A model generated the notes under the pieces. The model saw only the letters and a list, made by a program, of their open reading frames with translations. It did not search any database and was not told the DNA's origin. A program made the position numbers and the translations under genes. From positions 425,501-489,500 of the forward strand of contig NZ_CP073748.1 in the NCBI RefSeq assembly GCF_024398035.1: a DNA stretch of 64,000 nucleotides, in the 5' to 3' direction. The DNA is from Kordiimonas sp. SCSIO 12603 (GTDB lineage: Bacteria > Pseudomonadota > Alphaproteobacteria > Sphingomonadales > Kordiimonadaceae). Below are positions 1 through 64,000 of the stretch, in pieces (positions within the stretch are counted from its first letter, which is position 1; every line of letters starts with the position of its first letter).

Positions 1-55
1 TCAGAAACTGGTTGATGAGCTTGAGATCATGGTACTTCGCTATATCAGCAGTTAA
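1..55 (+). CDS. C-terminal end of an unidentified protein (partial)
   Basis: The window opens inside a reading frame (codons begin at base 2) that ends with TAA at 53-55. Only 17 residues are visible, ending in a leucine-rich stretch (LVDELEIMVLRYISS), too little to name a family. A strong intrinsic terminator follows within four bases, which supports this being the true end of a plus-strand gene rather than a chance frame. Confidence 0.55.
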   Translation, partial: QKLVDELEIMVLRYISS

Positions 56-58
56 AGG

Positions 59-84
59 AAGGCGCCCTGAGGCGCCTTTTCTTT
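59..84 (+). terminator. Rho-independent terminator
   Basis: A perfect 8-bp stem (AAGGCGCC / GGCGCCTT, 59-66 with 71-78) with a CTGA loop is followed by a T-rich run. It terminates the plus-strand gene that enters from the left. Its T tract reaches almost to the stop codon of the convergent permease gene. Confidence 0.85.
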
Positions 85-89
85 TATTT

Positions 90-992
90 TCAAAAGAATA
101 GAAAAGCTGCATAGCCTGCTATTATCGCCATTGAAAAGATCACTGTTACAAAAGCTATCAGCAGCTTGGAGGTGAAAAGCGACCTGAGAAGAATGAGTTC
201 AGTCAAACTTGCACCAGCACTCCCGATAATAAGTGACAGAATGGTGCCAGCACCTACCCCTTTTGAAAGTAGCGCACCAGCAAGAGGAATTACCGCTTCA
301 GCCCGAATATAAAGCGGTACACCGATAACAGCGGCAACCGGAATAGCGAGCGGGTTATCAGCGCTGGCATACTTGCTTACAAGCTCTGTTGGCATATACC
401 CGTAAATCACACTACCTATCGCAATACCTGTTAGAAGATACGGCAAAACCCCAACAAAATCCTTCCAGGCATCTTTCCAAACACCCGCATACTTGCCTTT
501 GGTCTTTACGGCATCACCACAATTTGTTGCTCCACATGCCATTTTCTCCTCTGCTTCTACCGGGCGAATAAACCGGCTGAAATTCAAGGCTTCCAGAAGC
601 CAACCAGCAAATAGAGACACAAGAAGCGCCGCAAGCACATAGGTGAGCGTGAGAGATGCGCCAAAAGTTGCTGCAAGCAGTACAACAATAACCGGATTAA
701 GAAGCGGAGAAGCAAAAAGGAATACCATCATAGGCCCAAAACCAGCCTTGGCACGGATCAAACCTTTGAGCATGGGGATAGTCGAGCAACTACAGAAGGG
801 TGTGATAGCACCGAGACCTGCCGCAATGAAATAACCATACCTGCTATGGCCGCTTAAAAGGCTTTCAATGCGTTCAGATGGAATATGTCGCTGCAAAACA
901 CCCACGAGCATACTGATACCAAGAAACAAAACTGATAGTTCCACGGCCAGAAACAAAAACATGTCCAATACGTCATACATTTGCTGGGACAT
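90..992 (-). CDS. ArsP/DUF318-type permease
   Basis: This 300-residue integral membrane protein has about eight hydrophobic segments. Its hallmark PFCSCSTIPM motif (about residues 65-74) and a second similar half are typical of the DUF318/UPF0718 permease family, which includes the organoarsenical exporter ArsP. A hydrophilic central loop with CGATNC lies near residues 152-157. The ATG at 992 has a good GGAG ribosome site. The gene is divergent from an ArsR regulator across palindromic operators, so efflux of a metal(loid) or organometalloid is the likely job. The actual substrate is not determinable from sequence. The cysteines of the first motif could bind thiophilic ligands (inference). 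Confidence 0.8.
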   Translation of the reverse strand: MSQQMYDVLDMFLFLAVELSVLFLGISMLVGVLQRHIPSERIESLLSGHSRYGYFIAAGLGAITPFCSCSTIPMLKGLIRAKAGFGPMMVFLFASPLLNPVIVVLLAATFGASLTLTYVLAALLVSLFAGWLLEALNFSRFIRPVEAEEKMACGATNCGDAVKTKGKYAGVWKDAWKDFVGVLPYLLTGIAIGSVIYGYMPTELVSKYASADNPLAIPVAAVIGVPLYIRAEAVIPLAGALLSKGVGAGTILSLIIGSAGASLTELILLRSLFTSKLLIAFVTVIFSMAIIAGYAAFLFF

Positions 993-1003
993 TTTAAACT
1001 CCT

Positions 1004-1087
1004 ATATTTCTAGAAATATCGAAATAATGATTAGCTATATTGATTTCAAGAGCTATGTCAATTATATTTCCATAAACTTCGAAATAT
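1004..1087. promoter_or_regulatory. Palindromic operators of the ArsR/permease divergon
   Basis: The 111-bp gap between permease and regulator holds a perfect 16-bp palindrome (1004-1019, ATATTTCT/AGAAATAT) next to the permease start. A second inverted repeat, ATATTTC-N10-GAAATAT (1064-1070 and 1081-1087), lies next to the regulator start. Further GAAAT/ATTTC half-sites fill the gap. AT-rich inverted repeats of this form are the usual binding sites of ArsR/SmtB repressors, so the downstream regulator probably controls both genes. Binding itself is inferred. Confidence 0.65.
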
Positions 1088-1103
1088 TATCGAGTAGATC
1101 ACA

Positions 1104-1409
1104 ATGATGGATGACAGTAATGTAGCGGCGAGCCTCGCTGAACTTGGCAATATACACCGACTTTCAATCTTCCGCTTTCTCGTGAAAGCTGGCCATGAGG
1201 GTGCACCTGTAGGCGATATTCAAAAGGCGCTGGAAATCCCAAACTCTACCCTTTCCCATCATCTGAGCCGTATGGCAAAGGTAGGATTAATCACTCAAAA
1301 CAAGAAAAGCCGCACAATCTTCTGCCTACCAAACTTTGAGCATTTAGAAGGGCTTATCAGTTTTTTGCAGGAAGAATGCTGTATGGGACATGAAAAAAGC
1401 GCCAGCTGA
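1104..1409 (+). CDS. ArsR/SmtB-family transcriptional regulator
   Basis: This is a 101-residue winged-helix protein. The recognition-helix region carries STLSHHLSRMAKVGLI (about residues 48-63), diagnostic of ArsR repressors, which leave DNA when they bind metal(loid)s. Candidate ligand cysteines are C74 in the wing and the adjacent pair C92-C93 near the C-terminus. A terminal cysteine pair is common in ArsIII-sensing ArsR proteins of proteobacteria. Two in-frame ATGs (1104, 1107) are possible starts. It is divergent from the permease and likely autoregulates through the palindromes between them. The inducer is not known. Confidence 0.9.
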   Translation: MMDDSNVAASLAELGNIHRLSIFRFLVKAGHEGAPVGDIQKALEIPNSTLSHHLSRMAKVGLITQNKKSRTIFCLPNFEHLEGLISFLQEECCMGHEKSAS

Positions 1410-1424
1410 TAAGCTGACGCTTTT
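1395..1424 (+). terminator. Terminator overlapping the arsR-type gene stop
   Basis: A 13-bp stem with one mismatch (AAAAGCGCCAGCT at 1395-1407, AGCTGACGCTTTT at 1412-1424) encloses the stop codon of the regulator and ends in TTTT. The mirror A-run means it could also serve the convergent dnaJ. Confidence 0.75.
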
Positions 1425-1449
1425 ATTATCTCTGTAAATGTACCGAAAT

Positions 1450-2595
1450 CTATTCGGTCAGGTCTTCCCAGAAATCCTTAACTTTTGAGAAGAAACCTTC
1501 AGAACGTGGTGAAACATTATCTCCACCTTCTGCGGCAAACTCTTCCAACAACTCACGCTGACGTTTGGTAAGGTTCACTGGTGTTTCCACACTGGTTTCG
1601 ATGATCATATCACCAACATAGCCGCCATTTAGCTCAGGCATACCCTTGCCGCGCAAGCGGAACTGACGGCCCGATTGTGTGCCTTCAGGAATTTTGATCC
1701 GAGCACGTTTACCTTCAATCGTTGGTACTTCAATCTGCCCACCAAGTGTAGCGGTAGACATCGGAATTGGTACCTGACAGAAGAGCAAATCACCATCACG
1801 CTTGAAAATTGGATGCGGTTTGATGGAAAGGAAGATATAGAGATCACCCGCCGGCGCACCGCGCTGGCCTGCTTCACCCTCGCCTGCAAGGCGAATACGT
1901 GTGCCCTCTTCAACGCCTTTAGGGATTTTCACCTGAAGGGTTTTTTCCTTATTTACCCGGCCCGCACCGCGACATGATTTACATGGGTTCTTGATAACAC
2001 GGCCAGTACCCTGACAGGTATGACAAGCACGTTCCACCATAAAGAAACCCTGGTTCGCACGCACTTTACCGTGCCCACCACAAGTACCACATACCTCTGG
2101 GCTTGACCCCGGTTCGGCACCAGAACCACCACACGGATCACAGGCAACAGATGTTGGTACGGTGATTTTATCTGTTTTACCGCCAAATGCATCCTCAAGG
2201 CTGATTTCCATGTTGAAGCGCATATCATTGCCGCGCGCCGGGCCACCACGACCACCACGCTGCCTGCGGCCACCACCGCCCATGAAATCACCAAAAAACT
2301 CTTCAAATACATCAGAGAAATCAAAACCAGCACCGCCGTGGCCACCCTGGCCACCACCGCCCATACCATTTTCAAAAGCAGCATGCCCGTAACGATCGTA
2401 CGCAGCCCGTTTTTCAGGGTCTTTGAGTACGTCGTAGGCTTCGCCCATCTCTTTGAATTTTTTCTCTGCTTCCGCATCACCCGGGTTTTTATCCGGATGG
2501 TATTTCATCGCTGCTTTACGGAACGCTTTTTTAAGCGTGTTCTCGTCAGCGTCTTTTGAAACACCTAAAAGCTCGTAATAATCTTGTTTTGACAT
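1450..2595 (-). CDS. dnaJ: Chaperone protein DnaJ
   Basis: This is the Hsp40 co-chaperone that delivers clients to DnaK and stimulates its ATPase. It has an N-terminal J domain with the HPD tripeptide (KYHPDKNPG), then a Gly/Phe-rich linker with GGGG runs, then four CxxCxGxG zinc motifs ([32 protein letters not shown]), then the C-terminal substrate domain. At 381 aa it has the normal length. I chose the ATG at 2595 because an AAGGG ribosome site sits 7 bases upstream; an in-frame TTG lies just before it. It is downstream of dnaK on the same strand, with a hairpin terminator between the two genes. Confidence 0.98.
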
Positions 2596-2626
2596 CAAGC
2601 TACCCTTTAGCTTTCACATCCAGTCA

Positions 2627-2661
2627 AAATAAAGAGCTGCCCCCTGTGTTGGAGGCAGCTC
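2627..2661 (-). terminator. Intercistronic dnaK-dnaJ terminator/attenuator
   Basis: A perfect 8-bp stem (GAGCTGCC/GGCAGCTC, 2634-2641 with 2654-2661) with a 12-base loop is followed on the minus strand by TTTATTTT. It lies between dnaK and dnaJ, so it should reduce dnaJ transcription relative to dnaK or stabilise the dnaK transcript end. Confidence 0.75.
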
Positions 2662-2689
2662 CCTATATGTTTGACGTTAGGCAGCTGCC

Positions 2690-4621
2690 TTATTTCTTGT
2701 CGTTTTCGTCAACTTCTTCGAAGTCAACGTCTACAACATCATCACCTTCGTCTGCTTCCGCAGCTTTGGCAGCAGCATCTGCTTGTTGTGCGTCTGTCGC
2801 ACCTTCAGCATCTGCCTGGCTAGCTTTATAGATTTCTTCACCAAGCTTCATTGAAGCCTGTGTAAGTGCTTCAGTTTTAGCTTTGATGTCTTCAAGGTCA
2901 TCACCTTCAAGTGCTGTTCTTAGTTCAGCAATTGCAGCTTCGATGCCTTTTTTATCTTCTTCGCCAATTTTATCGCCATGTTCAGCAAGGTTTTTCTCAA
3001 CCGAGTGAATCATTGCTTCACCCTGGTTTTTCGCTTCTACAGCTTCCTTGCGGGCTTTATCCGCATCAGCATTTGCTTCAGCATCTTTCACCATCGCATC
3101 GATATCAGCATCAGATAGACCACCAGATGCCTGAATACGGATCTGCTGTTCTTTACCTGTACCTTTATCTTTCGCGGATACATTCACGATACCGTTGGCA
3201 TCAATATCAAAACCAACTTCAATCTGTGGCACACCGCGCGGTGCTGGTGGAATACCAACAAGATCGAACTGACCAAGCATTTTGTTATCTGCAGCCATCT
3301 CGCGCTCACCCTGGAATACGCGGATAGTTACAGCACCCTGGTTATCTTCAGCTGTTGAGAATACCTGAGATTTCTTGGTTGGAATTGTTGTGTTACGGTC
3401 GATCAAACGAGTGAACACACCACCAAGTGTTTCAATACCAAGTGAAAGCGGTGTTACATCAAGAAGAAGAACGTCTTTCACATCGCCCTGAAGTACACCA
3501 GCCTGAATAGCAGCACCCATTGCCACAACTTCATCAGGGTTCACACCTTTGTGTGGCTCACGGCCAAAGAACTCTTTAACCACTTCCTGAATTTTAGGCA
3601 TACGTGTCTGACCACCAACGAGAACAACATCGTTAATCTCGCCTGCTGAAATACCAGCATCCTTAAGCGCTTTCTTACAAGGCTCAAGTGTACGCTGAAC
3701 AAGATCAGCAACAAGGCTTTCAAGCTTCGCACGTGTCAGCTTAAGCTGAAGGTGCTTCGGACCAGAAGCATCAGCTGTGATAAACGGCAGGTTCACTTCT
3801 GTCTGAGAAGAAGAAGAAAGCTCAATCTTCGCTTTCTCTGCAGCTTCTTTCAGGCGCTGAAGTGCCATTTTGTCGTTGCGAAGATCAACAGTGTTTTCCT
3901 TCTGGAATTCATCTGCCAGATATTCAACAAGACGCATGTCGAAATCTTCACCACCAAGGAACGTATCACCATTTGTGGATTTTACTTCGAATACACCATC
4001 ACCAATTTCAAGGATGGATACATCGAATGTACCACCACCAAGGTCAAATACAGCGATTGTGTGACCGTCTTCTTTCTCAAGGCCATAAGCAAGCGCAGCT
4101 GCTGTTGGCTCGTTGATAATGCGGAGAACTTCAAGACCAGCGATTTTACCGGCATCTTTTGTTGCCTGACGCTGAGCATCGTTGAAGTAAGCAGGAACTG
4201 TAATAACAGCCTGATCTACATCTTCACCAAGGTAGCTCTCTGCTGTTTCCTTCATCTTCTGAAGGATCATTGCAGAAACCTGACTTGGAGAGAATTTATC
4301 GCCTTTTGCTTCTACCCACGCGTCACCGTTATCAGCTTTAACGATCTCATAAGGAACCATGTCCTTATCTTTTTGCGTTGTTGGATCATCAAAAGTGCGA
4401 CCAATAAGACGCTTAATAGCGAAGAGTGTATCACCCGGATTTGTCACTGCCTGGCGTTTAGCTGCCTGACCAACGAGGCGCTCGCCTTCATCTGTAAAAC
4501 CAACGATAGAAGGTGTAGTACGTGCACCTTCAGAGTTTTCAACTACTTTTGGCTTAGACCCGTCCATAATGGATACACAGGAGTTTGTTGTACCCAGATC
4601 GATACCAATTACTTTACCCAT
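2690..4621 (-). CDS. dnaK: Chaperone protein DnaK (Hsp70)
   Basis: This ATP-dependent Hsp70 chaperone has 643 aa. The N-terminal ATPase shows the phosphate-1 motif [11 protein letters not shown] at residues 4-14, and the actin-like signature [10 protein letters not shown]-type segment (here [12 protein letters not shown]) follows. Then come the substrate-binding beta domain and an acidic C-terminal lid ending in EEVDENDKK, the EEVD-like tail that contacts partners. The start is the ATG at 4621, preceded by GAGG seven bases upstream; a slightly earlier in-frame ATG overlaps that ribosome site and is unlikely. It leads a dnaK-dnaJ transcription unit, and a heat-shock-type promoter is visible upstream. 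Confidence 0.99.
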
Positions 4622-4928
4622 TTTATACCTCATCCCGTTATAGCCGACTGCTGAATGGCCTCATGGAGCACCAGAATGCAGCCTCTAGGGCTTAGTTAGA
4701 TTATTGTTAACAATAGAGGTGCGCACAAAGGAACAACCTCTTTCGAAGCCTATATAGGGTTGGCCTGAGCGCCCCGCAAGCCTCAAGGCCAATAAAAAAT
4801 GTAAGTTTTTTGAATTATTCGAGACTAAAAAACCACGGAAAGCTTGAATTTCATGAAATTGAAACTTAGTGATCCTCATAAAGAACGATATATAGCTGGC
4901 TTTACCAGCTTCAGCAGTTGAGGAAAAA
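4622..4928. other. Divergent dnaK-lepB intergenic region with structured dnaK leader
   Basis: This 307-base stretch holds no gene that I support. From the predicted dnaK start near 4743 the leader is about 120 nt. It contains a perfect 14-bp palindrome (4702-4715, centred on GTTAAC), a CCTCTA/TAGAGG pair (4682-4687 with 4714-4719) and a competing GAGGT/ACCTC pair nearer the 5' end. On the lepB side there is a short hairpin, AGCTGG-N5-CCAGCT (4894-4910), just before the lepB ribosome site. No clear sigma-70 promoter for lepB was found by eye. Confidence 0.6.
4751..4780 (-). promoter_or_regulatory. Probable RpoH (heat-shock) promoter of dnaK
   Basis: Read on the minus strand, CTTG (complement of 4777-4780) is separated by 18 bases from CCTATATA (complement of 4751-4758). 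This resembles the alphaproteobacterial sigma-32 promoter form (CTTG, 17-18 bases, CCATAT-like). The start would be near 4743, giving a leader of about 120 nt. No CIRCE element was seen here. Confidence 0.55.
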
Positions 4929-5702
4929 ATGACAGAAACCGTATCTCAAGCGGCAGAAAAAAATGCCCCTGAAAAGAAGAATGAAGCCGGATCTCTTTTT
5001 AAAGATATCGTTTCAATCGTTGCTTTCTATTTCATTTTTACCACTTTCGCATGGGGCGCTTTCCATATCCCGTCAGGCAGTATGGAACCAACTCTTGAAG
5101 TTGGTGACCGTATCTTTGTTTCAAAGTTTGCTTACGGATATAACCGTTACAGTTTCCCAATGGACCCGGATTTCATTTCTGAGAACCGCCTGTTTGCCAG
5201 CAACCCTGATCGTGGTGATATTGTCGTATTCGTTCAACCGCACCGTAGTGATGATCATATCATCAAACGGGTAATTGGCATGCCAGGTGACCGCATCCAA
5301 ATGCGAGAAGGCCGCCTTTACATCAACGGTGAGATGGTAGACCGCACATTTATCCGCGATGTAAACTACACCAATTATCAAGGGAATGACCGGCGGGTAA
5401 AAGAATATGAAGAAACACTGCCAGGCGGCGTAAAACACCGAATTTACGAAGCTACTGATCGCGGCCACTATGACAACACACCTGTGTTTGTCGTACCTCA
5501 GGACCATTATTTTATGATGGGTGATAACCGGGATGGCAGCTCGGACAGCCGCAATATTTCAGGCATGGGGCCTGTGCATTCGAAATTTATCGTAGGCGAG
5601 GCAGATATCACCACTTTCAGCCTTTATGATTGTGATCAAGGTAAAGATGTGGGTTGTCTTGGCTTTATTCCTTATGGACGTTTTTTCAATATTATCCGCT
5701 GA
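4929..5702 (+). CDS. lepB: Signal peptidase I (first copy)
   Basis: This membrane serine protease removes signal peptides from exported proteins. It has 257 aa, with one N-terminal membrane helix (about residues 25-44). The nucleophile is in SGSMEPTL (Ser51), the general base is in IIKRVIGMPGD (Lys113), and the conserved GDNRDGSSDSR box lies near residues 197-207. The start has GAGG 6 bases upstream. A second, very similar copy follows directly, so the two arose by tandem duplication. The N-terminal cytoplasmic tails differ while the catalytic parts are nearly the same. Both copies keep all catalytic residues. Confidence 0.97.
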   Translation: MTETVSQAAEKNAPEKKNEAGSLFKDIVSIVAFYFIFTTFAWGAFHIPSGSMEPTLEVGDRIFVSKFAYGYNRYSFPMDPDFISENRLFASNPDRGDIVVFVQPHRSDDHIIKRVIGMPGDRIQMREGRLYINGEMVDRTFIRDVNYTNYQGNDRRVKEYEETLPGGVKHRIYEATDRGHYDNTPVFVVPQDHYFMMGDNRDGSSDSRNISGMGPVHSKFIVGEADITTFSLYDCDQGKDVGCLGFIPYGRFFNIIR

Positions 5703-5868
5703 TAGTCTGAGCCCAACTCTTACAGTTCATCATCATTAGCTGCAGCACACTCACAGGGAGTTTTCTGTTTTTAATGAATGCGTGATTGCAAATACTACCG
5801 CCCACAGTACACTCGCCAACAAAGATGCACTAAGTAATAAGGTGCGGGATGAAAATAAAGGACGGCAG

Positions 5869-6654
5869 ATGACCGATAAACCGGTTGAAATAAAAGAAGA
5901 AAAAGAAGCAGTAGAAGATAAACCCAAAAAGAATGAGCTAGTCGCTCTTCTTAAAGATATCGTTTCCATTATTGCTTTTTACCTTATTTTCACCACCTTC
6001 GCATGGGGTGCCTTCCATATCCCGTCCGGTAGTATGGAACCAACCCTTGAGGTAGGTGATCGGATTTTCGTCTCTAAATTTACTTACGGTTATAACCGCT
6101 ACAGCTATTATTTTGACCCTGATTTTATCTCAGAAGATAAGGTATTTTCAGGAAATCCAGAACGTGGTGATGTTGTTGTTTTCACACTTCCTCACCGTGG
6201 CGGGGATGATTTCATCAAACGTGTCATCGGCCTCCCGGGTGACCGTATCCAAATGCGGGAAGGCCGCCTTTATATTAATGGAAAGATGGTACAACGTACC
6301 TTTATCCGTGATGTGAACTATACCAACTATCAGGGTAGCGACAAAAGGGTAAAAGAGTATGAAGAAATTCTGCCTGGCGGTGTAAAGCACCGTATTTATG
6401 AAGCAACTGACAGGGGCCCTTATGATAACACCCCAGTTTTTGTTGTGCCTCAAGACCATTATTTCATGATGGGTGATAACCGGGATGGCAGCTCGGACAG
6501 CCGCAATATTTCAAATATGGGGCCGATCCACCAGAAATTCATTGTTGGCGAAGCTGATATAACCACTTTCAGCCTTTATGACTGTGATCAGGGTAAAGAT
6601 GTGGGTTGCCTAGGTTTCATCCCATACGGTCGCTTCTTCAATATTATCCATTAG
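5869..6654 (+). CDS. lepB: Signal peptidase I (second, tandem copy)
   Basis: This is a 261-aa paralogue of the preceding gene with the same layout: charged cytoplasmic tail, membrane helix at about residues 30-48, nucleophile Ser55 in SGSMEPTL, Lys117 in FIKRVIGLPGD, then GDNRDGSSDSR. I start it at ATG 5869 because AAAGGA lies 6 bases upstream and it matches the N-terminus of the first copy; a GTG-started extension from 5782 has no supporting ribosome site. A 48-base tract is identical between copies (5514-5561 and 6466-6513), although flanking codons differ. Both should process secretory preproteins; any division of labour is unknown. Confidence 0.95.
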   Translation: MTDKPVEIKEEKEAVEDKPKKNELVALLKDIVSIIAFYLIFTTFAWGAFHIPSGSMEPTLEVGDRIFVSKFTYGYNRYSYYFDPDFISEDKVFSGNPERGDVVVFTLPHRGGDDFIKRVIGLPGDRIQMREGRLYINGKMVQRTFIRDVNYTNYQGSDKRVKEYEEILPGGVKHRIYEATDRGPYDNTPVFVVPQDHYFMMGDNRDGSSDSRNISNMGPIHQKFIVGEADITTFSLYDCDQGKDVGCLGFIPYGRFFNIIH

Positions 6655-6662
6655 ATATCTTT

Positions 6663-6685
6663 GGTAGCGGTGATAAACCGCTACC
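6663..6685. terminator. Hairpin between convergent lepB copy 2 and acyl-CoA synthetase
   Basis: A perfect 9-bp stem GGTAGCGGT/ACCGCTACC with a GATAA loop lies between two convergent genes. Neither side has a good U-run, so it may act as a transcript-end stabiliser rather than a classic terminator. Confidence 0.5.
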
Positions 6686-6714
6686 TATCCATAAAAATCA
6701 CCCACTTTTTATGA

Positions 6715-8253
6715 TCATAGAGAAGGTATCGTTTCCCTAAGCTCAAACTTTTTCACTTTACCCGTTGTGGTACGAGGTAGCTCTTCCATAAAAGTAAGGT
6801 GATTGGGGAACTTAAATTTACCCAACTTACCTTCACAGTAAGCATGAACTTCATCAATATCTAAGCTCATACCGTCTTTGAGTACAACAACCGCACAACC
6901 AGTTTCACCCCAGCGGTCCGACGGCACACCGATAACCGCTACATCTGCGATAGCCTCGAGGCCAAAGAGCACACTTTCTACTTCTGCGGGATATACATTT
7001 TCCCCGCCAGAGATATACATATCTTTAGAACGATCTTCGATGATATACCGTCCACCTTCATCTTGGCGTGCAATATCACCTGATTTGAACCAACCATCCA
7101 CAAACGAGCTTTTATTGGCTTCTTCATTGTTCCAGTAACCAGGGGTGATAGTAGGGCCACGCATCCAGATTTCGCCTACTTCACCTTGCTTCACATCCTT
7201 ACCATCCGGGTCCTTCAGGCACATTTCCGTAAGAAACAATCCCTTGCCTGACGTTCCAATAAATTCAGGGACATCTGATGGTTCAGCAACACAGTTTGAA
7301 GCGGCAGATTCTGTCATGCCGTAGCCATCACAGATAACAAAGCCCTTACTATACCACCATTTTACAAGCTCTCCTGGCACGCTGGCACCGCCTGCGATTG
7401 ATACCACCATACGCGAAAAATCAGTGGTTTCTGCCTTTGGGTTAAACCGCATGTCATTAAGCATGGCTGGCACGAGAATAGTGTGGGTTATACCAAGGTC
7501 CGCACTATCAATGGCATCAAGCACGGCATCAGATGTAAACATTCGCATTACCAGTGTTGTTCCACCAATCCAAAGGGCAGGGAGCGAGGAAATATTTAGC
7601 CCTCCAATATGGAAGAGCGGCATAACAGTAAGCCAGACAGATTCCGCCGTATTCTGTGCCCGCTGCAGCAGGTTAATAGCAGAATAGAAGATCATACCGT
7701 GGGTGATAATCACGCCTTTGGGTTTGCCGGTAGTGCCGGAAGAATACATAAGCATGCATTCTTCACCCAAGGTTTGATATTCTCGTGTAAGAAGAGGTTC
7801 AGAAGATGCAATCGCTTTTTCTAAATCAGTCTCAACACCACCAAGGCCGTCCATCCCCACATAGTGGTTAATATTCACAAGCGGCTTCAGTTCTTCCACC
7901 ACATCAGCAAACATATGATCATAGAAAAGAAGATCAGGCCCCGCATCGTTCACGATATATTCAAGCTCACTGGCTGTAAGCCGGAAATTCAGGGCCAAAG
8001 CGCTGGCACCAATACGCCACGCGGCAAATAGGATATCTAGAATATCGGTAGAGTTCAGGGCCAAAAAGGCAACACGGTCACCTTTAGAAATCCCTCTGGA
8101 TTTCAGATAGGTCGCGAGCTGACCAACCCTGACATTCATTTCAGAATAGGTGAACTGGCGCCCGCTCGCCATATCCATGGTTGCCAATTTGTTTGGTTTG
8201 GTATCAGCGTGATAGGCGATATAATCCTGCGCTATTACATCATGCTTAATCAT
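6715..8253 (-). CDS. Class I adenylate-forming acyl-CoA synthetase
   Basis: This 512-aa enzyme should activate a carboxylic acid with ATP and join it to CoA. The AMP-binding P-loop YSSGTTGKPKGV is near residues 169-180, the A5 motif is DGYGMTESA, the A7/A8 region contains GDIARQDEGGRYIIEDR and SKDMYISGGENVYPAEVE, and the catalytic lysine region is LPRTTTGKVKKFEL. The start is ATG 8253, eight bases after GGGGAG; an in-frame extension upstream has no ribosome site. It resembles fatty- or aryl-acid CoA ligases, but the chain specificity cannot be read. It is on the minus strand, downstream of dnaQ. Confidence 0.9.
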   Translation of the reverse strand: MIKHDVIAQDYIAYHADTKPNKLATMDMASGRQFTYSEMNVRVGQLATYLKSRGISKGDRVAFLALNSTDILDILFAAWRIGASALALNFRLTASELEYIVNDAGPDLLFYDHMFADVVEELKPLVNINHYVGMDGLGGVETDLEKAIASSEPLLTREYQTLGEECMLMYSSGTTGKPKGVIITHGMIFYSAINLLQRAQNTAESVWLTVMPLFHIGGLNISSLPALWIGGTTLVMRMFTSDAVLDAIDSADLGITHTILVPAMLNDMRFNPKAETTDFSRMVVSIAGGASVPGELVKWWYSKGFVICDGYGMTESAASNCVAEPSDVPEFIGTSGKGLFLTEMCLKDPDGKDVKQGEVGEIWMRGPTITPGYWNNEEANKSSFVDGWFKSGDIARQDEGGRYIIEDRSKDMYISGGENVYPAEVESVLFGLEAIADVAVIGVPSDRWGETGCAVVVLKDGMSLDIDEVHAYCEGKLGKFKFPNHLTFMEELPRTTTGKVKKFELRETIPSL

Positions 8254-8359
8254 GATTTTCTCCCCATTACTGGCGCCATTAAGAACGCCCAAATTCCCCA
8301 CCACATGAACTGCAGTGATTATAGGCAGCAAGGAAAAGGGGGAGATACCTGCTGCGTTT

Positions 8360-9025
8360 CTAACTATTCCAGATTGGATCTTTTAAAGATTTAATAAACT
8401 CAGCATGCGCTGTCAAATCCTCTTCACTCACAGGGAAAGTACGCTTTTCACGCTTTTTTTTCTGGATTACAGCGCGGGATGATTTAGCAACAGATAAGTC
8501 CATCCCGCTTTGGCGGCCACCTTCCAGCTCAATATAAACTTCTGCAAGGATTTCAGCATCAAGAAGCGCACCGTGAAGGGTACGGTGAGTATTGTTGATA
8601 GCAAAACGCTTACAAAGCGCATCAAGGCTGTTTGGTGAACCCGGAAATTTGGTCCGGGCAATGGCGAGTGTATCAATAAAGCGCTTTTTGTGAATGATAG
8701 GGCGGCTAGCGTTCTCAAGTTCCCAGTTGATAAATTTCATATCAAACTCGGCGTTGTGCGCCACGAGCACACTATCATCACCGACATATTCAAGAAATTC
8801 ATCCATCACTTCAGTAAATACGGGTTTATCACTGAGAAATTCGGTTGTCAGACCGTGAATTTTCACGGCACTTTCTGGTACTTCACGCTCAGGATTTACA
8901 TATTGGTGCAGATTATTACCGGTGAGCTTTTTATCAACCATCTCAACAAGACCAATTTCAATAAGCCTGTCCCCTGAAAGTGGGTCAAAGCCTGTGGTCT
9001 CTGTATCAAAAATAAGCTCACGCAT
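8360..9025 (-). CDS. dnaQ: DNA polymerase III epsilon subunit (3'-5' exonuclease)
   Basis: This is the proofreading subunit of the replicative polymerase, 221 aa. It has the three DEDDh exonuclease motifs: FDTETTG (residues 6-12), HNAEFDMKF (about 94-102) and HGALLDAEIL (about 151-160). A basic tail, KKKREKR, precedes the C-terminal segment that in the family contacts the polymerase alpha subunit. It is the last gene of the ppsR-maf-aroE-coaE-dnaQ cluster, five bases from coaE, and is probably co-transcribed. This order next to the origin is common in alphaproteobacteria. Confidence 0.96.
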   Translation of the reverse strand: MRELIFDTETTGFDPLSGDRLIEIGLVEMVDKKLTGNNLHQYVNPEREVPESAVKIHGLTTEFLSDKPVFTEVMDEFLEYVGDDSVLVAHNAEFDMKFINWELENASRPIIHKKRFIDTLAIARTKFPGSPNSLDALCKRFAINNTHRTLHGALLDAEILAEVYIELEGGRQSGMDLSVAKSSRAVIQKKKREKRTFPVSEEDLTAHAEFIKSLKDPIWNS

Positions 9026-9029
9026 AGTT

Positions 9030-9620
9030 TTATCTGTTCCTTATAGTAGTGAGTATTTCTCTCACACGGGCTTTTGCATGCTCAAGCCCTTTATCTGTAT
9101 CAACGATATAGTCTGCCTTCGCGCGTTTGTCAGCATCTGGCATCTGGCGTTTAAGAATATCTTCGAATTTTTCCGCAGTCATACCAGAACGGGCAAGCAC
9201 CCGTTCCCGCTGAACCTCAGCAGGCGCAGATACTACCACACTATAGTGACAACCTTTGTCACCACCCGTTTCAAAGAGAAGGGGTACATCAAGGACCACA
9301 ATATCAGCGTTTGCTTTTTCTGCGGCTTCAAAAAAGGCAATGCGTTCATCGCCCACCATTGGGTGCATGATATTCTCAAGGACCTTTTTCTTCGCTGGAT
9401 CAGCAAACACCTGTGCTCCAAGGCTGGCGCGGTCAAGCTCACCACCCACAACAGAACCAGGGAAAGCTTTTTCGATATAGGGTAAAGCCTTGCCGCCTTT
9501 CTTTTGAAGCTTATGAACTGCCGCATCAGCATCAAATACGGGCACCCCTTCAGCTACAAACATTTTGGCAGTTTCTGATTTTCCCATACCAATGGAGCCA
9601 GTTAAACCCACAATAATCAT
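9030..9620 (-). CDS. coaE: Dephospho-CoA kinase
   Basis: This enzyme catalyses the last step of coenzyme A synthesis, phosphorylating the 3' hydroxyl of dephospho-CoA. At 196 aa it has the usual length. The P-loop GSIGMGKS (residues 8-15) and the conserved [10 protein letters not shown] and DVPLLFE segments fit the family. Its ATG overlaps the aroE stop by four bases (ATGA), which implies translational coupling. It is followed by dnaQ after a gap of four bases. Confidence 0.97.
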
Positions 9621-10444
9621 GTGATTTTTGCCTCCAAGATTTTGCGGAGATCAGCATCAAATCCTACCTCTACGCCGAACCAGATTTTAAAGGCTGCAGC
9701 TCCTTGGTGCACAAGCATTCCTAGCCCATCAACGGTTTTCAAGCCACGTTGCCCTGCATCTTTCAGTAATTCAGTTTCAAGTGGCTTATAAACAATATCA
9801 TACACCGCCGTATCACTGGCTGCATGATCAAGGCTTAACTCAAGAGCAGGCTGGCCTGCCATACCGAGTACAGTTGTATTCACAATAAGACCCGCTGCAG
9901 CCACCGCCTGCGCGCGCGTTTCCCAATCCACCACCGTCATACGGCCACGACCAACATCACCCGCGATTGCTTCGGCTTTTGCTCGTGTCCGGTTAGTGAT
10001 CATCACCATAGGCAGATTTTCATTCACGAGCCCAAGTGCCGCTGCGCGAGCTGCACCACCTGCACCAATAATCAGGGCAGGTTTATCTTTTGGATATTCA
10101 GGCACAATATCTTTCAGATGTTTTACAAGACCAATACCATCCGTATTAAACCCGCTTAATGTACCATCTTCCGATATTTTCACCGTATTCACAGCACCCA
10201 TCTGACGAGCAAGTGGAGCTACTTTATCCAGATATTTAATGATATCTGTTTTATGAGGCACCGTTACATTAAAGCCCGAATATCCTTCTGTTTTAAGGCG
10301 TTCTACAGCCATACCCAATTCTTCTGGAGCCACTTCAATCGCTTCATAATTACCTTCAATTCCGTTTTGTTCAAACCAGTGGTTATGAATAACGGGTGAT
10401 AGAGACTGAGCAATTGGATATCCGATAACAGCGGCTTTTTTCAT
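9617..10444 (-). CDS. aroE: Shikimate dehydrogenase
   Basis: This NADP-dependent enzyme reduces 3-dehydroshikimate to shikimate in aromatic amino acid synthesis. It has 275 aa. The N-terminal substrate domain has the SLSP motif ([10 protein letters not shown]), the catalytic NVTVPHKTD (Lys67 region) and NTDGIGL. The nucleotide-binding loop is [10 protein letters not shown], followed by [10 protein letters not shown], whose basic residues suit NADP. It lies between maf (12 bases upstream) and coaE (ATGA overlap) in one operon. Confidence 0.97.
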
Positions 10445-10456
10445 GGGAAATACTCT

Positions 10457-11053
10457 TTAGAACGGCAACAAATTATAGCGGCGCAGAAAATCAAGAACAG
10501 GTAGGAGAGGCATACCAAGCACGGTGAAATAATCACCATCCACCCGGTTAAAGAGCTGTGCGCCTATACCTTCAATCTGATAACAACCGACAGACCAATA
10601 AGCATCGTCACCTAATATATTGAGATACTGTTTTATGAAGGTATCAGATAATGGCCTCACATCCATTTTCACTTGATCAACCGAACGCCAGATCGCTTGC
10701 CCGTTCTGGCAAATAACCGCTGCTGAGATAAGCCTGTGTTCACCGCCTGATAGTTCTTTTAATGTGGCTTCTGCTTCTTGCTGGTTTGAGGCTTTAGAAA
10801 ATATTTTACCGTCTTTGACCAAAATCTGATCAGCCCCTAAAACCAGCGCTTCCGGATACATGAAAGAAACTGCCCGTGCTTTCATTTCTGCAAGAGCATC
10901 TGCAATATGACGAGGAGCGGCGCCGTCGGCAACCAGCGCTTCTTTCAGAGAAGCTTCATCAACAGGCGCCGTTTGAACGGTAAAATCCACACCAGCGCTT
11001 TTAAGCATTTTTGCTCTGGTTTTACTGCCTGAGGCTAAAATAAATTCAATCAT
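10457..11053 (-). CDS. maf: Maf/YceF-type nucleoside triphosphate pyrophosphatase
   Basis: This 198-aa house-cleaning pyrophosphatase has the Maf fold. The N-terminal ASGSKTRAKML matches the family phosphate-binding motif (SxSxxR), and the catalytic LGADQIL resembles the SDQ/ADQ form of the YceF subfamily (m7GTP-type substrates) rather than the ADT form of dTTP/UTP enzymes. The C-terminal GMPLLPVLDFLR is also family-typical. I start at ATG 11053 with AGGT seven bases upstream. It sits four to five bases after ppsR and upstream of aroE. The subfamily assignment rests on one residue. Confidence 0.9.
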   Translation of the reverse strand: MIEFILASGSKTRAKMLKSAGVDFTVQTAPVDEASLKEALVADGAAPRHIADALAEMKARAVSFMYPEALVLGADQILVKDGKIFSKASNQQEAEATLKELSGGEHRLISAAVICQNGQAIWRSVDQVKMDVRPLSDTFIKQYLNILGDDAYWSVGCYQIEGIGAQLFNRVDGDYFTVLGMPLLPVLDFLRRYNLLPF

Positions 11054-11058
11054 CACTC

Positions 11059-11958
11059 TTACCTAAGATCAGACGGTAATTCGTGTGCGTGTGTTTTTCC
11101 GTTTTTCTCTAACCACTGATAATAACGGTTCAGGATTGCAGCTGCTGTTTCCTCAATAGACCGCCGGGTTACATCAATGGTTTGCCAGCCACGTTTTGTG
11201 CAGTAACGGCGGCATTCTTTGATTTCATCCTGAATTTGATCCCGGTCTGTATAATCCGCTTCCTCATCTTCATTGATAGAGCGCAAACGATTAGTCCTAA
11301 TTTGAACAAGGCGTTCTGGGCTTGTCGTTAATCCAAGCACGAATTTATCTTTGAGGTTATCGAGTTCCATCGGCATCGGGCAATTGGGCACAAACGGAAC
11401 ATTCAATGTTTTATAACCCTTATTAGCAAGATAAATACTGGTTGGTGTTTTCGATGAACGGGATACACCTACCAATATAATATCTGCTTCATTTACATCT
11501 TCAACAAGCTGACCATCGTCATGAGCCATTGTAAAATGAAGAGCATCAATTCGCTGAAAATAGTGAGCATCCATCGTATGTTGACGCCCCGGTTTATGAG
11601 AAGCTTGTTGCCCGAAATATGAACCGAGTAGATTAATCACCGGATCAAGGATTGAGAGTACTGGTATGTTTTTTTCCATGCAGGACTGTTCCAGAACCTG
11701 CCTGATTTCAGTGTTCACCAACGTATACATAACAAGGCCTGGCTGCTCACATATATCTTCCATCAAACGAGACATTTGCATTGCTGAACGAACAAGCGGC
11801 CAATAATGTTTGTGAACATTCACTCCTTCGAACTGAACAAGAGCTGCTGATACGATTGCCTCAAGAGTTTCACCTGTAGAGTCAGAGACCAGATGCAAAT
11901 GAAATTGAACTTCATTGCTTGACTCAGATTCCTGAAAACCGGGCAGTGGAGGACTCAT
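11059..11958 (-). CDS. ppsR: Pyruvate, phosphate dikinase/PEP synthase regulatory protein (DUF299)
   Basis: This bifunctional kinase/pyrophosphorylase switches pyruvate-phosphate dikinase or PEP synthase off and on using ADP and phosphate. The start region HLVSDSTGETLE (about residues 22-33) and the P-loop GVSRSSKT (164-171) are diagnostic. I take the ATG at 11958 (299 aa), because the longer frame runs into the origin region and would cover a perfect DnaA box. It is the first gene of the maf-aroE-coaE-dnaQ operon and flanks oriC opposite hemE, the arrangement known from Caulobacter and Rickettsia. Which of the two dikinases it regulates is not shown. Confidence 0.95.
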   Translation of the reverse strand: MSPPLPGFQESESSNEVQFHLHLVSDSTGETLEAIVSAALVQFEGVNVHKHYWPLVRSAMQMSRLMEDICEQPGLVMYTLVNTEIRQVLEQSCMEKNIPVLSILDPVINLLGSYFGQQASHKPGRQHTMDAHYFQRIDALHFTMAHDDGQLVEDVNEADIILVGVSRSSKTPTSIYLANKGYKTLNVPFVPNCPMPMELDNLKDKFVLGLTTSPERLVQIRTNRLRSINEDEEADYTDRDQIQDEIKECRRYCTKRGWQTIDVTRRSIEETAAAILNRYYQWLEKNGKTHAHELPSDLR

Positions 11959-11968
11959 GGGAATAACC

Positions 11969-11977
11969 TGTGGATAA
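11969..11977 (-). promoter_or_regulatory. DnaA box (perfect)
   Basis: TGTGGATAA, the complement of the consensus TTATCCACA, lies 11 bases upstream of the chosen ppsR start. Confidence 0.8.
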
Positions 11978-12237
11978 CTTGTTGGTGTAAATGTTGAAAA
12001 GCACATTAGGCCACTTACCCCCAATTTGTATAGAGAGAGTTCACACAGGAGTGAATCTTATCCCAAGCCTGTGCAAAGTTTAATAACCTGAGTCGCCAAA
12101 ACTGAGTCTTTTTCGGTTATCCCCAGTTTCCACAGACAGAGTCAAAGTCTCGAATCGCGAGGTTTTCTGCACAGTCCAGAGTCTTACTCACAGAATCACT
12201 GTTAAAATGCCGCAGAACCCTTGTTTGTGCACAAGCT

Positions 12238-12246
12238 TGTGGATAA
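12238..12246 (-). promoter_or_regulatory. DnaA box (perfect)
   Basis: TGTGGATAA sits directly beside TTGTGCACAA (12225-12234), which reads as a one-mismatch box on both strands. It faces the AT-rich tract that begins about 35 bases to the right. Confidence 0.85.
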
Positions 12247-12370
12247 ATAGTTTTCCCCATGATTCACAGGGATTCACTACTACTACAAGATTCTATTATA
12301 TTTATATTTAAGTATTAGTATGGTCGCCCTATAGATCGTCCCGTGTATAAAACTGTCAGGTAAAAGCATT

Positions 12371-13402
12371 ATGGCTAAAATTCTTCTAGAGACTCTCAAG
12401 GGTAACCCCGGTGAAAAAGTTCCATTCTGGTTCATGCGTCAGGCAGGAAGATATTTGCCTGAATACAGAGAGGTGCGTTCTACTTGTCCGTCTTTCATGG
12501 ATTTTTGCTATAGCCCCGATAAAGCGACAGAAGTAACCTTGCAGCCTATCAGGCGTTACGGCATGGACGGTGCAATTCTTTTTGCAGATATACTTGTGGT
12601 ACCAGACGGATTAGGTCAGCAGGTTTGGTTTGAGACTGGGTTTGGGCCAAAGCTTGATCCGGTAGCAACAGAAGAAACTTTCTCAAAACTATCGATGGCG
12701 AACTTCCACGATAAAGTAGGGAACGTTTATAAAACAGTTTCAAACCTTTCTTCAGCGCTTCCTGAAAATGTAACGCTTCTTGGTTTTGCGGGGGCACCCT
12801 GGACAGTGGCAACATACATGATTGCGGGACAAGGCAGTAAAGACCATGCAGCTGCTCGTCAGCTTGGATACGGCAATCCAGATCTATTTGGCCGTATCTT
12901 AAATATGCTGGTGGACGCAACAGCTGAATATCTTTGCCGTCAGATTGAAGCCGGCGCGGATGCTGTACAGATTTTTGATAGTTGGGCAGCCGCGATCCCT
13001 GAAACAATGTTTGATGAATGGATTATAAAGCCCACCAAGGCCATTGTTGAGAAGGTTAGGGCGAAGCATAGCGAAACACCTATCATCGGCTTCCCACGGC
13101 TTGCAGGCGCTGCTCTAGCACGTTTTGTAGAGGAGACAGGGGTAGATGCTGTATCCCTTGATACAGGTGTGCCGCTTGAGTGGGCTGCAAGTGAGGTTCA
13201 AAGTAAGGTTTGTGTACAAGGGAATATGGATCCGCACCTAGTGGTTTCAGGCGGTGATTTAATGGTGAGCGAAGCGAACCGGATTATGGAAAGCCTGAAG
13301 GGCGGCGCGCACATCTTTAACCTTGGTCACGGTTTTGTACCTGAAACACCGCCAGAGAATGTAGCCTTGCTTTCTGAAACTATTAAGAACTTCAGGCGAT
13401 GA
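12371..13402 (+). CDS. hemE: Uroporphyrinogen decarboxylase
   Basis: This enzyme removes four carboxyl groups from uroporphyrinogen III to make coproporphyrinogen III in haem synthesis. It has 343 aa, the normal length. The signature FMRQAGRYLPEYR (residues 21-33) carries the substrate-binding arginines; LFADILVVPDGLG contains the catalytic aspartate, and GFAGAPWTVATYM and NLGHGF are also conserved. It is the first gene right of oriC. Its stop overlaps the start of a small membrane protein by four bases (ATGA), and hemJ follows in the same manner, forming a tightly coupled haem operon. Confidence 0.98.
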   Translation: MAKILLETLKGNPGEKVPFWFMRQAGRYLPEYREVRSTCPSFMDFCYSPDKATEVTLQPIRRYGMDGAILFADILVVPDGLGQQVWFETGFGPKLDPVATEETFSKLSMANFHDKVGNVYKTVSNLSSALPENVTLLGFAGAPWTVATYMIAGQGSKDHAAARQLGYGNPDLFGRILNMLVDATAEYLCRQIEAGADAVQIFDSWAAAIPETMFDEWIIKPTKAIVEKVRAKHSETPIIGFPRLAGAALARFVEETGVDAVSLDTGVPLEWAASEVQSKVCVQGNMDPHLVVSGGDLMVSEANRIMESLKGGAHIFNLGHGFVPETPPENVALLSETIKNFRR

Positions 13403-13584
13403 GTAAACAGCTAAAAAATATGTTGTTCTGGGGAAGTCTTGCCATTGGGTTGATTTTTTCCCTTCTTCAAGTTTATTCGCCATATGGTGGCGTCGGATAT
13501 AGAAGGTCTTTGGCTATATTAACAACCTGTTTGCTCCTAGTAGTAGCGTATAAAAAAATTAGAAAAGTACAGAAAGATAAATGA
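13399..13584 (+). CDS. Small membrane protein between hemE and hemJ
   Basis: This 61-residue protein has two hydrophobic segments (about residues 8-24 and 37-51) separated by a short loop YSPYGGVGYRR, and a lysine-rich C-terminus, suggesting a two-helix membrane hairpin. ATGA overlaps at both ends join it to hemE and to hemJ, so it is clearly translated as part of the haem operon. I do not recognise the family. A role in assisting HemJ or haem trafficking is only a guess from context. Confidence 0.75.
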   Translation: MSKQLKNMLFWGSLAIGLIFSLLQVYSPYGGVGYRRSLAILTTCLLLVVAYKKIRKVQKDK

Positions 13585-14033
13585 TGGTTGAGCCAGGTTT
13601 TTTGGGTGACGCTTACTTTTACGTAAAAGCGGGCCACATAATTTTCGTGATCTTTTGGATGGCCGGTATGTTCATGTTACCTCGGTATTTTGCTTATCAT
13701 ATGCAGTGTGAAGTTGGCAGTGAAGAAGATGGTAAATGGATTGAGCGTGAAAAAAGCCTGATGCGGATTATCATTAATCCTGCCATGACTATTGCCTGGA
13801 TTCTAGGGCTAACACTTGCCTTCAATATTGGTTTTGATGCAGGTGGTTGGCTTCATGCAAAACTGCTTCTTGTGTTTATCCTTTCAGGTTTTCACGGTGT
13901 TCTTTCCAAATGGCGCAAGAAAATTGCAGCTGGCGAACGAGATAAAAGCGAAAGCTTCTACCGCAAGATAAATGAAGTACCAGCTATCTTCATTATTGTG
14001 GTTGTTATCCTCGCTGTCGCAAAACCATTCTAA
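13581..14033 (+). CDS. hemJ: Protoporphyrinogen IX oxidase HemJ
   Basis: This 150-aa membrane protein of the HemJ/UPF0093 family oxidises protoporphyrinogen IX to protoporphyrin IX. It has about four membrane helices. The N-terminal helix contains VKAGHIIFVIFWMAGM (His19) and LPRYFAYH (Arg35, His40), where the family's haem-ligand and essential residues reside. HemJ is the usual enzyme for this step in alphaproteobacteria. Two consecutive ATGs begin it, the first overlapping the upstream stop codon. It ends the hemE operon, ahead of a hairpin and rho. Confidence 0.93.
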   Translation: MMVEPGFLGDAYFYVKAGHIIFVIFWMAGMFMLPRYFAYHMQCEVGSEEDGKWIEREKSLMRIIINPAMTIAWILGLTLAFNIGFDAGGWLHAKLLLVFILSGFHGVLSKWRKKIAAGERDKSESFYRKINEVPAIFIIVVVILAVAKPF

Positions 14034-14076
14034 ATCTAAATAGCTTGACACTCAGTGAGTGCATGGTAATTTTATT

Positions 14077-14108
14077 GCGTCTCCAGTGATCTGCTGGGGG
14101 CGTTTTTT
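14077..14108 (+). terminator. Terminator-like hairpin between hemJ and rho
   Basis: A 10-bp stem with G-U pairs (GCGTCTCCAG at 14077-14086, CTGGGGGCGT at 14094-14103) is followed by six T. It probably ends the haem operon. Because a TTGACA box (14045-14050) lies just upstream, and rho commonly autoregulates by attenuation, a role in the rho leader is also possible. Confidence 0.6.
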
Positions 14109-14218
14109 GAATCCCACCTAGGCCAACACCTGTATTTAGTAAGTTGGCATTAGCTTCCAATAAAATGGCGCAAGCCAATAATAATCCGGACAATAGAAAT
14201 AATAATATGGACGATCCC

Positions 14219-15475
14219 ATGCACTTACAGGATCTCAAGAATAAGACCCCAGCTGATCTTCTAGCGCTTGCAGAAGAAGTAGGCGTTGAAAATGCGAGCA
14301 GCATGCGCAAGCAGGATATGATGTTTGCTATCCTCAAGCACCTTGCTGAAGATGATGTAGAAATCATGGGTGGTGGTGTTATTGAAACACTGTCTGATGG
14401 TTTTGGTTTCCTTAGAAGCCCTGAGGCAAACTATCTTCCAGGCCCGGATGATATTTATGTTAGCCCAAGCCAGATTCGCCGTTTTGGCCTCCGGACAGGG
14501 GATACCGTTGAAGGCCAGATCCGTGCACCGAAAGATGGTGAGCGTTACTTTGCGCTTCTTAAAGTTTCACAGATTAACTTTGAAGAGCCAGAGAAGACCC
14601 GCCACAAGGTTCACTTCGATAACCTGACACCGCTTTACCCAGATGAAAAACTGAAGTTGGATCCAGATAACCCAACTGTGAAAGATAAATCACCACGCGT
14701 GATTGATCTGGTTGCTCCTATTGGTAAGGGCCAGCGTGCTTTGATTGTTGCGCCGCCGCGCACTGGTAAAACTGTTCTTCTGCAAAATATTGCGAAGAGC
14801 ATTACAACAAATCACCCTGAATGTTATGTGATTGTACTTCTGATTGACGAACGTCCTGAAGAAGTAACAGACATGCAGCGTTCTGTGGCTGGTGAAGTAG
14901 TTTCTTCCACGTTTGATGAGCCTGCATCTCGCCACGTTCAGGTTGCTGAAATGGTGATTGAAAAAGCAAAACGCCTTGTTGAACACGGTAAGGATGTTGT
15001 GATCCTCTTGGATAGTATCACCCGTCTGGCCCGTGCTTATAACACTGTGGTGCCGTCATCTGGTAAGGTACTAACAGGTGGTGTGGATGCAAACGCGCTC
15101 CAGCGCCCGAAACGTTTCTTTGGTGCTGCCCGTAATATTGAGGAAGGTGGTTCCCTTTCCATTATCGCAACAGCCCTTATTGAAACTGGTAGCCGTATGG
15201 ATGAGGTTATCTTTGAGGAATTCAAAGGCACGGGTAACTCTGAAATCGTGCTTGACCGTAAGGTTGCTGATAAGCGCGTGTTCCCTGCAATTGATATTCT
15301 CAAATCCGGTACACGGAAAGAAGAGCTGCTTGTTGATCCAGCAACACTTTCAAAAATGTGGGTACTACGCCGTATTCTTACCCCAATGGGTACAGTGGAT
15401 GCGATGGAATTCCTACTTGGAAAGTTGAAAGATTCAAAGAACAACGAGGACTTCTTCTCGCAGATGAACAACTAA
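14219..15475 (+). CDS. rho: Transcription termination factor Rho
   Basis: This hexameric RNA helicase terminates transcription. From ATG 14219 it has 418 aa, beginning [15 protein letters not shown], the usual family N-terminus; that places the P-loop APPRTGKT at residues 178-185, and a GGA ribosome site lies 7 bases upstream. Earlier in-frame starts (ATG 14165, TTG 14144) would add an Asn-rich tail. The cold-shock-like RNA-binding domain (about 50-120) includes DGFGFLRS. The ATPase domain has [12 protein letters not shown] and the R-loop/Q-loop region [12 protein letters not shown] strong terminator follows. It probably has its own promoter. Confidence 0.97.
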
Positions 15476-15499
15476 GTTTTTGTTCGCTAGAAATTTCAG

Positions 15500-15530
15500 A
15501 AAGGCCCTCCATATATGGTGGGCCTTTTTT
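15500..15530 (+). terminator. Rho-independent terminator after rho
   Basis: AAAGGCCC (15500-15507) pairs with GGGCCTTT (15520-15527) around an inner palindrome CCATATATGG, followed by a T run. Confidence 0.9.
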
Positions 15531-15546
15531 ATTGTAGGGAACTTAA

Positions 15547-16032
15547 ATGATAATTTTTGAGCCAGCTCGTATTGCAGATTATGAACAAATACAATTACTT
15601 ATATTAGAAATTCAAACCAGCGAATTTAATATTGATATTACACTGGATGATCAGCCTGACCTGAAAGATATTGAAAGTTTTTACCGGAAAGGAATTGGCG
15701 AATTCTGGGTGGCGAGGCACGGTGAAGTTATTGTTGGAACCATTGCTTTAATTGATATTGGAGCAGGTCAGGTAGCTATCCGAAAAATGTTTGTTAAGGA
15801 TACTTATCGAGGAAAGGAACATGGTATTGCTAAAAAACTTTTGGACGTTTTAGAAGAGTATTCGGCAGAAAGAGTAGTTCAAACTATTCTTCTTGGAACT
15901 ACGGATAAATTTCTTGCGGCTCATAGGTTCTATGAGAAAAATGGATATAACCTTATACCAGAAGAAATGCTTCCTTTGACCTTTCCTAAAATGGAAGTTG
16001 ATACAGTTTTCTTCGCAAAAGAAATGGTGTGA
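15547..16032 (+). CDS. GNAT-family N-acetyltransferase
   Basis: This 161-aa protein has the GNAT fold. The acetyl-CoA pyrophosphate loop region is IRKMFVKDTYRGKEHGIAKKLL (about residues 79-100), with the motif-A pattern R-x-x-x-x-G-I/A, and the later segment HRFYEKNGY is typical of motif B. It should transfer an acetyl group from acetyl-CoA to an amine; the acceptor is unknown. It is followed six bases later by an isochorismatase-family gene, so the two are likely co-transcribed. Confidence 0.85.
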   Translation: MIIFEPARIADYEQIQLLILEIQTSEFNIDITLDDQPDLKDIESFYRKGIGEFWVARHGEVIVGTIALIDIGAGQVAIRKMFVKDTYRGKEHGIAKKLLDVLEEYSAERVVQTILLGTTDKFLAAHRFYEKNGYNLIPEEMLPLTFPKMEVDTVFFAKEMV

Positions 16033-16038
16033 TTTCCT

Positions 16039-16563
16039 ATGGAAATAGCTCTTCTCATTATTGATGTTCAGAAAGCTATGGATCACCCTAAATGGGGGGA
16101 AAGAAATAATCCTGGTGCTGAAGAGGTAATGAAAAGAATGCTGGATCGGGCGCGATCGGAAAATTGGCCTGTTTTTCATATTCAGGACTGTTCATCTGAT
16201 CCATCTTCTCCATACCGGGCAGGGCAACCGCTGCATGATTTCAAGGATGAAGTGAAACCTACCGGTGGGGAAACCATAATTCAGAAAACAACAGGTAATG
16301 CTTTCTATGAAACTGAACTGGATACGGTTTTAAAGGCTAAGCAGATATCAAAGCTGGTAGTGATGGGTGTTCATACCCAGCACTGTGTTCGTGCAACTGT
16401 AGAGGCCGCTATAGAGAATGGGTATGAAACATCTGTTTTGGCTGATGCGGTGGTTGCAACAGCAATGAATGGTATGTCCGCTGATAATGTTCAGGAACAA
16501 ATACTCACTAAATTTGAAGAAATGAATGTAAAAATAAACTATCTATCTGATTTTATTATATAA
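16039..16563 (+). CDS. Isochorismatase-family cysteine hydrolase
   Basis: This 174-aa protein has the isochorismatase/nicotinamidase fold. The catalytic triad is visible: Asp9 in LLIIDVQ, Lys83 in IIQKTTGNAF, and Cys116 in GVHTQHCVRAT, preceded by the usual cis-peptide region VMGVHT. It should hydrolyse an amide or related bond in a small molecule; the substrate is not evident and the fold alone does not separate nicotinamidase, ureidoacrylate or other hydrolases. Its 3' end overlaps the convergent alpha/beta hydrolase by 25 bases. Confidence 0.85.
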   Translation: MEIALLIIDVQKAMDHPKWGERNNPGAEEVMKRMLDRARSENWPVFHIQDCSSDPSSPYRAGQPLHDFKDEVKPTGGETIIQKTTGNAFYETELDTVLKAKQISKLVVMGVHTQHCVRATVEAAIENGYETSVLADAVVATAMNGMSADNVQEQILTKFEEMNVKINYLSDFII

Positions 16564-17237
16564 TTTATAATTTCAGCTAGTTTTTCTGGCATTTCCAGTG
16601 GAATCATATGCCCTGAGCCTTCCATTTGGTGGAGATGGATGTGTTCATAAGCTTCCGCAAGCTTTTCAATAGCACTAATTGGTACTAGTTCATCTTCTTC
16701 CGCCATAATGAAATGAACTGGTTTTCCAATAGTTATCAAACCCTCCTTCAGGTTTCTGCGATCAATTGGGGCGATCAGCTGGTTGATCAACTCATTCTGA
16801 CCAAGGTCTTTTTCCATTTGCAGAATAGTATCTGTAACTGAACTATCAGCCATATTATTTTGAGAAACAAACTGGCTCAGACGTTTTCTGGACATACCTC
16901 TGTAGGTCATCCGTGAAAGCATTTCTGCGTTTACTCTGCGTAGCTGTTTTTCATCATCAGATAAGCCGTAAGGTGAGCTCGCAATAATGATAATGCTCTC
17001 AAAATTATCAGGATTTTTAAGGGCTGCTTCCATAGCTAGATAGCCACCAAGAGAGAAGCCTATAAGATGGCTTTTCTCAGGTTTGTTTTCTACCACAGCA
17101 GCCAACATATCATCCATGCTGGTTTGGCCTGCATAGACTGCATGATGAATTTCATATGTGTTCAGATAAGGTGTGAGCTTATGCCATAGCCTTTCATCAC
17201 ACATTGTGCCGGGGATGAGGTAAAGAGGGTACTTCAT
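16539..17237 (-). CDS. Alpha/beta-fold hydrolase
   Basis: This is a 232-aa cytoplasmic alpha/beta hydrolase. The oxyanion region YLIPGTMCDERLW (residues 6-18) is followed by the nucleophile elbow GFSLGGYLA (Ser62). A late acid lies in EEDELVP, and the histidine is in GSGHMIPLE. The layout resembles small esterases or thioesterase-like enzymes related to BioH/MenH, but the substrate is unknown. It is three bases downstream of the O6-alkylguanine transferase gene, so co-transcribed, and overlaps the 3' end of the convergent isochorismatase gene. Confidence 0.82.
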   Translation of the reverse strand: MKYPLYLIPGTMCDERLWHKLTPYLNTYEIHHAVYAGQTSMDDMLAAVVENKPEKSHLIGFSLGGYLAMEAALKNPDNFESIIIIASSPYGLSDDEKQLRRVNAEMLSRMTYRGMSRKRLSQFVSQNNMADSSVTDTILQMEKDLGQNELINQLIAPIDRRNLKEGLITIGKPVHFIMAEEDELVPISAIEKLAEAYEHIHLHQMEGSGHMIPLEMPEKLAEIINYIIKSDR

Positions 17238-17240
17238 AAC

Positions 17241-17741
17241 CTAACCATCAAGCGCGCCAGAGGCTTCAAGTGCTTTGCCTTCTTCAACAGTTAAGGCGCC
17301 TTCAAGTACCAGGAGAGCTCTTTTGGTATATAGACCACCGTCACCCGAGTATCCGCCCATACGGCCTGCGGATGCCATAATACGGTGGCAAGGGATCAAT
17401 ATCGGAATAGGGTTACGACCACAGGCGCTGCCAACTGCTTGGGCTGCTGATCCAATCTCTTTTGCTACATCACCGTACGTGCGGGTATCACCGTATGGGA
17501 TATCACACATAGCCTTCCAAACTTTTTCCTGATGCTTGGTACCCATTGGGTTGAGTGGCAGGTTAAACTCCGTGAGGTCACCGTCAAAATACAGGTCTAG
17601 TTGTCGTTTAGCTTCCAGAAGAAGCGAGGAGGGATTTTCTTCCTGAAATGGGCTCCATCCCCAATCAAGCGCAACAATGCTGCCTTCAAGCTCAGTGATA
17701 GTAATATCAATGATAGGGGTGTGCATGGAAATTTGTGACAT
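17241..17741 (-). CDS. ogt: Methylated-DNA-[protein]-cysteine S-methyltransferase
   Basis: This suicide repair protein removes alkyl groups from O6-alkylguanine onto its own cysteine. It has 166 aa from ATG 17741, chosen for the AGGA eight bases upstream; a longer frame exists. The DNA-binding helix-turn-helix is YGDVAKEIGSAAQAVGSACG (about residues 89-108), and the alkyl-acceptor is Cys118 in ILIPCHRIM. It lacks an Ada-type regulatory domain, so it is of Ogt type. It shares a transcript with the downstream hydrolase. Confidence 0.93.
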   Translation of the reverse strand: MSQISMHTPIIDITITELEGSIVALDWGWSPFQEENPSSLLLEAKRQLDLYFDGDLTEFNLPLNPMGTKHQEKVWKAMCDIPYGDTRTYGDVAKEIGSAAQAVGSACGRNPIPILIPCHRIMASAGRMGGYSGDGGLYTKRALLVLEGALTVEEGKALEASGALDG

Positions 17742-17866
17742 AAGATGGTCCTGAAAAATTTGCATTAAGAATGCGCTTAACTTCACTATAGCGGCTATAG
17801 CTTTCTTTTGCTAATGAACGCAAAGATTTGCTGCAATAAAAAACTGAGTGAAGAGCATTTAGCCTT

Positions 17867-19216
17867 ATGATGATGGATACGATTTTCGCCTTGTCTTCTG
17901 GTGCTGGTACAGCTGGTGTTGCTGTTATCAGATTATCTGGTCCAAAGGCGTTAGAAGCCCTTATGATACTTTCAGGCAAAGATCTTCCAAAGCCCCGTAT
18001 GGCTGCTCTCCGTGAGCTTAAAGATCACCGGACTGGTGTAAGGCTTGATAAATCTCTTGTGCTCACTTTCCCTGCGCCCGCCAGTTTTACAGGCGAGGAT
18101 GTAGTGGAGCTTCACCTTCATGGTGGGCGTTCAGTGATCACAGGTGTTCTTGAAGCTCTCACTGAAATTGATAGTCTCCGCATGGCGGAACCTGGTGAGT
18201 TCTCTAAACGTGCTTTCGAAAATGAGAAACTTGATCTTACGGAAGCTGAAGGCCTCAATGATCTAATTCATGCGCAAACAGCAGCGCAGCGAGAACAAGC
18301 ACTAAGACAGTTGGATGGTGCTTTAAAGGATCTTTATGAAGATTGGCGGGGTAGGTTGATTGGCCATTTGGCACATCTGGAAGCAGATATTGATTTCCCT
18401 GATGAAGATTTGCCTGAAGGTGTGGCCGGTGCTGTGCTCCCCAATATTACATCGCTTAGAGATGATATTGAAGGATACCTGAAAGATAATAAAAGGGCAG
18501 AAGCAATCCGTGACGGCTTCCGTATTGTTATCCTCGGGGAGCCAAATGCTGGTAAATCTACACTGATGAACGCGCTTTCTAAATCTGATGTTGCCATCGT
18601 TTCTGATGAGAAGGGCACCACACGAGATGTGATTGAAGTGAACCTTGACCTGGGCGGCTATCCTGTAAGGCTGATTGATACAGCTGGCCTCAGGGAGGGC
18701 GAAGGAGATGTTGAGCGTGAAGGTATCAGGCGCGCTGAAAAGAAAGCTGAGGAAGCTGATCTTCGCCTTGTTCTTGTTCGTGCTGATGAGTGGCCAACTA
18801 TCCCTGAGGCAGCTTCCAAGTGGCTTGATGAGGATGCAATTCTTGTAATCACACAAACAGATCGTGTTTCTATGTTTCACGTGAAACATGATGATGTACC
18901 AAACGGTATGAAAGTTATCACCGCGTCTGTGAGAGATAACCATGGCTTGGATGAGCTTCTGTCCACTGTAGAAGATTTTGTAAGTGAAGCGATGGCTCCC
19001 CGTGAGTTACCATCCCTTACGCGAGTGCGACATAGAAAAGCGCTTGAGGACACAGTAGATCATCTTTACCGATTCGAGGATAATGCTGGTTTGGACGCAG
19101 TTTTAGCTGCTGAAGATGTTCGTATGGCTGCTCGTTCACTTGGTAAAATCACCGGCCGCGTTGGTGTGGAAGATATGCTGGATGTTGTGTTTTCTGATTT
19201 TTGTATTGGAAAATGA
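17867..19216 (+). CDS. mnmE: tRNA modification GTPase MnmE
   Basis: With MnmG, this GTPase installs the (carboxymethyl)aminomethyl group on U34 of certain tRNAs. It has 449 aa. The N-terminal tetrahydrofolate-binding domain contains GEDVVELHLHGG and EPGEFSKRAF. The inserted G domain has P-loop GEPNAGKS (224-231), GTTRD and DTAGLRE, and the C-terminal CIGK carries the essential cysteine. Three consecutive ATGs begin it. A perfect parS site lies inside the G domain (encoding FHVKH) and another starts right after the stop codon. The G4 box is ITQTD rather than NKxD, a notable departure. Confidence 0.97.
   Translation: MMMDTIFALSSGAGTAGVAVIRLSGPKALEALMILSGKDLPKPRMAALRELKDHRTGVRLDKSLVLTFPAPASFTGEDVVELHLHGGRSVITGVLEALTEIDSLRMAEPGEFSKRAFENEKLDLTEAEGLNDLIHAQTAAQREQALRQLDGALKDLYEDWRGRLIGHLAHLEADIDFPDEDLPEGVAGAVLPNITSLRDDIEGYLKDNKRAEAIRDGFRIVILGEPNAGKSTLMNALSKSDVAIVSDEKGTTRDVIEVNLDLGGYPVRLIDTAGLREGEGDVEREGIRRAEKKAEEADLRLVLVRADEWPTIPEAASKWLDEDAILVITQTDRVSMFHVKHDDVPNGMKVITASVRDNHGLDELLSTVEDFVSEAMAPRELPSLTRVRHRKALEDTVDHLYRFEDNAGLDAVLAAEDVRMAARSLGKITGRVGVEDMLDVVFSDFCIGK
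18873..18888. promoter_or_regulatory. parS: parS centromere site 1
   Basis: This is a perfect 16-bp palindrome TGTTTCACGTGAAACA, the bacterial consensus ParB-binding site, embedded in the coding sequence of mnmE. Confidence 0.95.
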
Positions 19217-19232
19217 TGTTTCACGTGAAACA
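19217..19232. promoter_or_regulatory. parS: parS centromere site 2
   Basis: A perfect TGTTTCACGTGAAACA begins directly after the mnmE stop codon, in the mnmE-mnmG gap, and is the only intergenic copy. Confidence 0.95.
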
Positions 19233-19345
19233 TGCGCAGCGCACATAGCAGCTTAGCTTTGACTTAACCCTTATTTCTTATTATACCCAGCGCCTGTTTT
19301 GGTGTGCCGTATGCACGTCTTGATGTTTTGCCATTGGTGAATTGA

Positions 19346-21217
19346 ATGACTGATTTTGATGTAATTGTTGTGGGTGGTGGGCATGCTGGCTGTGAAGCAG
19401 CAGCTGCCTCTGCGCGTGTTGGTGCTAAAACTGCGCTGGTTACCCATAAGCTTGAAACCATTGGTGAGATGTCTTGTAACCCCGCGATTGGTGGTTTGGG
19501 TAAGGGCCATCTGGTGCGTGAGATTGATGCACTTGATGGTTTGATGGGGCTTGTTGCCGATAGTGCTGGTATTCAGTACCGGCTTCTAAACCGTAAAAAA
19601 GGGCCTGCTGTGCAAGGTCCTCGTGCACAGTCTGACCGCAAGCTTTACCGCAATGCCATGCAGGCAATTCTGAATGACTATGAAAATCTTTCATTGGTTG
19701 CTGGCGGCGTTGAAGACCTGATCGTAAACCGTGATGGCGATAAACCTGTTGTCGAAGGTGTGGTGTTGATGGATGGCACTAAGCTATCCGCAAAAGCCGT
19801 TGTAATTACTACAGGAACTTTCCTGCGTGGTCTTATTCATATTGGTGAAAAAACAACACCAGCGGGCAGGGTGGGTGAAGCTCCCGCTCTTGGCCTTTCT
19901 GATACCCTTATGGATATAGGGTTTGATCTTGGGCGTCTTAAAACCGGAACACCTGCGCGTCTTGATGGTCGTACTATTGATTGGGACCAGTGTATTGAGC
20001 AGCCAAGTGATGAAGATCCTGTGCCGTTTTCTTTCCTTACTGAGAAGGTTACCGTGCCGCAGATCAGCTGTTACCTAACACGTACCACGGCTAGTACTCA
20101 CAAAATTATCCGTGATAACCTGCACCGGGCACCTATGTATAGCGGGAAAATTGATAGTAAGGGACCGCGCTATTGCCCTTCTATTGAAGATAAAATCGTC
20201 CGCTTTGCAGATAAAGATAGCCACCAGATATTCCTTGAACCTGAAGGACTAGATGACCATACGGTGTATCCTAATGGTATTTCCACCAGCTTGCCTGAAG
20301 AGGTACAAAAGGATTTAATAGCTTCTATTCCTGGCCTAGAGAATGCAGAGATTATTCAGCCTGGTTACGCTATTGAATATGATTTTATTGATCCGCGCGA
20401 ACTTAAAGTAACACTTGAAACACACCGCGCAAGTCAGCTGTATCTAGCTGGTCAAATCAATGGCACCACTGGTTATGAAGAGGCAGGTGCACAAGGATTG
20501 ATGGCCGGCACAAATGCTGCTCTTAAAGCTTTAGGTGAAGAAACTCCTTTTGTATTAGACCGGGCGGATGCCTATATAGGTGTAATGCTTGACGATTTGG
20601 TAACTCAGGGAACGCGTGAACCTTACCGTATGTTTACATCACGGGCTGAATACCGCCTTCTTCTTCGTGCTGATAATGCTGATCAACGCCTGACAGATAA
20701 AGGGATAGAGGTTGGCCTTGTAAAAGAAGAGCGTAAGCAATCCTTTAACAAAAAGAAGCAAGCTCTTGCTGAAGCTAAAGAAATTTTGAAATCTTTGAGC
20801 CTTACGCCGAATGAAGCAGAAAAGGCCGGTTTGAAGATTAAGCAAGATGGTGTTCGTCGTGACGGAATGGTGTTGCTTGGTTTTAGCACAATTAATTTTG
20901 CACGCCTGAAAGATATCTGGCCTGATGAGCTTTCTGTTGTTGATACTAAAATTTCAGAACAACTCGAAATAGATGCGATGTATCAGGGTTACCTCGAGCG
21001 CCAGGAACAGGATATTGCTGCTTTCAGGAAAGATGAAGAAAAGGTCATTCCTGAAGACCTAGATTTCGCCGATATTCCCGGACTTTCCAATGAGATGCAG
21101 GAGAAGTTTAAAGAAGCACGACCGGCAACGCTTGGAGCAGCTGCTCGTATAGCAGGGGTTACACCAGCAGCGCTTACTCTTCTTCTTGGTCATATCAAAA
21201 AACGTTCTGCTGCGTAA
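19346..21217 (+). CDS. mnmG: tRNA uridine 5-carboxymethylaminomethyl modification enzyme MnmG
   Basis: This FAD-dependent partner of MnmE has 623 aa. The N-terminal dinucleotide-binding loop [12 protein letters not shown] (residues 8-19) and the signature [20 protein letters not shown] (about 45-64) identify the family; [13 protein letters not shown] and [16 protein letters not shown] are further conserved blocks. The C-terminal helical domain that binds MnmE is present, ending in LLGHIKK. It is the middle gene of mnmE-mnmG-rsmG, 129 bases after mnmE, with rsmG only 13 bases downstream. Confidence 0.98.
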
Positions 21218-21230
21218 TATCGAGAAATTT

Positions 21231-21854
21231 ATGTCTTACAGCTTTTCTGATCTTGAGCGTGATTTAGATGTTTCACGTGAAACACTGGATAAAATTAAAG
21301 TCTACGGTGACCTATTAGTTAAATGGCAGAAAGCTAAAAATCTGGTCTCTAACAGTACTCTCGACGATATCTGGAGACGTCATTTTCTCGATTCGGCACA
21401 AATGGCACCACTTCTTAAGGAGCGATTCGGTGAAAAGCAGATCAAAATGCTTGATATTGGTTCAGGAGCCGGCTTCCCGGCACTTGTTCTTGCAAGCATG
21501 GGAATTGGTGAAGCTCATATGGTGGAATCTGTCGGCCGTAAGTGTATTTTTATGCGTCAGGTTTCACGTGAAACATCCGCAAACGCGCAGATTCACAACG
21601 TTCGTATCGAAGAACTAGAGCCGTTTGAGGTTGATATTGTTACCTCCAGAGCGTGCGCTCGTGTGCTTCAGCTGATGAATTGGGCAAAACCTTTCCTCAA
21701 AGAAAATGTAGAAATGTGGCTTCTGAAGGGAGAAACTGCAGAAGAGGAATTGACCGAAGCTCAAGCTTATTGGAAGATGGATATCAACCGCTTTGATAGC
21801 CTATCAGACCCGAGCGGGGTCATCTTAAGGCTAAGCAACATAAAACAGCTGTAA
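21231..21854 (+). CDS. rsmG: 16S rRNA (guanine(527)-N(7))-methyltransferase RsmG
   Basis: This SAM-dependent enzyme methylates G527 of 16S rRNA. From ATG 21231 it has 207 aa, the usual length; a longer TTG-started frame would overlap mnmG and is unlikely. The SAM-binding motif is MLDIGSGAGFPALVLA (about residues 75-90), preceded by RRHFLDSAQ. Two parS palindromes are read through as DVSRET and QVSRET, so the protein sequence accommodates centromere DNA. It links mnmG to parA. Confidence 0.96.
   Translation: MSYSFSDLERDLDVSRETLDKIKVYGDLLVKWQKAKNLVSNSTLDDIWRRHFLDSAQMAPLLKERFGEKQIKMLDIGSGAGFPALVLASMGIGEAHMVESVGRKCIFMRQVSRETSANAQIHNVRIEELEPFEVDIVTSRACARVLQLMNWAKPFLKENVEMWLLKGETAEEELTEAQAYWKMDINRFDSLSDPSGVILRLSNIKQL
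21269..21284. promoter_or_regulatory. parS: parS centromere site 3
   Basis: A perfect TGTTTCACGTGAAACA lies within the first 60 bases of rsmG, encoding part of DVSRET. Confidence 0.95.
21560..21575. promoter_or_regulatory. parS: parS centromere site 4 (15 of 16 match)
   Basis: GGTTTCACGTGAAACA differs from the consensus only in the first base; the inner 14-bp palindrome is intact. It lies in rsmG, encoding part of QVSRET. Confidence 0.9.
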
Positions 21855-21902
21855 CAGTATGTAAAAATTGCCTTTATTGGCAAAACGGGGGAGTTTTCTG
21901 GA

Positions 21903-22697
21903 ATGTCTAACGGGCAAGCTCATATTATTGCTGTTGCTAACCAAAAGGGTGGGGTTGGCAAAACAACAACAACGATTAATTTAGCCACTGCTATGGCTGC
22001 AGTGAAAAAGCGTGTGCTTATTCTGGATTTAGATCCTCAAGGGAACGCCAGCACAGGCTTTGGCATTGATCGCGGAGCCCGTGAAATTACTTCGTATGAC
22101 GTCGTACTTGGAGCAGCACCGCTTGGTGATGCTGTTCTTGAAACAGAAGTGCCAGGACTTTCTATTATTCCTTCTACCGTTGATCTTTCTGGTGCTGACC
22201 TTGAACTAGCAGAGCTTCCTCAGCGTAATTTCCGCCTAAAACAAGCATTTGAGAAGGCATCTGCTTATGATGAATATGATTATATTCTCATAGATTGCCC
22301 GCCATCTCTCTCGCTTCTCACCATTAATGCCTTGGTTTCAGCAGATAGTGTGCTTGTCCCGCTTCAGTGTGAGTTTTTTGCACTTGAAGGCCTTAGTCTT
22401 CTTCTAAAAACTATTGAGCAAGTTAAAGCCAGCTTGAACCCAGAGCTGGAAATTAATGGTGTGGTACTCACGATGTTTGACAAACGGAATAATTTGTCAG
22501 AACAAGTGGCAGAAGATGTTCGTGCATATCTAGGGGATAAGGTTTATCAAACTGTGATCCCGCGGAATGTAAGAATTTCAGAGGCTCCGAGCTTCGGTAA
22601 ACCAGCAATTCTTTATGATCATCGCTGTACGGGCAGCCGAGCTTATATTGAATTGGCACGAGAAGTACTTGGGCGCGGCAGCAAGATAGCTGCTTAA
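21903..22697 (+). CDS. parA: Chromosome partitioning ATPase ParA (Soj)
   Basis: This deviant-Walker ATPase moves replicated origins. It has 264 aa. The deviant Walker A is KGGVGKTT (residues 15-22), then LDLDPQGNAST (switch I region), and Walker B is YILIDCPPSLSLLT. It has no N-terminal DNA-binding domain, so it is of the chromosomal Soj type. It follows rsmG by 48 bases and precedes parB by 37, the standard rsmG-parA-parB order near alphaproteobacterial origins. parS sites upstream form its centromere. Confidence 0.98.
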   Translation: MSNGQAHIIAVANQKGGVGKTTTTINLATAMAAVKKRVLILDLDPQGNASTGFGIDRGAREITSYDVVLGAAPLGDAVLETEVPGLSIIPSTVDLSGADLELAELPQRNFRLKQAFEKASAYDEYDYILIDCPPSLSLLTINALVSADSVLVPLQCEFFALEGLSLLLKTIEQVKASLNPELEINGVVLTMFDKRNNLSEQVAEDVRAYLGDKVYQTVIPRNVRISEAPSFGKPAILYDHRCTGSRAYIELAREVLGRGSKIAA

Positions 22698-22734
22698 AAT
22701 AATTAAATAAAAACAATTAGTTAGGGTTTATATA

Positions 22735-23658
22735 ATGGCAAAAAATGCTCGTAAAGGGCTGGGAAGAGGGCTTTCAGCACTTCTGGCAGATGATAGACCA
22801 GCATTAAATACAGTTTCAGAAAAAACTGCTGTTCAGGATGGTACAGGTTCTGATGGCGCGCCTAGTGGCCGTCGCCGTTTGCCTATCGAGTTCCTTGAAA
22901 GAAATGCTGCCCAGCCGCGTGTGCATTTTGATGAAGAGGCACTTAATGAGCTTTCAGCTTCTATTAAAGAAAAGGGGCTGTTACAGCCAATTCTTGTTCG
23001 TGAACTAGGTCCTGAGAAATTCCAAATCGTTGCGGGTGAGCGCCGCTGGCGTGCATCACAGCGTGCGGGTATTCATGAAGTACCAGTAGTGGTGAAAGAA
23101 CTTAGCGATACTGAAGTTCTTGAAATTGCTATAATAGAGAATATTCAGCGCCAGGATCTGACTGCTATTGAAGAAGCCATCGGCTATAAGCGCCTGATGG
23201 AGGAGTTCAAGCATACGCAGGAAGCGGTTGCAGAGGTGGTTGGTAAAAGCCGTAGCCATGTAACTAACCTTCTTCGCCTCTTAACACTGCCTGAAGAAGT
23301 ACAGCAGATGGTAGCTCGCGGGGACCTCTCTATGGGGCATGCCCGTACGCTGATTGGTAGTAGCGATCCGCTTGAACTGGCAAAACGGGTGGTGAAAGAA
23401 GGGCTTAGCGTACGCCAGACAGAAGCTTTAGCTAACGAAAGCAAAGGTAAACAGAAGCGTCAACCACGCCCTGGTGGTACTGGTTCAGCCAAGAAGAAAG
23501 ATGCGGATACTATCGCGCTTGAGAAAGATCTTACAGCAGCGGTTGGCATGAAAGTATCCATCGAGCATGAAGGCGAGGCCGGTAAGGTAGTTATCGCTTA
23601 TGAAGACCTTGAAAAGCTTGATGAACTTTGCAGTAAACTAGGTGTTTGTGGATTTTAA
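22735..23658 (+). CDS. parB: Chromosome partitioning protein ParB (Spo0J)
   Basis: This CTP-dependent clamp loads at parS. It has 307 aa. The N-terminal GLGRGLSALL (residues 8-17) stimulates ParA in the family. The ParB/Srx CTP-binding domain contains GERRWRASQRAG (101-112) and ENIQRQDL (135-142). The helix-turn-helix is near 161-185 (TQEAVAEVVGKSRSHVTNLL) and the C-terminal dimerisation domain follows a Lys-rich linker (about 235-260). The matching parS sites lie 1.2 to 4 kb upstream. A strong terminator follows. Confidence 0.98.
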   Translation: MAKNARKGLGRGLSALLADDRPALNTVSEKTAVQDGTGSDGAPSGRRRLPIEFLERNAAQPRVHFDEEALNELSASIKEKGLLQPILVRELGPEKFQIVAGERRWRASQRAGIHEVPVVVKELSDTEVLEIAIIENIQRQDLTAIEEAIGYKRLMEEFKHTQEAVAEVVGKSRSHVTNLLRLLTLPEEVQQMVARGDLSMGHARTLIGSSDPLELAKRVVKEGLSVRQTEALANESKGKQKRQPRPGGTGSAKKKDADTIALEKDLTAAVGMKVSIEHEGEAGKVVIAYEDLEKLDELCSKLGVCGF

Positions 23659-23677
23659 GTATCTGAATATATTAAAG

Positions 23678-23710
23678 AAAAAGGCTGTGATATAATTCAC
23701 AGCCTTTTTT
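23678..23710. terminator. Bidirectional terminator between parB and gshB
   Basis: A perfect 13-bp stem (AAAAAGGCTGTGA at 23678-23690 with TCACAGCCTTTTT at 23697-23709) and a 6-base loop, with A and T runs on both sides, serves both convergent genes. Confidence 0.92.
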
Positions 23711-23731
23711 ATTGGATATTGTATGAAGTAG

Positions 23732-24679
23732 TTAATTCAGCTTTTCTTCCAGAACATCCCAGATTACTGCTTCAAGGCTTACACCATCAAATTGGTTTAC
23801 TGACTGAAGGCCTGTAGGGGAGGTTACATTAATCTCGGTGAGCCAATCACCGATTACATCAATGCCTACAAAGGTAAGGCCGCGGCTTTTAAGCTCAGGC
23901 TTTAATCGTTCGCAAATCTCCACTTCGCGCTCTGTAAGTCCTGATTTCTCAGCGGAACCACCTGCTACAAGGTTTGAACGAATCTCGCCCTTTGCTGGCA
24001 CACGGTTAATAGCGCCAACGGCTTCGCCATCCACGAGGATAATGCGTTTATCGCCCTTAACCACATCAGGCAGGAACTGCTGCACCATCACAGGTTCACG
24101 GCTTGAAGCCAGGAACATTTCCATAAGGCTGCCAAGGTTGCTGTCACCTTCCTTCAGGTGGAATACCCCAGCACCGCCATTGCCGTACAGTGGCTTTACG
24201 ATGATCTCACCAAAATCAGCACGGAATTTCTTCACTTCGTCTTCACGGCGGGTGATAAGGGTAGGCGGCATTAAGTCTATAAATTTAGTAACAAAAAGCT
24301 TCTCTGGCGCGTTTCTTACTTCAGCGGGGTTATTTACCACCAGCGTTTCATCAGCAACAAGCTCCAGAAGGTGAGTGGCAGTAATATAGGCCATATCAAA
24401 TGGTGGGTCCTGACGCATCCAAACCACGTCCATATCCGCAATCTTAATGCAAGCTGGTTCGCCAAACGTAAAATGATTGCCTTCTTCACGGCGCACTGTA
24501 ACAGGGCGTGCTTCCGCATATACCACACCTTCGCGGTAACTCAGGTCTTCAGCCAGATAGTGCCAAAGCTCATAGCCGCGGGCCTGTGCTTCCAGCATCA
24601 GAACAAAGGTGCTGTCGCCACTTATATTCACAGTTTCCATAGGGTCCATCTGGAATGCGACCTTGCGCTGTGTTGCCAT
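23732..24679 (-). CDS. gshB: Glutathione synthetase
   Basis: This ATP-grasp ligase joins gamma-glutamylcysteine and glycine. It has 315 aa, the length of the bacterial GshB family. The N-terminal domain has VAFQMDPMETVNISGDSTF and the substrate region WMRQDPPFDMAYI; the ATP-grasp core has IVKPLYGNGGAGVF and the metal/ATP-binding C-terminal segment FVGIDVIGDWLTEINVTSPTG. It is last in the minus-strand order rsmI-yraN-gshB, which is conserved near this locus in many alphaproteobacteria. Confidence 0.97.
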   Translation of the reverse strand: MATQRKVAFQMDPMETVNISGDSTFVLMLEAQARGYELWHYLAEDLSYREGVVYAEARPVTVRREEGNHFTFGEPACIKIADMDVVWMRQDPPFDMAYITATHLLELVADETLVVNNPAEVRNAPEKLFVTKFIDLMPPTLITRREDEVKKFRADFGEIIVKPLYGNGGAGVFHLKEGDSNLGSLMEMFLASSREPVMVQQFLPDVVKGDKRIILVDGEAVGAINRVPAKGEIRSNLVAGGSAEKSGLTEREVEICERLKPELKSRGLTFVGIDVIGDWLTEINVTSPTGLQSVNQFDGVSLEAVIWDVLEEKLN

Positions 24680-24736
24680 AATTTAATCCTTACTTGCTGG
24701 AAACATATTTAATTATTGAGACTTAGCCAGATAATA

Positions 24737-25099
24737 CTAAAAGCCCGGCCGCCACGCATCCTTGATATGGGCCGGAAGGCGCTTTGGTGCAATGGCTATT
24801 ACATCAAACCTAAGTGAATATTTTTCAAAAGATTGGGTTTTGAGCCAGTCTTCAGTGGCATGAACTATTCGCTGTTGCTGGCGAGGTGTTACTGCATAGA
24901 GGCTATTTTCCCGGGTTTTGTGGGCTTTTACTTCAACAATCAGGATTTCAGAACCGCGCTTGCAGATGATATCTATCTCTCCGCGCTTTGAGCGAAACCG
25001 TTCTTCAAGGATAGTATATCCTTTAAGGCGCAACCAGTTGGCTGCAATTTTTTCGGCCTTTCGGCCTCTGGCTTCGCTTTTTTGGCGTTCTGTCGTCAA
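24737..25099 (-). CDS. yraN: YraN/UPF0102 endonuclease-like protein
   Basis: This 120-aa protein has a restriction-endonuclease-like fold (UPF0102). Conserved segments include AEKIAANWLRLKGYTIL (residues 15-31), then GEIDIICKRG (about 40-49) and the EVKAHKTRENSL box (about 56-67), the D...ExK pattern of nuclease active sites. The only suitable start is TTG at 25099, one base from the rsmI stop codon, with AGGG about nine bases upstream. Activity is unproven for most of the family. It is co-transcribed with rsmI and gshB. Confidence 0.9.
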   Translation of the reverse strand: MTTERQKSEARGRKAEKIAANWLRLKGYTILEERFRSKRGEIDIICKRGSEILIVEVKAHKTRENSLYAVTPRQQQRIVHATEDWLKTQSFEKYSLRFDVIAIAPKRLPAHIKDAWRPGF

Positions 25100-25100
25100 A

Positions 25101-25973
25101 CTAGTTTTTCCCTGAAAGCTCCAAGGCTCTATTATACAGTTCTTTCTTCTTTATGCCTGTTAAATCAGAAACGAAGCTGGCAGCATCTTTCACCCGCATA
25201 TAGGTAAGGGCTTTTTCAAGCAGTTTATCAGTATCTGCTTCCACGTTGCCAGTTTGCTTGATTGTTCCTTTATCTGGTGCACTTAGAATAACCACTACTT
25301 CACCCTTTGGTGGGCCACTTTCAGCGTAGTGAGTAGCTATATCATTTAAGTTGCCTCTAACAACTTCTTCGAATTTCTTGGTGAGTTCGCGACAAACAGC
25401 CACTTTCCGGCCTTCAAGAACTGAAGCGGCATCTTCAAGGCACGCAGGTAGGCGTTTTGCACTCTCATAAAAAATAAGGCTGGCTTTTGTATTTTTTTCA
25501 GCCTCGAACCATTCAGTTCTGGCTTTGGTTTTATTGGGAGGAAACCCCATAAACATAAAACGGTCTGTTGGTAGCCCTGCGAGTGAAAGAGCAGTAACGA
25601 GTGCACAAGGGCCCGGGATTGCAGTTACCCGGTGACCCGCTTCGCGGGCTTCATCTACAAGTTTATAGCCTGGATCTGAAATCAATGGTGTACCCGCATC
25701 AGAAACCAAAGCTACTGATGCCCCTTCAGCGATTTTACCAAGAATTTTTGGTCGCTGAATCTCGCCGTTATGTTCATGATATTGAATAAGAGGTTTCTTA
25801 AGAAGAAGAGCTGACAGGAGCTTGGCTGTAACCCTGGTATCTTCGCAGGCAATATAATCCACCCCTGATAAAATCTCATTAGCTCGTTTGCTTACATCAC
25901 CTAAATTGCCAATAGGCGTAGCAACAATATAAAGCCCAGCAGATATTTTTTGCCCTGACCTGATTTCAGCCAT
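25101..25973 (-). CDS. rsmI: 16S rRNA (cytidine(1402)-2'-O)-methyltransferase RsmI
   Basis: This tetrapyrrole-methylase-fold enzyme 2'-O-methylates C1402 of 16S rRNA. From ATG 25973 it has 290 aa; an upstream in-frame extension is hydrophobic and overlaps the divergent lipoprotein leader, so I left it out. Diagnostic segments are LYIVATPIGNLGD (residues 13-25), EDTRVTAKLL, LVSDAGTPLISDPGY and AIPGPCALVTALSLAGLP. It is followed after one base by yraN. It is divergent from an LpoA-like lipoprotein gene, an arrangement seen across proteobacteria. Confidence 0.96.
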   Translation of the reverse strand: MAEIRSGQKISAGLYIVATPIGNLGDVSKRANEILSGVDYIACEDTRVTAKLLSALLLKKPLIQYHEHNGEIQRPKILGKIAEGASVALVSDAGTPLISDPGYKLVDEAREAGHRVTAIPGPCALVTALSLAGLPTDRFMFMGFPPNKTKARTEWFEAEKNTKASLIFYESAKRLPACLEDAASVLEGRKVAVCRELTKKFEEVVRGNLNDIATHYAESGPPKGEVVVILSAPDKGTIKQTGNVEADTDKLLEKALTYMRVKDAASFVSDLTGIKKKELYNRALELSGKN

Positions 25974-26081
25974 CTTCTTGATCCAAATTAATACTTTAAA
26001 AAACTGTAGCAGTATTTTACAGCAACACAAATTTTGAGTAGGTTCCACATACGCGGTACCGATTGTTTAAGAAGGGCAGTT

Positions 26082-27446
26082 ATGCTGGAAGGCATTCAAA
26101 AATCAAAGCTGAAAGTGATGATTGCTATCACACTAAGTTTGTTTTTGGCCTCATGTGGAGGTGAAACGCCTGCACCTGTAACGCGGACAACTGCCCCTGA
26201 TATAGAACAGCCTTCTGATGCAGCACAGGAAAACATACTTCCTGATGAAACGACTGTGGGTACACTTCAAGTTGAAGCTGAAGAAGATATTATCATTGGT
26301 ATAATGCTACCTCTTTCTGGTTCCGAAGGAGAAACAGGAAAAGCTCTTCTACGCGCCGCCACAATGGCGCTGTTTGATGCATATAACCCAAGTGTAAAGC
26401 TTCTGCCGTTTGATACGCAGGCGGATTACGCACAAACAAAAATAGTTGCAGAACAGGCTGTGGAAGCTGGTGTTTCTGTGGTTATTGGACCTCTTCTTGC
26501 CAGTAATGTTGAAGCAGCAGGGGATGTGCTTGCACCTCACGGTATCACTCTCATTGGTTTTTCAAATGATAGTGGTGTGGCGAAAGAGGGCCGTTTCATC
26601 ATGGGTTTTATGCCTGAAACCGAAGTAAAACGGGTGCTAAATTATGCGTACCAAAGCGGGATGCGGAAATATGCAGCGCTTGTGCCGCAAGGCAGGTATG
26701 GGAACCGGGTGCAGGCTATCTTCGGGGAAACAGTAAGTTCAGCCGGTGCTGATATCCTCGCCATTGAAAGCTATCCTCCTGATATGGAAGCTTTGGAAGA
26801 CCCAGTGAAGCGTATTGCAAGCTACGATGAGCGCCGGAAAAACCGCCGCGATGAAATCCGTTTTCTACGCTCCCTTAGTGATGATCTTACAGATGAAATA
26901 GCTGACGATATTGAGAAAAGTGAAGTTCTCGAAGATGTAGAATATGAAGCTATCTTGCTGCCGGAAGGTGGAGATCTTCTTAAAAACCTCGCACCACTCC
27001 TGCCTTTTTATGAGGTAGACCCAAACAAAATTAAGCTTCTTGGTACAGGCCTTTGGAGCGATGAAAGCCTCCTTAGGGAACCTCCTCTTCAAGGTGCTTG
27101 GTTTGCTGGTCCTCAACCGGAAGCACCATTATCTTTTATGGCGCGTTTTGAAGAAGCTTACGGTGAAGCACCACCACGTATCGCTACGCTCGCGTATGAT
27201 GCTATGTCGCTTGTTTCTTTCCTGATCAGGGAAGATATGGATGTAAACTCAGTAAAAGATCGTTTTTCCGCTGATATATTAACCAGTGAAACGGGTTTTA
27301 TGGGAGTTGATGGTTTGTTCCGCTTTTTGCCTGACGGTACGATTGAACGCACACTTGCGGTTCTTGAAGTAAACCGGCGCGGGTTTAAAGTGATTGATCC
27401 TGCCCCTGAAGCTTTCCCGAGTTTTGGCTTCGCGCTCAGCCGCTAA
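26082..27446 (+). CDS. LpoA-like penicillin-binding protein activator lipoprotein
   Basis: This 454-aa lipoprotein starts at ATG 26082 (AGAAGGG upstream), with lipobox LASC giving lipidated Cys25. After a Pro/Thr-rich linker, the rest is a periplasmic-binding-protein type I fold (Leu/Ile/Val-binding-like), beginning IIIGIMLPLSGSEGETGKALL. Such proteins next to rsmI and yraN are usually annotated as penicillin-binding protein activators (LpoA C-terminal domain). It lacks the TPR domain of E. coli LpoA, so the function as a PBP activator is inferred from context and family. It ends one base before convergent hemW. Confidence 0.85.
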   Translation: MLEGIQKSKLKVMIAITLSLFLASCGGETPAPVTRTTAPDIEQPSDAAQENILPDETTVGTLQVEAEEDIIIGIMLPLSGSEGETGKALLRAATMALFDAYNPSVKLLPFDTQADYAQTKIVAEQAVEAGVSVVIGPLLASNVEAAGDVLAPHGITLIGFSNDSGVAKEGRFIMGFMPETEVKRVLNYAYQSGMRKYAALVPQGRYGNRVQAIFGETVSSAGADILAIESYPPDMEALEDPVKRIASYDERRKNRRDEIRFLRSLSDDLTDEIADDIEKSEVLEDVEYEAILLPEGGDLLKNLAPLLPFYEVDPNKIKLLGTGLWSDESLLREPPLQGAWFAGPQPEAPLSFMARFEEAYGEAPPRIATLAYDAMSLVSFLIREDMDVNSVKDRFSADILTSETGFMGVDGLFRFLPDGTIERTLAVLEVNRRGFKVIDPAPEAFPSFGFALSR

Positions 27447-28652
27447 TCAGATTACAAGCTTTTGCAGTATGTAATTTAACAGGGGTCGCCCTTTAACTGA
27501 TAACTGCAGTTTATCGGTTCTATCAGTGATAAAACCATCAGTTTTCATGTTTGATAGTTCTGTATTATTGATGATCTGGTTTGTAGAATACCCAAACCTT
27601 TGTTCCCAAGTTGCTATATCAACACCGTCCCTTAGGCGTAGCCCCATCATCAGTGCTTCCACAGCCCTGTCTTCAGCATCCACATATTCCAGGGTTTCGA
27701 GGCCTGTGCCGTTTGCTTCAACAGCTCTCATCCAGTCCTCAGGGCGTTTGATTTGCGCGTGCGCATATGCGGAACCGTGGTCCTGCGCAGGAAGTCTGCC
27801 GTGAGCACCTGGACCAATACCTACATAATAATCCCCTTGCCAGTAACAAAGATTATGCTGGGATTCCTCGCCTGCAGCTGCGTGGTTGGATGTTTCGTAG
27901 GCGGGTAGGCCTTTGGCTTCGGTTAGTTGTTGCGTGAGATCATACAGTTCTGCCGCTTCGTCTTCATCAGGCAGGGTAAACTTACCCCTGTGGAACTGGT
28001 GGTAGAAGGCTGTGCCTTCTTCAATCGTTAGCTGGTAGAGCGATAGATGGGTAGGATCAAAGGCCAAGGCTTCTTTAAGTTCGGTTTCCCAGTCTGTAGG
28101 GCTTTGCTGAGGTCTGGCATAGATTAAATCAAAACTAACTCTATTAAAGTTGTTTCGAGCAACTTCTAGAGCTTTTAGGGCTTCGCCAGCATTATGTAAT
28201 CTGCCAAGAAACTTTAAAGCATCATCTCTAAGTGATTGAATGCCAACAGAAAGCCTGTTTACACCAGCTTGTTTGTAAGCTTGAAATCTTGAAGCCTCTA
28301 CGCTTGAAGGGTTTGCTTCCAACGTTATTTCAATTTCTCGGTTTGGCGCCCAGTGTTTTTGAATGGTTTCAATAACAGCATATACTGTTTCTGGCTCCAT
28401 CAGGCTTGGTGTGCCGCCACCAAAGAAAATTGATTTGGCAGAAAGGTTTGGAAACTTTGTTGCCATGGTTTCAATTTCCTGCACGAGGGCATTTCGCCAT
28501 GTTTCATGTGAAACATGATCACGTACGTGGCTATTGAAATCACAGTAAGGGCATTTTTTCAGGCAAAAAGGCCAGTGCACATAAACGGCAGCTGGCCCTT
28601 TGTAATCACTACCCTTATGGGCGGGCAGGTTATTTGGTGTCAAAGCAGGCAT
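27447..28652 (-). CDS. hemW: Radical SAM haem chaperone HemW
   Basis: HemW is the radical-SAM protein formerly called coproporphyrinogen oxidase-like (HemN-like), which handles haem. It has 401 aa. The 4Fe-4S motif is [10 protein letters not shown] (Cys30, Cys34, Cys37), followed by FGGGTPSL and the HemN-family SVGIQSL. It has CxxxCxxC and lacks the fourth cysteine of true HemN (CPYCDF rather than CxYCxC), in line with HemW. Its 5' end overlaps rdgB by 23 bases. A near-perfect parS-like palindrome lies inside it at 28500-28515. Confidence 0.94.
28500..28515. promoter_or_regulatory. parS-like site (one central mismatch)
   Basis: TGTTTCATGTGAAACA inside hemW differs from the parS consensus by one base in the centre (CACGTG to CATGTG). 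It is 7 kb from the parS cluster. It may be a weaker ParB site or a chance match. Confidence 0.55.
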
Positions 28653-29232
28653 TGATTAACTGTTTGAACGCATCTGCACGGTGGCTCATAGCGTGTTTTT
28701 CTGCAGGCTCAATTTCCGCAAATGTTTCTGTGCGGCCATTTGGAACAAATATTGGATCATAACCAAATCCTTTATCGCCGCGCATTGGCCAGGTTAGTTC
28801 ACCAAATACTTTGCCTTCAAAGCTTTCCATGTGACCATCAGGCCATGCAAGCGTTAGGGCACATGTGAAGTTTGCTGTACGGTCTTTCGCATCACCCATT
28901 TTTTCATTTACCGCAGCCATTGCTACGTTGAAATCTTTTGATGGCCCAGCCCAGCGAGCACTGTAAATACCTGGTTCACCGCCAAGAGCTGCTACTTCAA
29001 GGCCACTATCGTCAGCAAGAGCAGGGATGCCCGCAGCTGTTGCTGCGGCCAGTGCCTTAATTTCAGCGTTTGCAATAAAAGTAAGACCATCTTCTACTGG
29101 TTCTGGTAAATCTAGTTCGCCCGCAGAAATAGTTTCCACGCCGAAGGGAGCAAGAAGCTCCCCAATTTCGCGTACTTTGCCTTGGTTATGGCTGGCGATG
29201 ATCAGTTTGTTACCATCAAACTTGCGGGCCAT
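28630..29232 (-). CDS. rdgB: dITP/XTP pyrophosphatase (RdgB/HAM1)
   Basis: This enzyme hydrolyses non-canonical purine triphosphates (dITP, XTP), keeping them out of DNA. It has 200 aa. Family motifs are [14 protein letters not shown] (residues 10-23), [26 protein letters not shown], the substrate-binding [11 protein letters not shown], and [12 protein letters not shown] (SHR). The start ATG overlaps the rph stop (TAATG). It is translationally coupled to rph upstream and hemW downstream. The order rph-rdgB-hemW is widely conserved in alphaproteobacteria. Confidence 0.97.
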
Positions 29233-29954
29233 TAGGTGTATTCCTTAATCGCTTCTTGCTGAGCTTTACCAATGGTGTCACAGCCCATACGCGCAAGCCT
29301 TAGGAGACGGAGGAATTCTTCTTCACTGAATGGCTCTTCTTCCGCAGTACCCTGAATTTCCACGATACCACCTTTACCCGTCAGAACGAAGTTTGCGTCT
29401 GTTTCAGCAGCACTATCTTCATCATAATCCAGATCAAGTACTGGCGTACCTTGATAAATTCCGCAGCTGATAGCAGCAATGCTGTCAATCAGGGGCATCT
29501 TTGCCATATGGCCTTCGTTATACATCCATGTAAGACACTGGTGGAGAGCAACATACGCGCCTGAGATAGAGGCTGTGCGTGTGCCGCCGTCGGCCTGAAT
29601 TACATCACAGTCAATGCGAACCTGTTTTTCACCGAGATCTTCAAGGTTAACAACCGCACGCATTGCACGCCCAATAAGGCGCTGGATTTCCTGTGTCCGG
29701 CCTGTTTGCTTGCCTTTGGCTGCTTCACGATTCATACGGCTGTGCGTGGAGCGTGGTAGCATACCATATTCCGCTGTGATCCAGCCTTTACCAGTGTTTC
29801 TAAGCCATGGCGGTGTGTTTTCTTCAAAGGTTGCTGTTACCAACACATGCGTATCACCAAATTTTACGAGGCAGCTGCCTTCCGCATGTTTTGAAAATCC
29901 AGGGATCATTTCAATTTGGCGCATTTCATCAACGGCACGTCCGCTTGGTCGCAT
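29232..29954 (-). CDS. rph: Ribonuclease PH
   Basis: This phosphorolytic 3'-5' exoribonuclease trims tRNA 3' ends. From ATG 29954 (AAGGA upstream) it has 240 aa, beginning [12 protein letters not shown], the usual family start. Conserved segments are [40 protein letters not shown], the phosphate-binding [15 protein letters not shown], and [20 protein letters not shown]. It is divergent from hrcA, and first in the rph-rdgB-hemW operon. Confidence 0.97.
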
Positions 29955-30048
29955 GTCTTGTCCTTCAAGTAAGAGATAATTTTTATTGATGCTTCTTCTA
30001 CAGTGAGAAGGGCTTCCCGTCAAAGGATAGAAGGGCTGGAACTCTTAA

Positions 30049-30077
30049 TTGACGCGCTTATATATGCTTTTTAGGAT
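30049..30077 (+). promoter_or_regulatory. Likely sigma-70 promoter of hrcA-grpE
   Basis: TTGACG (30049-30054) is separated by 17 bases from TAGGAT (30072-30077). It lies about 40 bases before the hrcA start. No CIRCE repeat (TTAGCACTC-N9-GAGTGCTAA) was seen nearby. Confidence 0.5.
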
Positions 30078-30114
30078 AGGCATCTGATGCTTGCAGAGAT
30101 TGGTTTGGTTTTCT

Positions 30115-31152
30115 ATGTCGCTTTCCAGTTTTAATGAACGGTCAATTACCATTTTCCGGCAGATAGTTGAAACCTATCTGGATACCGGTGATCCGGTTGG
30201 TTCGCGCACTCTTAGCCGCACGGAAGGTATTTCTGTCTCGCCAGCAACGATTAGAAACACTATGGCCGATCTTGAGGAAGCCGGGCTTCTTATTTCCCCA
30301 CATACCTCAGCGGGCCGTATCCCCACAGACCTTGGTCTCCGTTTGTTTGTAGATGGTTTGATGGAAGTGGGTAACCTCACGAAAGACGAACGAGAATCTA
30401 TTAAAGGTAAGTGTGCACAGGAAGGCCGCTCTGTTGAAGATGTACTTGGTGAGGCTTCAAAGGCTTTATCTGGCCTTTCCCAGTGTGCATCCCTTGTGAT
30501 GGTGCCAAAGCAAGAGCTCGCAGTGAAGCATATTGAGTTTGTCTCTATTGCGCCAAACCGAGCGCTTGTTGTGCTTGTTTCAGAAGACGGCGCGGTTGAA
30601 AACAGGATTATTGATCTCCCTATCGGCTTGCCGCCATCTGCGCTTGTGCAGGCAGGTAATTATTTGAATAGCCGCCTCGTGGGGAAAAGCCTTGAAGAAA
30701 TGAAAGCTGCTATCCAGCTGGAGCTATCCAGCAGACAGGCTGAACTCGATGGGCTTACGTCCAGAATTGTGGAAAGCGGACTTGCTGTTTGGGCGGGTGG
30801 CGAAGAGCATCCGGCATCACTTATTGTATCCGGGCAATCCAATTTACTGCAGAATGTAGGGGCCGCGGATGACCTGGAGCGGGTAAAACACCTTTTTGAA
30901 GAGCTTGAACGTAAAAAAGACTTGATCAAATTGATGGAACTCGCCAAAGACGGGGGCGGAGTGCGCCTGTTTATTGGGGCAGAGAATAATTTATTTTCCC
31001 TTTCGGGTTCATCTGTCGTTGTTTCTCCCTATATGAACGGTGCAAATAAAATTGTTGGTGTGATTGGGGTCATTGGTCCGACACGGCTGAATTATGCACG
31101 CATTGTCCCGATGGTTGATTACACCGCCCAAGTGGTAAGCCGCCTTTTGTAA
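30115..31152 (+). CDS. hrcA: Heat-inducible transcription repressor HrcA
   Basis: This repressor of heat-shock genes binds CIRCE elements and responds to GroEL. From ATG 30115 it has 345 aa; a TTG-started extension of eight residues is possible. The winged-helix domain includes VETYLDTGDPVGSRTLSR, then SPATIRNTMADLEEAGL and HTSAGRIPTDLGLRLFVD, all diagnostic. The GAF-like and C-terminal domains follow, with VVSPYMNGANKIVGVIGVIGPTRLNYARIVPMV. It is followed 20 bases later by grpE in the same transcript. Confidence 0.97.
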   Translation: MSLSSFNERSITIFRQIVETYLDTGDPVGSRTLSRTEGISVSPATIRNTMADLEEAGLLISPHTSAGRIPTDLGLRLFVDGLMEVGNLTKDERESIKGKCAQEGRSVEDVLGEASKALSGLSQCASLVMVPKQELAVKHIEFVSIAPNRALVVLVSEDGAVENRIIDLPIGLPPSALVQAGNYLNSRLVGKSLEEMKAAIQLELSSRQAELDGLTSRIVESGLAVWAGGEEHPASLIVSGQSNLLQNVGAADDLERVKHLFEELERKKDLIKLMELAKDGGGVRLFIGAENNLFSLSGSSVVVSPYMNGANKIVGVIGVIGPTRLNYARIVPMVDYTAQVVSRLL

Positions 31153-31172
31153 GGCTAAACTGAGTATTAGAG

Positions 31173-31778
31173 ATGACTGACGAACAAAAACAAGAAGCTG
31201 CAGACGAAGGCTTGACCCAAGAAGAAATCGATGCTGCTGAGCAGATCGTTGAAGATGATGAAAAGATTGATTTTGCTGATGGTGCTGACGCGGAAGAAAT
31301 CGCCAAGCTTCAGGCCGAAGTAGCTGATCTTAAAGATCGCCTGCTGCGCTCAGCTGCGGAAACAGAAAATGTACGCCGCCGCGCTGATAAAGATAAGCAG
31401 GATGCCAGCGCTTACGCTGTAACCAACTTCGCTCGTGATATGCTGAATGTTGGCGATAACCTGCGCCGTGCGCTTGATAGCCAACCGGAAGAAGTTTCTG
31501 ATGATATGAAAGCCTTCGTTGAAGGCGTGGCGATGACAGAGCGTGAGCTTCTGAACACCATGGAAAAATACGGCATCAAGAAAATTGAGCCGGAAGTTGG
31601 TGAGAAGTTCGATCATAAATTCCACCAGGCTATGTTCGAAGTGCCAACAGAAGATCATCCAAATGGTTCTGTAATGCAGGTTGTTGCAGCAGGTTATGTG
31701 ATTAAAGATCGCCTCCTACGTCCTGCAATGGTGGGTGTTGCTAAAGGTGGTGCTCCTAAGGTGGATACCGAAGCCTAA
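31173..31778 (+). CDS. grpE: Nucleotide exchange factor GrpE
   Basis: This factor releases ADP from DnaK. It has 201 aa: an acidic N-terminal tail rich in Asp/Glu, a long coiled coil (about residues 45-100, [20 protein letters not shown] region), then the beta domain with the family segment [17 protein letters not shown] and [25 protein letters not shown]. It follows hrcA as in many alphaproteobacteria and is terminated by the hairpin downstream. Its partners dnaK and dnaJ lie at the other end of the window. Confidence 0.97.
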
Positions 31779-31805
31779 GGCACTTCAGCCAATAACATAG
31801 CTTAG

Positions 31806-31834
31806 AAAGCCTCGTATTTCTGCGGGGCTTTTTT
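31806..31834 (+). terminator. Rho-independent terminator after grpE
   Basis: AAAGCCTCG (31806-31814) pairs with CGGGGCTTT (31823-31831), with one G-U pair, followed by six T. Confidence 0.85.
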
Positions 31835-32019
31835 ATTTGTTTTCTTGACAAAAAGCGGGGGCTTTCCTAGCTAAAGAACTGGTTATAGAACACCTGCCGT
31901 CCGCATATTTCGGTGAAGTTCTATCTTTGATTTATTTTGTTTTCTTCTTTGCATCGCGCAAAGGATGGCAACGCGGGCCCTATCCTGATGAGGCGTTTGA
32001 TGCGTGTGGAGAACAGAAT

Positions 32020-33396
32020 ATGTCTTCAACGTTGAATGTTGATTTCACCAGAGGGCCAATGGGCGCTCTTTATGCCAAAACGGCAATTCCCATTATATTC
32101 GTGATGGTACTCAACGGCTTGGTAGCCGTTGCAGATGCTATGTTTCTTGGATGGTATGTTGGTGCAGATGCACTTGCAGCGGTGACGGCCGTTTTTCCAG
32201 CCTATATGATGATCATTGCTCTTTCTGTGCTTATTTCTTCAGGTATGGCCAGTTTACTGGCAAGAAGCCTAGGCGGTGGTAAGAAAGCTGAGACTGAACA
32301 GGTTTTTACATCCGCTCACGGACTGGCAATTTTTATCAGTTTGGCACTGATAGCTAGTTTTTACATGTTTGGTGACTTTGCTGTAGCTTTTGTTGTTGCG
32401 GGGAATGGCCATATTGCAGAACAAGCACACCTTTATCTAGGGATCAATGTCTATTTCACGCCGATATTGTTTTTTCTATCGGTGAATTCTGATGCTCTCA
32501 GAAATGAAGGACGTTTAGGGTTAATGGCTGGTGGAAGCTTGGCCGTATCGCTTTTGAATATAGGGTTTAACTATATCTTTATTGTTGAGATGGACTGGGG
32601 CGTTGCTGGATCGGCTTATGGAACGGTTACCGCTCAAATATTAGCTCTGTGTCTTATTCTCTACTTTCGAATGAAAGATGAACAGCTAATTAGTCCTGTG
32701 GTTTTATTCGGAAATAAGCTTGCTGTTGGCTGGAAGGCAATAATAGGGCTAGGCCTTCCGCAAAGCCTGAATTTTATGGGAATGGCTTTGGTTTCTGCAG
32801 TGATCTTGTTTGCTCTTCAGGGAATTCATTCAGATAGCTATACCGCCACTGTTTCTGCTTACGGTATTATCACCCGGGTTATGACATTTGTTTTCTTTCC
32901 GCTGCTTGGTTTGGCACAGGCGATGCAAACTATTGTAGGGACCAATTATGGTGCCCGGAATTGGGAAAGAAGTGACCGAGGTTTAAAAGCAGCATTGATA
33001 ATAGCAGGCCTGTATGGGGTATCTATTCAGATACTGTTCACCTTTTTCCCAGCAGAGATTGGTGAAATATTTGTTAGTGAAGCATCAGTGATAGCTGAAG
33101 TTTCTCGGGTTTTACCTATTATGGTCAGTGCCTTTTTTATCTCTGGCCCCCTTATGATGATAGCCATGTACTTTCAGGCAATAGGGAAGGCAGGAAAAGC
33201 TGCCATACTCGGCATTTCCAAACCTTATCTGTTTACTGTTCCTCTTTTATTCATAGCGGTGAATGTATGGGGAGCGAAAGGACTTTGGTATGCCTTACCT
33301 ATGGGGGAAGTAGCCCTTTTGGTACTTACTATGGGGGTGCTTTTTCTTTCCAACAGAAAACATCATATGAAATTCGGTGTGTTTCAACATTTCTAG
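32020..33396 (+). CDS. MATE-family multidrug/drug-sodium antiporter
   Basis: This 458-aa membrane protein has about 12 hydrophobic helices, the usual number for MATE exporters, and two similar halves. Conserved features are AIPIIFVMVLNGLVAVADAMFLG in helix 1 and the second-half GLPQSLNFMGMA and MQTIVGTNYGARN. I chose ATG 32020 (TGGAGA upstream). It should extrude cationic or amphipathic compounds using a cation gradient. It is a single gene with its own flanking terminators; the substrate is unknown. It is not closely similar to the second MATE gene at 49.4-50.7 kb, which is of DinF type. Confidence 0.9.
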   Translation: MSSTLNVDFTRGPMGALYAKTAIPIIFVMVLNGLVAVADAMFLGWYVGADALAAVTAVFPAYMMIIALSVLISSGMASLLARSLGGGKKAETEQVFTSAHGLAIFISLALIASFYMFGDFAVAFVVAGNGHIAEQAHLYLGINVYFTPILFFLSVNSDALRNEGRLGLMAGGSLAVSLLNIGFNYIFIVEMDWGVAGSAYGTVTAQILALCLILYFRMKDEQLISPVVLFGNKLAVGWKAIIGLGLPQSLNFMGMALVSAVILFALQGIHSDSYTATVSAYGIITRVMTFVFFPLLGLAQAMQTIVGTNYGARNWERSDRGLKAALIIAGLYGVSIQILFTFFPAEIGEIFVSEASVIAEVSRVLPIMVSAFFISGPLMMIAMYFQAIGKAGKAAILGISKPYLFTVPLLFIAVNVWGAKGLWYALPMGEVALLVLTMGVLFLSNRKHHMKFGVFQHF

Positions 33397-33406
33397 TGAT
33401 CAATAC

Positions 33407-33430
33407 AAACCCCACTCAATGGTGGGGTTT
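33407..33430 (+). terminator. Terminator after the MATE gene
   Basis: AAACCCCAC (33407-33415) pairs with GTGGGGTTT (33422-33430) around a 6-base loop; the following sequence is AT-rich but not a clean U run. Confidence 0.75.
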
Positions 33431-33453
33431 ATCATATTTTAGCGTGATATTTT

Positions 33454-33522
33454 ACATAATGACAAATATACTTGACATAATGTCGTGTGTGCTTATATGT
33501 AAAGCAAGCTAGACATTATGAC
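33454..33522 (+). promoter_or_regulatory. Promoter region with three ACATWATG repeats
   Basis: Upstream of the hydrolase operon lie three related elements: ACATAATGACA (33454-33464), GACATAATGTC (33474-33484, a near-perfect palindrome overlapping a TTGACA box at 33472-33477) and GACATTATGAC (33512-33522). A TATATG/TATGTA -10 lies 16-18 bases after the TTGACA. These are probable operators for a repressor, plausibly the XRE protein encoded last in the operon. Confidence 0.55.
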
Positions 33523-33549
33523 AGGTAGTCACGACAGGAGGATCATATA

Positions 33550-34413
33550 ATGAAATGCTTGATGATAAGAATAGTGGTTGTTGCATTCCTTGCCTTCGGC
33601 ATGATTTCAGATATGGCGAAGGCAGATATAGAACAGTTTGGAAACAAAGGTGGTGAAACTCTGGTTTTCATTCCTGGGCTTGCTTCAAGCGGCGAGCTTT
33701 GGCAGCCGTGGGTGAAGCAGTTTGAAGCAACGCATAATATTTTTGTGGTAACTGCACCTGGGTTTGCAGGCGTTGCCCCAAGAGCAGAACTTGATGGTTT
33801 CCTTGAGAAAACAGTGGAAGAAGTTCGCTCAGAACTTAAGAAAAACAATGCTGAAAATGTAAAGGTAGTTGGCCATTCCATTGGTGGATTGATGTCTCTT
33901 ATGCTTGCGAATGCTGCGCCTGAGATGATTGAAAAGGTAGTGGTGGTGGATAGCGCACCCTTTATGGCTGGTCTGTTCGTGGCTGGTATTTCACCAGATG
34001 CCGCTAAAACACAGGCTGGATATATGAAAACAGCGATGACGAATATGCCGCGTGATGCATATGACCAACAGCAGAAAATGGGTTTGCGTATTCTCTCAAA
34101 CACGCCTGAGTTTATTCCAACACTTGTGGAATGGTCTGAAACGTCTGATCAGGCAACAGTCGCTACCGCTTTCTCTGAAGCGTTTGGAACAGATTACCGC
34201 GATAGTTTGCCAACAATAAAAGCAGAAGTCCTTATGCTTGCGGCAACGGCGGAGCAGATGCCTCTTAAAAAAGATGCACTTACGGCTTTTTATGCTGACC
34301 AATATAGCGGCGTTAAAAATTTCACACTGCAAATGGTGGATGATAGCTTTCATTTCATTATGATTGATCAGCCAGAAGTGTTTACAGCAGCTTTAGAAAC
34401 GTTTCTAAAATAG
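33550..34413 (+). CDS. Exported alpha/beta-fold hydrolase
   Basis: This 287-aa hydrolase has a hydrophobic N-terminal segment (about residues 5-22) and an AKA cleavage-like site, so it is likely periplasmic or membrane-bound. The nucleophile elbow GHSIGGLMS (Ser near 111), the oxyanion region VFIPGLASSGELW and a C-terminal DSFHFIMIDQP histidine complete the triad pattern. A perfect AGGAGG ribosome site precedes ATG 33550. It is followed by a small membrane protein and an XRE regulator, with which it forms an operon. The substrate is unknown. Confidence 0.85.
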   Translation: MKCLMIRIVVVAFLAFGMISDMAKADIEQFGNKGGETLVFIPGLASSGELWQPWVKQFEATHNIFVVTAPGFAGVAPRAELDGFLEKTVEEVRSELKKNNAENVKVVGHSIGGLMSLMLANAAPEMIEKVVVVDSAPFMAGLFVAGISPDAAKTQAGYMKTAMTNMPRDAYDQQQKMGLRILSNTPEFIPTLVEWSETSDQATVATAFSEAFGTDYRDSLPTIKAEVLMLAATAEQMPLKKDALTAFYADQYSGVKNFTLQMVDDSFHFIMIDQPEVFTAALETFLK

Positions 34414-34422
34414 GGGGAAACC

Positions 34423-34806
34423 ATGACAACACCTGCAAAGAAATATATGAAATCAATGGTTTTAGCTTTCTCGGCGTATGCTTTTATCCTGATAGGAGTA
34501 AATATCGCCCTGAAGCAAATCGAATTCCCACAGTGGCAGCAGATTATCTTGGCCCTTCTACCGATGTTCCCTGTGTTTCTGGTTCTTCGAGCTGCTTTAG
34601 AGTTCTCTAGAAGCTGGGATGAGCTTCAGCGTAAGAAGGCTATGGAAGCGACACTGATCAGCTTTTTACTTGTGGGTTTCAGTACTTTTGCCTATGGCTT
34701 TCTCGAAGGAATTGGGTTCCCTAAACTGCCTATCATTTGGGTGATGCCAATGATGATGGGGGTTCAGGGACTGGCGCAGGCTTATGTTGCGAGAAAATAC
34801 GAATGA
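34423..34806 (+). CDS. Small membrane protein of XRE-linked cassette
   Basis: This 127-aa protein has four hydrophobic segments (about residues 12-30, 40-58, 73-92 and 100-118) and no recognised catalytic motif. Its stop codon overlaps the start of the XRE regulator by four bases (ATGA), so the two are translated together. Pairs of this kind, a small four-helix membrane protein followed by a short XRE regulator, recur in bacteria; the membrane partner may sense or control the regulator (inference). I do not recognise a named family. Confidence 0.75.
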   Translation: MTTPAKKYMKSMVLAFSAYAFILIGVNIALKQIEFPQWQQIILALLPMFPVFLVLRAALEFSRSWDELQRKKAMEATLISFLLVGFSTFAYGFLEGIGFPKLPIIWVMPMMMGVQGLAQAYVARKYE

Positions 34807-34994
34807 AAAACCGCTTAAAAGTTTTACGCGCTGAAAGAGACTGGAGCCAACAGGTGTTGGCAGAAAAAATTGGCGTATCGCGGCAAACGATTAATTCAAT
34901 CGAACGCGGAAAATATGACCCCAGCTTGCCACTTGCCTTCAGTTTTGCCCGAATTTTTGAATGCGCAATTGAAGATATCTTTCAGCCTGAATAG
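34803..34994 (+). CDS. XRE-family (Cro/CI-type) transcriptional regulator
   Basis: This is a 63-residue helix-turn-helix protein. The HTH runs WSQQVLAEKIGVSRQTINSIE (about residues 14-34; conserved QxxLAEKxGVSRxTI), followed by ERGKYDPSLPLAFSFARIFECAIEDIFQPE, typical of compact single-domain XRE regulators (YgzD-like). I start it at ATG 34803, which overlaps the preceding gene by four bases; a longer frame from 34737 is a shadow of that gene. It could autoregulate via the ACATWATG repeats upstream of the operon. Confidence 0.9.
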   Translation: MKNRLKVLRAERDWSQQVLAEKIGVSRQTINSIERGKYDPSLPLAFSFARIFECAIEDIFQPE

Positions 34995-35066
34995 GGCTTA
35001 TAGTTCCACAAAATAATTACAATCAGCCTGCATATTCTGCGGGTTGATTTTTGTGTGGAGGATATC

Positions 35067-36020
35067 ATGAAACAGGCATTAACTGGTTTGGCCGTGTCAG
35101 CACTGGGGGTAACATCCGTGTTGGCGGATGATCAGAAGGGATTTGAATTCCTTGCGTTTGGCGACATGCCTTATGGTGGTAGCCAGATTAATTATCTGGA
35201 ACAGGCTGCTAAAAAGCTAAAAACCTCTGATATTCCTTTTGCACTTTTCTTTGGTGATATGAAAAGCGGTGGTAAACGCTGTAGTGAAAAGCGTTACGAA
35301 GAAAACCTTAGCGCAATCTTTGGTGTTACTGAAAAGCCTGTTTTTCTGACCCTCGGTGATAATGACTGGACCGACTGTGACCGAAAAGGCGATAATGAGC
35401 TGGTAAAGCTCTATGAAATCCGTGAACGAGCTTACCGCAGTGATTATTTACCTGAAAACCGCACGACTATGAATATTAACCGGGATATCAGCTATCCGGA
35501 ACTTGTTCGTTTTCAGTATGAAAACCTTTATGTCACCACACAGCATATTGTTGGTACAGGGAACGGGCGTGAAGAAGTTGTGGCAGACAACAAAAATGAG
35601 ATCCTGACAGCTGTTGATCTAAGAGACGCCAAAAACAAAGCCTGGCTTGAAGAAAGTTTCCATGATGCTGCTGATGCAGACGGTATGGTGGTGTTTATTC
35701 ATGCTGATGTTACAGAGGATTCCTCTTTTCTTGGTAAAGAGACTTGTGGGAGTGGTCTTCAGGAAAACTGCGATCCTTATGCGAGCTTTATACAAAACCT
35801 GAAAGAAAAAGCTGCGGCTTATGAAAAGCCTGTGCTTTTTATCCACGGTTCCACCAAGGTCCACTGCGTTCAACAGGGTTTTCTGGGTGAAGATAACCTT
35901 ACACGCTTTAACGGTGCAGGGGATGGTGTTCTCGATCTTTCCTTCGTGAAATGGAACGGGAAAACCGGGTTTGAGTTTAAAAGCTTTAATACCGGGAAAA
36001 ATGTTAAAACCTGCGACTAA
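35067..36020 (+). CDS. Secreted metallophosphoesterase-like protein
   Basis: This 317-aa protein starts at ATG 35067 (GGAGG six bases upstream) with a signal peptide ending near ADD (about residue 20). Phosphoesterase-like motifs are spaced along it: FGDMPYGG, LFFGDMKSGGKRC, LGDNDWTDC, FIHADVTED and IHGSTKVHC. They look like a calcineurin-like fold with altered motifs (GDM instead of GDxH), so metal binding and enzyme activity need proof. Several cysteines suggest disulfides in the periplasm. It stands alone between an operon and a terminator. Confidence 0.7.
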   Translation: MKQALTGLAVSALGVTSVLADDQKGFEFLAFGDMPYGGSQINYLEQAAKKLKTSDIPFALFFGDMKSGGKRCSEKRYEENLSAIFGVTEKPVFLTLGDNDWTDCDRKGDNELVKLYEIRERAYRSDYLPENRTTMNINRDISYPELVRFQYENLYVTTQHIVGTGNGREEVVADNKNEILTAVDLRDAKNKAWLEESFHDAADADGMVVFIHADVTEDSSFLGKETCGSGLQENCDPYASFIQNLKEKAAAYEKPVLFIHGSTKVHCVQQGFLGEDNLTRFNGAGDGVLDLSFVKWNGKTGFEFKSFNTGKNVKTCD

Positions 36021-36027
36021 ATATAAA

Positions 36028-36055
36028 AAAAGCCCGGTAACACTACCGGGCTTTT
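36028..36055. terminator. Bidirectional terminator between phosphoesterase and lysK
   Basis: A perfect 12-bp stem (AAAAGCCCGGTA at 36028-36039, TACCGGGCTTTT at 36044-36055) with loop ACAC serves both convergent genes. Confidence 0.92.
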
Positions 36056-36079
36056 CAATATTCATTTATGTGCCAAGCG

Positions 36080-37663
36080 TTATGCTGCCAGCTCTCCAGC
36101 AAGGCCTGCTTTCACGAGCTTGATGCTATCTTCAAGACCGTACAGCGCAAAGAAGCCGCCCATGCGTGGGCCCTGGCTTTGGCCAAGAAGGACTTCATAA
36201 CAGGCTTTAAACCATTCACGGAGGTTTTCAAATTCAGCGTCTTTACCCGCTGAGTAAACCTCTGTCATGATCACTTCTGCATCTGTCTCGTTCGGGTCCA
36301 GAGCACCAAGTCGGCTGATGAGGCTTTCAAATGCTTTGCTTTCCTGCTCGTTTGGCAAACGGAAGCTCTTTGTTGGTTTTACAAAGTCTTCATAATATTT
36401 GAGCGCATAGTCCATCAGGCGGTCAAGTGCAGGGAATTTTTCTGCGGTCGCGCCTTCAGCATATTTGCTCACAAAGCCCCAAAGCGCTTCTTTCTCTTCC
36501 GTGTTTGCCACAGAAACAAGGTTCAGAAGCAGCGCGAAGCTTACAGGCAGGCTTTCTGATGGAACATTGCCGCCATGGATGTGCCATACAGGGTTTTTAT
36601 AGCGGTCTGCCAGTTCCTGTGTTTGGTACTTCTCAAGGAAGGTATAATATTCATCTACGGCCTTCGGGATCACATCAAAATACAGGCGTTTCGCTTTCCG
36701 TGGGCTTTGGAACATATAAAGCGAAAGGCTCTCAGGGCTCGCATATGCAAGCCATTCTTCAATAGAGATACCGTTCCCTTTGGATTTCGAGATCTTCTTG
36801 CCCTCCTGATCAAGGAACAGCTCATAACTCAGCGCCTCTGGTGGTTGGCCACCAAGGATGCGGCGGATGATAGAAGAAAGCTTCACACTTTCATCCAGAT
36901 CTTTACCCGCCATCTCGTAGTCCACGTCAAGGGCATCCCAGCGCATTGCCCAGTCAACTTTCCACTGGCATTTCACATTGCCGCCGGTTACTGGCACTTC
37001 AATGCGCTCGCCCGCTTCTGTTTCAAAGCTGATGATGCCCTTTTCAGGATCTTCCACACGAACAGGAACCTGCAGCACGCGGCCTGTGTCAGGATCAATC
37101 GGCAGGAATGGGCTGTATGTTTGCTGGCGCTCTTCACCAAGCGTTGGCAAGATCACTTTGATTACTTTGTCATAGTTGCGGCAAAGCTTTAGTAGCGTCT
37201 CGTCAAAGCGACCTGATTTGTAGCATTCAGTTGCGGAATAAAACTCGTAATCAAATCCGTACTGGTCAAGGAAAGCCTGCAAGCGCGCATTATTATGCTC
37301 ACCAAAGCTGTTGTGTGTACCGAACGGGTCTGGCACCTCAGTGAGAGGCTTGCCTAGCGCACCTTCAAGAAGTTCCTGGTTTGGCACGTTTGTTGGCACT
37401 TTCCGAAGGCCATCCATATCATCCGAGAAACAGATAAGTTTGGTTGGGATATCAGAAATTTCCTGGAACGCGCGCATCACCATTGTTGTGCGGGCTACTT
37501 CGCCGAATGTACCAAGGTGCGGCAGGCCTGATGGGCCATACCCTGTTTCAAACAGAATATATCCCTTTTCCGGCGCGCCAGATTTATAGCGTTTGACCAG
37601 CTTTTCTGCTTCCTTGAAAGGCCAAGCGTTGCTGGATAGAGCTAAATCTACGTCTTTTGTCAT
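36080..37663 (-). CDS. lysK: Lysyl-tRNA synthetase, class I
   Basis: This is a class I LysRS, the archaeal-type enzyme found in many alphaproteobacteria in place of LysS. It has 527 aa from ATG 37663. The HIGH-type motif is GPSGLPHLGT (about residues 46-55) and the KMSKS-type motif is KKISKSKGNG (about 290-299). Conserved DDMDGLRKVP follows the Rossmann start. It charges tRNA-Lys. The only other copy would be outside this window. It is divergent from the helicase gene over a gap with inverted repeats. Confidence 0.96.
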   Translation of the reverse strand: MTKDVDLALSSNAWPFKEAEKLVKRYKSGAPEKGYILFETGYGPSGLPHLGTFGEVARTTMVMRAFQEISDIPTKLICFSDDMDGLRKVPTNVPNQELLEGALGKPLTEVPDPFGTHNSFGEHNNARLQAFLDQYGFDYEFYSATECYKSGRFDETLLKLCRNYDKVIKVILPTLGEERQQTYSPFLPIDPDTGRVLQVPVRVEDPEKGIISFETEAGERIEVPVTGGNVKCQWKVDWAMRWDALDVDYEMAGKDLDESVKLSSIIRRILGGQPPEALSYELFLDQEGKKISKSKGNGISIEEWLAYASPESLSLYMFQSPRKAKRLYFDVIPKAVDEYYTFLEKYQTQELADRYKNPVWHIHGGNVPSESLPVSFALLLNLVSVANTEEKEALWGFVSKYAEGATAEKFPALDRLMDYALKYYEDFVKPTKSFRLPNEQESKAFESLISRLGALDPNETDAEVIMTEVYSAGKDAEFENLREWFKACYEVLLGQSQGPRMGGFFALYGLEDSIKLVKAGLAGELAA

Positions 37664-37752
37664 AAGCGTCACCGTTATTTATAGGTTTCTGTTTGGTTTA
37701 AAACTCGCGGAAGCTAGGGTTTCTAAGGGCTTTCGTCAAGAAAAACACCAAT

Positions 37753-37818
37753 ATGTTATGGCATAAATTCTATAAAATCACATTAGCGGGTGTTTTTTAC
37801 GAATGCATAACATTATGC
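37753..37818. repeat. Inverted repeats in the lysK-helicase gap
   Basis: ATGTTATG (37753-37760) and CATAACAT (37806-37813) form an inverted pair; TTATG-G-CATAA (37756-37766) and GCATAA-CA-TTATGC (37805-37818) are local palindromes. The second lies just before the helicase start, and they look like binding sites for a dimeric regulator. Confidence 0.5.
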
Positions 37819-37825
37819 TCCGCCC

Positions 37826-40591
37826 ATGTCTGACTTATTTGGCCCGGATTTAGTAGTTGAAGCTGACCGTGCGGGAGCCTCGCTTGAGGCAATTCCTGTG
37901 GCGGTGGTTGGCGTGCGCTTTGTTACCATTCTTACGGAACATGGTGAGTTTGAAGAATTTGATCATGAAACGGCGGCTAAGCGCCTAAGCACGAAGGCGC
38001 ATATGCTGGTGAACAGGGTTATGGCGGCGCGCAGGCTTGGTATGCCGTACCTACGAGCATATGATTTGCTGGAATTATACGCATTCGTTCGGCCTGCTCG
38101 CTATTGTTTGCCGACAGTACAGGGTCTTCTTGAAGCTTTGGTGCTAGATAAAAGCGCCGATACTCACGAAGACATCTGCCTCGCCCTTCATACGATTGCG
38201 GAGCGACTCTTGTCTGATATGGCGGCAGAAACCTACCGCTACAGGGCCGGGGGCGACCGTGTTTTGATGATGATGGCCAAAGCGGGCTGGACATGGGGGC
38301 CACTTGCGCTTGGGTATATGGAAGAATTCGCTGATCATAGCCGAGAGGATGGTTTGCTGGTCTGGACATCTCTTCCTGAATGGGAAGATGGGGCACCGCC
38401 GCCGCCGCCAGGTGATGAAGCAATTGAACCGGAGGAAAGCCTTTCAAGGCTTACGGAACTTTTGGGGAATGGATCAGAACAGCGCGAAGGGCAAAAACGT
38501 TATGCTGCTGCCGCAACCCATGTGTTCAGGCCGCGTGAAATGCTTGAAGGGCCGAATATCCAACTTCTTGAAGCAGGAACCGGCACAGGGAAAACCCTCG
38601 GGTATATCGCACCCGCAAGCCGCTGGGCTGAACGGAACGATGGTGCCGTTTGGTTATCCACGTACACAAAAAACCTACAGAGGCAGCTGGATCAGGAACT
38701 TTCCAAGCTTTATCCAGACCCTCGGGTTAAGGATAAACGGGCAGTTATCAGGAAAGGGCGTGAAAACTATGCCTGCCTTCTGAATATTGAGGAAACCACC
38801 CGTGCAGTAATGATGCGTACTAACCCAAATCAGGGTGAAGACCGGGATAAAATCCTGATCGGGCTTGTAGCTCGCTGGGCACGGTATACCCGTGACGGTG
38901 ATATGATTGGGGGTGATTTCCCAAGCTGGCTTGGTGCTCATTTTGGGGTAGGACGTATTGCAGGGCTCACGGACCGTAGGGGGGAATGCCTCTATTCTGC
39001 CTGCGCGCACTTCAGGCGTTGTTATATTGAAAAGTCTGCCCGTAAAGCCAAACATGCTGATCTTGTGGTAGCGAACCATGCGCTGGTGATCGCACAAGCC
39101 GTTTCAAGGATTGGAGATCCTGATCTTCCAAAACGTTTGGTCTTTGATGAAGGTCACCATGTTTTTGATGCGGCGGATAGTGCATTTTCCCTGAATTTAT
39201 CCGGGCTTGAAGGCGCCGAACTCCGGCGCTGGATCAGAGGCAAAGAAAGTGGTGGTAGCACACGGGCAAGGGGGCTTAAAAGTCGGCTGGAAGAGCTAGT
39301 TGCTGATGATATGGACGCACAGAAGCTTCTTGAAGAAACGCTTGAAGCAGCACGATTGTTACCGTCAGATAACTGGATGGGTCGCGTTGCGGGCTCTGCT
39401 CCGGTAACGCGGTTTGAAACTTTCCTTATGCATATCAGGGCACAAGTGCTTACCCGCGCAGATGGGCGAGGGCCGCATACTATTGAATGTTCAATCGCTG
39501 ATCCAATCGAAGGATTGGTGGAAGCGGGGCAAGCGCTGTTTGAAGGGCTCGCTGCACTCGCACAGCCTATGTCAGGGCTTTCAAACCTTTTGATAAAACG
39601 GCTTGATGAAGATTCTGATGTGCTTGATAGCATGTCCCGTGGGCGGTTAGAGAGTTCAGCGAGGTCACTGAAACAGCGCGCAGAGATTGTTACCAACTGG
39701 GCTGCTATGGCTGAAGGCCTTGGAAAGCTATCGCCTGAGGGCTTTATTGACTGGTTTGAGATAGAGCGTATTGATGGCCGCGAACGAGATATCGGGTATC
39801 ACCGCCATTTCATAGACCCAACTAAACCATTTTCAGAGTGTGTGCTTGCAGAAACCCACGGAACACTGATTACATCCGCAACGTTGAGAGACAAAGCGAC
39901 TGAAGTGGAAGATTGGCAATCTGCTGATATGCGAACAGGGGCTCAGCATCTGATGGTGCCGCCAAAGCGGCTTTCTGTTTTATCCCCTTTTGATTATCCA
40001 AAATCTACCAAGGTGTTGATAGTTGGTGATGTGAATAAAATGGATGCCGTTCAAGTGGCGGCGGCATACCGGGCACTCTTTATGGCATCTGGCGGTGGAG
40101 CACTTGGGCTATTCACTGCCATTAGTCGTCTCAGAACAACTTATGAATATATCGCTGGGAACATGGAAGAAAACGGCATGCCGCTTTATGCGCAGCACGT
40201 AGATCCCGTGGATACCGCAACGCTTGTTGATATTTTCAGAGATGATCCTAATAGCTGCCTATTGGGAACAGATGCTGTGCGGGACGGGGTGGATGTACCT
40301 GGTGATAGCCTGCGTCTTATTGTATTTGATCGTGTTCCCTGGCCGCGACCAACCATTTTGCACAGAGCGCGCCGGAATGCTTTTGGCGGCCGGCACTATG
40401 ATGAAATGCTCACACGTCTTAAACTCGCACAGGCTTTTGGTCGGCTTGTACGGCGTGCGAATGATCGCGGCGTGTTTGTGATGCTGGACGGTCAAACCCC
40501 AACGCGGTTGATGGAAGCAATGCCTGAAGGGGTGGAAATTGAACGGGTTGGCCTTGCGGAAGCGGTGAAAACTATCCGGGAATTCTTTTAA
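37826..40591 (+). CDS. DinG/XPD-family ATP-dependent DNA helicase with N-terminal extension
   Basis: This 921-aa superfamily 2 helicase has Walker A EAGTGTGKT (residues 249-257). The iron-sulfur cysteines Cys317, Cys388, Cys393 and Cys399 have the x4 and x5 spacing of the DinG cluster. ANHAL (416-420) and the DEGH box (441-444) follow, and later motifs include VRDGVDVPGDSLRLIVFDRVPWP and AFGRLVRR. DinG unwinds 5'-3', including R-loops. About 245 residues precede the Walker motif; the segment DLLELYAFVRPARYCLPT (80-97) resembles a DnaQ-fold region but the acidic catalytic residues are not seen, so this may be a degenerate exonuclease domain. Confidence 0.9.
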   Translation: MSDLFGPDLVVEADRAGASLEAIPVAVVGVRFVTILTEHGEFEEFDHETAAKRLSTKAHMLVNRVMAARRLGMPYLRAYDLLELYAFVRPARYCLPTVQGLLEALVLDKSADTHEDICLALHTIAERLLSDMAAETYRYRAGGDRVLMMMAKAGWTWGPLALGYMEEFADHSREDGLLVWTSLPEWEDGAPPPPPGDEAIEPEESLSRLTELLGNGSEQREGQKRYAAAATHVFRPREMLEGPNIQLLEAGTGTGKTLGYIAPASRWAERNDGAVWLSTYTKNLQRQLDQELSKLYPDPRVKDKRAVIRKGRENYACLLNIEETTRAVMMRTNPNQGEDRDKILIGLVARWARYTRDGDMIGGDFPSWLGAHFGVGRIAGLTDRRGECLYSACAHFRRCYIEKSARKAKHADLVVANHALVIAQAVSRIGDPDLPKRLVFDEGHHVFDAADSAFSLNLSGLEGAELRRWIRGKESGGSTRARGLKSRLEELVADDMDAQKLLEETLEAARLLPSDNWMGRVAGSAPVTRFETFLMHIRAQVLTRADGRGPHTIECSIADPIEGLVEAGQALFEGLAALAQPMSGLSNLLIKRLDEDSDVLDSMSRGRLESSARSLKQRAEIVTNWAAMAEGLGKLSPEGFIDWFEIERIDGRERDIGYHRHFIDPTKPFSECVLAETHGTLITSATLRDKATEVEDWQSADMRTGAQHLMVPPKRLSVLSPFDYPKSTKVLIVGDVNKMDAVQVAAAYRALFMASGGGALGLFTAISRLRTTYEYIAGNMEENGMPLYAQHVDPVDTATLVDIFRDDPNSCLLGTDAVRDGVDVPGDSLRLIVFDRVPWPRPTILHRARRNAFGGRHYDEMLTRLKLAQAFGRLVRRANDRGVFVMLDGQTPTRLMEAMPEGVEIERVGLAEAVKTIREFF

Positions 40592-40609
40592 AGCTTAGAG
40601 ATTATATTG

Positions 40610-41575
40610 ATGCAGCAGCTGCCACGAGCAACAGAAAAGCTAGATTTCGTAACAGTTACATTTGCTGGTGATTTGAAGCTGCTTGAATTGCAGGCCAAAT
40701 CGATGGCTATGTTCCTGCCTGCTAGTTTGGTGGGAAACATCGTTGTTATCTTTAATGACGCAGATCCAAAAGAGAACCGAGATTTTTTCGAAGAAAATAT
40801 TCGCCCCTTGTATGGTTCCTTGGCGCCAAAGCTTAAACTGTTTAACCGAGCTGACCTAACGGGTGATTATGTGTTTATCCACCGTGATTGGTTCAGCCAA
40901 CAGATTATGAAGTTGAGAATTGCTGAGCATATTGAGAACTCTGCCTATATTATACTGGATTCAAAGAACCATTTTACGCGGCACGTAAAGCGCGAGGATT
41001 TTGTAGCTCCAGATGGTCGGCTCAAGTTGGCCTTTATGAAGTTCCAAACTGATAGTTCATTTTTCAGGCGGTTATGGTCCGGCGGTAAGGTAGGGTATGA
41101 TATACCGAGAAGATTGGTTGGTTCTTTTGAATATTTTGGCCTTAAGCCAGAAAAGTACCTACAGCAGATAGTTCCAACAACAACACCTTTCCCATTATAC
41201 CGAGATATCTCCCTTAATTTGATTAACGAGATTGAAACCCGAGAAAATAAACGTTTTGAAGACTGGTTCGAGACTTACTTCACAGCAACAGAGTTTTATC
41301 TTTCGCAAGCATTTCCACTTTATAAAGGTATAGAAAACGAGATGCTTTACCTGCCATCCAAACGGTTGGGAAACATTATCTTCCCCGGGAATGTATCTAT
41401 CGCTGATATAGACCAGCGCCTTAATAAGCACCGAAAACAGGGCTATTTTTCCTTCGGCGTGCACAGAAAGGCTTTTAATGGATTAAATGATGAAACCGTG
41501 GCCCTTATAGGGAAATTTTGGGTAGAAATAGGCCTTATAGAAACTGAGGAAGAAGCTCGCTTGTTTCTAAAATAA
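40610..41575 (+). CDS. DUF6492-like protein
   Basis: This 321-aa soluble protein has a Rossmann-like N-terminus (LDFVTVTFAGDLKLLELQA) and the segment YIILDSKNHFTRHV (about residues 112-125), resembling the DxD-like active-site region of DUF6492, which appears related to glycosyltransferases. No membrane helix is evident. The ribosome site is weak. It follows the helicase by 18 bases and may share its transcript, though the functions look unrelated. A glycan-modifying role is an inference from the family only. Confidence 0.65.
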   Translation: MQQLPRATEKLDFVTVTFAGDLKLLELQAKSMAMFLPASLVGNIVVIFNDADPKENRDFFEENIRPLYGSLAPKLKLFNRADLTGDYVFIHRDWFSQQIMKLRIAEHIENSAYIILDSKNHFTRHVKREDFVAPDGRLKLAFMKFQTDSSFFRRLWSGGKVGYDIPRRLVGSFEYFGLKPEKYLQQIVPTTTPFPLYRDISLNLINEIETRENKRFEDWFETYFTATEFYLSQAFPLYKGIENEMLYLPSKRLGNIIFPGNVSIADIDQRLNKHRKQGYFSFGVHRKAFNGLNDETVALIGKFWVEIGLIETEEEARLFLK

Positions 41576-41631
41576 TATGATTGTTCTATCGGTTTTAAAG
41601 AGAATAAACCATTTACATTATGCGCCTTATT

Positions 41632-41645
41632 GGCGATAAATCGCC
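41632..41645. repeat. Short palindrome before the TerB-like gene
   Basis: GGCGAT-AA-ATCGCC is a perfect 6-bp inverted repeat with a two-base spacer, 21 bases before the start codon of the TerB-like gene. The close spacing suggests a protein-binding operator more than a hairpin. Confidence 0.35.
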
Positions 41646-41666
41646 TTAAGAAAAGGAGAGCTATGT

Positions 41667-42080
41667 ATGTCTACAATTAGCCCTGAAACCGCTTTGGTTT
41701 ATACGATGGTGACAGTTGCCGCATCTGATGGACAACTATCTGATACAGAACTTACCCGCATGACAGGTCTTGTTGGCTATCTGCCGGCCTTTCGCGATTA
41801 TAATATTGAGCGCTTGCGCCAGGATACAGATACATGTGTGGATCTGATGCAAAGTGAAGAAGGCTTGGACGCTGTACTTGGTCTTGTGGCTGAAGCTGTG
41901 CCTGAAACACATATTGATCTTGTTTATGCACTTGCATGTGAAGTTGCCGCATCTGATAGCTCCTTGAGCCAGGAAGAACTTCGTCTTCTTGAGATTATCC
42001 GACACTTCTTTGATATTGACCGCCTGACGGCAGCGGCGATTGAACGTGGTATTGCAAGCCGCCAGAAGAGCTTTGCTTAA
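41667..42080 (+). CDS. TerB-family protein
   Basis: This 137-aa, all-helical acidic protein has the TerB/tellurite-resistance-like fold. The repeated motif ALVYTMVTVAASDGQLSDTEL (about residues 10-30) recurs near residues 85-105 as ALACEVAASDSSLSQEEL, two DG/DS-type metal-binding-like EF loops typical of the family. RBS AAGGAGAG sits six bases before ATG 41667. TerB proteins bind calcium and act in membrane-linked stress complexes in the family; here no other ter gene is nearby, so the role is unknown. Confidence 0.8.
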   Translation: MSTISPETALVYTMVTVAASDGQLSDTELTRMTGLVGYLPAFRDYNIERLRQDTDTCVDLMQSEEGLDAVLGLVAEAVPETHIDLVYALACEVAASDSSLSQEELRLLEIIRHFFDIDRLTAAAIERGIASRQKSFA

Positions 42081-42101
42081 GAAATTTCTCACCCGTGTGT
42101 T

Positions 42102-42716
42102 TTAATTCGCGCGGGTGAATTCTGCTTCCAAGATCAGGTTTACTTCATCACCCACCAGCGGCAGCCACTGCTTCAGATTAAAATCAGACCTTTTGAAGCG
42201 ACCTTTTCCTGAAAAACCAATGGTTTTCTTGCCTGTCGCGGGGTTTGTGCCGCTGCCGATAAATTCAGCTGATAAAGTTATCTCTTTCCGAATGCCTCTG
42301 ATGGTCAGGTTTCCAACAATCTCCGCGGTTTTTTCACCTGTAAGCTGAATGCGTGTGCTTTCAAAGCTGGCGTAAGGATAGTTTTCACTGTCAAACATTC
42401 TATCTGCTCTCAGCATGTTATCGAGTGCTTCACTGTTGGTATCCACAGATGCCGTATCAATACGCGTATAAAGCTGAGCTTCTTGAGGTTTTTCTGGGTT
42501 AATTACCAGAGAGCCTTCAATCTGGTTAAAGCGACCATGATGGAGTGAAAAACCCAAGTGATTAACCGAAAAGATGATGTTGGCATGAGTTGGATCCAGT
42601 TCATAACGACCGGGCACAGCTTTGAGTGGGTCATCATTTAAAGGATACACAATTCGAGCCACAGAAGCACAGCCCGCAAGTGTCAGGAAAAGCACAGCTA
42701 TGAAAGGGTACCTCAT
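42102..42716 (-). CDS. YceI-family lipoprotein
   Basis: This 204-aa protein has a signal peptide with lipobox LAGC (lipidated Cys16). The rest is the YceI lipid-binding beta barrel: YELDPTHANIIFSVNHLGFS (about residues 38-57), RFNQIEGSLVINP, then DNMLRADRMFDSENYPYASFEST and the C-terminal GKGRFKRSDFNL. The fold carries long isoprenoid or lipid ligands in its cavity. It overlaps the upstream TPR-like gene by four bases (ATGA), so the two form an operon and may act together in the periplasm or outer membrane. Confidence 0.9.
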   Translation of the reverse strand: MRYPFIAVLFLTLAGCASVARIVYPLNDDPLKAVPGRYELDPTHANIIFSVNHLGFSLHHGRFNQIEGSLVINPEKPQEAQLYTRIDTASVDTNSEALDNMLRADRMFDSENYPYASFESTRIQLTGEKTAEIVGNLTIRGIRKEITLSAEFIGSGTNPATGKKTIGFSGKGRFKRSDFNLKQWLPLVGDEVNLILEAEFTRAN

Positions 42717-43537
42717 TCCTTCAAGCCCTCTGCATATTCAATAAGCCATGGATCGAGCTTGTAAGTTGGCTCTGATTTTTCGTCTTCAATAGCCACGAAG
42801 AGAGAGGCAGTTTTTAGTCTTTTTTTAAGGAGCTTTTTATCCTCAGCTTTAAGGGCTTCAAGTAATCCTTCACCGATCGTGATAAAATACTGATCGAGCG
42901 GAGAATTCCGTTCTGCTTTGATAAGTTTTTCGGCTTCTATAACAGCCTTTGCTCGTTCAGCTTTTTTGCCGCGGGCAAGAAACTTCACATATTCAAGTTG
43001 AAGGCCTGTATCAAATTCACCGCGTAGTTTGCCTTCTTCAAACATTTCCTGCGCAATGCTTTTCTTGGCACCTAATGCCACACGTGCGAAAAAGCCTGCG
43101 GCATAGACTTCGGAATGCCACGTTGCGTAAGCACCGAAGCTTTCGGCTTTTTCACGGTGTTTGAAAATAAGATTAAATAAGAGCGCGCGTGCGATGTTAG
43201 CGTGGTCTGTTGCTCTTTTTCGTTTGCCTTCAAAACTAAGTGCCGTTGATAGTGCAGCTGTAATTTTAAAGTTGTCCGGGTCAATTTTAAAAGCTTCTGT
43301 GCAGCTTTCAATTGTCAAATGCAAAGTTTTAACAGCGAGCTGGCCTTTATCTATGGTCCCACCTTGTGCAACGCCAGCCAGACAGCCAAGGGCATATCTT
43401 TCCTTTTCTGTGCTCAAGGTTGCAGCATGAAGAGCTTCTTCGTAGTTACCCTTTTCGTATGCCTTCCAACCAGTAGCAATATCGGCGGAAGCGGGGGAAG
43501 ATATGAATATAAGCGTCGAAAGTAATATGTGTTTCAT
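42713..43537 (-). CDS. Secreted TPR-like protein
   Basis: This 274-aa protein starts at ATG 43537 (AGGA upstream) with a signal peptide that ends near ASA (about residue 18). The mature part is alpha-helical with TPR-like units (GWKAYEKGNYEEALHAA near the N-terminus, then FKIDPDNFKITAALSTAL). No catalytic motif is seen. It is translationally coupled to the YceI lipoprotein by an ATGA overlap. A role as an adaptor in the periplasm is an inference. Confidence 0.75.
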   Translation of the reverse strand: MKHILLSTLIFISSPASADIATGWKAYEKGNYEEALHAATLSTEKERYALGCLAGVAQGGTIDKGQLAVKTLHLTIESCTEAFKIDPDNFKITAALSTALSFEGKRKRATDHANIARALLFNLIFKHREKAESFGAYATWHSEVYAAGFFARVALGAKKSIAQEMFEEGKLRGEFDTGLQLEYVKFLARGKKAERAKAVIEAEKLIKAERNSPLDQYFITIGEGLLEALKAEDKKLLKKRLKTASLFVAIEDEKSEPTYKLDPWLIEYAEGLKE

Positions 43538-43585
43538 ATTCAGTATCCTAGCGCGAGAAACCTGAATAAACACATAACGGCTGTG

Positions 43586-45034
43586 TTATCCGCGCCAAAA
43601 AGTGGGTGAAAATAATACCAGTACCGAGAACAGTTCAAGCCGCCCTATGAGCATGCCAAAAGACATCATCCATTTTGCACTGTCATTAAGACCAGAAAAG
43701 TTTCCGGCCGGGCCTACTTGTTCACCAAGCCCTGGGCCAACATTTGCAAGTGCAGTACCAGCGCTTGAGAAAGCTGTTATCCAGTCTACTCCCGTGCTGG
43801 CTACACCAAGCGCAAGCACAATGAAGGTAGCAAAAAACAGGCTCATGAAAGCCATAACAGAGCTTCGTACATCATGGGTTATCGGGCGTTTGTTATAGGT
43901 TGGTACAAACATGCCGTTCGGGCGAACAATATGGTTCACCCAGCTTTGCATGCTTTTAAACAGCACCTGAAAGCGGAATATCTTGATCCCGCAGCTGGTT
44001 GACCCCGCGCACCCGCCAATGAACATCACAAAGAAGAATAAAGTTGCCGAAAACCCACCCCATTGGCTGTAGTCAGTTGAGGCGAAACCTGTTCCCGTGA
44101 GGATAGAGATAATATTAAAAGCACCATACCGAAAGGCTTCTTCTGGTGAAAAATCTTTCCAGATCACCAGCCAAAGGGTAACGCTGAAACATAGGAAAAG
44201 CGTGAGTTTACTAAAGGCGCGTACTTGTTCATCTCGCCAGATTGCAAGTGGCTTGCCCCGGAGTATTTGCAGAAACAATACAAAAGGTATTGAACCTACG
44301 ATCATGAAAAGGATGGTCACCATATCAATGGCGAAGCTGTCAAAATGCCCGATAGAGCCGTCTGAAGTGGAAAATCCGCCAGTGGCGATTGTGGTCATAG
44401 AATGCGCGAGAGCATCAAACATGCCCATGCCTGCAATCATATAAAACAACATACACAGGGCGGTAAACGCTACATAAAGCCCTGAAATACTGAGAGAAAT
44501 TTGCCCTGCGCGGGGTAGAATTTTTTCAACAGTATCAAAGCTTTCAGCCTTGAATACCTGCATACCACCAACCTGAAGCATCGGCAGAACAGCTACAGCC
44601 ATTACAATAATACCAATACCGCCAAACCACTGTAGAAGTGCGCGCCAGAGCAGTAGGCCGGGAGGCGCATTATCCAGCCCTGAAATAACGGTGGAGCCAG
44701 TGGTAGTCAGCCCGCTCATAGCCTCGAAGTAAGCATCTGTATAGGATAGATTAAGCTCAGAAAAAGCTAGAGGAAGCGCAGCAAATGCAGGAAGCACGGC
44801 CCACGTAAGGCTGGTGAGGAGAAAGGCTTGCCGAAGGTTGAGGTTATCCCCTGTTCCTTGATTTGCCAGCATCAACATGCCGCCAATGGTAAGCGTGAGG
44901 AACATCGCCAGCATAAAGATTTCCCAATCTTTATTACCTGCGATTACATCTACCAGTAACGGTAGGATCATACCCGCTGCAAGCATGCAGATAAGCGCAC
45001 CAAGCGTATAGAGAATAGGTCTAGGGTCCAGCAC
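43586..45034 (-). CDS. trkH: TrkH-family potassium transporter
   Basis: This 482-aa membrane subunit takes up potassium with TrkA-type regulators. Its four P-loop/selectivity segments are recognisable: SGLTTTGSTV, TTIATGGFST, ILTGTGFAST and TALANVGPGLG. The glycines that line the ion path are present in each. The start is GTG at 45034, just after apaG. No trkA is in the window. In this order (metZ, apaG, trkH) the genes are within 13 bases and probably co-transcribed. Confidence 0.95.
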   Translation of the reverse strand: MLDPRPILYTLGALICMLAAGMILPLLVDVIAGNKDWEIFMLAMFLTLTIGGMLMLANQGTGDNLNLRQAFLLTSLTWAVLPAFAALPLAFSELNLSYTDAYFEAMSGLTTTGSTVISGLDNAPPGLLLWRALLQWFGGIGIIVMAVAVLPMLQVGGMQVFKAESFDTVEKILPRAGQISLSISGLYVAFTALCMLFYMIAGMGMFDALAHSMTTIATGGFSTSDGSIGHFDSFAIDMVTILFMIVGSIPFVLFLQILRGKPLAIWRDEQVRAFSKLTLFLCFSVTLWLVIWKDFSPEEAFRYGAFNIISILTGTGFASTDYSQWGGFSATLFFFVMFIGGCAGSTSCGIKIFRFQVLFKSMQSWVNHIVRPNGMFVPTYNKRPITHDVRSSVMAFMSLFFATFIVLALGVASTGVDWITAFSSAGTALANVGPGLGEQVGPAGNFSGLNDSAKWMMSFGMLIGRLELFSVLVLFSPTFWRG

Positions 45035-45046
45035 CTTAGGCTCTCG

Positions 45047-45469
45047 TTAGTTAATCTCTGTTGAGCAATAAGGACTGTCTAGGGAAAATGCGGGAATGGC
45101 AACCCTAAATCTTTCACCGTCAGGGTCTTCCATCTCGTAGCTGCCGCGCATAAAGCCTGTCGGCGTGTCTAGAGGGCTACCACTTGTGTATACAAAATGC
45201 TGACCGGGAAGGATGAGTGGCTGTTCGCCAATCACACCTTCACCCTTCACCTCATTATTCTGGCCCGAACCATTGGTAATGATCCAGTGACGGCTGAGAA
45301 GGCGCACAGGCGTGTCACTCAGGTTTTCAATCATTACCCGGTATGCCCATACATATTGGTTAGCTTCCGGATCTGATTGTCCATCGAGGAAATAGGATTG
45401 CACTGAAACCTTAATTTCCAGTGTTGTTTCCTCAAAGGTTAAAACGCCTTCTATCAGCTCTTCAGACAT
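45047..45469 (-). CDS. apaG: ApaG-domain protein
   Basis: This 140-aa protein is an ApaG/fibronectin-III-like fold. Its hallmark is the VKGEGVIGEQPLILPGQHFVYTSG region (about residues 74-97), with the GxGxxG-like motif and conserved YTSGSPLDTPTGFMRGSYEM. The function is uncertain: family members bind pyrophosphate and influence Ap4A and metal homeostasis. It begins eight bases after metZ in the same strand and is followed by trkH. Confidence 0.93.
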   Translation of the reverse strand: MSEELIEGVLTFEETTLEIKVSVQSYFLDGQSDPEANQYVWAYRVMIENLSDTPVRLLSRHWIITNGSGQNNEVKGEGVIGEQPLILPGQHFVYTSGSPLDTPTGFMRGSYEMEDPDGERFRVAIPAFSLDSPYCSTEIN

Positions 45470-45477
45470 AAACTTCC

Positions 45478-46686
45478 TTATAGTCCCGCAACTCCAAGTG
45501 CGCGGTTTATGTCTGTCATTAAATCATTTGGGTCCTCAAGGCCAACAGAAAGACGAATAAGCCCTGGTGTGATGCCAAGCTCTAACCGTGTTTCTTCTGC
45601 AAGTGCCTTGTGCGTAGTGCTCCACGAATGGGTTGCAATTGAGCGGCTATCACCAAGGTTATTCGAGATATCAATAATCTCAAGCGCATTCAGAAACTTA
45701 AAGGCTTGATCACGACCACCTGGTAGCTCGAAGACTACCATGGTACCGCCACGTTCCATCTGGCTGAAAGCAAGTTCACGCTGAGGGAAGTTTTCCAGCA
45801 CCGGGTGACGTGTTGTATCAAGTTTTTCTGCAATACCGCGTGCAACGAACTCAGCGTTATCACACATCTGATGTACACGCATACCCAGTGTTTCCAAGCC
45901 TTTCAGCATTACCCACGCATTAAATGGTGTCATAGCGCAGCCAGTGTGACGGTAGTAGGGATAAAGGAACTCTTCATCCCATTCTTTATCACATAGGATA
46001 ATACCTCCAAGGCAGCGGCCTTGCCCGTCTATGTGTTTGGTGGTGGAATAGGTTACGATATCAGCGCCTAATTCCATCGGGCGCTGCAACACTGGTGTGG
46101 CAAATACATTATCTACCACCAGTTTGGCGCCGTTTTCATGAGCAATATCAGCGATTGCACGCAGATCAACAATTTCAAGTGTTGGATTTGTCGGTGTTTC
46201 AGTGAAGAAGGTTTTGGTGTTCGGTTTCACACCATTTTTCCATTCTTCAATGTTTGTGCCGTCAATCACTGTTGTTTCAATGCCGTAGCGCGGTAGAAGT
46301 TCATCCATCAGCCAGCGGCAAGAGCCAAAAAGCGCCCGTGCAGCAAGGACATGATCCCCAGTCTTAAGGCTGGCGAGCAGGGAAGCCGTCATAGCAGCCA
46401 TACCAGTACCAGTAGCCCGGCCAATTTCAGCCCCTTCAAGAACAGCCATCCGTTCTTCGAACATGGAAACTGTAGGGTTTGTCTGGCGACTGTATGTGAA
46501 ACCTTCGGCCCGACCATCAAAGCGCGCTTCCGCTTCTTCTGCACTATCATAAGCAAAGCCGGAGGTCATAAAGAGTGCTTCTGCCATCTCACCAAATTCG
46601 GATCGCATGCTGCCAGCACGCACCATTTGGGTCTGACGTGCCCAAGTTGATGTAATGCTGCGGTCTGTTCCTGTTTTTGGTTTCAT
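45478..46686 (-). CDS. metZ: O-succinylhomoserine sulfhydrylase
   Basis: This PLP enzyme makes homocysteine from O-succinylhomoserine and sulfide in methionine synthesis. It has 402 aa. The PLP-binding lysine lies in ADIVTYSTTKHIDGQGRCLGG (about residues 208-228), with GTGMAAMTASLLASLKTGD as the phosphate-binding region. The start is ATG 46686 after GGAG at 7 bases. The 150-base leader upstream holds three hairpins that may control it. It is co-transcribed with apaG and trkH. Confidence 0.96.
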   Translation of the reverse strand: MKPKTGTDRSITSTWARQTQMVRAGSMRSEFGEMAEALFMTSGFAYDSAEEAEARFDGRAEGFTYSRQTNPTVSMFEERMAVLEGAEIGRATGTGMAAMTASLLASLKTGDHVLAARALFGSCRWLMDELLPRYGIETTVIDGTNIEEWKNGVKPNTKTFFTETPTNPTLEIVDLRAIADIAHENGAKLVVDNVFATPVLQRPMELGADIVTYSTTKHIDGQGRCLGGIILCDKEWDEEFLYPYYRHTGCAMTPFNAWVMLKGLETLGMRVHQMCDNAEFVARGIAEKLDTTRHPVLENFPQRELAFSQMERGGTMVVFELPGGRDQAFKFLNALEIIDISNNLGDSRSIATHSWSTTHKALAEETRLELGITPGLIRLSVGLEDPNDLMTDINRALGVAGL

Positions 46687-46708
46687 GGCATTTCTCCAAA
46701 ACTCACCT

Positions 46709-46769
46709 GTTAAGCCACGTTGGCGTTAACTGCCTTTTAGGTCAAGGCATCAGATGGCGCAATCCGCGC
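46709..46769 (-). promoter_or_regulatory. Hairpin-rich metZ leader
   Basis: Just upstream of metZ, three hairpins lie in a row. On the minus-strand transcript they are GCGC-N5-GCGC (46757-46769), TGCCTT-N7-AAGGCA (46731-46749) and GTTAA-C-GCCA-ACG-TGGC-TTAAC (46709-46730). None has a U tract, so they are not terminators. SAM-responsive riboswitches often precede metZ in alphaproteobacteria, but I cannot match the SAM-II core, so I call this an unassigned regulatory leader. Confidence 0.5.
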
Positions 46770-46837
46770 TATCGCTTGAATTTCTTTGGTGTTTGAACAT
46801 TTTATCTTGTCCCAATCCGGTAACTTTCTGCTGATTG

Positions 46838-48697
46838 CTACGAAATCATCTTAAAGCCTAGTAAGTTCCAGAAATGTAATTGAAGAAGGAAAAGTAGTTG
46901 GACAGTTATGCAGCTTATCCAGAAAACCTTCTGGTGAATAGTTAGTACTGAGATCTTGATAGTGGTGTTGAGCCTCCAAAGAGATATTATGGAAACTGCC
47001 ATAGCTAGTATGGGTAAGCTAAGTATTATCCATATCGCTGGTATATTTCCTGTCCGTAGGTTTAATAAATCAAGCGATGCAAAAAAAGCGATGAACGATA
47101 AGATAAAAACAAGATTTATAGCATTTGGAGCAGTAACAAAAAAAGGAACTGATTGTTGCTTCTTTTTGTTAATGAATAGTCTGTATATAAAGCTTGTTGA
47201 AAACCACAATATAAACCCGAGAAAAATGATGTGGTGGGTTGAGGCTGTTTGAAAGAGGCTCTGTCGTTCAAACACTGCTGGGGAATCGTTAACATCATAG
47301 GCGATTGAGATTACATCGCCATTGTTATCTCGATTTACCTTTAATCGCCTGCTGGCAAGGTCTGTTCTTGCAAAAATATCTGGTTTAATCTCCGCGTAAT
47401 TACGACCAAACACATTGATTGTATTATCTGCGTTGGAGGTTATCTTCAGTGGAGTGATGAATAGGTTGTTAATTTTGGCTAAGTTTTCTAGGGCACGACG
47501 ACTGTTGATATATGTGCCCTTCAGAAGATTATGGTCAGTGTATGTTTGGTATGGTTTTTGAGGCTTTTTAACTGAATTGGGTTTAAAAAATTTATTTAAT
47601 AAATCAAACCGCAAATCTCCGAGCAAGTTTCCATCATGGTGGTTCGATGCAGCAAAAAAGCCCATATTTAACTCTGGGAACAGCATAATATAGGCATTAA
47701 AACCAAAGTGAGTTCCATCATGCCAAATGATTTGATGTCCCCAACGATCAGAAAGCTGGAAACCGGCAGAATACCCCGATGTTTGTGAGGTGGTTTCATA
47801 TAGAGGTGTTTGTATAAGTTTGGTGGCTATGTTTCCATAAACCTTACGATCTTCATAGGTACCAGAGTTCAACACGGCGATCATTAAATTTGCCATGTCC
47901 TCTGCAGAGGTCATCATGCTTGTTGAGGGGTATCTATGTACATATGTATAGGGCCGTTCTTGAAGACTTAGTTTATCGCCATCATATCCTGTTGCTAACT
48001 TTTCTTTTATGTAGTTTTCCAAAGTATAGCTGGAATTATGCATGTTCAGTGGTGTTAAGATGTGGTCTTTTACGTATTTGCTGAAAGGCATTCCGGTTGT
48101 CTTTTCCACAACGTACGCTGCTAATGCATATCCGTAATTTGAATAGGCGTAGAGTTGACCTGGTTCACGTACGAGTGGCGGCAAAAATGTTTTAAGGTGC
48201 TCCTCCAATTCCTGATACTGGTTGGGGTCAAGGGTGGAGTCTCCATAAAATTGTTCATCAAGGCCAGAGGTATGGCCTAATAAGTGCCGCATCGTAATGT
48301 GGCTAAATTCCTCTTTTCCGATGAGAGTGTCCCCGATATATTTTCTAATATCTTCGTCTAAGTCGATAATACCTTGTTCAATTAATTGCGCGGCAGCTAT
48401 TCCAACAAATATCTTTGAAACGGAAGCTACTCTGAAGATGGTATTTGATTGGACGCCTTCTCTCCGTTTGATATCAAGGGTTCCATAGCCTTTACTTAAA
48501 TAGACTTCTCCATTTTTGACAAAGGAAACACTCGTACCTAGGGTGGCATATTTGGGAAGGTTTTCCTCGAACCATGTATCTAGAAAGTACCTTAGTTCCT
48601 CTGATGTTTTTGGCCCAAAACCTCCTTCCGATTGAGCAGCGTTAGAGGAGAGAAAAAGTAAGGAAATGAATATTGCTATTTTAGAAAAGTATTTCAT
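46838..48697 (-). CDS. Beta-lactamase-fold serine hydrolase with C-terminal membrane domain
   Basis: This 619-aa exported protein has a signal peptide (residues 1-22) and a serine beta-lactamase/DD-peptidase-like domain: catalytic SxxK S92-V-S-K95, YxN Y185-S-N187, and HDG at 326-328. Four hydrophobic helices follow near residues 482-505, 520-545, 548-570 and 590-612, so it is probably membrane-anchored. Its AT-rich codon usage differs from the surrounding genes, suggesting transfer. It could act on peptidoglycan or a small ester; beta-lactamase activity is unproven. It abuts a tRNA gene at its upstream side. Confidence 0.85.
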   Translation of the reverse strand: MKYFSKIAIFISLLFLSSNAAQSEGGFGPKTSEELRYFLDTWFEENLPKYATLGTSVSFVKNGEVYLSKGYGTLDIKRREGVQSNTIFRVASVSKIFVGIAAAQLIEQGIIDLDEDIRKYIGDTLIGKEEFSHITMRHLLGHTSGLDEQFYGDSTLDPNQYQELEEHLKTFLPPLVREPGQLYAYSNYGYALAAYVVEKTTGMPFSKYVKDHILTPLNMHNSSYTLENYIKEKLATGYDGDKLSLQERPYTYVHRYPSTSMMTSAEDMANLMIAVLNSGTYEDRKVYGNIATKLIQTPLYETTSQTSGYSAGFQLSDRWGHQIIWHDGTHFGFNAYIMLFPELNMGFFAASNHHDGNLLGDLRFDLLNKFFKPNSVKKPQKPYQTYTDHNLLKGTYINSRRALENLAKINNLFITPLKITSNADNTINVFGRNYAEIKPDIFARTDLASRRLKVNRDNNGDVISIAYDVNDSPAVFERQSLFQTASTHHIIFLGFILWFSTSFIYRLFINKKKQQSVPFFVTAPNAINLVFILSFIAFFASLDLLNLRTGNIPAIWIILSLPILAMAVSIISLWRLNTTIKISVLTIHQKVFWISCITVQLLFLLQLHFWNLLGFKMIS

Positions 48698-48914
48698 TTC
48701 ACCTATTCCTTTATTGGTATTATCATACCAAAATCGTATTGACTCTACGCTAGAGGTCTATTCACTTTTTTGTAATTAATGGGCCTTTACTTGCTCATAT
48801 TTGAGCTCAGAGTTTATAAGTATTTATAATATCGAGGAAATTATGAAATCTAGCAGTTGATACTAATATACCTCTTTATTTTGAATGGAATAGAATACAT
48901 ATCTAAAAAGAAAT

Positions 48915-48989
48915 GCGGGTGTAGCTCAGTGGTAGAGCACAAGCTTCCCAAGCTTGGTGTCGAGGGTTCGATTCCCTTCACCCGCTCCA
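48915..48989 (+). tRNA. tRNA-Gly(CCC)
   Basis: This is a 75-nt cloverleaf including an encoded CCA. The acceptor stem is GCGGGTG/CACCCGC with discriminator T, the D stem GCTC/GAGC, the anticodon stem CAAGC/GCTTG and loop TTCCCAA with anticodon CCC (reads GGG), and the T stem GAGGG/CCCTT with TTCGATT loop. It lies just upstream of an arsC-like gene and directly beside an AT-rich serine hydrolase gene. Confidence 0.96.
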
Positions 48990-49011
48990 CATAATGTCAG
49001 GGGAGATCATC

Positions 49012-49356
49012 ATGAGCCTTGTTATTTGGCACAATCCACGTTGCAGTAAATCACGTCAGACATTGGCGATCCTTGAAGAAAAAGGCTTAAGCCCCGAAGT
49101 GCGCTTGTATCTTGAAGATGCACCATCAGTTGATGAGATTAAAACGGCTTTAACGCAACTTGGTAAAGCACCACGAGAAATCATGCGTACAGGTGAAGCA
49201 GACTATAAAGAACAGGGCCTGAAAGACGTAGAGGATGATGCTGCGCTTGTTGAAGCCATGCACAACACGCCAAAGCTTATTGAGCGTCCGATTGTTTTCA
49301 AGGATGATCAGGCACGTGTTGGCCGCCCACCTGAAAGTGTGCTTGAAATTCTTTAA
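49012..49356 (+). CDS. ArsC-family (glutaredoxin-linked) arsenate reductase-like protein
   Basis: This 114-aa thioredoxin-fold protein starts at ATG 49012 (GGGGAG upstream). The catalytic cysteine is Cys11 in HNPRCSKSR. Arginines Arg59 (PREIMRTGE), Arg92 (ERPIV) and Arg105 (VGRPPE) match the three active-site arginines of plasmid R773 ArsC (R60, R94, R107), so arsenate reduction with glutathione/glutaredoxin is likely. The same fold includes YffB and Spx, which do not reduce arsenate. It follows the tRNA-Gly gene by 23 bases. No arsenite efflux gene is adjacent. Confidence 0.85.
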   Translation: MSLVIWHNPRCSKSRQTLAILEEKGLSPEVRLYLEDAPSVDEIKTALTQLGKAPREIMRTGEADYKEQGLKDVEDDAALVEAMHNTPKLIERPIVFKDDQARVGRPPESVLEIL

Positions 49357-49377
49357 GAATTTTTATTAGCTCGCTAA

Positions 49378-50712
49378 CTATTTTAAAGTTTTTTCCAGCT
49401 TGGGGTAATAAATCGCTTGTGCAATACCCCGGGCTGTCATGAATATCAATACGGCTGTCCAAAGCCCCTGAAGGCCAAATGTAGTGCCAAAATATTCCAG
49501 TGCTAAAAGGTAAGCTAAAAAGGCGAAAATCATAGTGATAAACATGCCTTTCCCAGACGTAGCACCAATGTAAATGCCATCGAACTGGTAGCTCCATACT
49601 GCCATAACAGGCGTCAAGCCCATGATGAAAATTGCCGAAAATGCTTCCAGCCGCACATCTTGAATATTTGTTAGTGTGCTAATTATAGTTTCGCCAAAAA
49701 TCAGGAAAAAGAGGCTGTAAACAACCGCTGCTGCAAAAGCCCAAAGGCTTGTTCTTATTACCCAAAAGCGGAATTCTCTTTTATTTTCCTTACCGTAAGC
49801 GGCCCCTACCAGTGCTTCAGCTGCATAAGCAAAGCCGTCTAATCCTAGGGCAATAAGAAGAAGAAAAACATTCAGTACCTGGCTGGCAGCAAGAGCTGTA
49901 TCCCCCAGTTTCGCTGCATTTTTGGTGATAAGTGCAAGGGCTGTCATCAGTAGTAGCGTGCGCAGGAAAATAAAGCCGTTTGTTGCCGCTAGTTTTTTTA
50001 CCTTTCCCCAAACCCATGTCTGGCCAGATGCAATTGCTATCTTGAGGGGAGCGAACCCAAGGCGCCTCGATACAAAATAAAGCCCGACAAACACTGCAGA
50101 CCATTCAGCAATAACTGACCCCAGCGCGATACCTGCTACTCCCATACCTAGCCCAAGTACGAAAATAAGATTAAGTACAGCATTGAGAATATTGAGAACA
50201 AGTTGCAGATAAAGCGCAGCTTTTGCCTGTGCCGTGCCTATCAAATACCCATTGAGAGTATAGACGAATAGTACCGCTGGTGTAGACCAGATACGGATAT
50301 TGAAATACTGCGCGAAATAAGGCTGTGTATTTTCAGGTGGCACTAACGCAGTGATACTAAGCGAAAAGATAAAAGCTTGAAAAACGAGTAATATTAGCGC
50401 GATTACTACACCAAGCATGCTGGAACGAATGAAAATTCGAGCGATTTGATCAGTATCTTTTTGGCCGTGAGCTTGGGCAATAAGCCCGGTAGTGCTCATC
50501 CGCAGGAAACCAAAAGCCCAGAATAAAAGACTGAAAACAGAAGCACCTACACCAACTGCCGCCAGGTGAACAGCATCGGGCATATGTCCGATCACCCATG
50601 TATCAATAAGACCAACAAGAGGGGCGCTGGAGTTTGCTAGAATAGCTGGGCCAGCGATGGCCCAGATACGTTTGTCTGCATTTGCCTTATATGGCGAAGT
50701 TTCTGTGATCAA
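49378..50712 (-). CDS. MATE-family efflux transporter (DinF-like)
   Basis: This 444-aa membrane protein has about 12 helices. The N-terminal AGPAILANSSAPLVGLIDTWVIG motif (residues 20-42) and GLRMSTTGLIAQAHGQ-like segment (here FLRMSTTGLIAQAHGQKD) are characteristic of the DinF branch. It should export drugs or toxic metabolites with a cation gradient. The start is TTG overlapping the ugd stop (TTGA). No other start is close, so this coupling to ugd looks real, but the functional link is unclear. Confidence 0.9.
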   Translation of the reverse strand: MITETSPYKANADKRIWAIAGPAILANSSAPLVGLIDTWVIGHMPDAVHLAAVGVGASVFSLLFWAFGFLRMSTTGLIAQAHGQKDTDQIARIFIRSSMLGVVIALILLVFQAFIFSLSITALVPPENTQPYFAQYFNIRIWSTPAVLFVYTLNGYLIGTAQAKAALYLQLVLNILNAVLNLIFVLGLGMGVAGIALGSVIAEWSAVFVGLYFVSRRLGFAPLKIAIASGQTWVWGKVKKLAATNGFIFLRTLLLMTALALITKNAAKLGDTALAASQVLNVFLLLIALGLDGFAYAAEALVGAAYGKENKREFRFWVIRTSLWAFAAAVVYSLFFLIFGETIISTLTNIQDVRLEAFSAIFIMGLTPVMAVWSYQFDGIYIGATSGKGMFITMIFAFLAYLLALEYFGTTFGLQGLWTAVLIFMTARGIAQAIYYPKLEKTLK

Positions 50713-52010
50713 CGTCCAATGCCAGTATAATCAAAGCCGTTTGATGTCATATCTGCTTTACCGTAGATGTTGCGGAGATCAACAAGCACAGGAGATTTCA
50801 TCAGATCTTTCATGCGGCCAAAATCAAGGGCACGGAACTGGTTCCATTCAGTGATAATTACCGTCGCATCCGCATCTTCCATTGTGCTGTATGGCTCATC
50901 ATGGAAAGAAACGTCTTCAAGCATATGTTTGGCTTCTTCCATTCCTTTTGGATCAAAAGCATGGATTTCCGCACCGGCTTTCTGAAGAGCTGGGATAATA
51001 TCCAAGCTTGGGCTCTCGCGCATATCATCTGTGTTTGGTTTGAAAGTTAGGCCAAGAACAGCAATGCGTTTGCCTTCAACGCTGCCACCACAGGCTTTAA
51101 TCACCTTATCTGCCATCGCAAGCTTGCGCTCTTCATTCACTTCAATAACGGAGCGGATGATTTTCATCGGTACTTCATAATCATCGGCGGAGTGAACAAT
51201 CGCTCTTGTGTCTTTCGGGAAACAGCTTCCACCAAAGCCAGGGCCTGCGTGAAGAAATTTGCCGCCAATACGGTTATCAAGGCCAATACCTTTTGAAACT
51301 TGCTGTATGTCAGCACCAACCTTTTCGCACATATCAGCCATTTCGTTAATGAAGCTGATCTTTGTTGCGAGGAATGCATTAGCTGCATATTTAATAAGCT
51401 CTGATGTTTCACGGTTTGTGAATACAACAGGTGTTTCATTCAGGAAAAGTGGTCGATAAAGTTCGCTCATAACCGCTTTTGCTCGGTCACTGTCAATGCC
51501 GACCACAACGCGGTCAGGGCGCATGAAATCTTCGATTGCAGCACCTTCTCTCAGGAATTCAGGGTTAGACGCGACGCTATAAAGGTTTTCATCTAGCTTA
51601 CCTTCCAGGCGTTTGATGATTTCAGCGCCTGTCCCCACAGGTACTGTGGATTTGGTTACAATCACGGTATAATCGGAGATATACTCAGCGAGTTCTTCAA
51701 CGGCTGCAAACACATACTGAAGATCAGCGTGACCATCACCACGGCGGCTTGGTGTGCCAACTGCAATAAATACTGCTTCAGCGCCTTCCATGGCTTCTTT
51801 CAGATCTGTTGTGAAGAAAAGTCTGCCTGCTTCCGTGTTGCGTTCCACCATCACATCAAGGCCTGGTTCATAAATGGGCATAATTCCCTGATGCAGGCGT
51901 TCAATTTTACCAGCATCTTTATCAACGCATGTTACAGTATGGCCAAATTCAGAAAAACAGGTGCCAGAAACCAATCCTACATAGCCTGTGCCAATCACTG
52001 CGATTTTCAT
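50709..52010 (-). CDS. ugd: UDP-glucose 6-dehydrogenase
   Basis: This enzyme oxidises UDP-glucose to UDP-glucuronate with two NAD, for polysaccharide or lipid A-type sugar precursors. It has 433 aa. The NAD-binding loop is AVIGTGYVGLVSG (residues 4-16), VTKSTVPVGTG is a conserved linker, and the catalytic Cys263 lies in GFGGSCFPKDT. The residues SNPEFLREGAAIEDF are also family-typical. It is followed by the TTGA-coupled MATE gene. No polysaccharide cluster is visible here. Confidence 0.96.
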   Translation of the reverse strand: MKIAVIGTGYVGLVSGTCFSEFGHTVTCVDKDAGKIERLHQGIMPIYEPGLDVMVERNTEAGRLFFTTDLKEAMEGAEAVFIAVGTPSRRGDGHADLQYVFAAVEELAEYISDYTVIVTKSTVPVGTGAEIIKRLEGKLDENLYSVASNPEFLREGAAIEDFMRPDRVVVGIDSDRAKAVMSELYRPLFLNETPVVFTNRETSELIKYAANAFLATKISFINEMADMCEKVGADIQQVSKGIGLDNRIGGKFLHAGPGFGGSCFPKDTRAIVHSADDYEVPMKIIRSVIEVNEERKLAMADKVIKACGGSVEGKRIAVLGLTFKPNTDDMRESPSLDIIPALQKAGAEIHAFDPKGMEEAKHMLEDVSFHDEPYSTMEDADATVIITEWNQFRALDFGRMKDLMKSPVLVDLRNIYGKADMTSNGFDYTGIGR

Positions 52011-52147
52011 GGTGAGTTCTCCAGAGTAGAGCTAAAAAATTATCATTCCGAAAAGATGGTTAGATTAAACTGTCCGCTAACTGTTGTTTGTTACCATCAT
52101 GTGATCAAGATACAAACAACTTACTTTTCGTAGTAAATATCTAAATT

Positions 52148-52179
52148 ATAACGAAGGATTTTAAATATTCCTTCGTATA
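52148..52179. repeat. Inverted repeat upstream of the ECF sigma gene
   Basis: ACGAAGGA (52151-52158) and TCCTTCGT (52169-52176) are perfect inverse complements around an AT-only 10-base loop; outer TATA/TATA bases extend it with a one-base offset. It ends 38 bases before the sigma factor start codon, so it is either an operator or a leader hairpin. Confidence 0.55.
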
Positions 52180-52214
52180 ATTGGGTAAATGCAAATCAAT
52201 TGTGGTGAAATTGC

Positions 52215-52790
52215 GTGCGTTTGCAAGTTGAAGATGCAACAGACGAAAACTTGATGGTTCAGGTGGCGGAAGGCAATAAGGCTGCTTTTCGGCAGTTAAC
52301 CCTTCGTCACGGCATGCGCTACCGGGCACTAGCATACCGGTTTCTGGGTGATATGGCTCGCGCTGAAGATTTGGTTCAGGATGCTTTTGTAAAGTTATGG
52401 ACTAACGCAGATAGTTTTAATGCAGGTAAAGCCAAATTTACCACATGGTTTCACCGTGTTGTTGTAAACAGGTGTTTGGATGAAAAGCGTAAGAAAACAA
52501 TTGAGCAGTTGCCCGAGAACTTTGATCAGGTAGATCAAACTGCAAGCGTGGAAGTACTGCTTGAAAAAGATGCGGTTGGAAAAAGGTTATCTCGTGCGCT
52601 TGATGCGCTTTCAGAACGACAACAAACCGCCGTGAAACTTAGTTACTTTGATGAGCTGTCTAATCAGGAGGCAGCCGATGTTATGGGATTGAAATTGAAA
52701 GCGTTTGAATCGCTTCTGGTTCGGTCCCGCACTAAAATGAGGCAGGTGCTTGCGGCAGAAAAAACAGATCTGCTGTCGGCACTTGGATAA
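52215..52790 (+). CDS. ECF-type RNA polymerase sigma factor
   Basis: This 191-aa sigma factor has sigma-2 and sigma-4 regions only. Region 2 shows LAYRFLGDMARAEDLVQDAFVKLWTNADSF (about residues 39-68), with the -10-binding core; region 4 shows LDALSERQQTAVKLSYFDELSNQEAADVMGL (about 127-157) and a long helix after. The start is GTG 52215, preceded by GGTGA. It heads a three-gene unit with a transmembrane partner and a Spy/CpxP-like periplasmic sensor, the standard layout for an envelope-stress ECF system. A direct start at an ATG (52254) is an alternative. Confidence 0.9.
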   Translation: MRLQVEDATDENLMVQVAEGNKAAFRQLTLRHGMRYRALAYRFLGDMARAEDLVQDAFVKLWTNADSFNAGKAKFTTWFHRVVVNRCLDEKRKKTIEQLPENFDQVDQTASVEVLLEKDAVGKRLSRALDALSERQQTAVKLSYFDELSNQEAADVMGLKLKAFESLLVRSRTKMRQVLAAEKTDLLSALG

Positions 52791-52799
52791 GGTGATCAT

Positions 52800-53297
52800 A
52801 TGGTGGCACGTATGAAACAGGATACATTTGAAGAACTGCTTTGCATGTATGGTACGGATATTTCCGTTTGGCCAACAGAGGTCCGGGAAGCAGCGCAGAT
52901 ATATGCAGAAACAGAGGTTGGTATTGCTCTTTTGGAAGCAGAGCACGAAATTGATCAAATGTTTGAAGCTGGTATTGCTATGGGGCCTGAAACAGCAAGT
53001 GACGGTAATAGTGATGCTTTCCTGAGCCGATTGGCATGTATTCCTGAACAACATGCGCAAGCTGTGTATGCAGTTTCATCAGGAAACGTGGGGCTATTTA
53101 CACATATTAAAACACTGTTTGCTGAAACGTTCCGTTTTTCTGCTGCATCATATGCCGCCCAAGGTTTTGCTTTTGTTGCAGTTTTAACCGCTGGTATTAT
53201 GGTTGGTGCACAAACAACGGTGGCGACCGCTGATGATGATCTTGATCTTAGTGAAGATTGGTTTGCATCAGCAAGCGACGTAGAGGAATTGGAATAA
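52800..53297 (+). CDS. Single-pass membrane protein, probable anti-sigma factor
   Basis: This 165-aa protein begins nine bases after the sigma gene and ends directly at the next gene. Residues 1-110 are soluble and acidic; one helix (about residues 117-139, YAAQGFAFVAVLTAGIMVGA) spans the membrane, and a short acidic tail (SEDWFASASDVEELE) would be periplasmic. No canonical ZAS (HxxxCxxC) anti-sigma motif is present. The position between an ECF sigma factor and a periplasmic sensor makes anti-sigma function likely, but this is inferred from layout. Confidence 0.65.
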   Translation: MVARMKQDTFEELLCMYGTDISVWPTEVREAAQIYAETEVGIALLEAEHEIDQMFEAGIAMGPETASDGNSDAFLSRLACIPEQHAQAVYAVSSGNVGLFTHIKTLFAETFRFSAASYAAQGFAFVAVLTAGIMVGAQTTVATADDDLDLSEDWFASASDVEELE

Positions 53298-53855
53298 ATG
53301 TTGGGTAAGACAAAATTTCTCCTCATCCTTCTGGGGTTATCCTTGGCGTTAAATGTTTTTTTCGTTGGTCATTATATCGGCGGCAAAACAGGAATGAAAA
53401 AGGTTAGGTTTGACGGCAAACCTTCTTTTGCCTTCAATATGCGCCGGATCGGAAGTTATCTTACAGATGAGCAAAAGGTTGCAGTAAGGGAGCTGTTGCA
53501 TAGCAAGCGTCCCATCTTGAATTCGGGTTTTCGTGACATGAAAAAAACGGAAGCTCAGATTAAAGCCTTAGTGGCGGCTGAAACCGTAGATAAAGAAGCA
53601 CTTGAAGCTTTGCTTGATGAGCGTCTGAAGAAGATGGCGGTGGTTCATGAACCACTAAAAATGATGATGCTTGAATTTATTCCTTCACTTGATTGGGAAA
53701 CGCGGAAAAAGATTTCTGAGGAAATGTTTAAGTTTGAACGCAGGAAGAAATACCGCAGGCATGGTCCTACGCCACACGAAAGAAAGCATCCTCCTCAGCA
53801 TGGAGGAGGAGATGATGAGCGAGATGCTCCACCTCCACCTGAGGACCTGTTTTAA
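53298..53855 (+). CDS. Periplasmic Spy/CpxP-like (heavy-metal sensor) protein
   Basis: This 185-aa protein has an N-terminal membrane anchor (about residues 5-25) and a charged helical periplasmic domain (GSYLTDEQKVAVRELLHSKRP and later DMKKTEAQIKALVAAE) typical of periplasmic heavy-metal sensor/Spy-CpxP proteins (PF13801 family, from memory). It ends in a Pro/His/Asp-rich tail (PTPHERKHPPQHGGGDDE) that could bind metal. It begins directly at the end of the probable anti-sigma gene, so it likely relays periplasmic stress to the ECF sigma factor. Confidence 0.75.
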   Translation: MLGKTKFLLILLGLSLALNVFFVGHYIGGKTGMKKVRFDGKPSFAFNMRRIGSYLTDEQKVAVRELLHSKRPILNSGFRDMKKTEAQIKALVAAETVDKEALEALLDERLKKMAVVHEPLKMMMLEFIPSLDWETRKKISEEMFKFERRKKYRRHGPTPHERKHPPQHGGGDDERDAPPPPEDLF

Positions 53856-53897
53856 AAACCTGCGGACTCCTGTGGTTAAGCATGCTATAATGCACGT

Positions 53898-54719
53898 ATG
53901 ACAAGCGCATCTACACTTCCAGCAACTGGGGTGGCCCCTATTGGTGTTCGGCGTCCGCCGGTCCCAACCAATATTGGTGCGCAGCGCGCCGAGGCGGATC
54001 CATCAAGTGTGGTAAATGTCGCACGCACTCTAGTAGAAGCATCAAGTGAAACGACTGGCGTGTCGGGTGTTTCTTCCCAACAAACTAATTTAGGTGGTGC
54101 AAGTTCTATTGCCCTGCAAGTTGTGGAAGCTTCTGAAAGAACAGAGAGTAGCCGTTCATCTACGGCTGAAGCTGATTTATCAGAAGAAGAACAAAGGCAG
54201 GTGGAAGAATTAAAAGCGCGTGACAGGGAAGTGCGAACGCATGAGCAAGCACATGCAGCGGTAGGCGCACCTTATACAAGCGCCCCTTCTTATGAATTTG
54301 TTAGGGGGCCTGATGGTGTTCAATATGCCGTCGCAGGGCAGGTACAGATCGATTCCGCACCAGTCCCTGATGATCCAGAAGCTACAATCCAAAAACTTGA
54401 AGTGGTACAGCGTGCGGCCCTTGCGCCTGCTGAACCTTCTTCGCAAGATAGAGCGGTGGCCGCGCAAGCTGCGCAAGGCCTTGCTGAAGCAAGAGCAGAG
54501 TTGCAGTCGCGCCGTGCAGCTGAGCGTTCTGGTGAACTTGAAGAAGGTGAGGAAAGTTCAGGCGCTTCCTTGAATATTAACGCTACTGAAGAAAGCGAAG
54601 AAGAGGAAAACGGTTTTAACCCAACACCGATTAACTCAACCAGCTTTGGACCAACACCTTCTGTTGGTGCCTCTGGGGTTTCTGGATCAGCGGCTCAGAT
54701 CATTAATCTCTTTGCCTAG
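53898..54719 (+). CDS. Putative metalloprotease of the SprA/CatE-type (PF12118-like)
   Basis: This 273-aa low-complexity protein has a single recognisable motif [14 protein letters not shown] (about residues 113-126), which gives HExxH (His115, Glu116, His119), followed by [29 protein letters not shown]. These features recur in a family of putative bacterial metalloproteases related to Campylobacter/Helicobacter SprA-like proteins. There is no signal peptide or membrane helix. Ser/Thr/Glu-rich linkers flank the core. Protease activity is unproven. Its last four bases overlap the end of pyrD. Confidence 0.7.
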
Positions 54720-55783
54720 TGGTGATCAGCACCGATAGCTTCACTGATGGATTTAAAGCCATCTTTTTCCAGTAAAACTGCCATTTCATCTTTGATCCGG
54801 GTTACAAGCCCCGGGCCTTCATACACCAGGGCGGAATATAGCTGAACAAGCGATGCTCCTGCGCGGATTTTACGGTAAGCATCGTGCCCGCTTGCGACAC
54901 CGCCAACACCGATAAGAGGTACAGTGCCGTTTGTAGCCTTATACATGGCTGCAAGAACACTGGTAGCTTTATCCATGAGCGGTGCACCAGAAAGGCCTCC
55001 CGCTTCACTCTTGTGATTGCTCTTTAGGGTTTCAGGGCGTTCGATGGTGGTATTGCTTACGATAAGACCGTCAATATCGGTGTTGAGTGCGATATGGGCA
55101 ATGTCAGCAATATCTTCCTCAAGCAGATCTGGCGCAATTTTCACCACGATAGGGATGCGTTGCATGCCATTTTTCATTTTTTCCTCTCGCGCTTCCAGAA
55201 CGCGTTCTACGAGTTCGGTGAGAGCTTCCCTTGATTGAAGTGCCCTGAGCCCAGGAGTGTTGGGGCTTGAGATATTCACTGTGAAATAAGAAGAAAGGCC
55301 GTATAGCTCTTCAATACCCTTCACATAATCTGCAGTTTTATCTTCAGAAGTTTTGTTGGCACCAACATTTGCCCCGAACGGAGCTTCAGTTTTTACCTGC
55401 TTAAGCTTGTTCTTAAAGTAATCGAGGCCCTCATTGTTAAACCCAAACCGATTGATAACAGCGCGGTCTTCAGGAAGTCGGAAAAGCCTTGGCTTTGGAT
55501 TGCCATCCTGCGGCATGGGGGTAACGGTACCGGCTTCTGCGAAACCAAACCCCATATTGATTACCGATACAATAACATCAGCATTTTTATCAAAACCTGC
55601 GGCAATGCCTATTGGATTTGGGAAATGAAGACCCATTACATCTGAAGCCAGAGCTGGATAATGATTGTGCGAACTAAAAAACCTCCCAAACCCTGCTTTT
55701 AAGGCCGAAATCGTAACATTATGAGCTTTTTCAGCTTCTAGTGCGTGGATGAACGGGCGAATGAGCGGGAATATGTTGGGCAT
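54716..55783 (-). CDS. pyrD: Dihydroorotate dehydrogenase (quinone), class 2
   Basis: This membrane-associated flavoenzyme oxidises dihydroorotate to orotate with quinone. It has 355 aa, the class 2 length. It has an N-terminal helical extension for membrane/quinone contact, then [54 protein letters not shown], and [12 protein letters not shown], where the catalytic serine lies in the class 2 motif; [14 protein letters not shown] binds FMN phosphate. It begins one base after DUF952 stop and is likely co-transcribed with it. Confidence 0.97.
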
Positions 55784-55784
55784 T

Positions 55785-56147
55785 TTAGTCGCCTATAATA
55801 TCTGAAAAATCAAAATCTTTGTCTGTGGGCCGCACGAGCTTCTTTTCTATGTGCGCAAGTGCCACATCAAGTGGGCCATGAAGGTGTGGGAACAATTGAT
55901 CACCGCGGGATTTCTCCCATTTCATTTCTTCAGTGGGGAATACAGATGGTTTGAATGCCAGAACATATATTTCATCTGTGTCTGTGAAATATTTGCTGGC
56001 GGTACCCGGCATCTGCTTCGCTGTGGAGAAATGAATGAAACCATCACGAATATCGTCTGCGGAGCCTAAATAAGCACTGTTTGCTCTGGCTTCTTCCCAT
56101 TCTGATGGGCGCAGTATTTTATAAACGGTGGTCGCGCTCTGTTCCAT
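55785..56147 (-). CDS. DUF952-family protein
   Basis: This 120-aa protein has the DUF952 fold, close to ADP-ribosyltransferase-like proteins. Family segments are VYKILRPSEWEEA (residues 8-20), DGFIHFSTAKQMPGTASKYF (about 34-53) and KSRGDQLFPHLHGPLDVALA. No catalytic role is established. It is adjacent to pyrD on the same strand and co-transcribed. Confidence 0.88.
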   Translation of the reverse strand: MEQSATTVYKILRPSEWEEARANSAYLGSADDIRDGFIHFSTAKQMPGTASKYFTDTDEIYVLAFKPSVFPTEEMKWEKSRGDQLFPHLHGPLDVALAHIEKKLVRPTDKDFDFSDIIGD

Positions 56148-56194
56148 GCCTGTTTACTATGCAGGAAACAGCTAAGACGCAAGCCAATAATAGC

Positions 56195-56596
56195 TCAAGG
56201 TATGGTGCTTGTTTCTTCGGGCTGTTTTTTTTCTATCTTTTCAAGGCTTTCAATACGGCAAGGTAAACCACTACGGGTTTTGATTTCGTCTACACCTTCA
56301 CAGAGCAAGCCATTTACCGGGGTGTAGGAAATATATTTATGGAAATAAAGCTGGGAGCAGTGCCGCTTGACGCGCATGAGAATATCAAAATCTGATCGCA
56401 TCACGAAACGTATCAGTTGGTCTGATTCCACTTTGTACTGAGTAATATTATCGGTTTCTAAGCAAAACTTCCCTTCAGTAGGGCCTGTATCCTGGGTTTG
56501 CTCAGTACTTTCCTGTGGCTGGAGGTCTTGTGCAAATAGTTCACCATGCGCCCAGCCGGTTGCGGCAATAATTGCGATGGTAATTAAAATGCGCAC
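56195..56596 (-). CDS. Secreted cysteine-containing protein
   Basis: This 133-aa protein starts at GTG 56596, with a very strong AAGGAGG five bases upstream. A signal peptide ends near FAQ (about residue 22). The mature part has four cysteines (Cys44, Cys79, Cys98 and Cys112 by rough count), so two disulfides are possible, and the pattern CLETDNITQYKVESDQLIRFVMR is weakly similar to DUF6491-type proteins, a similarity I would not rely on. It is the last or only gene of its unit; function unknown. Confidence 0.6.
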   Translation of the reverse strand: MRILITIAIIAATGWAHGELFAQDLQPQESTEQTQDTGPTEGKFCLETDNITQYKVESDQLIRFVMRSDFDILMRVKRHCSQLYFHKYISYTPVNGLLCEGVDEIKTRSGLPCRIESLEKIEKKQPEETSTIP

Positions 56597-56746
56597 ATAG
56601 TCCTCCTTCTAAACGCTGGTTATAGCCTATAAACCAAGGCTGAATGTAAGCTGAACAGGTATTATACAGCAAAAAAGTGCTGACTCCCTTGTTTTTGCCA
56701 CACTATATTACGACATAATAACTTGGCGATGCGAGGAGAAAACCAA

Positions 56747-57769
56747 GTGGGTAAAGAAATTTTACTGTGGCTGAAAGAGAAAATGCAGCAAGCATTCACA
56801 GCCCTTAAGAATGCCTTTATATGGCTGTGGCGCTGGCTTACAGGCTGGTTAAAAACAGTATCTGGTAGCACATGGCGCAAGATAGCGGTTTCTGTGCCGC
56901 TCGCTTTTATCATTTATATTCTTGTGGGTATGCCAATTGTAAACCGGATAGATGATAAGCTTGCGCTTAATGCAAAAGCCCCTGCTGGTGGTTCTCAATC
57001 GGTTGCTGTTCTATCAAATTTGGTTAATAGAGAGGTTAATGTCCATAATTGGACGCCAAATGATCCGTTTTTCCTGCCAGGTTATTATCTGGACAATACG
57101 CCGAATTATCAACGCGGCATGTTAGGTGCTTTGTCTCGCTTCGCTTTTGAACTCCGTGATCAGCTGGGGCGTAGCCGTGGTTCCAGTGCTGTAGACCCAG
57201 ATCTGGAAGGGGCTGCAGGTAATCTTGCTAAAGAACCAAACCTTTGGGTGATGGATTTTTCTACGTCGCTATTACCAACAACACCAAGTGATGCTTATTA
57301 TAAAGCAGCAGTAAAACAGCTTGAGGCATATAATCAGAAATTAGCGTCTGGGGATGCGGTGTTTGAGCGCCGTTCGGATAATTTGCTCGCGACCCTTGAT
57401 CGAATCTCACTTGATCTTGGTGCATCTTCTGCAGCCCTTGAGACATATATTGGCGATAATGCCGGTGGTTTTCTGCCTGATACCGGTGCTGATGATCTTT
57501 TCTATCAGGTTAAAGGGCAGGTATATGCCTATACGGTACTTCTTGAAGCTTTACGCGAAGATTTTGCACCCGTGATCCAGAACCGTGAACTTGCTTCTAT
57601 CTATGATGAACTACTGCGTTCTATGCGGTCTGCCGCAACACTTGATCCAACTGTGGTGGTAAACGGTGCTACAGACGGAACACTTGCTAATCATCTGTCT
57701 ATCCAAGGCTTTTATCTGCTACGGGCTCGTACCCAATTGAAAGAAGTGGCGAACATTCTCCTGAAATAA
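56747..57769 (+). CDS. DUF2333-family membrane protein
   Basis: This 340-aa protein has one N-terminal membrane helix (about residues 46-66, ISVPLAFIIYILVG region) and a periplasmic domain: LVNREVNVHNWTPNDPFFLPGYYLDNTPNYQRG, and ARTQLKEVANILL at the C-terminus are DUF2333 signatures. I chose GTG 56747 because GAGGAG lies eight bases upstream and would be inside the coding region of any longer ATG start (56729). No function is established for the family. It is followed 59 bases later by a universal stress protein. Confidence 0.85.
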   Translation: MGKEILLWLKEKMQQAFTALKNAFIWLWRWLTGWLKTVSGSTWRKIAVSVPLAFIIYILVGMPIVNRIDDKLALNAKAPAGGSQSVAVLSNLVNREVNVHNWTPNDPFFLPGYYLDNTPNYQRGMLGALSRFAFELRDQLGRSRGSSAVDPDLEGAAGNLAKEPNLWVMDFSTSLLPTTPSDAYYKAAVKQLEAYNQKLASGDAVFERRSDNLLATLDRISLDLGASSAALETYIGDNAGGFLPDTGADDLFYQVKGQVYAYTVLLEALREDFAPVIQNRELASIYDELLRSMRSAATLDPTVVVNGATDGTLANHLSIQGFYLLRARTQLKEVANILLK

Positions 57770-57828
57770 AGGGGCTTGCATCAAGGCGCTTGGGCTGTCA
57801 ATCTAACTTCAATTCAAGGGGAATGCTT

Positions 57829-58332
57829 GTGATTGAGGAAGAGATTCACGGCCCAATCAGGCCTATCAAGAAACGTCAGCGTAAGCTGATTGTTGTTGTT
57901 GACGATTCGCCAGAATCTAAAGTGGCTATCCGTTTTGCCGCTGCGCGTGCTGCTCATATCACTGGTGGTGGCCTTATTCTCTTCCACTGTATTCGCCCTT
58001 CCGAGTTTCAGCACTGGGTAGCGGTTGCAGACCGTATGCGTGAAGAAGCTATTGAAGAAGCAGAAGAACTTTTAAACGGTGTATCCACAAAACTGCATGA
58101 GTATTGCGGTATCAGCCCTAGTATTCATATCGCAGAAGGTGAACCTAAAGACGAACTGCGGAAATATATCAAGGAACACGGTGATGTATTTGGTCTTGTG
58201 CTTGGTGCAGGACCTGAAGGAGAACCGGGCCCACTTGTAGATTATTTCACATCAGAGGTCGGTGATATGCCGTGTATCGTAATGCTTGTGCCCGGAAGTA
58301 TGACTTTCGAGCAAGTTGATGCAATGGCCTGA
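57829..58332 (+). CDS. Universal stress protein (UspA-like)
   Basis: This 167-aa single-domain Usp has the Rossmann-like fold. RKLIVVVDDSPESKVAIRFAAARAA (about residues 15-39) gives the ATP-binding DDS start; ILFHCIRPSEF, EGEPKDELRKYI and LVLGAGPEGEPGPLVDYFTS follow. The classic G-2x-G-9x-G[S/T] motif is only partly kept in this form. I chose GTG 57829 (AAGGGG seven bases upstream) over ATG 57823, which is too close to the ribosome site. It follows the DUF2333 gene and may share its promoter. Confidence 0.85.
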   Translation: MIEEEIHGPIRPIKKRQRKLIVVVDDSPESKVAIRFAAARAAHITGGGLILFHCIRPSEFQHWVAVADRMREEAIEEAEELLNGVSTKLHEYCGISPSIHIAEGEPKDELRKYIKEHGDVFGLVLGAGPEGEPGPLVDYFTSEVGDMPCIVMLVPGSMTFEQVDAMA

Positions 58333-59181
58333 TCAACCATCTGTTTTTAAAAGTTCTCTCAAGCCAACTTTATAGTTTGGATAGTGAAACGCTTTACCAA
58401 TAAGCGCTTTTACTTTGTCATTTCTTACACGCTTTGATTCCATATAGAAACTACGCGCCATCTCGCTCATTTCAGCGGTTTCAAAATTCTCCAGAGGTGG
58501 CGGCGTGACACCAAGTAATTCAGCAGCTTCTTCGATTACCAAATGCGGTGCACATGGTTCATCATCGGCTAGATTGAAAACGCCGTTTGCGTTGCTATCA
58601 TTCATAAAAGCCCAAACTGCTTCACAGATATCTGTCACGTGGGTACGGCTGAAAATTTGACCGTCTTTGATAATGCGGCGCGCCTTACCTTTTTGCAGGC
58701 TAACAAGCGCATTACGGCCAGGCCCATATATGCCGGCCAATCTGAAAAGTCCTGTCCTTGCACCAATTTTATTGGCTAGATCTGACCAGTTTCTTTCAGC
58801 CTCGAGGCGTAATTTCCCTCTTTTAAGGGAGGGCGTTGTTGGAGTTTCTTCGTCAACCCAATCACCACCATGATCACCATAAACATTGGTGCTGGAAAGA
58901 TAGTTTATGGAGGAGATGTTATTTTGTTGTTCAGACCAACTTTCCCATTGTTTAAAAATTGGGCAGCCATCCTTAGGCGTTGGAGTAATAAGAATATGCG
59001 TTTCAGGTGGGCAATCGTAAGCATCGGCATCAAAAGGGATGGCGGTAATGCCTTTCTGCTCCAAGTTGGACTTTTTTTCCTCGTCGCGATAGGTGGCTGT
59101 TACACTCCATCCTTCGCTGATAGCGCGTTCCATGATGGGTGTTGCTGTATATCCGGGTCCAAAAACCAACAAATGCGCCAT
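58333..59181 (-). CDS. NAD(P)-dependent epimerase/SDR (YeeZ-like)
   Basis: This 282-aa extended-type short-chain dehydrogenase begins HLLVFGPGYTATPIMERA (residues 3-20), with a GxGYT-type nucleotide loop, and has the catalytic pattern YLSSTNVYGDHGG (about residues 93-105) and later FRLAGIYGPGRN. The middle Tyr-x-x-x-Lys is not clearly present (YGDHGG replaces the usual Tyr/Lys), as in YeeZ-like proteins, so catalysis may be altered. RBS AGGGAA precedes ATG 59181. Substrate unknown. Confidence 0.82.
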   Translation of the reverse strand: MAHLLVFGPGYTATPIMERAISEGWSVTATYRDEEKKSNLEQKGITAIPFDADAYDCPPETHILITPTPKDGCPIFKQWESWSEQQNNISSINYLSSTNVYGDHGGDWVDEETPTTPSLKRGKLRLEAERNWSDLANKIGARTGLFRLAGIYGPGRNALVSLQKGKARRIIKDGQIFSRTHVTDICEAVWAFMNDSNANGVFNLADDEPCAPHLVIEEAAELLGVTPPPLENFETAEMSEMARSFYMESKRVRNDKVKALIGKAFHYPNYKVGLRELLKTDG

Positions 59182-59242
59182 TGAAACTATTCCCTAAAAT
59201 TCTGCCTTGAAATTGCCATGTGGTTTTTGCACTGTGCCTCGC

Positions 59243-60055
59243 ATGAAGCAATCTGTCATTACATCATTTATCTGTGCGGCAATTTTGTCCGTCACATCTT
59301 CTGCTGTTTACGCTCAGGAAGCCGAAGAAAAACGGTATGACCGCTGCCTTGAAATGGCTGACCGCACGCCTGATAAAGCGATTAATATGGCGCTTGTCTG
59401 GCAGGGCGAAGGCGGGGGCGTTCCTGCACGTCACTGTGAAGCGGTGGGATTGTTTGGGCTTGGTGAATTTGCGGAAGCTGGTATCAGGCTGGAACGTATT
59501 GCCGAGGATATGCGTATTGGTAAGGATATGCCTATCCGGCGCGGTCAACGTATCACAGCAACGGCTGAAATGCTGGCTGATATGTATGGGCAGGCGGCAA
59601 ATGCCTGGCTTTTTGCTGATGAAACCGTGAATGCGGAAGCTGCAATTAATACGGCACTTTCGCTGGCTACTGAAAACTCCCTGCAATATGCGAATCTGCT
59701 TCTTGATAAGGCGCAAATTTTTGCGGCTGACGGTTCCTTCTCTGAAGCGCTTGGTTTGATAGAACAGGTTATTGTTATTGATGGCGAGCGTAAGGATATT
59801 CTTATTTTTGCCGCTTCTTCTGCCCGTGCATCAGATAATTATATCAAAGCGCAGCAATATCTTGATGAATATCAGAAACTGTTCCCAGAGGCCTCCATTG
59901 GTTATCTGGAACGTGGGAACCTCGAAGATGCTATGGGCCAGTTTGAACTAGCCCGTAAAAGCTGGTTGAAAGTTATTGAGCTTGACCCCGAAGGTATCGA
60001 TGCAGAAGCCGCAAGAGCTAACCTCGAGCGGCTTGATCTGCAGATAAAAGATTAA
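59243..60055 (+). CDS. Secreted TPR-repeat protein
   Basis: This 270-aa protein starts at ATG 59243 with a signal peptide ending near VYAQ (about residue 24). The mature part is rich in TPR-like helical pairs: CLEMADRTPDKAINMALVWQGEGGG, then ERKDILIFAASSARASDNYIKAQQYLDEYQKLFP and LEDAMGQFELARKSWLKVIELDPEG. It has no catalytic motif and is likely a periplasmic adaptor. It faces the Mur ligase operon tail to tail, eight bases apart. Confidence 0.78.
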   Translation: MKQSVITSFICAAILSVTSSAVYAQEAEEKRYDRCLEMADRTPDKAINMALVWQGEGGGVPARHCEAVGLFGLGEFAEAGIRLERIAEDMRIGKDMPIRRGQRITATAEMLADMYGQAANAWLFADETVNAEAAINTALSLATENSLQYANLLLDKAQIFAADGSFSEALGLIEQVIVIDGERKDILIFAASSARASDNYIKAQQYLDEYQKLFPEASIGYLERGNLEDAMGQFELARKSWLKVIELDPEGIDAEAARANLERLDLQIKD

Positions 60056-60063
60056 GGTTTTCC

Positions 60064-61815
60064 TTAAAAGCTTACCTCGGCTTCATAAAGGTCAGGCAGG
60101 TTGTTTTCAAAGAGAACGGCGTCACCTTCTTTCCAGTTTGCCTTAGCCCATTTTTCAGCATCATCCTGTTTGGCAAAGGTCATCACGGTCACGCTGCCAT
60201 CGTTTGCCTGTTCTAATCCCTTAACAAAGGTTGGGATTCGGTCAGGTGTAACAATGAGCACAATGTCACAGTGTTTTGCAGCTAAGGCGCCCAGGCGTTC
60301 ATGCTCTTTATCATGCATCGAGCCAAGCTCAACCATCCCTGGGGTCACAAGAATGCGGCGTCTGCCTTCTTTTCTAAGCACATCAAGTGTTTCAAGTGCG
60401 GCGGCAAACCCAACCGGGTTACTATTATAGGCATCATTAATAAGGGTTGGCCCGGATGTTGATTTGCTCACTTCAAGGCGGTATCTGATTTGTGGTACAG
60501 AAGCGAGGGCGCCTTTAATCGCGCTCCAAGGTAATCCAACGGCGCGCGCGGTCGCAGCCGCTGTTGCTACATTACCCGCTTGATGCTCGCCAAACAGTGG
60601 GCATTTCAGGATATGTTCTTCATCTTCAGCTTCTACAGTTACTTCAATACCTTCGGGTGTGGAGGTGTATCCTTTGAAAATAACATCACCTTCCGTGCCC
60701 ACTAACTTATAGTCGCCCGCCACAGCACGCAGGCGCTCATTTAGAAGGCTTGCCTCGATACCGTCTTTATTCACAACCATCTGGCCACCGTTGGCGAAAG
60801 TTGCTTCTGCGATTTCAAACTTGGCGCGTGCAACGGTTTCAAGCGTTTTGAAGCGTTCATAGTGCGCAGCGCCAACCGCAGTGATTAAGCCAACATTTGG
60901 TGGAGTGAGTTTACATAGCCGCGCAATTGAACCCGGGCCGTATGCGCCCATTTCCACGATGAAAAACTGGTGTTCAGCTGTAAGGCTTTCCCGGATTACC
61001 CGTGTGATACCCATATCTGTGTTCACGCTGCCGGGTGTTGCAAGTGTTGGTGCGGCCGCGCCTAGGATGTGGGAAAGGATATGTTTAGTAGAGGTTTTGC
61101 CGAACGAGCCAGTGATCGCGATTACCTTTGGCTGAAGCTCAGCAAATTTATCAATTGCTTCCTGTCGAAATTTCGCCTTCACGCGTTCTTCAAATGGTTC
61201 CAGAAGCTTGTTGGCAAGCACCAGAAGGAATGGCAGAGCTTGAACAAATACAATCAACAGCGCCGCTACAGCAACAATTTGCCAATCGTAACTTACCTTT
61301 ACAAAACCAATCATATCCAGCCAGCTTTCGCTGTCTGTTTCAACACTGATGCTGAACTGTGAGCCCTTAGGCGATAGTTTGGAAGCCAAGATCAGAAATG
61401 TATAAGCTGCTACTGAAAGCAGCATATAAACTTGTAAAATACGCTTGGCGCGCTGGGTTAATACGAGAGGCTTTTTAGAGTTTTTTCGGTTTTTTCGTGA
61501 AAGCCAGATGCCTTGAAATATTGCTACAGCCATTGTTGGCCATACAAGGAAACTCGCAACACCAATTATGAAAGCAGCTTGGGTGTTTGCCAGTAATGTG
61601 TGAGAAATAATTCCGATAAGCACAGCCACAAGAAGCCATATGCTAGTGGTTTTATCATAACCTTGTTTTTGTTTGATCCAGGATACAAACCTTGGCCCAT
61701 CATATTCTTCCTGCTGGAAGAACATCAAAAGGGCTAGCCCTCGCTCATAGGCAAACCACAGGATAAATAATCCGCCAAGAACAGACATAATCAGGTTTGT
61801 GGAAAGATCAGGCAT
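60064..61815 (-). CDS. Membrane-anchored MurF-like Mur ligase
   Basis: This 583-aa protein joins five N-terminal membrane helices (about residues 10-25, 59-79, 82-101, 125-145 and 178-202) to a Mur ligase. P-loop ITGSFGKTST starts at residue 234; later come LATPGSVNTDMG and NDAYNSNPVG. MurF (about 450 aa, cytoplasmic) has an N-terminal UDP-substrate domain; here the membrane segment takes its place. It overlaps the upstream hydrolase by 8 bases and shares an operon with ddl. The ligated substrate could be a peptidoglycan precursor held at the membrane, but is unknown. ATG 61815 is used; an in-frame TTG lies just before it. Confidence 0.85.
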   Translation of the reverse strand: MPDLSTNLIMSVLGGLFILWFAYERGLALLMFFQQEEYDGPRFVSWIKQKQGYDKTTSIWLLVAVLIGIISHTLLANTQAAFIIGVASFLVWPTMAVAIFQGIWLSRKNRKNSKKPLVLTQRAKRILQVYMLLSVAAYTFLILASKLSPKGSQFSISVETDSESWLDMIGFVKVSYDWQIVAVAALLIVFVQALPFLLVLANKLLEPFEERVKAKFRQEAIDKFAELQPKVIAITGSFGKTSTKHILSHILGAAAPTLATPGSVNTDMGITRVIRESLTAEHQFFIVEMGAYGPGSIARLCKLTPPNVGLITAVGAAHYERFKTLETVARAKFEIAEATFANGGQMVVNKDGIEASLLNERLRAVAGDYKLVGTEGDVIFKGYTSTPEGIEVTVEAEDEEHILKCPLFGEHQAGNVATAAATARAVGLPWSAIKGALASVPQIRYRLEVSKSTSGPTLINDAYNSNPVGFAAALETLDVLRKEGRRRILVTPGMVELGSMHDKEHERLGALAAKHCDIVLIVTPDRIPTFVKGLEQANDGSVTVMTFAKQDDAEKWAKANWKEGDAVLFENNLPDLYEAEVSF

Positions 61816-62563
61816 TTTCAATATCTTTCAAAAAAGCTTTGATAAGTGCTTCGCACTGATACGCACCTCGGCTCAGTATATCGTGGTGATCATAACCGCT
61901 TAGTTCTTCATAGCGCGCCAGAGGAATGAGCCGTTCGTATTTCCTGCCAATCTCTGGTGGCGTATCCGCGTCTTCACTACCGTACACCAGAAGGGTAGGG
62001 CAGCGGACTTCCCTTGCTTGTGGGCTCAGGTCTTCTGTTACTGCTTTCACCAGTGTTTGTCGTAAAACACCAGCATTTTTATAATCTGTGCTACCGAATT
62101 TGTTGGTATAAGCTTCCCGGAAACTGGTTTTGAAAAGACTATCTGAGAAACGTGCCAGTTTACCAAGAGTACGCAGTAGGAATGCTCGGGTTTTAAACTT
62201 CAGGGAACGTTTGCGCTGCAAACCAGCGCCTGCCACAAGAATGATAGCTTTAATACGGTCAGGGTATTTAGCTGCCAGCTGTATAGCGACACGGCCACCA
62301 TAGCTGTGGCCAATAATTATGTGGCTTTGGCTCGGGTCTAGTTGTTTGATAAAGGCTTCAGAATATTCGAAGGTTCCAGCATCTTCACTAAGGGCAGGTG
62401 TATTTCCAAAACCGGGTAGATCATAAAGTCGGTTTGAGGCATCCTTTTTGAAAAGCTCAGCCATGCGACTGAAGCTAGTGTGGCTTGTACCCCAGCCGTG
62501 AAGCCAGTGAATTGTGTTCTCGCTTGCGCCTAATTCTTTATAAAACCAGCTTGTATCAGTCAC
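61808..62563 (-). CDS. Alpha/beta-fold hydrolase of the ddl-Mur ligase operon
   Basis: This 251-aa hydrolase starts at GTG 62563. The oxyanion region is WLHGWGTSHTSF, the nucleophile elbow is IIGHSYGGRVAIQLA (Ser87), an acid lies in YGSEDADTPPE, and His is in SGYDHHDIL. It lies 12 bases after ddl and overlaps the membrane Mur ligase by eight bases, so it is likely a working part of the same pathway. Candidates for its job are hydrolysis or transfer of a lipid- or peptide-linked ester; none is established. Confidence 0.82.
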   Translation of the reverse strand: MTDTSWFYKELGASENTIHWLHGWGTSHTSFSRMAELFKKDASNRLYDLPGFGNTPALSEDAGTFEYSEAFIKQLDPSQSHIIIGHSYGGRVAIQLAAKYPDRIKAIILVAGAGLQRKRSLKFKTRAFLLRTLGKLARFSDSLFKTSFREAYTNKFGSTDYKNAGVLRQTLVKAVTEDLSPQAREVRCPTLLVYGSEDADTPPEIGRKYERLIPLARYEELSGYDHHDILSRGAYQCEALIKAFLKDIENA

Positions 62564-62575
62564 GATGTCTTAGCC

Positions 62576-63796
62576 TTAGGCAAAAATTTTGGAATCGCCG
62601 GCCTGCGCATCCGTCGCGCCAAGTCTTGAGGAAGAGAGGGCGAAGCCTTCTTCAATCATATGGCTTGTAAGTGATAGGAAGCTTACAGGGGTTTCAGCGG
62701 CTTCCCACAGGAAATAAGCGAACGACCCTGGAATAGTGTTTACTTCATTAAGCCAGATTTCGCCTGTTTCACCATCACACAAAAAATCAATCCGTACGGA
62801 GCCTGCAAGCTTGAGGGCTTTAAAGATGCCGCTCGCTGTATCTCTGATAAAACTCTCCTGCTCAGCTGTAAGTTCATCAGGGTTGAGTGTGCGGTTTAGG
62901 GACACCATGCCTTCGCTTGGTCCGCTATCAAGCTTGGGGCCACCTGGTGTACCGCCAGCCAAGTATTTGTTTTTAAAATCAAGAACATCTGCTTCCATTG
63001 CCGGGCGTTCAATTGCTGATGTTTCAATAGAACCGTCAGGGCCGTTCATGCAGGCGATGTTATATTCCACCAAGTTTGGCACAAATGGTTCCACGATCGC
63101 TTCACTATCCAGGCGAAAAGCGGTCATAAGAGCCGCGATCAGGCCATCTATATCATCAGCCTTGCCTACCCCCACGCTTGAGCCGAGGTTACAAGGTTTA
63201 ACAATCAGTGGGTAAGTTTCTGAACCAAGAGCTGCCACTAGCTCTTGCTTAATTTTCTCGGGGTCCAGGAAAGTGCCTTTTTCCGGGCGGTTTACTACCA
63301 GTTCTGGCAAAACCTTTAGCTCTTCGGCACGGGCTACTTTTTTCGCAAATACTTTATCCATTGTGCCTGCTGCCCCAAGCGTACGACAACCTGCATATGG
63401 AATGCCTGCAAAATCAAGAAGGCCCTGCAAGGTACCATCTTCACCGTTAGAGCCGTGAATAGCGGGAACAATCAGGTCAAACGGTATCTGAATACGTTTT
63501 TCACCCATTAAGCTTTTTTGGAATGCTGTAAACTGAGGTCTGCCCGCCGCTGCAGTTGCTAAATCCAGATGGATCTGCTGCAAATCCTTATGTGCATCGC
63601 CCTTCAGCGGATAGTGAGAGCGCTTGGTAAGCGCGGTGCCTGTCCACCACTGGCCAAGGGGGTCAACATAAACAGGAATACCATCGTATTTACCGGGGTC
63701 GAGTGCTTCAAGAAACTGCAAGCCAGTTAGAATACTTACGTCGTGCTCAACACTACGGCCGCCGAAGACAACAGCGATGGTTTTTTTTTCCGCCAT
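62576..63796 (-). CDS. ddl: D-alanine--D-alanine ligase family protein
   Basis: This 406-aa ATP-grasp ligase has VFGGRSVEHDVS (residues 10-21), IHGSNGEDGTLQGLLD and KPCNLGSSVGVGKA, and its C-terminal IWLNEVNTIPGSFAYFLWE carries the metal-binding residues. It is longer than typical DdlB (about 310 aa). It is the first gene of a ddl-hydrolase-Mur ligase operon away from a visible division/cell-wall cluster, so it may make D-Ala-D-Ala (or a variant dipeptide) for that operon's ligase. RBS AGGGGG precedes ATG 63796. Substrate variation (D-Ala-D-X) cannot be excluded. Confidence 0.93.
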   Translation of the reverse strand: MAEKKTIAVVFGGRSVEHDVSILTGLQFLEALDPGKYDGIPVYVDPLGQWWTGTALTKRSHYPLKGDAHKDLQQIHLDLATAAAGRPQFTAFQKSLMGEKRIQIPFDLIVPAIHGSNGEDGTLQGLLDFAGIPYAGCRTLGAAGTMDKVFAKKVARAEELKVLPELVVNRPEKGTFLDPEKIKQELVAALGSETYPLIVKPCNLGSSVGVGKADDIDGLIAALMTAFRLDSEAIVEPFVPNLVEYNIACMNGPDGSIETSAIERPAMEADVLDFKNKYLAGGTPGGPKLDSGPSEGMVSLNRTLNPDELTAEQESFIRDTASGIFKALKLAGSVRIDFLCDGETGEIWLNEVNTIPGSFAYFLWEAAETPVSFLSLTSHMIEEGFALSSSRLGATDAQAGDSKIFA

Positions 63797-63927
63797 GGTT
63801 CCCCCTAAGGATTTAAATCAAACTCTTCTTTCATGTAGCCAATAATCGGCTGCTGAGCAAAGGCAAATAACGAAAAAGAATGGCAGATTGACGGCAAAAC
63901 AGCACTTATCAACTTTCAGTGTGGTGA

Positions 63928-63955
63928 TTGACCCTTATCTGGCGATGGCTAGTAT
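63928..63955 (+). promoter_or_regulatory. Candidate sigma-70 promoter for the gene leaving the window
   Basis: TTGACC (63928-63933), 16 bases, TAGTAT (63950-63955). It lies about 35 bases upstream of a GTG with a ribosome site, so it may drive the gene that continues past the right edge. Confidence 0.45.
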
Positions 63956-63989
63956 CCGTGCAGGGCTAAATTTGAAGTAGGAGCATAGG

Positions 63990-64000
63990 GTGAGGATCAA
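63990..64000 (+). CDS. Start of a gene that leaves the window (partial)
   Basis: GTG at 63990, preceded by TAGGAG about six bases upstream, begins the sequence Met-Arg-Ile, after which the window ends. With only three full codons, identity is unknowable. Confidence 0.35.

Follow-up and report, generated by a model that had tools for sequence, protein, structure and literature searches.

The stretch of DNA analyzed here, hereafter the window, is 64,000 nucleotides long and covers positions 425501-489500 of the one-contig genome of Kordiimonas sp. SCSIO 12603 (3,850,845 bp, listed as 100% complete); judged by the ppsR protein, the closest named record found is Kordiimonas laminariae 5E331, whose ppsR protein is identical. 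The locus consists of two divergent genes and the 412 bp between them:

11059..11958, minus strand: ppsR (DUF299/COG1806, RP001-type), left origin flank (PF03618, E 5.1e-96)
11959..12370, no strand: oriC intergenic region, 412 bp (GC-skew minimum at 12342, box cluster, synteny)
12371..13402, plus strand: hemE, right origin flank (PF01208, E 1.3e-112)

The initial annotation had described 11959-12370 as free of genes, which is true if ppsR starts at the ATG at 11958; an upstream TTG at 12024 would extend the ppsR open reading frame into the gap, and the Pfam domain of ppsR starts 20 residues past the ATG at 11958. An Rfam scan of 10000-14000 returned zero matches at gathering scores. The gap is 59.5% AT, compared with 54.3% for the window.

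The same annotation had counted two perfect DnaA boxes and at least four one-mismatch boxes in the gap, and had placed an AT-rich tract near 12281-12321. All three observations were reproduced: the perfect box TTATCCACA occurs at 11969-11977 and 12238-12246, six further sites inside 11959-12370 match TTATNCACA with one mismatch (12117, 12165, 12184, 12225/12226, 12260, and 12342, with 12225/12226 being both strands of a single site), and the tract is 85% AT, a value reached by only 30 of 63,960 equal-size windows, the tract itself included. The sites outside the conserved tandem pair described below are as follows:

11969..11977, minus strand: DnaA box, perfect, ppsR side
12117..12125, plus strand: DnaA box, one mismatch
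12165..12173, plus strand: DnaA box-like, one mismatch to TTATNCACA
12184..12192, plus strand: DnaA box-like, one mismatch to TTATNCACA
12225..12234, no strand: DnaA box-like palindrome TTGTGCACAA
12238..12246, minus strand: DnaA box, perfect; conserved left-facing core box
12281..12321, no strand: AT-rich tract, 85% AT, probable unwinding element, overlapping the trio array
12342..12350, minus strand: DnaA box-like, one mismatch to TTATNCACA, hemE side of the AT-rich tract

Across the whole window no excess of boxes was found (62 vs. 62.1 expected), while the gap holds 9 matches, a count that includes the perfect boxes and both strands of the palindrome, whereas the gap, dinucleotide-shuffled 1000 times, averaged 0.58 and never exceeded 4; the argument from the boxes therefore rests on their clustering. 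When a 412-base frame was slid along the window by 20 bases, the densest stretch started at 11941 and held 10. Two other pairs of perfect boxes within 412 bases exist elsewhere in the genome, so boxes alone are insufficient to identify the origin.

Perfect TTATCCACA boxes also show a genome-wide distribution of their own. They number 77, vs. 29 for a reversed control word, and are absent from 2123959-2748910, a 625-kb stretch around the terminus (chance probability about 1e-4). Outside the origin they are strand-polarised by replichore, 55 to 20, a bias that is partly GC skew, as same-composition control words give a 1.58-fold bias.

GC skew was then used to locate the replication start. The cumulative skew minimum of the window is at 12342, inside the gap. 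Beyond the window, skew was read over about 25% of the chromosome, mainly in 20-kb samples at 40 even intervals. All 20 samples on the terminus-to-origin side that runs through position 1 have negative skew; across the origin-terminus axis, 19 of 20 are positive and the remaining one is at -0.004. Thus, in the GC-skew check that the initial annotation had named for its reading of 11959-12370 as the chromosomal oriC, the sign changes at the gap, and that reading is borne out by the skew switch together with the conserved flanking genes. The skew maximum lies at about 2,412,435 in a contiguous 212.5-kb stretch, which gives replichores of about 1.97 and 1.88 Mb. The gene strands match the switch, as most Pfam-scanned proteins are encoded on the minus strand left of the gap (9 of 11) and on the plus strand to its right (12 of 17). 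Two neighbouring signal-peptidase S26 genes (window 4929-6654, plus strand) lie inside the left replichore. A scan of the genome with the dif consensus gave one three-mismatch match, which is not near the skew maximum and was rejected; a dif-like candidate at 2409574-2409601 (minus strand), 2.9 kb from the skew maximum in the 212.5-kb terminus stretch, ranks second by score, the top scorer having a poor left arm.

Partitioning genes and sites lie on the hemE side of the gap:

18873..18888, no strand: parS, perfect
19217..19232, no strand: parS, perfect
21269..21284, no strand: parS, perfect
21560..21575, no strand: parS, one mismatch
21903..22697, plus strand: parA
22735..23658, plus strand: parB
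28500..28515, no strand: parS, one mismatch

An earlier statement that parA, parB, and parS all lie within 10 kb of the origin stands for parA, whose far end is about 10.3 kb from the gap, and for four of the five parS-like sites (three perfect and two one-mismatch in the window), which lie at 6.5-9.2 kb; parB starts 10.4 kb from the gap, slightly past that distance, and the fifth parS-like site lies at 16 kb.

In many bacteria oriC adjoins dnaA, and in this genome dnaA occupies positions 1-1389, where the numbering of the record begins, so an origin at dnaA was considered, with the ppsR/hemE gap being merely a DnaA-regulated promoter region. The adjacency of oriC and dnaA in many bacteria is also stated in PMC1914354. 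However, the sampled stretches that flank position 1 (at 3,753,751 and at 1) both have negative skew, so no switch occurs at dnaA, and the skew switch, the parS cluster, and the box cluster all lie about 437 kb away from it. An origin at dnaA is therefore contradicted by GC skew and is extremely improbable. Together, these results support 11959-12370 as the chromosomal replication origin of this Kordiimonas genome.

To see how far the arrangement extends, ppsR and its neighbour were followed through the family, order, and class groupings as given by the genome search. Among 59 genomes from the genus, family, and order, counting the own one, 57 carry ppsR, and hemE is divergently adjacent to it in 55 of these 57, own included, with about 256-583 bp between the two genes; the two exceptions are contig or record ends that cut the locus. 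At the class level, ppsR was found in 51 of 77 genomes (own included), and hemE is adjacent, within the fetched stretch, in 35 of the 40 genomes that were read from the 50 others. Excerpts of PMC1914354 describe hemE and COG1806 as the flanks of the Caulobacter crescentus and Rickettsia origins, and the likeness to them that had been drawn for ppsR and hemE was found again here and in the relatives. The Kordiimonas gap resembles those origins in its flanks, its length of about 400 bp, its DnaA boxes, its AT-rich part, and an AT content above that of the genome (PMC1914354). The location of the origin is thus ordinary and textbook for the class. In contrast to the Caulobacter origin, for which five CtrA sites and one IHF site are given (PMC1914354), no CtrA site TTAA-N7-TTAA was found in the Kordiimonas gap at up to one mismatch, two positions fitting only the loose TTWW-N7-TTWW; CtrA control of this origin was rejected because the sites are missing from the gap. 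For the IHF pattern WATCAN5WTR, the gap has zero exact matches and six with one mismatch.

The gap is also dense in GANTC, the CcrM target:

12053..12293, no strand: ten GANTC sites, at 12053, 12090, 12104, 12139, 12152, 12179, 12193, 12261, 12271, and 12289

Shuffles of the 412-bp gap hold 1.38 GANTC on average and 6 at most, with 0 of 5000 reaching 10, and the origin cluster is the densest in the 996,500 bases of the genome examined. With respect to the elements described below, the site at 12261 falls in the second tandem box, the one at 12271 in the spacer, and the one at 12289 at the trio-array end, and the genome encodes a CcrM-type methylase with a RAMA domain as well as GcrA. These observations would fit an origin timed by methylation, in which the DNA stays hemimethylated after firing until late CcrM activity and this state blocks or permits DnaA binding, like Dam and SeqA, which control oriC through GATC in enterobacteria. 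The likeness to the enterobacterial origin consists of dense methylation sites across the origin, one or more of them overlapping a DnaA box; unlike there, the motif is GANTC rather than GATC (one GATC in the gap) and the cluster is not conserved. Among the gaps read, ten GANTC sites are confined to the own genome and G016, which is taken to be K. laminariae 5E331 from its matching coordinates and whose gap differs from that of the window by one base, and the other gaps hold 0-7. The group-wise excess over shuffles is modest and common to the control motif AGNCT (GANTC 1.71 in the own family, own gap included, then 1.29 and 1.25 in the wider groups; AGNCT 1.70, 1.39, and 1.12). GANTC was therefore rejected as a conserved origin feature, being lineage-specific. 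The Caulobacter origin likewise has several GANTC sites, yet deletion of ccrM left initiation there undisturbed (PMC3973325, excerpt), and in Agrobacterium, according to excerpts of PMC11514494, an effect of CcrM was seen at the second, RepC-dependent origin, with no obvious effect at the DnaA-dependent origin. Methylation timing of the Kordiimonas origin is consequently regarded as quite improbable.

Several further observations concern the methylation system elsewhere in the genome. The second-densest GANTC cluster in the bases examined, 9 sites in 408 bp (L038:11011-11418, about 2,802,261), lies upstream of gene L038:9851-10969, with genes further along read as flagellar hook-associated, and is possibly a CcrM/GcrA-controlled promoter. 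The gene beside the ccrM-type gene was read as RNase HII. A perfect DnaA box occurs at 3233693-3233701, about 280 bp past the point where the RAMA match of the ccrM-type gene ends on its 3′ side.

To find the parts of the origin that are kept among relatives, the 175 bases before hemE were aligned for 28 own-family gaps. The alignment has a single strongly conserved block, which consists of the left-facing box TGTGGATAA, four or five bases, and two tandem right-facing boxes with the family consensus TT.TCC.CA followed by ..TTCACAG (the second also given as ..aTTCACA); after the tandem boxes come a short spacer, a triplet array, and the AT-rich tract. In the window these elements are:

12251..12259, plus strand: first tandem box of the unwinding core, TTTTCCCCA, family consensus TT.TCC.CA
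12260..12268, plus strand: second tandem box, TGATTCACA, family consensus ..aTTCACA
12277..12288, minus strand: putative DnaA-trio array, plus-strand CTA CTA CTA CAA, which is 3′-GAT GAT GAT GTT-5′ on the minus strand

In the basal unwinding system (BUS) of Bacillus subtilis, as described in excerpts of PMC8287927, PMC6669920, and PMC10721633, two boxes are followed by a spacer and by 3′-GAT-5′ repeats where DnaA assembles. The published BUS rule asks for a box with at most two mismatches, a spacer of at most 16, and at least three trios with a middle A (PMC8287927); the window falls within it, with the box TGATTCACA at two mismatches, a spacer of 8, and three middle-A trios, the first three trios being the canonical 3′-GAT-5′. 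The own family is like the Bacillus BUS in its tandem boxes, of which the upstream one is closer to consensus in 22 of 27 gaps (equal in 3, further in 2), in its short spacer, in a trinucleotide array that reads 3′ to 5′ away from the boxes, and in the AT-rich DNA that follows. Relative to the second box, the array stays in one fixed triplet register in 26 of the 28 gaps of the own family; in the other two it is shifted by one base.

By analogy with the Bacillus subtilis BUS, DnaA would bind the box cluster of 11959-12370, an ATP-DnaA oligomer would spread from the tandem boxes at 12251-12268 onto the minus strand of the trio array at 12277-12288, and the oligomer would then pull the adjoining AT-rich tract open. 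We infer this opening mechanism from the architecture of the origin. Taken as a whole, 11959-12370 is very probably oriC, where bidirectional replication of this chromosome would start, presumably opened through a DnaA-trio.

The letters of the array were then compared among relatives. For pooling, 27 own-family gaps were used, G016 being excluded as a near-duplicate. The pooled array has C at the first base in 95 of 108 triplets and A at the third in 97 of 108, with A53/T40/C15 in the middle, so the family consensus is 5′-CNA-3′, or 3′-GNT-5′ on the unwinding strand. Three consecutive middle-A trios among the first four occur in just 3 of the 27 gaps; as the middle adenine is not conserved, the element is filed as a variant working like the BUS and not as a plain member.

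A wider comparison was made in 88 gaps, comprising the 27 of the family, 26 of other families of the order, and 35 of the class (G032 placed with the class). Since an anchored search for the trios found no anchor in 8 of 55 gaps, anchor-free counts were added, in which a strict array is defined as four consecutive C.[AT] triplets, the middle base ignored, in the hemE-proximal 150 nt. Strict arrays occur in 14/27 family, 10/26 order, and 20/35 class gaps, 44/88 in total, compared with 0.6, 0.85, and 1.9 expected when the final 220 nt are dinucleotide-shuffled. The complementary strand of these 150 nt has such arrays in 5/88, and the ppsR end in 0/88 (plus strand) and 2/88 (minus strand). A strict run is absent from the other 44 of the 88 gaps, 15 of them in the class group, where the origin status of some gaps is uncertain. 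The published middle-A pattern, taken as five consecutive trios, barely exceeds shuffles in the same groups (14/27, 7/26, and 7/35 vs. 10.2, 6.65, and 5.05). Two control patterns, A at every third base (17, 13, and 13 vs. 9.5, 8.1, and 6.9) and A.C repeated four times (1, 4, and 3 vs. 0.1-0.28), also exceed shuffles, partly because they pick up the same arrays in another register.

The 176 trios of the strict runs have a plus-strand middle base of A in 71, T in 61, C in 44, and G in 0, that is, T, A, or G on the unwinding strand and C in 0/176. In looser arrays, which require only C at each first position and are found in 65/88 gaps, many by chance, a middle G occurs in 27/260, compared with a base G share of 19% in this gap DNA, and the array of G105 has one CGA, with middle C on the unwinding strand, outside the counted run. 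Given these looser arrays and the CGA of G105, avoidance of C at the middle position of the trio in this class is suggested by the counts and not proved. The trio seems to keep G as its first base and T as its third, the latter being A in some more distant relatives, with the middle varying among T, A, and G. In contrast, the Bacillus trio has A in the middle, which can be replaced by C, while G and T are poor (PMC10721633, excerpt), so the middle bases T, A, and G of the strict arrays in the class differ from those that Bacillus uses or tolerates.

Whether these triplets are bound by DnaA was weighed against two other readings. An array with C at every third base could be the site of another factor or a part of the hemE promoter: strict arrays begin 44-148 bp (median 92) before hemE, the role of the array as a trio is predicted, and the middle-A rule of five consecutive trios barely exceeds shuffles here. 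However, the array occupies the place of the BUS trios, with the fixed register just given for 26 of 28 own-family gaps, it is on the strand that the BUS predicts and ends at the AT-rich tract, and the array of the window itself is an exact 3′-GATGATGAT-5′, which makes another factor or a promoter element unlikely. The array is probably the DnaA-trio of the class, an assignment that is held with some reserve.

A second reading concerns the register. DnaA might capture 3′-TG-5′, in which case the trio would be 3′-TGN-5′, shifted by one base, with the captured pair conserved and the third base free; on the unwinding strand, the two adjacent letters that vary least are T and G, and the Bacillus structure shows two captured bases and a third that points away (PMC10721633, excerpt). 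Against this, the ends of the array fit 5′-CNA-3′ better, as position -3 is C in 18/27 gaps and the last unit has C in 26/27 and A in 22/27, and if the base were free, C should not be missing from all 176 strict trios. The shifted register is a live but unlikely alternative to 3′-GNT-5′.

In the Bacillus structure, Arg202 and Glu228 hold the G of the trio, Asn187 and Glu183 hold the middle A, and Asn196 is touched by the third base; none of the base-pocket residues is universally conserved according to the authors (PMC10721633, excerpts). An alignment of the Kordiimonas DnaA with the Bacillus chain, free of gaps in this region, gave Asn187→Phe, Asn196→Lys, and Arg202→Lys, with both Glu kept. 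The comparison was extended to 96 distinct alphaproteobacterial DnaAs (28 from the family, 30 from the order, and 39 from 76 class genomes besides the own, one being shared). Phe or Tyr occupies position 187 in 84 of them, and the remainder have His (4), Val (4), Leu (3), or Asn (1). All 96 have Lys at position 202, and 4/96 keep Asn196. In 20 DnaAs of other Pseudomonadota (of 52), position 187 is Thr in 7, Ala in 6, Gln in 3, Asn in 2, Leu in 1, and Ser in 1, so that Phe or Tyr occurs in 0/20 and Asn187 in 2/20. In the 20 genomes read of these 52, oriC was not located in the regions upstream of dnaA.

We infer that the varied middle base goes with the replacement of Asn187 by Phe or Tyr, and residue 187 as the cause is conceivable, although doubtful. 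An aromatic side chain at 187 could stack on the flipped base without demanding an amino group, which would fit a free middle position; the stacking idea gives no explanation for the avoidance of C. The change of letters and the change of residue each map to one class, and as both are class-wide, the association may rest on a single event. G105 keeps Asn187, yet has an array with mixed middle bases.

In family f5, five of six members have Val or Leu at position 187, and four have almost no boxes or array. The gaps of these four (G038, G053, G049, and G044) measure 256-284 bp and contain 0-1 recognisable DnaA boxes and an array that is faint or missing, and their DnaAs are 43-51% identical to that of the Kordiimonas genome, with Val at position 187; their origin or their box code may have changed.

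Based on these comparisons, we tentatively propose, at somewhat less than even confidence, that the alphaproteobacterial trio code is 3′-G-[T/A/G]-[T/A]-5′, with middle C avoided, and is read by a DnaA with Phe or Tyr at 187, near-opposite to Bacillus. If true, the variant would have been hidden because the published trio search required a middle A. As a sequence pattern the class-wide variant has good support; as a mechanism it is unproved. In the literature on the DnaA-trio together with alphaproteobacteria or with Caulobacter oriC unwinding, as far as the excerpts go, no description of a variant trio or of residue 187 was found, and the excerpts of PMC5043019 describe no alphaproteobacterial trio; likewise, no literature was found that joins the DnaA-trio with GANTC, Kordiimonas with a replication origin, or the initiator specific motif with alphaproteobacteria.

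The place of this origin is textbook, and its value lies in the comparison of the letter rule of the trio that it allows across the class. The recognition of the opened strand by DnaA has been solved in the Bacillus system and proposed to be broadly conserved. If alphaproteobacteria indeed keep the triplet rhythm with changed letters and a changed base pocket, the sequence logic of origin opening would have diverged, and trio predictions that require a middle A could miss or misplace the opening site in this class.
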